DNA from: Candidatus Methanosuratincola petrocarbonis (ex Vanwonterghem et al. 2016)
Lineage (GTDB): Archaea > Thermoproteota > Methanomethylicia > Methanomethylicales > Methanomethylicaceae
Assembly: GCA_001717015.1 (NCBI GenBank)
Contig: MAGV01000052.1
Coordinates: 1 to 18,499, forward strand
DNA length: 18,499 nt
Direction: 5' to 3'
The translations under genes and the position numbers were made by a program. The notes under the pieces were generated by a model. That model saw only the letters and a list, made by a program, of their open reading frames with translations. It was not told the DNA's origin and did not search any database. Below are positions 1 to 18,499 of the stretch, one piece after another (position 1 is the stretch's first letter; the number at the start of each line of letters is the position of its first letter).

Positions 1-765
1 GTCCTTGCCTGCAGGCCCCGCCCCGAGGACGCCCCCATGGCCACCAGGCGTGAGTTCATCGCCGCCCTTAAGGCCGAGCTTCCCGATGCCCTGAGGAAAC
101 TGCAGCACGGAAACATCGCCCCCGTGGACCTGGCCCAGGCGGCCATAGGCCCGGGCATGGCCGTCTTCACCCGCTACTCCAAGGTCATGGAGGCGGATAG
201 CTCGCCCATGAGCGTGCGCACCGCCTTGGCCCTCATAAACCAGACCTTGGACGAGGTGCTGGTGGAACAAGAAGGGGAGTTCGACTCGGATACCCGCTGG
301 GCGGTGGCCTGGTTCGAGCAGTTCGGGATGGAGGAAGGCCCCTTCGGTGACGCGGAGACCCTCTCCAAGGCCAAGAACACCTCCGTCCAAGGCCTGGTGG
401 ATGCGGGGATACTCCATGCAAGGGGAGGGAAGGTGCGCCTGCTGAAAAGGGAAGAGCTGCCCGAGGACTGGGCCCCCGCTTTCGACAGGCGCTTCACCGT
501 CTGGGAGGCCACGCAGCATCTCATACGCGCGCTGGACCAAGATGGGGAGATGGGGGCGGCCGAGCTCCTGCGCAAGTTGGGAGGATTGGGAGAGAGCGCC
601 CGTGACCTGTCCTATCGACTTTACAACATCTGCGAGCGGAAGAGATGGGCCCAGGAGGCCCTGGCCTACAACAGCCTGGTCATCGCCTGGCCTGAGCTCG
701 CCAAGCTGGCGAGGGCGATTCCGGCAAGAGCTAAGGAACAAATGGGATGGGATGCGTCGGAGTAG
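1..765 (+). CDS. DUF1156-type DNA methylase, C-terminal part (5' end outside window)
   Basis: The frame is open from base 1, so the ATG at 37 is internal and only the last 254 residues are visible. The text around PRPEDAP, LQHGNIAPVDLAQAAIGPGM, the aromatic-rich RWAVAWFEQFG stretch and LSKAKNTSVQGLVDAG match, from memory, the C-terminal region of the large DUF1156 proteins, which are adenine-type DNA methylases with a Zn-ribbon. The catalytic NPPY-type motif and SAM-binding part would lie upstream and cannot be checked. The likely role is to methylate host DNA, so that the partner ATPase system spares self DNA. The stop is 10 bp before the DUF499 ATPase, in the same direction, which fits one operon and the known DUF1156/DUF499 co-occurrence. 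The family call rests on recalled sequence similarity in a non-catalytic region. Confidence 0.8.
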   Translation, partial: VLACRPRPEDAPMATRREFIAALKAELPDALRKLQHGNIAPVDLAQAAIGPGMAVFTRYSKVMEADSSPMSVRTALALINQTLDEVLVEQEGEFDSDTRWAVAWFEQFGMEEGPFGDAETLSKAKNTSVQGLVDAGILHARGGKVRLLKREELPEDWAPAFDRRFTVWEATQHLIRALDQDGEMGAAELLRKLGGLGESARDLSYRLYNICERKRWAQEALAYNSLVIAWPELAKLARAIPARAKEQMGWDASE

Positions 766-775
766 GTGATTTCAG

Positions 776-3700
776 ATGGCCAAGACCAATCGTGAACGGG
801 TAGGGGAAGGGCTGGAGCTCCTGAGCAAGGGGCTTTCCCCCTTCATAGAGAGGGAGATGAAGGCCACCTACGGAGACCGCTGGACTGAGGAGGCAAAGGC
901 TGTGTTGCGCCAGGCGCCGGGCGGTGTCGAGCCCAACATCCAGGACCCCCATGCTGCCTTATTGCTGCTTTGGTCTCGCTGGAAGGAGGTGTTTGAGAAG
1001 ACCCTGGGACACGCCGAGCGCAGCCTGGTGAGCGAGCTGCGCGAGTTCCGCAACCGCTGGGCGCACATGGAGAACTTCTCCAGCGACGACACCTACAGGG
1101 CGTTGGACAGCGTCTACCGCCTCCTTTCCGCCGTCTCGGCCCCGGAGGCGGAAGAGGCGGAGAAGAAAAAGGTCGAGGTCTTAAGGCTGCGTTTCGACGA
1201 GCAGCGCCGCTGGGAGGAGCGCAAGGCCACCGCGGCTCCCATCCAGGGCCAGCCCATGGGACACTTGAAGCCCTGGAGGGAGGTAGTGACCCCCCATCCC
1301 GACGTCGCCTCCGGCAGGTACCAGCAGGCGGAGTTCGCCGCCGACCTCTGGCAAGTATATCGGGGGGAGGGGACAGACGAGTACAGGGACCCCGCCGAGT
1401 TCTTCCACCGAACCTATCTCACCGAGAGCCTGAAGAGCCTGATGATAAACGCCCTCAGACGCCTCGGCACAGGGGACGGCGAACCGGTGGTGAGGTTGCA
1501 GACCAATTTCGGGGGAGGAAAGACCCATTCCCTCCTCGTCCTCTACCATCTCTTCTCAGGCCTCGCCCCCTCCGAGCTTCCGGGGGTGGAGGAGCTTTTG
1601 GCCGAGGCGGGCTTAAGCATACCCACCGGGGTGAGGAAGGCGGTGTTCGTGGGCACCAAGGTCTCGCCCGGTCAGGTGCACAGGAAAGACGACGGCACCG
1701 AGGTCCGCACCATGTGGGGGGAGATCGCCTGGCAGCTTGGGGGGAGAGAGGGCTATGAACTGATCAGAGAGGCTGACCAGACCGCCACCAACCCCGGCGA
1801 GGCCCTGCGGGAGCTCTTCAACCGCTTCTCGCCCTGCCTCATCCTCATCGACGAGTGGGTGGCCTATGCGCGCCAGCTGCACGAGGAAGGCGGCCTGCCC
1901 GCCGGCACCTTCGAGACCCAGTTCACCTTTGCCCAGGCCCTGGCCGAGGAGGTGCGGGCCTCCAAGAACGCCCTGCTGGTGCTGAGCATCCCCGCCTCGG
2001 AAAGCCCCAGCCCCCAGGAGGGAAGGGAGAGGGTGAGCGAGGCAGAGGTGGGCGGGACCAAGGGCAGGGAGGCGCTGACCCGGCTCAGCAACGCCATCGG
2101 GAGGGTGGAGGCCACCTGGCGCCCGGCAAGCCCCGAGGAGAGCTTCGAGATCGTGCGCCGACGCCTCTTTCAGCCCATCACCGACAACTCGCTTTTCGTG
2201 CAGAGGGACCTGGTGGCCCGGGCCTTCCTGGACATGTATGCCGGCCAGCACCAGGAGTTCCCCTCCGAGTGCAGAGAGGCCGCTTACGAAAGGCGCATCA
2301 AGGCCGCCTACCCCATCCACCCCGAGCTCTTCGACCGCCTGTACAGCGACTGGTCAACCCTGGAGAGGTTCCAGAGGACCAGGGGGGTGCTGCGGCTCAT
2401 GGCCGCGGTCATCCACGCCCTGTGGGAGAAGGAGGACCGCAACCTGCTCATCATGCCGGCCACCATCCCCATGGACGACAACCGCGTGCGCTTCGAGCTC
2501 ACCCGGTACCTCGAGGAGAATTGGGACCCGGTGATCGAACGGGAGATAGACGGGGAGCGTTCCCTCCCCCTGGCCCTGGATCGGGAGAACCCCAACCTGG
2601 GCCGTTTCTCGGCCTGCAGGAGGGTGGCCCGCACCCTGTTCATGGGGTCGGCTCCCCTGCAGAGCCCGGATGCCGCCGCCTCGCAAGGCGCGGCGCACCG
2701 GGGTATCGTAGAAGAGCGTATTAAACTTGGCTGCCTGCAGCCGGGGGAGAGCGTAGCCACCTTCGGGGATGCGCTGCGCCGTCTGACCGACAAGTCCAAC
2801 TACCTCTATATGGATGGGCAACGCTACTGGTACTCGACCACCCCGACGGTCACCAGCTTGGCCATGGACCGGGCGGCCAGATATGAAGAGCACGAGGTCT
2901 TCGAGGAGATAAAGGAGAGGTTGCGCTCCGCGGCGCGGGAGCGAGGGGACTTCTGCCGCGTTCATCCATGCGTCCCGAGCTCCGATATTCCAGACGACAG
3001 AGAAGCCAGGCTGGTCATCTTGGGCCCCGAGCACCCGCATTCTGCGCGCAACACGGAATCGGCGGCGCTCCGCGAGGCCTCCGCTATCCTGCAGTCAAGG
3101 GGGAGCTTGCCGCGCACCTACAAGAACGCCCTGGTCTTTCTGGCCGCGGATACGAACCAGCTCTCCTACCTGGAGGATGCAGTAAGGAACTACATGGCAT
3201 GGGATTCCATACTCAGGGACCGTGAATCGCTGAACCTCGACGTCTTCCAGACCAAGATCGCCGAAAATGGTCACCGGTCTGCGGAAAGTGAGGTCAGCGC
3301 CAAGCTCCCCGAGGCCTACCAGTGGTTGCTGGTACCCGAGCAGCGGGACCCTGTGGGGGATATCACCTGGAGCGAGACACGCCTGCAGGGACAGGACGGC
3401 CTGGCTGTACGCGCCTCCAGGAGGATGAGGAACGACGGGACCCTCTTGGTCACCTACGGGGGGGTAAATCTGCGCCACGAGCTGGACCGCATACCCCTCT
3501 GGAGAGGGGATCACGTGAAGGTGCGCCAGCTCCTGGACGATTTCGCCACCTATCTTTACTTGCCGAGACTACGCAACGATGATGTGCTCAGGGGGGCCAT
3601 CGGGAACGGGCTGGACATAACCTCCTGGGATACGGACACCTTCGCCTATGCCCAGGGCTGGGACGAAGAGAAGCAGAGGTACCTGGGGCTTGCGTACGGA

Positions 3701-4123
3701 AAGCATGTAAGCGTGGTCGCTGATGACAACAGCCTTGTCGTCCACCCCGATGCGGCCTTGCGGCAGATGAGGGAGGAGAGGTCCGTAAGGGCCGGAACAA
3801 ACAGTGGAACGGGAGGTGGTGCGAATACCGCTACGGGCACCACGACCACTCAGGCGAATGAGAGTATGACTGATGTCAAGACCAGGGTTCGGAAGCGCTT
3901 CCACGGCTCAGTAAAGATAGATCCCATACGCATCAACCGCGATGCTCCCACGATCTTCCAGGAAGTCATCCAGCAACTTCTGAGAGTGCACGACGCGAGA
4001 GTGGAGGTGACCTTGGAGATAGCGGCCGAGTTCCCCGAGGGCGCCCCCGAGGACACTGCCCGCGTAGTCACCGAAAACTGCCGCACCTTGAAATTCGACG
4101 ACTACGGCTTTGAAGAGGAATAA
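776..4123 (+). CDS. DUF499 P-loop ATPase with N-terminal Swt1-like HEPN domain
   Basis: This is a 1115-residue protein. Residues 1-130 look like a Swt1-family HEPN domain with an R-x4-H motif (R92-NRWA-H97), the usual active site of HEPN RNases. The ATPase core follows: Walker A at 246-250 (GGGKT, in NFGGGKTHS) and Walker B at 356-360 (ILIDE, followed by W). The middle is the DUF499 region. A low-complexity Gly/Thr/Asn linker (about 1004-1027) joins a small conserved C-terminal domain. DUF499 proteins are related to the large BREX ATPases of the PglY/BrxC type and pair with DUF1156 methylases, so a role in modification-linked phage defence is likely. The exact activity is not known to me. The ATG at 776 has AGGTGA just upstream, overlapping the end of the methylase gene. 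The full length suggests an intact gene. Confidence 0.88.
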   Translation: MAKTNRERVGEGLELLSKGLSPFIEREMKATYGDRWTEEAKAVLRQAPGGVEPNIQDPHAALLLLWSRWKEVFEKTLGHAERSLVSELREFRNRWAHMENFSSDDTYRALDSVYRLLSAVSAPEAEEAEKKKVEVLRLRFDEQRRWEERKATAAPIQGQPMGHLKPWREVVTPHPDVASGRYQQAEFAADLWQVYRGEGTDEYRDPAEFFHRTYLTESLKSLMINALRRLGTGDGEPVVRLQTNFGGGKTHSLLVLYHLFSGLAPSELPGVEELLAEAGLSIPTGVRKAVFVGTKVSPGQVHRKDDGTEVRTMWGEIAWQLGGREGYELIREADQTATNPGEALRELFNRFSPCLILIDEWVAYARQLHEEGGLPAGTFETQFTFAQALAEEVRASKNALLVLSIPASESPSPQEGRERVSEAEVGGTKGREALTRLSNAIGRVEATWRPASPEESFEIVRRRLFQPITDNSLFVQRDLVARAFLDMYAGQHQEFPSECREAAYERRIKAAYPIHPELFDRLYSDWSTLERFQRTRGVLRLMAAVIHALWEKEDRNLLIMPATIPMDDNRVRFELTRYLEENWDPVIEREIDGERSLPLALDRENPNLGRFSACRRVARTLFMGSAPLQSPDAAASQGAAHRGIVEERIKLGCLQPGESVATFGDALRRLTDKSNYLYMDGQRYWYSTTPTVTSLAMDRAARYEEHEVFEEIKERLRSAARERGDFCRVHPCVPSSDIPDDREARLVILGPEHPHSARNTESAALREASAILQSRGSLPRTYKNALVFLAADTNQLSYLEDAVRNYMAWDSILRDRESLNLDVFQTKIAENGHRSAESEVSAKLPEAYQWLLVPEQRDPVGDITWSETRLQGQDGLAVRASRRMRNDGTLLVTYGGVNLRHELDRIPLWRGDHVKVRQLLDDFATYLYLPRLRNDDVLRGAIGNGLDITSWDTDTFAYAQGWDEEKQRYLGLAYGKHVSVVADDNSLVVHPDAALRQMREERSVRAGTNSGTGGGANTATGTTTTQANESMTDVKTRVRKRFHGSVKIDPIRINRDAPTIFQEVIQQLLRVHDARVEVTLEIAAEFPEGAPEDTARVVTENCRTLKFDDYGFEEE

Positions 4124-4167
4124 GTTAAAGAACAGAACTTCGACGGTTATATTGGCTGGAGGAGAGC

Positions 4168-5868
4168 ATGGGACTGGAAACCCTCACCGTGAGCGAGATA
4201 GTCGAATGGTCGGTTTCAAAGAAGATGGATATCCCTGAGTTTCAGCGTCAGTTCGTATGGGACCCCGAGCAGGTAAAGTTGCTGGCGGAATCGCTATATC
4301 GTGAGTATCCTATAGGCTCCTTCCTGTTTTGGGATTCTACAGACTATGCAGGTTCCAAAACGGCTATGGGCTCAGAGGTATCCCTGTGGATCGTCGATGG
4401 CCAGCAACGTACCACTGCCCTAGCCTTGCTCCTCAACAAGAAGCCCTATTGGTGGCCTTCTGCTGAAGAATGGAACAAGGCGCTTAAGAGATATGACCCC
4501 ATGGTCAACGTGCTCTCAGAAGATGAGCAGCTCGATTTTGCTCTGGCCAACCCCATCAGGAAGAAAGACCCACGCTGGGTCAGCGTCAGGGACATATTGA
4601 GTGTGCCTGACGTAGAGCAACTCACCAAGTTTGCTCAGGAGATAGCCTCCAAGATGGCGGAGGAGCCGGATAAGGCAATGCAGCTCTTCCCAAAGATCCA
4701 TGCCCGTCTCAACCGTCTGTGGCAGATAAGAAACCAACCCATTCCCTTGATGAAGATAAGGCATGAGGTCGAGGACGTGGCAGAGATATTCGCGCGCCTG
4801 AATCAGGCCGGCACTAGAGTTAAAGAAGCAGATGTGATACTGGCGCTTGCTTCCGTAAAGAATCCCAACTGGATAAGGGAAGAATATATGCCCTTTCGGG
4901 AAGACCTGGAAGAGAAGGGATGGGAGCTTGATGCCGGAATCTTCATCAGGACCCTGACTAGTATAGGCGCGGGAAAGGCGAGGTTAATAGAGGTCCCGAG
5001 GGATTTTTGGGAAAAGGATTCACTTTTGCCGGTTTGGGAACTTTGCAAGGAGACGACAGCTGAGGTGATAAAGAGGATGGCGGAGTTCGGTATCCTAAAC
5101 GGAGACCTGCTCCCATCCAAAAATAGCCTTACGCCCCTTTTCGCGCTTCATCATAAGTGGAAGAACAGCCCCTCCTATAACTTCAAGAAAGCCCTTTACT
5201 GGTTCCTGCTGGCAAACCGGGACGGACGTTATAGTGGTAGCTCGATCACCAATATGAACGAGGACGTGAGGGCTCTTAGTGAGGCGGATAGCTTCGACTC
5301 AGCGCTGGAAAGAGTGTTGGGACGGCTCCGGGTTAACGACATCGTAGATGAAGGAGAATTTCTGGAGAGATATGACCGTGCGGGGCAAAGATTCTACCGT
5401 CTGCTTTACTTCATCAACATATTCAAGAACGGGGCCAAGGACTGGGTCGACCATTCCTTGATAGGTTACGACAAGACGGGAGGCGCTTTACTCAAGGGCT
5501 TCCAGCCTAACTGGCATCATATTTTTCCGCGGTCCTTGCTCAAAAAGCATAACCTGCCAGAGGATGAAATCCAGGCCATGGCCAATATTACTGTTCTTAA
5601 CGAAAGAACGAATGTCCTCAAACTGACTTCCTTAAGGCCAGAGCAATATATAGAAAGATTTAAGATAACAAAAGCAGAGCTTTCCGGGCATGACATCCCG
5701 GAGAGTTTCTTGGCAAGCGTTCCGGGTAGCTGGGAAGGAGCAGCTGGCGACACAGCTGCCCAATTGAGAAAGGACTGGGACATAGCCCGCTACAGGGACT
5801 TTATTATTGAACGGGCTGCTCTCCTGGGGAAAAAGTGCACCTCGATACTACAGGAATTGAAGGGCTAA
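4168..5868 (+). CDS. DUF262 / GmrSD-like protein with C-terminal HNH motif
   Basis: This is a 566-residue protein. The N-terminal DUF262 (GmrS-like, ParB/sulfiredoxin-fold) domain shows the PEFQRQFVW entry motif (about residues 23-31) and the nucleotide-binding signature D77-GQQR-T82. The C-terminal part holds an HNH-type motif, NWHHIFPRS with H450/H451 and downstream asparagines (N473, N478, N482), as in GmrD/DUF1524-like nucleases. Such fusions are typical of type IV-like restriction enzymes that use NTPs and attack modified phage DNA; SspE and BrxU are related examples. The ATG at 4168 has a strong GGAGGAG site 7 bp upstream. It lies 44 bp after the DUF499 gene and on the same strand, so it may be co-transcribed with it. 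Its sequence is visibly more A/T-rich than the two genes before it, which suggests a separate origin. The target is unknown. Confidence 0.87.
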   Translation: MGLETLTVSEIVEWSVSKKMDIPEFQRQFVWDPEQVKLLAESLYREYPIGSFLFWDSTDYAGSKTAMGSEVSLWIVDGQQRTTALALLLNKKPYWWPSAEEWNKALKRYDPMVNVLSEDEQLDFALANPIRKKDPRWVSVRDILSVPDVEQLTKFAQEIASKMAEEPDKAMQLFPKIHARLNRLWQIRNQPIPLMKIRHEVEDVAEIFARLNQAGTRVKEADVILALASVKNPNWIREEYMPFREDLEEKGWELDAGIFIRTLTSIGAGKARLIEVPRDFWEKDSLLPVWELCKETTAEVIKRMAEFGILNGDLLPSKNSLTPLFALHHKWKNSPSYNFKKALYWFLLANRDGRYSGSSITNMNEDVRALSEADSFDSALERVLGRLRVNDIVDEGEFLERYDRAGQRFYRLLYFINIFKNGAKDWVDHSLIGYDKTGGALLKGFQPNWHHIFPRSLLKKHNLPEDEIQAMANITVLNERTNVLKLTSLRPEQYIERFKITKAELSGHDIPESFLASVPGSWEGAAGDTAAQLRKDWDIARYRDFIIERAALLGKKCTSILQELKG

Positions 5869-5947
5869 GGAAATGGCAGTAGTAGGGAAGCGTTATCATT
5901 TTGAAGGTTGGGCGACTTACATAAAGGGAGTGTAAGGGGTAAAAGAT

Positions 5948-7126
5948 ATGTCACTCATGCATATACCTCTTAACTCGATCACAGAACAAGACCTCCGTGT
6001 GTTGGTAGATAACAAGGTCGCCGAGACAAAGTTTATTGAGTACAAAGAAAGATTGCCTGGCAACAGTGATGGGGACAAGAAAGAGTTCCTCGCTGACGCG
6101 ACATCCTTCGCCAATGCCTCTGGAGGCGACATCATCTTTGGCATCAAGGAAAGTGAAGGCGTCCCTATTGAAATATGTGGTCTGGGGGAAATAAATCCCG
6201 ACCGGGAAATCGCAAGGCTGGAAAGCATAATGCGTGATGGCATCTCTCCACGAATGGTCGGTAAAGACATTAAGGCCATAGAACTGCAGAATGGGTCCAC
6301 AGTGATTATTATGAGGATATCAAGAAGTTGGGCTTTGCCGCACATGGTAATCTTCCAGAAGGATTATCGCTTCTATACCAGGAATGCTAACGGCAAACAC
6401 CCCATGGACGTCTCTGAAATCCGCGCGGCAATAACACTCTCTGAGACGATAATTGAGAAGATAAGGAATTTTCGTCTTGCCCGTTTATCGATGATAACTT
6501 CCGGAGAAACGCCACTTCAATTTTCAGACTACCCAGTAATTGTCCTTCATGTTGTTCCTCTTAATGCCTTCGACCCTTCAATCCAAGTCGATCTAAGAAT
6601 AGTCCAAGAGAATGCACAATTGCTAAAAACAATATATGGTGGAACAAGTAGCAAGAGGTACAATGCTGAGGGCTTCTTTGCATACGATATAAACGGTGAC
6701 TGGAGCAACTGGAGGATTTGCGCTTATACTCAGGTTTTTCGAAATGGGATTATCGAGTCAACCGATACCCGTATATTTTCAAAAGAGGCCAAGCTTATTC
6801 ATAGCCTCTACCTAGAGGAAAAGCTGTTTAGGTCCCTGAAGGAATATCTAGAATTTCTCAACATTGTTGGTGCGAGTGCCCCTATATTGATTATGGTCAG
6901 TATGCTTCGGGTATGCGGTTTTAAGATGGCTTTGCCCCCATCCATATACGTTTTTGACGAGGCCGTAATTGATCGAAATGACCTCATTATTCCAGAGGTT
7001 CTTGTTGAAAAGCTAGATGTTGAGCCCGAAGATATTTTGAAGCCAACTCTTGATGTGATATGGAATGCTGCCGGTTTGCCCGGGTCTATGTACTACAAAG
7101 ATGGAAAATGGGATGGGAGGAGGTAA
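5948..7126 (+). CDS. Schlafen AlbA_2 domain protein
   Basis: This is a 392-residue protein. The N-terminal 150 residues form a Schlafen/AlbA_2 domain: E26-x4-E31-Y-K33, then the SFANASGG block (S53-G60) and F64-G65-I66, followed by the conserved FYTRN stretch. The remaining ~240 residues are not recognised and have no obvious wing or helicase motifs. AlbA_2 proteins occur as putative regulators and as nuclease-like or NTP-binding effectors, and they often sit in defence islands; eukaryotic Schlafens cleave tRNA. Whether this one is a nuclease cannot be told. The ATG at 5948 has AAGGGG about 8 bp upstream; another ATG three codons in is possible. It follows the DUF262 gene by 79 bp and is the most A/T-rich gene of this strand block, which hints at later acquisition. 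Confidence 0.82.
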   Translation: MSLMHIPLNSITEQDLRVLVDNKVAETKFIEYKERLPGNSDGDKKEFLADATSFANASGGDIIFGIKESEGVPIEICGLGEINPDREIARLESIMRDGISPRMVGKDIKAIELQNGSTVIIMRISRSWALPHMVIFQKDYRFYTRNANGKHPMDVSEIRAAITLSETIIEKIRNFRLARLSMITSGETPLQFSDYPVIVLHVVPLNAFDPSIQVDLRIVQENAQLLKTIYGGTSSKRYNAEGFFAYDINGDWSNWRICAYTQVFRNGIIESTDTRIFSKEAKLIHSLYLEEKLFRSLKEYLEFLNIVGASAPILIMVSMLRVCGFKMALPPSIYVFDEAVIDRNDLIIPEVLVEKLDVEPEDILKPTLDVIWNAAGLPGSMYYKDGKWDGRR

Positions 7127-7170
7127 TATCGGTTGCCCCGAGCGGATGAATCTTTGATAGTTGCTAGCGA

Positions 7171-7890
7171 TTAAAGCAAGCAAGCGCTCTGCGGCATTTG
7201 GTCCCATGTCTTACCATCAAGGAGGCGACCACTCCTCTTCTTATTGGCTCCTCCCCATTGTTTGAAGAAGAAAGGCACATTCGCCGCCAGGCAATGGTCG
7301 CGTATCTCTCTGGCCCAGGCGGGGTCCATCGGCCGTGCTTTTGGGCCTGATTCCCCCCCAACAATAACCCAGTCGATGCCTTCCAGGTCTAGGTTGCAAA
7401 TCGGCCCAAGTAGCGGCTCAAACGAAACAAACTTGATGAGGGCATCCGTTTGTTTCAAACAATCTATACGATATGCATACTCGTCGCTTTCCACGCTGAC
7501 CCCCATCCACACATTGGACGGCCAGGGCAGCTCCGACGCCAGTTCGCGGAGCCGCCGCGAACGTTTCGTGAGTACTTGAAAACGGTGATGGGAAGCCTCT
7601 GCCATCACTGAAAAGACCTTAGTTATGAACTCCAGAGTGACCTCTTCGTGGAAGAGGTCACTCATTGAATTGACGAAGATTACCTGAGGGCGTTTCCAAC
7701 GTAGAGGCATCTCAAGCACATGCTCGTGCATTGTCAACTTAAAACCGTTAGCGTAGTTAGGGTGCCCCATGGCCTTCAGGCGTTTGGACATTCGCTCTGC
7801 GTAACAATTCCGACAGCCGGAGCTTATTTTCGTACAGCCGGTTACCGGGTTCCAGGTGGATTCCGTCCACTCTATGGCCGATCTTGCCAT
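7171..7890 (-). CDS. DUF5131 family protein (phage Gp37/Gp68-like, three-Cys motif)
   Basis: The protein has 239 residues when started at the ATG at 7890, which has GAGGTG about 6 bp upstream; an upstream in-frame start at 7947 would add an unrelated tail inside the neighbouring gene. The N-terminus carries [14 protein letters not shown] and the three-cysteine cluster C19-x6-C26-x2-C29-Y-A-E. Later blocks are [30 protein letters not shown] and FFFKQWGG, a set I recognise as the Gp37/Gp68 (DUF5131) family. The family has a radical-SAM-like cysteine signature and usually sits beside TcmP (three-Cys-motif partner protein), as it does here: the tcmP stop is one base before this ATG. The biochemical role is unknown. 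The gene looks complete although its partner is broken. It converges on the AlbA_2 gene. Confidence 0.88.
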
Positions 7891-7891
7891 A

Positions 7892-8553
7892 CTATGCACC
7901 TCGGTTCCTGTATTTCGCGAATATATCCATGACGATCTTCTCTGCAACCGATTGCTGGCTGGCGAAATAGAGATAATATATCACTGCACCCTTCGTATTG
8001 CGCATAGGCATGGGCTTAAGTGCATGATTGAATCCCGCTTTCTCTTGAAGCCTTTTTTGAAAGGCCTTCGCAACTGCCTCGTTACCCAGCTTCACTTCTT
8101 CATCGCCGAAGAGCGTCAGCATTTTTCCGTAAGCGATATCTCGCCAAGATTCATCACCCCAGAAAGCGTTCATGCGTGCTATTCCTTCCGCAGGGACATT
8201 TTCGGGATTACGCCATAGGGCGTTCCTGTTAATGTCCATGATGGGAAAGTTTAAGAAAAGATCGATGGTGCGAAGCCTGCCGGCAGTCTCGATTACCTCC
8301 CAGTTTAGATGCAACCCGTAGGGGTCGAGAAGACAAAGACCTCGCCTATAATCCTCATAACACACGCGGGGGAACACCTCCTCAAGGAGGACTTTGTTGC
8401 AATCACCTTCAAAGATATAAACGTTTGGTTGGCTCCCAACAAGGCTTCTTAGGTATTCGACCTTATCTCCGTCAAGGTCTATAAAATAGAACCGACTGAA
8501 TTCAGGCTTAATATTCAAGGCGTTAAGCGGGCTTCCAGGGATAAACTCAACGG
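7892..8553 (-). pseudogene. tcmP: three-Cys-motif partner protein TcmP, 5'-truncated
   Basis: From about 8550 down to the stop at 7892 the minus strand encodes typical TcmP sequence: EFIPGSPLNALN, FYFIDLDGDK, IFEGDCNKVL, CLLDPYGLHL, IDLFLNFPIMDINRN and ARMNAFWGDESW. The N-terminal ~75 residues expected in the family, including the aspartate/FAG-type motif of its methyltransferase-like fold, are missing. Upstream of about 8555 the frame stays open to 8917, but only as the antisense of a glycoside hydrolase gene, so that extension is not TcmP. TcmP is the coupled partner of DUF5131 and the two genes are one base apart here. A shortened 224-residue product could start at an ATG at 8566 with GAGGT upstream. 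Either the locus was broken by recombination or the assembly joined two pieces. Confidence 0.8.
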
Positions 8554-8560
8554 CTACGGC
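8540..8560. other. Breakpoint joining two 5'-truncated genes head to head
   Basis: Left of this point the minus strand encodes TcmP; right of it the plus strand encodes a GH99-like protein. Both genes have lost their 5' ends exactly here. Base composition also changes by eye, from mixed to clearly GC-rich. No inverted or direct repeat or insertion element is seen at the seam. It is a recombination scar or an assembly join. Confidence 0.65.
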
Positions 8561-9130
8561 GATCATCCGGCTTACCTCGGGATAGACGGAGAGCCCCTCT
8601 TCGCCGTGTGGGCCTCCCAGGCGGTACCCCTTGACGACCGGGAACGCATATTCGCCGAGCTGCTTAGGCACGGGCTTGACGGCTTCTGCATGGCCGAGTT
8701 CAGCGGGGGTCATCCCAAGACCGGGGCACTCGAGGTCTTTGATGGGTTGCACAGCTACAATATCGTGGGCGTGGCGCTGGACGCTGGAGGTATGGAGAGC
8801 CTTGCTTGCATTTACCAGAATGCTGGCCGTATGGTGACCAAAAACCATCTCCTGCAGGAGGAAGGGGCTCCCCGCAAGGTGTGGGCAGCGACGGCCCAAC
8901 CCGGGAACGATGACCATCTCATCCCTGGTTGGCCGGGAATGGTGCTACCGCGCGAGGAAGGGGAGACCTATCGCCAGAGCTTCGCAGCGGCGCTGGCGAG
9001 AGTTCCCGATTACGTCATCATCACCTCTTGGAACGAGCGGTGGGAGCATACCTTCATTGAGCCCAGCGAGGCTTTCGGTGACCTGTACCTCAACATAACC
9101 GCGGAGTGCCTGGGAACCTGGGAGGAATGA
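8555..9130 (+). pseudogene. GH99/WbsX-like glycoside hydrolase, 5'-truncated C-terminal fragment
   Basis: About 190 residues of coherent coding sequence run to the TGA at 9128-9130. HPAYLGIDGEPLFAVW near the start and ITSWNERWEHTFIEPS near the end resemble the GH99-like/WbsX family (endo-alpha-mannosidase fold, usually in surface polysaccharide loci), where SWNEWxEGTxIEP is the family hallmark. Family members usually exceed 300 residues, so the N-terminal half is missing. The frame stays formally open further left, but from about 8550 leftwards it is the antisense of tcmP. A GTG at 8606 is the first formal start downstream of the break and has no convincing ribosome site. The tail LYLNITAECLGTWEE looks like a natural C-terminus. 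The context is inconsistent with defence function; the fragment is probably a relic. Confidence 0.7.
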
Positions 9131-9368
9131 CGCCAAGTCAGCCCGGAACCAGTCCTGGCGAGAGTGGCCGAGTACAAGCACAGCGGCAGATACATGGTAG
9201 CCGCGAGGAGCCAGGGTCTTGCGAATAGGGAGTCCTCCCTAGGAATTTTCGCTTCCTAAATTTTCTATCACGGGATCTTATGCTTGCGCGGGCGATCGAG
9301 GGGCCTCATTTCGCCTTCTCCTCAATGTCTGGATTCCCCTTTACTGTCTCGTTTCGAAGATCGAAGGT
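9131..9368. other. Non-coding stretch without a recognised gene
   Basis: No supported gene is seen here. A small inverted repeat at 9240-9245/9253-9258 (TAGGAA with TTCCTA, 7-nt loop) followed by AATTTTC could be a weak terminator for the glycosidase fragment. The stretch marks the passage from GC-rich to A/T-richer DNA. Confidence 0.4.
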
Positions 9369-9724
9369 GTGACCCCAGGAAATCAACTGTACGTTAACAG
9401 GGGGGCTTTGTGAGATACAATTCTCGTAGGGTGGGGCCAGCATTGCTCAAGGCGATAATGGCTCAAGGGAGGTGGAGACCGGTGCGAACTCTGGCTGGAA
9501 CACATCTTTTTCCAATCGCGTCATAGGACAAGGAGGTAATTTGGAATGAGTGCTTCTGGACATACGCTTGCCAATATGGTTACAACATTGGCAATTCTGA
9601 GGGTCTTGCCGATGGAATGGTTTGGAATCATTGCGATTACGAGTATTTCGGCATGAACACAAGTGAGACATGGGGCAATCCTAATGCTACATTAACTACT
9701 CCAGGCAACGGGGTATTGGAATAG
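9369..9724 (+). pseudogene. Multiply frameshifted remnant of an unrecognised protein gene
   Basis: Protein-like text continues through this stretch only if the frame is changed about three times. Frame A (from 9369) gives TPGNQLYVNRG and stops at 9411. Frame B gives FVRYNSRRVGPA up to about 9441. Frame C gives IAQGDNGSREVETG ... VIGQGGN and stops at 9547-9549. Frame B again gives WNECFWTYACQYGYNIGN ... PGNGVLE, with TAG at 9722-9724. Two shifts fall on homopolymers (the G6 run at 9400-9405 and the TTT at 9540-9542), as expected for indel decay or sequencing error. The product is rich in Trp, Tyr, Asn and Gly, like a secreted or surface protein. I do not recognise the family, and the upstream boundary is uncertain. 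Confidence 0.45.
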
Positions 9725-9754
9725 TCTAGTGATTACTTGAAGGGGTTGGTTCTT

Positions 9755-10687
9755 ATGAAAAGACATAGAAACCTAAGCAAAATAAGCTCTTCTAAGAAGA
9801 TGCTCTTACTAATCTCCGCAGTATCAGTAGTAGCTTTAATGGTATTAGGCATGGTTTTGATTATCACAGCTTGGGGTGAGGCATCAGGGAAACTTGAGCG
9901 TAGCAAATGCGAAGAAAATGCTTTTAAAGAAGCAAAGGAAATGATTCCTGAGACCTCAAGTCTGGAATATATAAAAATGGAATTAGAAGAATCAGAAGGA
10001 GTGGCGTCGTTCGACCTCAAGGATAACAAGGGCAAGGCCATAGGGGTTATATCTGCAGATCGCGTTACGGGGCAGGTATTCTATTTCTACGACGCTAGGG
10101 AACAAGGGCCTTCCGAAAAGATAGAGATCAGCAAGGAGAATGCTCAGCAAATAGCGGAGGATTTCCTAAGAAGTAAAGGAATAGAACCGGGAGCTAGCAA
10201 CATAAAACTAAAACACGCAGCACTTGAGAATAAAAGCATGGAAGGCTCTGCAGGCAATCTCGAAGCCAAATACCAATATTCTTTTACTTTCTATGAAATG
10301 GTGAACGGCATCCCGATAAGTGGAGGTAGTGCTTGCTTTGTGTGTATATCTCCCGAAGACGGAAGAGTATTTTCATATGGGATAGGAAATAGCATCTCTT
10401 CCAATACCAACAACAAGGCAAGCAAAGCATCCATTAGCAAAGAGGACGCAATTGGGATCGCCAAAGAGGAAGCCACTAAAATGGCTGATGTGCCAAGAGC
10501 GAAGCCGTATGTATCAGATAATGAAATAGCATTGGAATATACTGATTTCGGAGACGGAGAACTTACACCTGTCTGGTATATAATACTGCACTTTGGGGAA
10601 AATGATGTAACTGATATGATCGGGGTTACTGGAAGCGTTTACATTTCAATCAATGCGAATACAGGGAAGGTATTATCGGTTGATTGA
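9755..10687 (+). CDS. Membrane-anchored PepSY/YcdB-like protein
   Basis: The protein has 310 residues from the ATG at 9755, chosen because AAGGGG lies about 9 bp upstream; a TTG 18 bp earlier overlaps that site and is less likely. A basic N-terminus (KRHRN, SKK) precedes one hydrophobic segment (about residues 16-39), giving a signal anchor with the rest outside the cell. The exterior has PepSY-like units, each with an ISKE-(N/D)A-x2-IA helix start (about residues 127 and 224) and an ending such as SPEDGRVFSY or NANTGKVLSVD. A first, weaker unit lies at about 55-115. The segment FYEMVNGIPISGG is typical of YcdB/YcdC-type repeats. PepSY domains are thought to inhibit or regulate peptidases at the cell surface. 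It is A/T-rich compared with flanking DNA and is followed at once by a strong hairpin. It has no clear link to the defence genes. Confidence 0.72.
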   Translation: MKRHRNLSKISSSKKMLLLISAVSVVALMVLGMVLIITAWGEASGKLERSKCEENAFKEAKEMIPETSSLEYIKMELEESEGVASFDLKDNKGKAIGVISADRVTGQVFYFYDAREQGPSEKIEISKENAQQIAEDFLRSKGIEPGASNIKLKHAALENKSMEGSAGNLEAKYQYSFTFYEMVNGIPISGGSACFVCISPEDGRVFSYGIGNSISSNTNNKASKASISKEDAIGIAKEEATKMADVPRAKPYVSDNEIALEYTDFGDGELTPVWYIILHFGENDVTDMIGVTGSVYISINANTGKVLSVD

Positions 10688-10693
10688 TAAATT

Positions 10694-10737
10694 AAACCAG
10701 CAAGGACTCCTGCACTTGCAGGGGTCTTTGCTGGTTT
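10694..10737 (+). terminator. Long hairpin terminator after the PepSY gene
   Basis: AAACCAGCAA (10694-10703) pairs perfectly with TTGCTGGTTT (10728-10737). The stem continues inward through GGACTCCTGC with two G-U pairs to a 4-nt ACTT loop, giving about 20 base pairs. The 3' side ends in TTTCTT, a short U-rich tail. It starts 6 bp after the stop codon, and its near symmetry would also let it act on the other strand. Confidence 0.8.
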
Positions 10738-10796
10738 CTTCGAATGTCACTAATTAATTGGTAGAATTATTAGGGATATAGGTGGTGATGGGTAGG

Positions 10797-11207
10797 ATGA
10801 GAATAGTTTGCTTAAAGATCACCCTCGTCATGGCATTATCTTTCTTGATAATATCCTGCGGAGGGGGTGTTGAAGAAAAAGAGCAGCAATCCCCAGAGAT
10901 CATTGCCGGTGAAACAATTGCAGGCTTCCTAGATATGTGCAAAGAAGGAAAGGATGTAGAGGCTCTGAAAGAATATCTTGATCCAGAGATATCGATTGGC
11001 ACAACTGCAATTCCTTCTGTGCTTGCTGAACCATTTGAATATAGCGTATTATTCACTGGAACCGAAGGCCCCAGTGAAGAGAATAAAACGGGAATATCCC
11101 TTTATGTAGTTGAGGCCCGCATAAAACCAGAAAATAAGCCTGAGACAACATTATTATTTAAATGTAGCGGAGGTGGAAAATATATACATACGATATCGTA
11201 CAAGTGA
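10797..11207 (+). CDS. Small lipoprotein of unknown function
   Basis: The protein has 136 residues from the ATG at 10797, chosen because AGGTGGTGA (10780-10788, near-consensus anti-16S complement) ends 8 bp before it; the earlier in-frame GTG and ATG codons fall inside that site. The N-terminus is a lipoprotein signal: K7 followed by a hydrophobic core and the lipobox I18-I-S-C21, then GGG, so the mature protein should be lipid-anchored outside the membrane. The rest is acidic and soluble. It has a helical stretch around FLDMCKEGKDVEALKEYLDP, like proteins that track a count or substrate pool, and then beta-type sequence. I recognise no family. It is A/T-rich like the PepSY gene upstream, from which it is separated by a terminator, so it probably has its own promoter in 10738-10780. 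Confidence 0.7.
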   Translation: MRIVCLKITLVMALSFLIISCGGGVEEKEQQSPEIIAGETIAGFLDMCKEGKDVEALKEYLDPEISIGTTAIPSVLAEPFEYSVLFTGTEGPSEENKTGISLYVVEARIKPENKPETTLLFKCSGGGKYIHTISYK

Positions 11208-11211
11208 TTGT

Positions 11212-11230
11212 CTGTAGGCTGAGCCTACAG
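11212..11230 (+). terminator. Hairpin terminator after the lipoprotein gene
   Basis: CTGTAGGC (11212-11219) pairs with GCCTACAG (11223-11230) around a 3-nt TGA loop, starting a few bases after the TGA stop of the lipoprotein gene. The tail AGTTTATGG is only weakly U-rich. It also faces the end of the convergent DUF429 gene. Confidence 0.55.
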
Positions 11231-11265
11231 AGTTTATGGGGCACAGCCGGTCGTTATGGCTGTTT

Positions 11266-12156
11266 CTAGAGAAGGATCAACGTTCTTTGCGCGATATCGC
11301 TTGTACGACCAGGGAGCATGGCCGCGCTAGGGGCGTCGAGCGGAGCCGGCCGTGGGGATCGCCCGCTCGTGGAGGCAATGGCCGCTTCCCACATGACCCG
11401 GAGGTTGGCGTCGGCGAGCAGGGGGATCATCCCCGCATGTCCCTCCACGCGCGCCTCCAGCAACCAGGGGGAGGAGCGGGCCATCTCCATGCCCGCCCGC
11501 AGGGCGACCAGGGCGTCGTAGACGTCCCCCAGCCGGTCCAGCTCCCTGCCCCTGCTCTCCTCCCCGGGCACGAGGGAGGAGTAGTCGCCGGGGAGGAACC
11601 TCGCGAGGACGGAGGCAAGCCGCGCCAGGTTCTTCCTCCTCTCCGGGAGGGGGCCCCGCTTGAAGGCGGGAGGCCACCTCCTCCGCCAGTCCTCGAGGGC
11701 TTTTATGGGGCGCAGCTCTCCCTCCAGACATCCGGGCTCGTCCTGTGCGAGCCACATAAAGCGGTGCACGGGGTTGGGGTAGCTCTCCACCACCTCGAAG
11801 CCGTCCGCCAGCCTGCCGATGGCGGAGGCGAGCTCCCGCCCGTAGGAGCCCGCGCGCCAGGAGGGGTAGAGGGGGATGCCGCAGGCGATGAGGGCCCGGT
11901 CCAGGGGCCTGAAAGGCCTCTCCCTGGAGAGCTCCTCCGTCCCGTAGAGGGGGATGTCCAGGAGGACGAGGGCGCGTTCTCCTCGGAAGGGCGCGAGGCG
12001 CGCCAGCATGTCCTGCATGGACCCGGGCTCTAGGACCTCCCACCACGGATTTTCCCCCGGCCTCCAGCAGGCGAGGGCGGTGCGGCCCGCGTTCCGGGGC
12101 GACCACCCTAAATCGACGCTGGTCACCACGTCGTAATCGCTGCCGCGCTCATTCAC
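11266..12156 (-). CDS. DUF429 domain protein (predicted RNase H-fold nuclease)
   Basis: This is a 296-residue protein started at a GTG (12154-12156), with GGGAG about 7 bp upstream on the minus strand. An early SVDLGW strand carries the first acidic residue, followed by LVLLDIPL, ALIACGIPLYPS, EVVESYPNPVHR and DVYDALVALRAGME, matching the order of acidic motifs in DUF429, a family predicted to be nuclease-like with an RNase H fold. The substrate and role are unknown. The last ~35 residues after EAAIAST are low in family-like character (SGRSPRPAPLDAPSAA), so the true C-terminus may have been altered by a frameshift near the junction with the A/T-rich segment. The gene lies downstream of the TPR gene on the same strand with a 66-bp gap and may share its transcript. 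Confidence 0.7.
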   Translation of the reverse strand: MNERGSDYDVVTSVDLGWSPRNAGRTALACWRPGENPWWEVLEPGSMQDMLARLAPFRGERALVLLDIPLYGTEELSRERPFRPLDRALIACGIPLYPSWRAGSYGRELASAIGRLADGFEVVESYPNPVHRFMWLAQDEPGCLEGELRPIKALEDWRRRWPPAFKRGPLPERRKNLARLASVLARFLPGDYSSLVPGEESRGRELDRLGDVYDALVALRAGMEMARSSPWLLEARVEGHAGMIPLLADANLRVMWEAAIASTSGRSPRPAPLDAPSAAMLPGRTSDIAQRTLILL

Positions 12157-12222
12157 GGTATTCTCCCATCCGGCGCTCGCGGGCAGGAACTCTAAGCACG
12201 AAACGTCCGCCGCGCGAGGTTG

Positions 12223-13320
12223 TCAGCAGATCACATTATACTCTCCGGTCAAGCGCATCGGCTGTTTACGAGACAACATCTGCTGCGATGTCCTGAGATA
12301 GTGAGTGTCGGTGTAGTCCGGCATGAGCTCCAATGCGGTTTGGAACTCAGCGAGGGCCTCGTCGACGAACCCTTGCAGGCCGAGCGCCAACCCCAGGTTG
12401 CCGTGCGCTTCATAGTCGCCCGTATCCAAGCGCACTACCTCCCCCAGCTCCTCTTGCGCCTCTTCGAACTGCCCCAACTCGAACAGGGCGGTAGCAAGGC
12501 CGCGGTGAACATCGTGGTTATCGGGCATCGCATACAGCAGCTCCTCAAAGTTATCGATGGATTCGGAGTACGAACCTTTGAGGTTGAGGAGGTTGGCCAG
12601 AGATAAAAGAACCTCCTGGTCCTCGGGGTTCAGCCTCAGCGCCTCCCGATATCCTCTTTCGGCATGATCGAACAGCCCCAGCTTCCGATAACGGAGCGCC
12701 AATCCCTCGTGCGCGACACTGTTGTAAGGATAAAAGCGTATCGCCTCGAGATATTCGTCCACAACCTCATCCAGAAGGCCTTCCTTGTGCAGTTCGATCG
12801 CCTTATCCATATGGTTGATGTGTACTAACATGAGGGCATCTGAAGGCGGCTCATGTTGGGGAAGGGTGTCTCCGCTGGGCCGGCGCCTCACTTCGCCAAT
12901 GGAGTGACGCGCGGAATCTGCTCTGCTGATGAGCTCTTTCTGGAAGTTGAGGATGTCCGCGATGTCCGGGTCGGGCTGGCTTTCAAGCGCTTCTTCGCAT
13001 GCGGAAAGGGCCCTTTCGAATTCTCCCGACCGCCTCAGGATGTCCACCAAGAGGCAGTCCTCCGAGCCGGGATCACGGGCGAACTCCTGTCCGCAAGGCC
13101 TGGCTTTCACCAAAAGGTCGTATGCCTTGAGGCGGCAGGACCTGGCTTGCTCCGGCGCACCGTGGTCATCGCACCCCCAGGCGGCGTACATCGAGGAAAG
13201 CCCCGCGGAGGCGTAGTCTCCGCCCTGCTCCTGGATCATGGAGGCACACAGGAAGGAATTGGCCAACTCCGGAAGGTCCGGGTCGCGCAGTCGCCCCCTG
13301 TATTCTCTGCTTCGGATCAC
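12223..13320 (-). CDS. Tetratricopeptide repeat protein
   Basis: The protein has 365 residues from the GTG at 13320, preferred because AGGGAG lies 8 bp upstream; a TTG at 13338 would add six residues. The N-terminal ~100 residues (GGDYASAGLSSMYAAWGCDD, then CRLKAYDLL and RRSGEFERAL) form a helical region like the one seen in DUF2225/TPR-type proteins. After a polar linker, about five TPR units follow (about residues 165-345), each with the W/L-G-Y-A-F-A-P pattern, for example AHEGLALRYRKLGLFDHA and AHGNLGLALGLQGFVDEA. These pack into a superhelix that binds partner proteins. There is no signal peptide or membrane segment, so it is probably cytoplasmic. It is divergent from the NERD-helicase gene. 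No specific partner can be named. Confidence 0.82.
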   Translation of the reverse strand: MIRSREYRGRLRDPDLPELANSFLCASMIQEQGGDYASAGLSSMYAAWGCDDHGAPEQARSCRLKAYDLLVKARPCGQEFARDPGSEDCLLVDILRRSGEFERALSACEEALESQPDPDIADILNFQKELISRADSARHSIGEVRRRPSGDTLPQHEPPSDALMLVHINHMDKAIELHKEGLLDEVVDEYLEAIRFYPYNSVAHEGLALRYRKLGLFDHAERGYREALRLNPEDQEVLLSLANLLNLKGSYSESIDNFEELLYAMPDNHDVHRGLATALFELGQFEEAQEELGEVVRLDTGDYEAHGNLGLALGLQGFVDEALAEFQTALELMPDYTDTHYLRTSQQMLSRKQPMRLTGEYNVIC

Positions 13321-13338
13321 GTCTGATGCTCCCTGCAA

Positions 13339-13601
13339 GCCCTCATCTATTACGAAGTCTCAATAGAGAGCGGAAGGGAAAAAGCCAAGGCCAGTTCCGG
13401 TGCCTTGCCCAGATGTCACCGCCGGCGAGTACATTATCTGCAAATGGAGATGCCGGCGGCAGGAGCCGCGCTTCCGGCTTCCCCGCAATCGGGAGGCTCC
13501 GGGCAGGGTCTCCTCGGGACGCGAGCGGGGCGGGGCTAAGGGGCGTCGGTCCGTCGCGAACCGAGGCGACAGGGCGGCAGGGACAGAAGGGGTGACGGCA
13601 C
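13339..13601. promoter_or_regulatory. Divergent intergenic region between TPR and NERD-helicase genes
   Basis: This 263-bp GC-rich gap must hold the promoters of both divergent genes. On the minus strand GATAAT (plus 13434-13439) is a -10-like box without a good -35. On the plus strand TTGCCC at about 13402 followed by TACATTAT is a poor match. AAGGGGTGA at 13587-13595 is the ribosome site for the gene starting at 13602. No operator repeat is evident. Confidence 0.3.
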
Positions 13602-15299
13602 ATGGCGAAGATGATCCCGGATATAAAGGTGAGGAAGGGAGCGCTGGGGGAGGAGAGGCTCTACCTGGCCCTGAAAGAAAGCCTCCCCGACGAATACACC
13701 GTTTTCCACTCCCTGCCCTTCGTCTCCGTGGAGGAAGGAAGGGGCATATACGAACACGAGATCGATTTCCTCGTCATCCACCGCGAGCTGGGCTTTCTGG
13801 ACATCGAGGTCAAGGGCGGCCGAGAGATCCGCTATCTGCAAAAGCGCAGGGAATGGATATCCGTCTCGCATCGGGGCGAGGAGCACGTGATCTCCAGGGA
13901 CCCCTACCGACAGGCCAGCGACAATATCCACTGGCTCGCGCGGGAGATCGTGAAACGCGGGGTGCTGGAAGGCGGTGAGGAAAGATTTCCCTTTACGCAC
14001 GGATACGCGGTGGCCTTCCCCGACGCCACCGTGGACACCAGGTATTTCCCGATGCACACACGGAAGGAGCTGACGCTGGACCGCTCCGATCTCGGGCGCA
14101 TCTATGAACGGGTCTCGGGGATCATGGAGCAGTGGCGGAGGGAGGGGAAGTCCAGGGTCATAAGCGAGCGCGAATACAACGACCTCTGCAACAAGTTCCT
14201 CATGCCGGAGTTCCGCGTCGCCGCGTCCATCGCCAAGCGCATCGAGGACGAGGAGGCGCAGCTCATCCGCCTCACCGAGGAGCAGTGCCGCCTGCTGGAC
14301 TTTTTGCGCAACCAGAAGCAGGCGCTCATCCAGGGCTACGCGGGGACCGGCAAGACGCAGCTCGCGGTGGAGAAGGCGCGCCGCCTCGCCGCGGAGGGCA
14401 AGAAGGTGTTGCTCATGTGCTTCAACTCGCCCCTGGCCCGCTACCTGGAATCCGTGGTCGGGGACGAGGGGGGCGCCATCACCATCGACAACTACCACAA
14501 CCTCTGCGCCCGCATGGCGGAGAAGGCGGGCATCCCCTTCGAGGTGCCCCCCGAGGAGAAAAAGGAGGAGCGCAAGCGCTTCTGGGACCGGGACTGCGCC
14601 GCCATCCTCGAGGAGGCCTTGGACAGGGTGGACGCCCGCTTCGACGCGGTGATCATCGACGAAGGCCAGGACTTCCGGGAGGAATGGACGCGCAGCGTCT
14701 TCAAGCTCCTGCGGGAGGGGAGGGACGGGTGCCTGTACACCTTCTTCGACGAGAGGCAGAACATCTACCGCGATGAGCTGCATTTCCCCATCCAGGGCGA
14801 GCCCTACGTCCTCCACGAGAACTGTCGCAACACCCAGAGGATATGCGAGCTGGCGGGGGACATCGGCGGCGTTGACCCGGAATCCTACGTATACGACAAG
14901 AACCCGCAGGGCGAGGAGGTCAGGTTCAAGGCCTACGGCCGGCGCGAGGACCAGCCGAGGATCATCGCCGACATCGTGGCCGGGCTCCTCAAGAAGGGCG
15001 TCTCGCCGGGGCAGATAACCGTGCTCTCTCCCCATATAAGGGAGAAGAGCTGCATGGCCGGGGTGGAGGAGCTTGCGGGATGCCGGGTGCTCGACTACTC
15101 GGAACGCATGCCCGCGGATGCGGTGTGCTTCTCGTCCCTTAAGAGGTTCAAGGGGCTGGAATCCGACGTGGTCATCTTCTGCGACATGGACGGGAAGTTC
15201 CCCATCCACAACCCCCTGGACCAATATGTGGCGGTATCACGGGCCAAGCACCTTCTATATGTGGTGCATGACAGGGACTGGAAACCGCCGGCGGGATAG
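13602..15299 (+). CDS. NERD nuclease domain fused to SF1 (UvrD-like) helicase
   Basis: This is a 565-residue protein. The N-terminal NERD domain (about residues 10-200) has GALGEERL at its start and a nuclease-like centre E53-I-D55 ... D67-I-E69-V-K71, the D-(E)xK pattern of restriction-like folds. The helicase follows: motif I G245-YAGTGKT-252, motif II V350-IIDEGQD-357, motif III near Y379-TFFDERQ-386, motif IV E406-NCRNT, and motif VI V543-AVSRAKHLLYVV with R547. NERD-SF1 fusions act on DNA ends or foreign DNA, and the nuclease-helicase pairing recalls defence proteins such as Nhi. Strong AGGGGTGA lies 6 bp before the ATG. All motifs are intact. It precedes the SMC cassette by 116 bp on the same strand and may work with it, but it could also stand alone. 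Confidence 0.86.
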   Translation: MAKMIPDIKVRKGALGEERLYLALKESLPDEYTVFHSLPFVSVEEGRGIYEHEIDFLVIHRELGFLDIEVKGGREIRYLQKRREWISVSHRGEEHVISRDPYRQASDNIHWLAREIVKRGVLEGGEERFPFTHGYAVAFPDATVDTRYFPMHTRKELTLDRSDLGRIYERVSGIMEQWRREGKSRVISEREYNDLCNKFLMPEFRVAASIAKRIEDEEAQLIRLTEEQCRLLDFLRNQKQALIQGYAGTGKTQLAVEKARRLAAEGKKVLLMCFNSPLARYLESVVGDEGGAITIDNYHNLCARMAEKAGIPFEVPPEEKKEERKRFWDRDCAAILEEALDRVDARFDAVIIDEGQDFREEWTRSVFKLLREGRDGCLYTFFDERQNIYRDELHFPIQGEPYVLHENCRNTQRICELAGDIGGVDPESYVYDKNPQGEEVRFKAYGRREDQPRIIADIVAGLLKKGVSPGQITVLSPHIREKSCMAGVEELAGCRVLDYSERMPADAVCFSSLKRFKGLESDVVIFCDMDGKFPIHNPLDQYVAVSRAKHLLYVVHDRDWKPPAG

Positions 15300-15314
15300 G
15301 GGGATCCGCCCAGC

Positions 15315-15343
15315 CATAAAATGTCACTGGGGCGTGCTATAAG
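15315..15343 (+). promoter_or_regulatory. Possible extended -10 promoter for the SMC cassette
   Basis: TGCTATAAG (15335-15343) is an extended -10 box (TGn then TATAAG). The hexamer 17 bp upstream, CATAAA, is a poor -35, which extended -10 promoters tolerate. It lies in the short gap after the NERD-helicase stop and about 70 bp before the small coiled-coil gene. The evidence is sequence resemblance only. Confidence 0.35.
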
Positions 15344-15415
15344 TATTTCCAGGCAGTAAGGACAGGGCCAATAAAAAATCTCGGGCCCGTGTTGGCGTCT
15401 CGCGAGGAAGGTCGC

Positions 15416-15628
15416 ATGGAAGAGAGGAAGCGCATAGAAGATAAGATAAGGGAGCTGGCTGAGAACGAGGAGGAAGAGCGCCTGTGCCTGGAGCTGCTGG
15501 ACGGCGCCTACCGGGGCCTCGAGGAAGGATCGTCCAAGGGCGCCCTCGACGAGGTCAAGGGCAGGCTGGATGCCGTCCTGAAGGAGATGGAGGAGATCGC
15601 GAAAAAGATCGGGGACAGGATAGGGTAG
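15416..15628 (+). CDS. Small acidic coiled-coil protein upstream of SMC ATPase
   Basis: The protein has 70 residues from the ATG at 15416, with GAGGAAGG just upstream; a GTG/TTG pair 24-27 bp earlier is possible but less well supported. It is almost wholly helical and charged (MEERKRIEDKIRELAENEEEE, then ALDEVKGRLDAVLKEMEEIAKKIGD), with leucine/isoleucine spacing that fits a coiled coil, and it has no signal or membrane segment. It ends 13 bp before the Rad50-like gene, so the two are very likely co-translated, and it may bind or regulate that ATPase like the small third subunits of Lamassu/Ddm systems. I do not recognise a family. The coding call rests on the start signal, codon pattern and tight spacing. 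Confidence 0.68.
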   Translation: MEERKRIEDKIRELAENEEEERLCLELLDGAYRGLEEGSSKGALDEVKGRLDAVLKEMEEIAKKIGDRIG

Positions 15629-15641
15629 CGGGTGATGGGCC

Positions 15642-17792
15642 ATGGCCGAGAACATCAGGCTGAAAGAGATAAAGATAAAAGGCTTCCGGGGCTACGGCAG
15701 GGAGGAGGTAAGAATCGACCTCTCCGATCCCGTGGTCCTCCTCTACGGCGGCAACCGCTCAGGCAAGAGCAGCACCACCAACGCCGTGGAGTGGGCGCTG
15801 TACGGCGGTGAGGTGACCGGCAAGAAGATCGGCATCGCGGAGAGGAAAGGCTGGGAGGCGCGCAACCGCCACTGCGATTCCATAGGCGTGGAGCTGGTGC
15901 TGGAGTCGGACGCCGGCGAGATCCGCGTGGTCAGGGAGATGGGAGAGAAGAAGAGGTCCGGGGAATCGTTCTATTTCGTGGACGAGAACGGCGAGAAGAA
16001 CAAAAACCAGGAAGAGCTGTGGAGCCGGCTGGGCATGGACGCGAGGGATTTCATGAGTTCCGCCTACCTCCACCAGGAGGTGATCAGGGACATCGTGGTG
16101 AGCGAGCCGCGCGTGAGGGAGGAAGCGCTCAACCGCCTTCTGGGCATCTCCGACCTCTTCAACCTCTCCAAGTCGCTCAAGGATATAAAGAAGAAGAGCT
16201 ACGAGGATGCGGTCAGCAATACCTACGAGAGACTTCAACAGCTCATCAAGACGAAGTCCTCCGCCTATCAGGAGACCATCGACGGTTCCATCGAAGAAGG
16301 CGAAGCGCTGGGGATGGCGAAGGGCGATTTCACCGATAAGGGCTTTGGCGAGCGTTGCTCGAAGGCATGCGAGCTGGTGAAGGGCCTCGCGAAAAAGGCC
16401 GGACTCGAGGACCCGGGGCTCGAGCCTCCCGAGGATACAACCGACTTCATGGGGTTCGAATCCCGGGCCAAGGAGGCCGTGCGAGCTTTGAGGAACGAGA
16501 ATCCCGCCGCCGTGTCGCAGGCAGCTCTCGTAGAGGAAAGGGGAGAGCTCGACGCGGCGCTTTCCGAGTACCGGAGCAAGAAAGAGAGGAAGGAAAGACT
16601 CCTCGAGGAGAAAAGAGAGCTGGAGAAGGAAGGCGGTCAGGAGGAGCTGGAGAGAAAGAAGCAGGAGCTAGAGGAGAGGCAGAAAGAACTGGAGGAAGAG
16701 CTGGGCCGCATCAACACCCGCCTGCCGGTGATCGAGGCGACCGTCACCTACCTGGAGAGGCTGGAGGACAAGGAGGGGACGACCGCCTGCCCATCCTGCG
16801 AGCAGGACATCGTCCCGCGGGAGGTGCTTGCGCGGCTGCGGGAAGTGAAGGCCGGCATGGGGGAGGAGGCGGGCGAGAAAAGCGGGGAGAAGAAAGAGCT
16901 GGCCGAGTCCTTGTCCTCCCTGGAGGAGACCGTCGAGCGGCTGAGGAAGATCCAGGAGGTCGAGCTTCCCAAGGCCGTCGAGGAAATGAAAAGGTGCCGC
17001 GAGAAGATCGGCGAGATACTCGAGCGCGAGATCGGCGAGGACGAGGATCCCGAGTCCATTGCCAACAAGCGGCTGGAAGAAATAGAGGACAAGCTGGAGA
17101 AGACCAAGAAGCTCCTGCAGGAGTACAACCGGGAGATCGACGGCATAGAGGATGCCCTGAAGGAGGCGCGGCTCATCCGGGATGTTCTGGAAACAAAGGA
17201 GAAGATCGCGGTCATCGGGAAGATCACGGAATCGCGAGAATGGGAAGAGATGGGAGAGACTCGCGCAAAGCTCTTCCAGGAGCTGGAAGCGGCGAAAAAG
17301 GTGAAGGGCGCCGTCGATGCGGTCATCAACGAGCTGGCCGGCGAGAAGCTGCGCGAAACGGAGGATGCCATCTCCTCGTATTACCGGGCCCTGGTGGAGA
17401 GACCGGATTTCGAGTCCATCATGATAGACCCGGAAGACCACGACGTGTACGCGGTGAGCGGCAAGGACAAGGAAAAGGTCATCAAATTCTTCAACCAGGG
17501 GGACATGAACTGCGCCGCCCTGAGCATCTTCCTAGCCCTGGGGGGCAGCTCCGCGCGGGAGGGGGCGACCGGGTTCCTCGTCCTGGACGACCCCTCCCAG
17601 AGCCTGGACTCGGAGCAGAAGCGCAAGCTGGCGGCGCTCATCGACCGGGTGGCGGCGGACAGGCAGGTCGTCCTGGCCACCATGGATGAGGAGCTGCTCA
17701 AGGCCCTGCAGAGCAATGTCTCTAAGGTCAAGAGGGTCTACCGCTTTGGGGAATGGGACCCGGTCAAGGGGCCGTCGATCAAAGGGGAATGA
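15642..17792 (+). CDS. Rad50/SMC-like ATPase with zinc hook
   Basis: This is a 716-residue protein. The N-terminal half-ATPase has KIKGFRGY and Walker A G36-GNRSGKS-43. A basic-acidic region follows, then two long charged coiled coils (about 295-375 and 390-530) on either side of a CPSC zinc hook (C383, C386), as in Rad50/SbcC. The C-terminal half has a signature segment FNQGDMN (617-623) in place of LSGGQ, Walker B L646-VLDD-650 with the D-loop S654-LD, and an H-loop-like ATMDE near the end. Zinc-hook SMC ATPases sense or tether DNA ends, and in Lamassu/DdmABC they trigger a nuclease partner. No SbcD (Mre11) gene follows; instead a PD-(D/E)XK nuclease starts 6 bp after the stop. Housekeeping SbcC is longer (about 1000 residues), so a dedicated defence role is more likely. 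Confidence 0.88.
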   Translation: MAENIRLKEIKIKGFRGYGREEVRIDLSDPVVLLYGGNRSGKSSTTNAVEWALYGGEVTGKKIGIAERKGWEARNRHCDSIGVELVLESDAGEIRVVREMGEKKRSGESFYFVDENGEKNKNQEELWSRLGMDARDFMSSAYLHQEVIRDIVVSEPRVREEALNRLLGISDLFNLSKSLKDIKKKSYEDAVSNTYERLQQLIKTKSSAYQETIDGSIEEGEALGMAKGDFTDKGFGERCSKACELVKGLAKKAGLEDPGLEPPEDTTDFMGFESRAKEAVRALRNENPAAVSQAALVEERGELDAALSEYRSKKERKERLLEEKRELEKEGGQEELERKKQELEERQKELEEELGRINTRLPVIEATVTYLERLEDKEGTTACPSCEQDIVPREVLARLREVKAGMGEEAGEKSGEKKELAESLSSLEETVERLRKIQEVELPKAVEEMKRCREKIGEILEREIGEDEDPESIANKRLEEIEDKLEKTKKLLQEYNREIDGIEDALKEARLIRDVLETKEKIAVIGKITESREWEEMGETRAKLFQELEAAKKVKGAVDAVINELAGEKLRETEDAISSYYRALVERPDFESIMIDPEDHDVYAVSGKDKEKVIKFFNQGDMNCAALSIFLALGGSSAREGATGFLVLDDPSQSLDSEQKRKLAALIDRVAADRQVVLATMDEELLKALQSNVSKVKRVYRFGEWDPVKGPSIKGE

Positions 17793-17798
17793 ACACGG

Positions 17799-18320
17799 AT
17801 GGGGCTGCCCTACGAGACCGCCCGGAAACTGGAGGAGCTATATGGGTGCCACGAGAAGGAGTTCGGCAAGGTGGTCCAGAAGCTCCTGGCCCTCACCTTA
17901 GTGGAGATGGGCTTCGGCCTGGCGGAGGAGCGCGCCGTGCAGGGCGTGGACATCGACGTCATCGCGCCGGGCGGCGAGAAGCTGTCCTTCGAGGTGAAGA
18001 CGAGCCAGAGCGCGCAGGTGACGGTTCAGGACAAGGATATCCAAGGGCTGGAGTCCCGGCTGAACGCGGACGGCTACCGGCCCCTCTTCGCCTTCATCTT
18101 CCGCCCCCATTACCTGGGGGACGGCTGGATCATCGTGCCGGCCGGGCGGGTCAAGAAGGGTACCCACAACGCCATGCGGCTGGCAAGCCTGGACGACGGC
18201 TCCCTATCGCGGGAGGTCAACGCCCGCTTCCCGGAGTTGGTCGAGCGCACCTTCGACGATCTCATGGACTGCAGGCGGGGAACCGCCCTTAATATGTTGA
18301 AAGGGAAGTACGGGATTTGA
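17799..18320 (+). CDS. PD-(D/E)XK nuclease partner of the SMC ATPase
   Basis: This is a 173-residue protein whose ATG is 6 bp after the ATPase stop, with AAGGGGAATGA upstream, so the two are translationally coupled. The core is a restriction-like fold: helix with E21 in EKEFGKVVQKLLAL, then G49-V-D51-I-D53 at the end of a strand, then F64-E65-V-K67-T-S, giving the E-x-K metal-binding site with D51/D53 upstream, as in Hjc-type resolvases and Mrr-like or Cap4-like nucleases. A C-terminal segment with FAFIFRPHYLGDGWIIVPAG continues the sheet. It probably cuts DNA when the SMC partner is engaged; the substrate is unknown. No target-recognition domain is visible, so specificity would come from the ATPase. 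All catalytic residues are present. Confidence 0.82.
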   Translation: MGLPYETARKLEELYGCHEKEFGKVVQKLLALTLVEMGFGLAEERAVQGVDIDVIAPGGEKLSFEVKTSQSAQVTVQDKDIQGLESRLNADGYRPLFAFIFRPHYLGDGWIIVPAGRVKKGTHNAMRLASLDDGSLSREVNARFPELVERTFDDLMDCRRGTALNMLKGKYGI

Positions 18321-18332
18321 ACAGGTCCTTTC

Positions 18333-18350
18333 GAGAGCGAGGCCGCTCTT
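18333..18350 (+). terminator. Weak hairpin after the nuclease gene
   Basis: AGAGCG (18334-18339) pairs with CGCTCT (18344-18349) around AGGC, with a G-T pair at the base. It starts 13 bp past the stop codon. No U-run follows, so it is at best a weak terminator. Confidence 0.35.
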
Positions 18351-18388
18351 GGTCGGCGAGGGTCGATCGGGCCGGAAAAAACGCAAGT

Positions 18389-18499
18389 TTATCATCCCAG
18401 GCGCAAAGACCCCTCAGGGGATGCGGTACGTCTCCACTTGCGTCCCCATTTCACAAGCACGCCTTCTTGAGTTATTGCGCGTTATCATCCCAGGCGCAA
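18389..18499. repeat. 18-nt direct repeat, second copy cut by window end
   Basis: TTATCATCCCAGGCGCAA occurs at 18389-18406 and again at 18482-18499, 93 bp apart, with the second copy ending at the last base. Between them lie the dyad CCCCTCAGGGG (18410-18420) and a wider inverted pair ACGCAAGT (18381-18388) with ACTTGCGT (18436-18443). CATCCC inside the repeat can also pair with GGGATG (18418-18423). The full repeat unit may extend past the window. Confidence 0.55.

Follow-up and report, generated by a model that had tools for sequence, protein, structure and literature searches.

What kind of system is encoded by three closely spaced genes in which an SMC-like ATPase lies between a small helical protein and a nuclease? 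The cassette occupies the forward strand of the window, by which we mean the whole 18,499-nucleotide stretch that was analysed. Its first gene (15416..15628) begins with ATG and codes for an acidic helical protein of 70 aa; an in-frame GTG at 15389, upstream of this ATG, is a possible alternative start that would give a protein of 79 aa. After a gap of 13 bp comes the gene for a zinc-hook SMC/Rad50-like ATPase of 716 aa (15642..17792), and 6 bp further on the gene for a Hjc-like PD-(D/E)xK nuclease of 173 aa (17799..18320). An earlier note on this DNA had described these ORFs and their spacings, which the ORF coordinates confirm, and had proposed that they encode a version of Lamassu/DdmABC, either reduced or sister to it, that might be an undescribed defence type. 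The contig belongs to an archaeal bin, yet it shows likeness to hot-spring Actinomycetota.

The three genes form one conserved unit. Searching with the ATPase alone recovered 34 loci, spread over many groups of bacteria and some of archaea. The nuclease profile matches the gene directly downstream of the ATPase in 33 of them; in the 34th, L014, the contig stops 104 bp past the ATPase stop codon. A homologous small protein is encoded upstream of the ATPase in all 30 loci that have upstream DNA, so the gene-neighbourhood check called for in the earlier note finds the trio kept together. In leave-one-out profile searches, the small upstream ORF, initially chosen by eye, came top in each of 31 loci, one of them the window, and reached E<0.01 in 30. 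Some profile searches scored only candidates from a set that was capped or preselected by words. The three proteins also co-vary in a test on 27 rows, the set used for motif counts as well, which comprises the window and 26 of the 34 loci. Left out of this set were L012, L014, L029 and L035 and the 5'-truncated L024, L027, L028 and L034; L025 was retained despite a scaffold gap that throws the greater part of its ATPase out of frame.

Its sequence and AF2 model (pLDDT 87.6) show the ATPase to be an ABC head of the Rad50 type, carried on a short coiled coil with arms of about 190 residues each that a zinc hook closes at the apex. Rad50 structures are its top Foldseek matches, with LmuB chains second. 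The Walker A motif GGNRSGKSS (residues 36-44, 15747..15773, + strand) and the CPSC hook (residues 383-386, 16788..16799, +) are present, and the hook, of the Rad50 CxxC type, matches the Rad50 zinc-hook structure 1l8d. The ABC signature region FNQGDMNCAALSIFL (residues 617-631, 17490..17534, +) takes a family-specific form. The Walker B/D-loop segment FLVLDDPSQSLD (residues 645-656, 17574..17609, +), part of the stretch LVLDDPSQSLD, is also present as the earlier note had it, with Asp replacing the catalytic Glu. Across 57 sequences, C383, P384 and C386 of the hook and D649, D650, P651 and Q653 are invariant. D650 is found in 26 of the 27 rows, the other being L025, which has an X there, out of frame behind its scaffold gap. 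The H-loop His is missing from nearly all ATPase rows. The Glu-to-Asp change after Walker B and the lost H-loop His suggest slow ATP turnover, as in a latch and not a processive motor. Given the Rad50-type head and the zinc hook, the ATPase is expected to form dimers through the hook and, once ATP is bound, to clamp DNA with its heads.

The downstream gene codes for a Hjc-like PD-(D/E)xK endonuclease whose active site is intact, as judged from a conserved motif, structure matches and an AF2 model (pLDDT 93.3). Archaeal Hjc enzymes are its nearest solved structures (1gef, 4.1e-6). The D-ExK motif already noticed earlier lies at D51...E65-x-K67 (GVDID-x9-SFEVK; 17949..17999, +), and its three residues, together with L11, G23 and Q27, are invariant in alignments of 29 and 48 sequences. 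Lengths range from 161 to 193 aa in the 27-row set. The cassette nuclease differs from the Hjc and RecU Holliday junction resolvases by helices added at both ends, among them a helical stretch at the C terminus (about residues 140-173) that lies outside the Hjc match, and by sharing an operon with an ATPase. Six PADLOC families were matched among 48 nuclease members, each by a single member (best E 0.00089).

The 70-residue ORF of the earlier note is borne out, and its homologues are 61-76 aa long in 29 of 30 loci and 100 aa in L035, with starts partly set by eye. No consistent Pfam or PADLOC family emerged from 31 members. The weak strays were Myb_DNA-bind_4 in three members (best 0.0026), HSBP1 in two (0.00084) and four single-member PADLOC matches (best E 0.0017), none of them LmuC. 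A sequence-level look for a DndE-type partner found no ribbon-helix-helix family among the Pfam matches of the 31 proteins. Similarity of the small-protein profile to designed helical PDB proteins (8ugc, 9.4e-6) was taken as likeness in helical composition. The small helical protein is a constant partner of the ATPase and nuclease.

We compared the cassette to Lamassu/DdmABC/ABC-3C systems, with which it shares an SMC-like sensor of ~650-720 aa with a short coiled coil and zinc hook, a nuclease effector, a small subunit and likely sensing of DNA ends or structures. The general design proposed in the earlier note holds on paper, but the tests do not support a reduced Lamassu or a sister of it: the LmuB match is unspecific, and the two systems differ in their small subunit, in the order of their genes and in how the effector is built. 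A reduced bona fide Lamassu, consisting of LmuA and LmuB with a shrunken LmuC, would account for the similar component types, for the second rank of LmuB chains in Foldseek and for PADLOC LmuB matches to the window ATPase (1.4e-46) and to 35 of 35 aligned relatives. Within the phylum of the bin, the same model matches 115 of 250 genomes, and nine of the ten matches scanned there look Rad50-like, fitting Rad50, ASRP or arcadin-4 models. Its match to the cassette ATPase is unspecific and no better than its matches to other SMC-like proteins of that phylum. A genuine LmuB, at locus L036 (PADLOC LmuB 1.5e-130, matching PDB Lamassu chains), scored an insignificant 11.2 bits against the cassette ATPase profile. 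Its operon runs from a 302-aa ORF through a 162-aa ORF to LmuB, which has the Walker B LDQPSQ, and the cassette small protein and nuclease have no detectable similarity to the L036 ORFs.

LmuB is a DUF3732-type SMC subunit; DUF3732 was absent from the ATPase's Pfam matches up to E 1, in a Pfam copy whose inclusion of this model is unconfirmed. LmuA joins an exchangeable N-terminal effector to a C-terminal docking domain, whereas the cassette effector is fixed in the loci seen, every one of the 33 testable loci having the same type of nuclease. The genes are ordered small protein-ATPase-nuclease in the cassette and LmuA-LmuC-LmuB in Lamassu. According to PMC10586767, the catalytic Glu of Walker B is generally replaced by Gln in LmuB, many LmuB proteins carry a zinc hook, and the middle subunit LmuC is missing from some systems. 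The hook is a shared feature that favours a Lamassu origin. The cassette has Asp, not Gln, in 26 of 27 rows, and its small protein comes first in the operon and has no LmuC match. By the tests made, the cassette resembles Lamassu in layout and is not a member; we consider a reduced Lamassu highly improbable.

Rad50-Mre11/SbcCD complexes also combine a Rad50-type head and CPxC zinc hook with a dedicated nuclease partner. The cassette ATPase is shorter (716 aa vs 872-888 positions of Rad50 models), has DDPSQ where DEP is usual after Walker B, and has mostly lost the H-loop His. Its partner is a PD-(D/E)xK nuclease and not the Mre11 phosphoesterase, and there is an additional 70-aa subunit. The Hjc-like enzyme lies alongside in all 33 testable loci, and no Mre11/SbcD family occurs among the matches of the window's scanned ORFs. 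The earlier note held that firm grouping with housekeeping SbcC and with Hjc would refute its reading. This is half the case: Rad50 and Hjc are the nearest structures, yet the ATPase scores 59.7 bits vs a 700 cut-off (PRK03918) and 54.8 vs 1087 (PRK02224), and the nuclease 17.6 vs 21.1 (Pfam Hjc) and 19.3 vs 70 (NCBIfam Hjc). In the CxC ABC-ATPase/DndE and PbeABCD defence operons described in PMC10853773, a coiled-coil ABC ATPase with a zinc hook likewise has a small partner, and nucleases lie nearby. The cassette hook is an invariant CPxC (C383-P-x-C386), not CxC, and the three-gene unit includes no Pbe or Dnd genes. Locus L038 encodes a Rad50-like ORF with DDPSQSMD (324 bits), a 56-aa upstream ORF that scored best of 31 ORFs against the small-protein profile at an E of only 0.045, and, by eye, a zinc-ribbon-like ORF in the nuclease position; these features are only suggestive of a possible sister system.

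A defence island surrounds the cassette on the window contig. We weighed whether the upstream NERD-helicase gene (13602-15299) is a fourth component and treat it as separate, none being recognised in the flanks looked at non-systematically. Elsewhere, four of ten nearby proteins scanned individually match PADLOC at 1e-8. The 107 flanking ORFs tallied, hand-picked from 172 preselected by length and distance, are mixed and include gyrase, H+-pyrophosphatase and LeuA-like genes. Defence neighbours are common on the window contig and mixed elsewhere; with mixed tallies and no control set, we gave defence-island enrichment across loci little weight. Integrase/transposase-like ORFs were judged by eye to lie upstream of copies L026 and L013.

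These ORFs, and the interleaving of phyla in a quick tree of the family, are what a plasmid- or mobile-element-linked maintenance or addiction module, cutting competitors or replication intermediates, would lead us to expect. In this tree the outgroup sits on long branches, and the group labels cluster no better than after shuffling, with 83 of 200 shuffles giving a value as low. Mixed phylum labels are not proof of transfer; some may be wrong because most loci sit in metagenome bins. Against such a module, tRNA genes occur in only 2 of 20 loci scanned, one weak partial match (28%) was found among 72,556 plasmid records, and viral and phage collections gave none, the viral scan using two peptide patterns. 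We regard it as quite unlikely. Near-absence from plasmids and absence from phages sit better with a horizontally spread complex for repair or DNA-end processing, an alternative to SbcCD/Mre11-Rad50 in which a Hjc-like nuclease stands in for Mre11 and serves the host chromosome. Rad50 and Hjc are the closest folds, and each of nine genomes checked has a single copy. The distribution argues the other way, being patchy (6 of 31 genomes of one class, one of the six holding a 240-residue 5' fragment of the ATPase with no nuclease in the stretch examined), as does the defence island on the window contig. At a strict threshold, SbcD was found in 4 of 12 cassette genomes. A looser search of that class found SbcD-like matches, all weak, partial and below the curated cut-off, in 25 of 31 genomes: five of the six that carry the cassette and 20 of the 25 that lack it. 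This co-occurrence speaks against a repair substitute, and in view of it we do not read the strict-threshold result as a loss of SbcCD. A repair role seems rather unlikely.

We favour, at about even confidence, a Rad50-type sensor of DNA ends or structures that licenses a Hjc-like nuclease, in a patchy, probably mobile and defensive cassette. The patchy distribution across mixed phyla and the defence island on the contig suggest a role against phage or plasmid DNA; the repair-like folds, the mixed flanks outside the window contig, the lack of matches in viral and phage collections and the single partial plasmid match count against it. All three gene products would form a single complex. On invading DNA, the ATPase may detect ends or unusual structures such as hairpins, forks and junctions. 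The nuclease would dock by way of its C-terminal helices and stay inactive or off the DNA until clamping, driven by ATP, allows it to cut. The small protein could be an assembly or inhibitory subunit, by analogy with kleisin-like or LmuC-type subunits of related machines. As to novelty, the earlier note's undescribed type agrees with the libraries and literature searched, in which we found no description of the trio, including the available parts of PMC10586767, PMC10853773 and PMC12904381; ABC-ATPase classification or newer Lamassu structural work could mention the family. The defence half of that claim is our inference.

More tentatively, the cassette may represent a family of immune complexes, undescribed and found in both domains, that sense DNA ends or junctions. 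In these complexes a zinc-hook ATPase of the Rad50 type would have a Hjc-derived nuclease and a 70-aa regulator as its permanent partners, a second independent route from the Rad50 repair machine to immunity besides Lamassu. If so, a Rad50-type sensor would be coupled to an unrelated nuclease, of resolvase fold and not Mre11, outside Lamassu. Current defence annotation would be missing the nuclease and small protein of this system and mislabelling its ATPase as LmuB. With a small, fixed set of subunits totalling ~960 residues, the cassette would be a minimal system, possibly a thermostable one, in which to study how nucleases are turned on by SMC-like ATPases at DNA ends.

The three open reading frames of the cassette, re-derived from the sequence, agree with the arrangement described in the earlier note. 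All lie on the plus strand and encode a small helical protein (15416-15628, 70 aa), a zinc-hook SMC/Rad50-like ATPase (15642-17792, 716 aa), and a nuclease (17799-18320, 173 aa), with gaps of 13 and 6 bp. The ATG of the small protein at 15416 is preceded by a ribosome-binding-like stretch, GAGGAAGG; an in-frame GTG at 15389 is a possible alternative start. The ATPase matches the Pfam models SMC_N and AAA_23 and contains Walker A, Q-loop, CPSC hook, and Walker B motifs. The nuclease has the active site D51...E65-x-K67, and its sole Pfam match, to Hjc, is sub-threshold. Scans with Pfam, PADLOC, and other profiles gave no consistent family for the small protein or its relatives. At the thresholds used, the window copy matched only GeBP-like_C (0.56) and Lmo0654 (0.25), and the relatives gave stray weak matches, in single members each.

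We queried 84,980 species genomes using only the ATPase alignment (two peptide patterns), blind to neighboring genes, and found 34 ATPase loci with identities of 26-71%. The next gene downstream matched the nuclease profile in 33 of them; at the remaining locus (L014), the contig stops 104 bp past the ATPase stop codon. Upstream of the ATPase, 30 of the 34 loci carry a short reading frame (61-100 aa, median 69.5, with some starts picked by eye), which ends between 14 bases inside and 109 bases before the matched ATPase start. At the other four (L024, L027, L028, and L034), the contig starts within the ATPase. A leave-one-out small-protein profile ranked the upstream ORF first in 31/31 loci, the window counted, with E<0.01 in 30. 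The nuclease frame opens 101 bases before to 73 bases after the ATPase stop in the 31 loci measured, 6 of which show 4-base overlaps when start codons are chosen mechanically. Pairwise distances for the three proteins were correlated (0.66-0.69, 27 rows), and none of 5000 permutations was equally high. A protein search returned at least 44 ATPase and at least 25 nuclease relatives; for 7 of the 25 nuclease matches listed, the longest contig equals in size that of an ATPase match. This neighborhood check upholds the proposal that the three genes are conserved together elsewhere. Neighbor conservation and correlated distances indicate that the trio travels and evolves together, and the cassette is a real and conserved three-gene unit of the SMC/Rad50-plus-nuclease kind that is apparently undescribed.

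The 34 loci carry labels from a wide range of bacterial phyla; five are labeled archaeal (L017, L018, L026, L030, and L031). Archaeal rows adjoin bacterial ones in a quick ATPase tree (e.g., L018 with L020, 98; L026 with L033, 95), and phylum labels show no more clustering than after shuffling (83 of 200 shuffles scored as low); bins may be mislabeled, and this mixing is no proof of transfer. Matches occur in 6 of 31 genomes of the class that contains the Solincola genome with locus L003, and five of these have all three genes within the fetched stretch. In the sixth (L093, 1251-3618), the ATPase behind the small gene breaks off after a 240-residue 5' part. Tandem repeats and unrelated sequence come next, and no nuclease was found in the fetched stretch, so we regard this copy as broken or misassembled. 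Among 300 genomes of the bin's phylum, there was no match at E<=1e-20 beyond the window's own genome. Viral contigs and phages gave no match, and plasmids a single partial one (28%).

The bin holding the window contig is archaeal by SSU and LSU rRNA. The tetranucleotide profile of the window fits Solincola L003 at 0.73, compared with 0.57 for its own bin. The low bin fit is weak evidence alone because, of 13 other bin stretches, 8 fit the bin at >=0.769 but 5 at only 0.29-0.62; no stretch among the 13 exceeds 0.54 against Solincola. This profile and the nearest named cassettes in the ATPase tree both point to hot-spring Actinomycetota (Solincola), and the contig is probably mis-binned. The cassette findings are unaffected. 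At 18389-18499, an 18-base sequence occurs twice, exactly, 93 bases apart, the second copy ending at the contig end. No further copy is present in the bin, and this is possibly a repeat-broken assembly end.

The cassette had been read as a reduced or sister form of Lamassu/DdmABC. The window ATPase matches the PADLOC LmuB model PDLC03859 (1.4e-46), as do all 35 aligned members of its family. This match is unspecific, since the model also hits proteins resembling Rad50 across the bin's phylum. It reaches E<=1e-30 in 115 of 250 genomes there, the window's own among them, and nine of ten other matching proteins scanned match models of Rad50, ASRP, or arcadin-4, every one with a best E value <=2.5e-36 yet below curated cut-offs. 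Lamassu calls resting on PDLC03859 alone would be unreliable in this phylum. The tenth protein (L036) matches PDLC03859 at 1.5e-130 and solved Lamassu LmuB chains, and it stands behind ORFs of 302 and 162 aa. The cassette ATPase-family profile gives this genuine LmuB only 11.2 bits. Walker B has Asp in the cassette ATPase but Gln in Lamassu, the small subunit and gene order differ, and the nuclease is unvarying in the cassette. By these differences, the cassette is not a Lamassu system. CxC-hook ATPases occur paired with DndE, according to PMC10853773; their hook, as given there, is unlike that of the cassette, as is the partner as far as tested. The nearest outgroup of the cassette ATPase family (L038, 324 bits) is one of the nine Rad50/ASRP/arcadin-4 matches. 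Its locus (886-4111, minus strand), found within the bin's phylum, has a Rad50-like ATPase with DDPSQSMD, a small ORF weakly matching the cassette small protein (E 0.045), and a zinc-ribbon-like ORF where the cassette has its nuclease. It is a possible sister system. Simple replacement of SbcCD by the cassette is disfavored, since SbcD-like matches occur in 5/6 genomes with the cassette and 20/25 without it.

The window contig also carries HmaB/HmaC, GmrSD-like, Schlafen AlbA, TcmP/DUF5131, and NERD-helicase genes. The HmaC-like ATPase (776-4123, PADLOC 1111 bits) has an N-terminal Swt1-like HEPN domain outside the HmaC-model match, and the HmaB-like ORF at the contig start (1-765) matches its model over the C-terminal part alone. 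DUF5131 and the three-Cys-motif partner TcmP (PADLOC PDC-M41A) form an overlapping pair on the minus strand (7171-8917). The NERD nuclease-helicase (13602-15299) lies upstream of the cassette and matches PADLOC RTasNERD-Hel (1.6e-73); no reverse transcriptase was recognized among the window ORFs scanned. The flanks of other loci give a mixed picture: 4/10 singly scanned proteins match PADLOC at 1e-8, and 107 flanking ORFs, tallied without a control set, include HerA, OLD, methyltransferase, and Csm3 beside housekeeping genes.

Lamassu senses DNA ends or hairpins and then activates a nuclease, according to two reviews (PMC10586767 and PMC12904381), and the cassette may work in a Lamassu-like way. 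Composition, conservation, predicted folds, and the intact nuclease site suggest a model in which the ATPase would dimerize through its hook and, driven by ATP with slow turnover, clamp on DNA ends or structures. Clamping would then release or activate the nuclease, with the small protein as a putative assembly or inhibitory subunit. The patchy distribution across mixed phyla and the defense genes on the window contig suggest that the role of the cassette would be defense.
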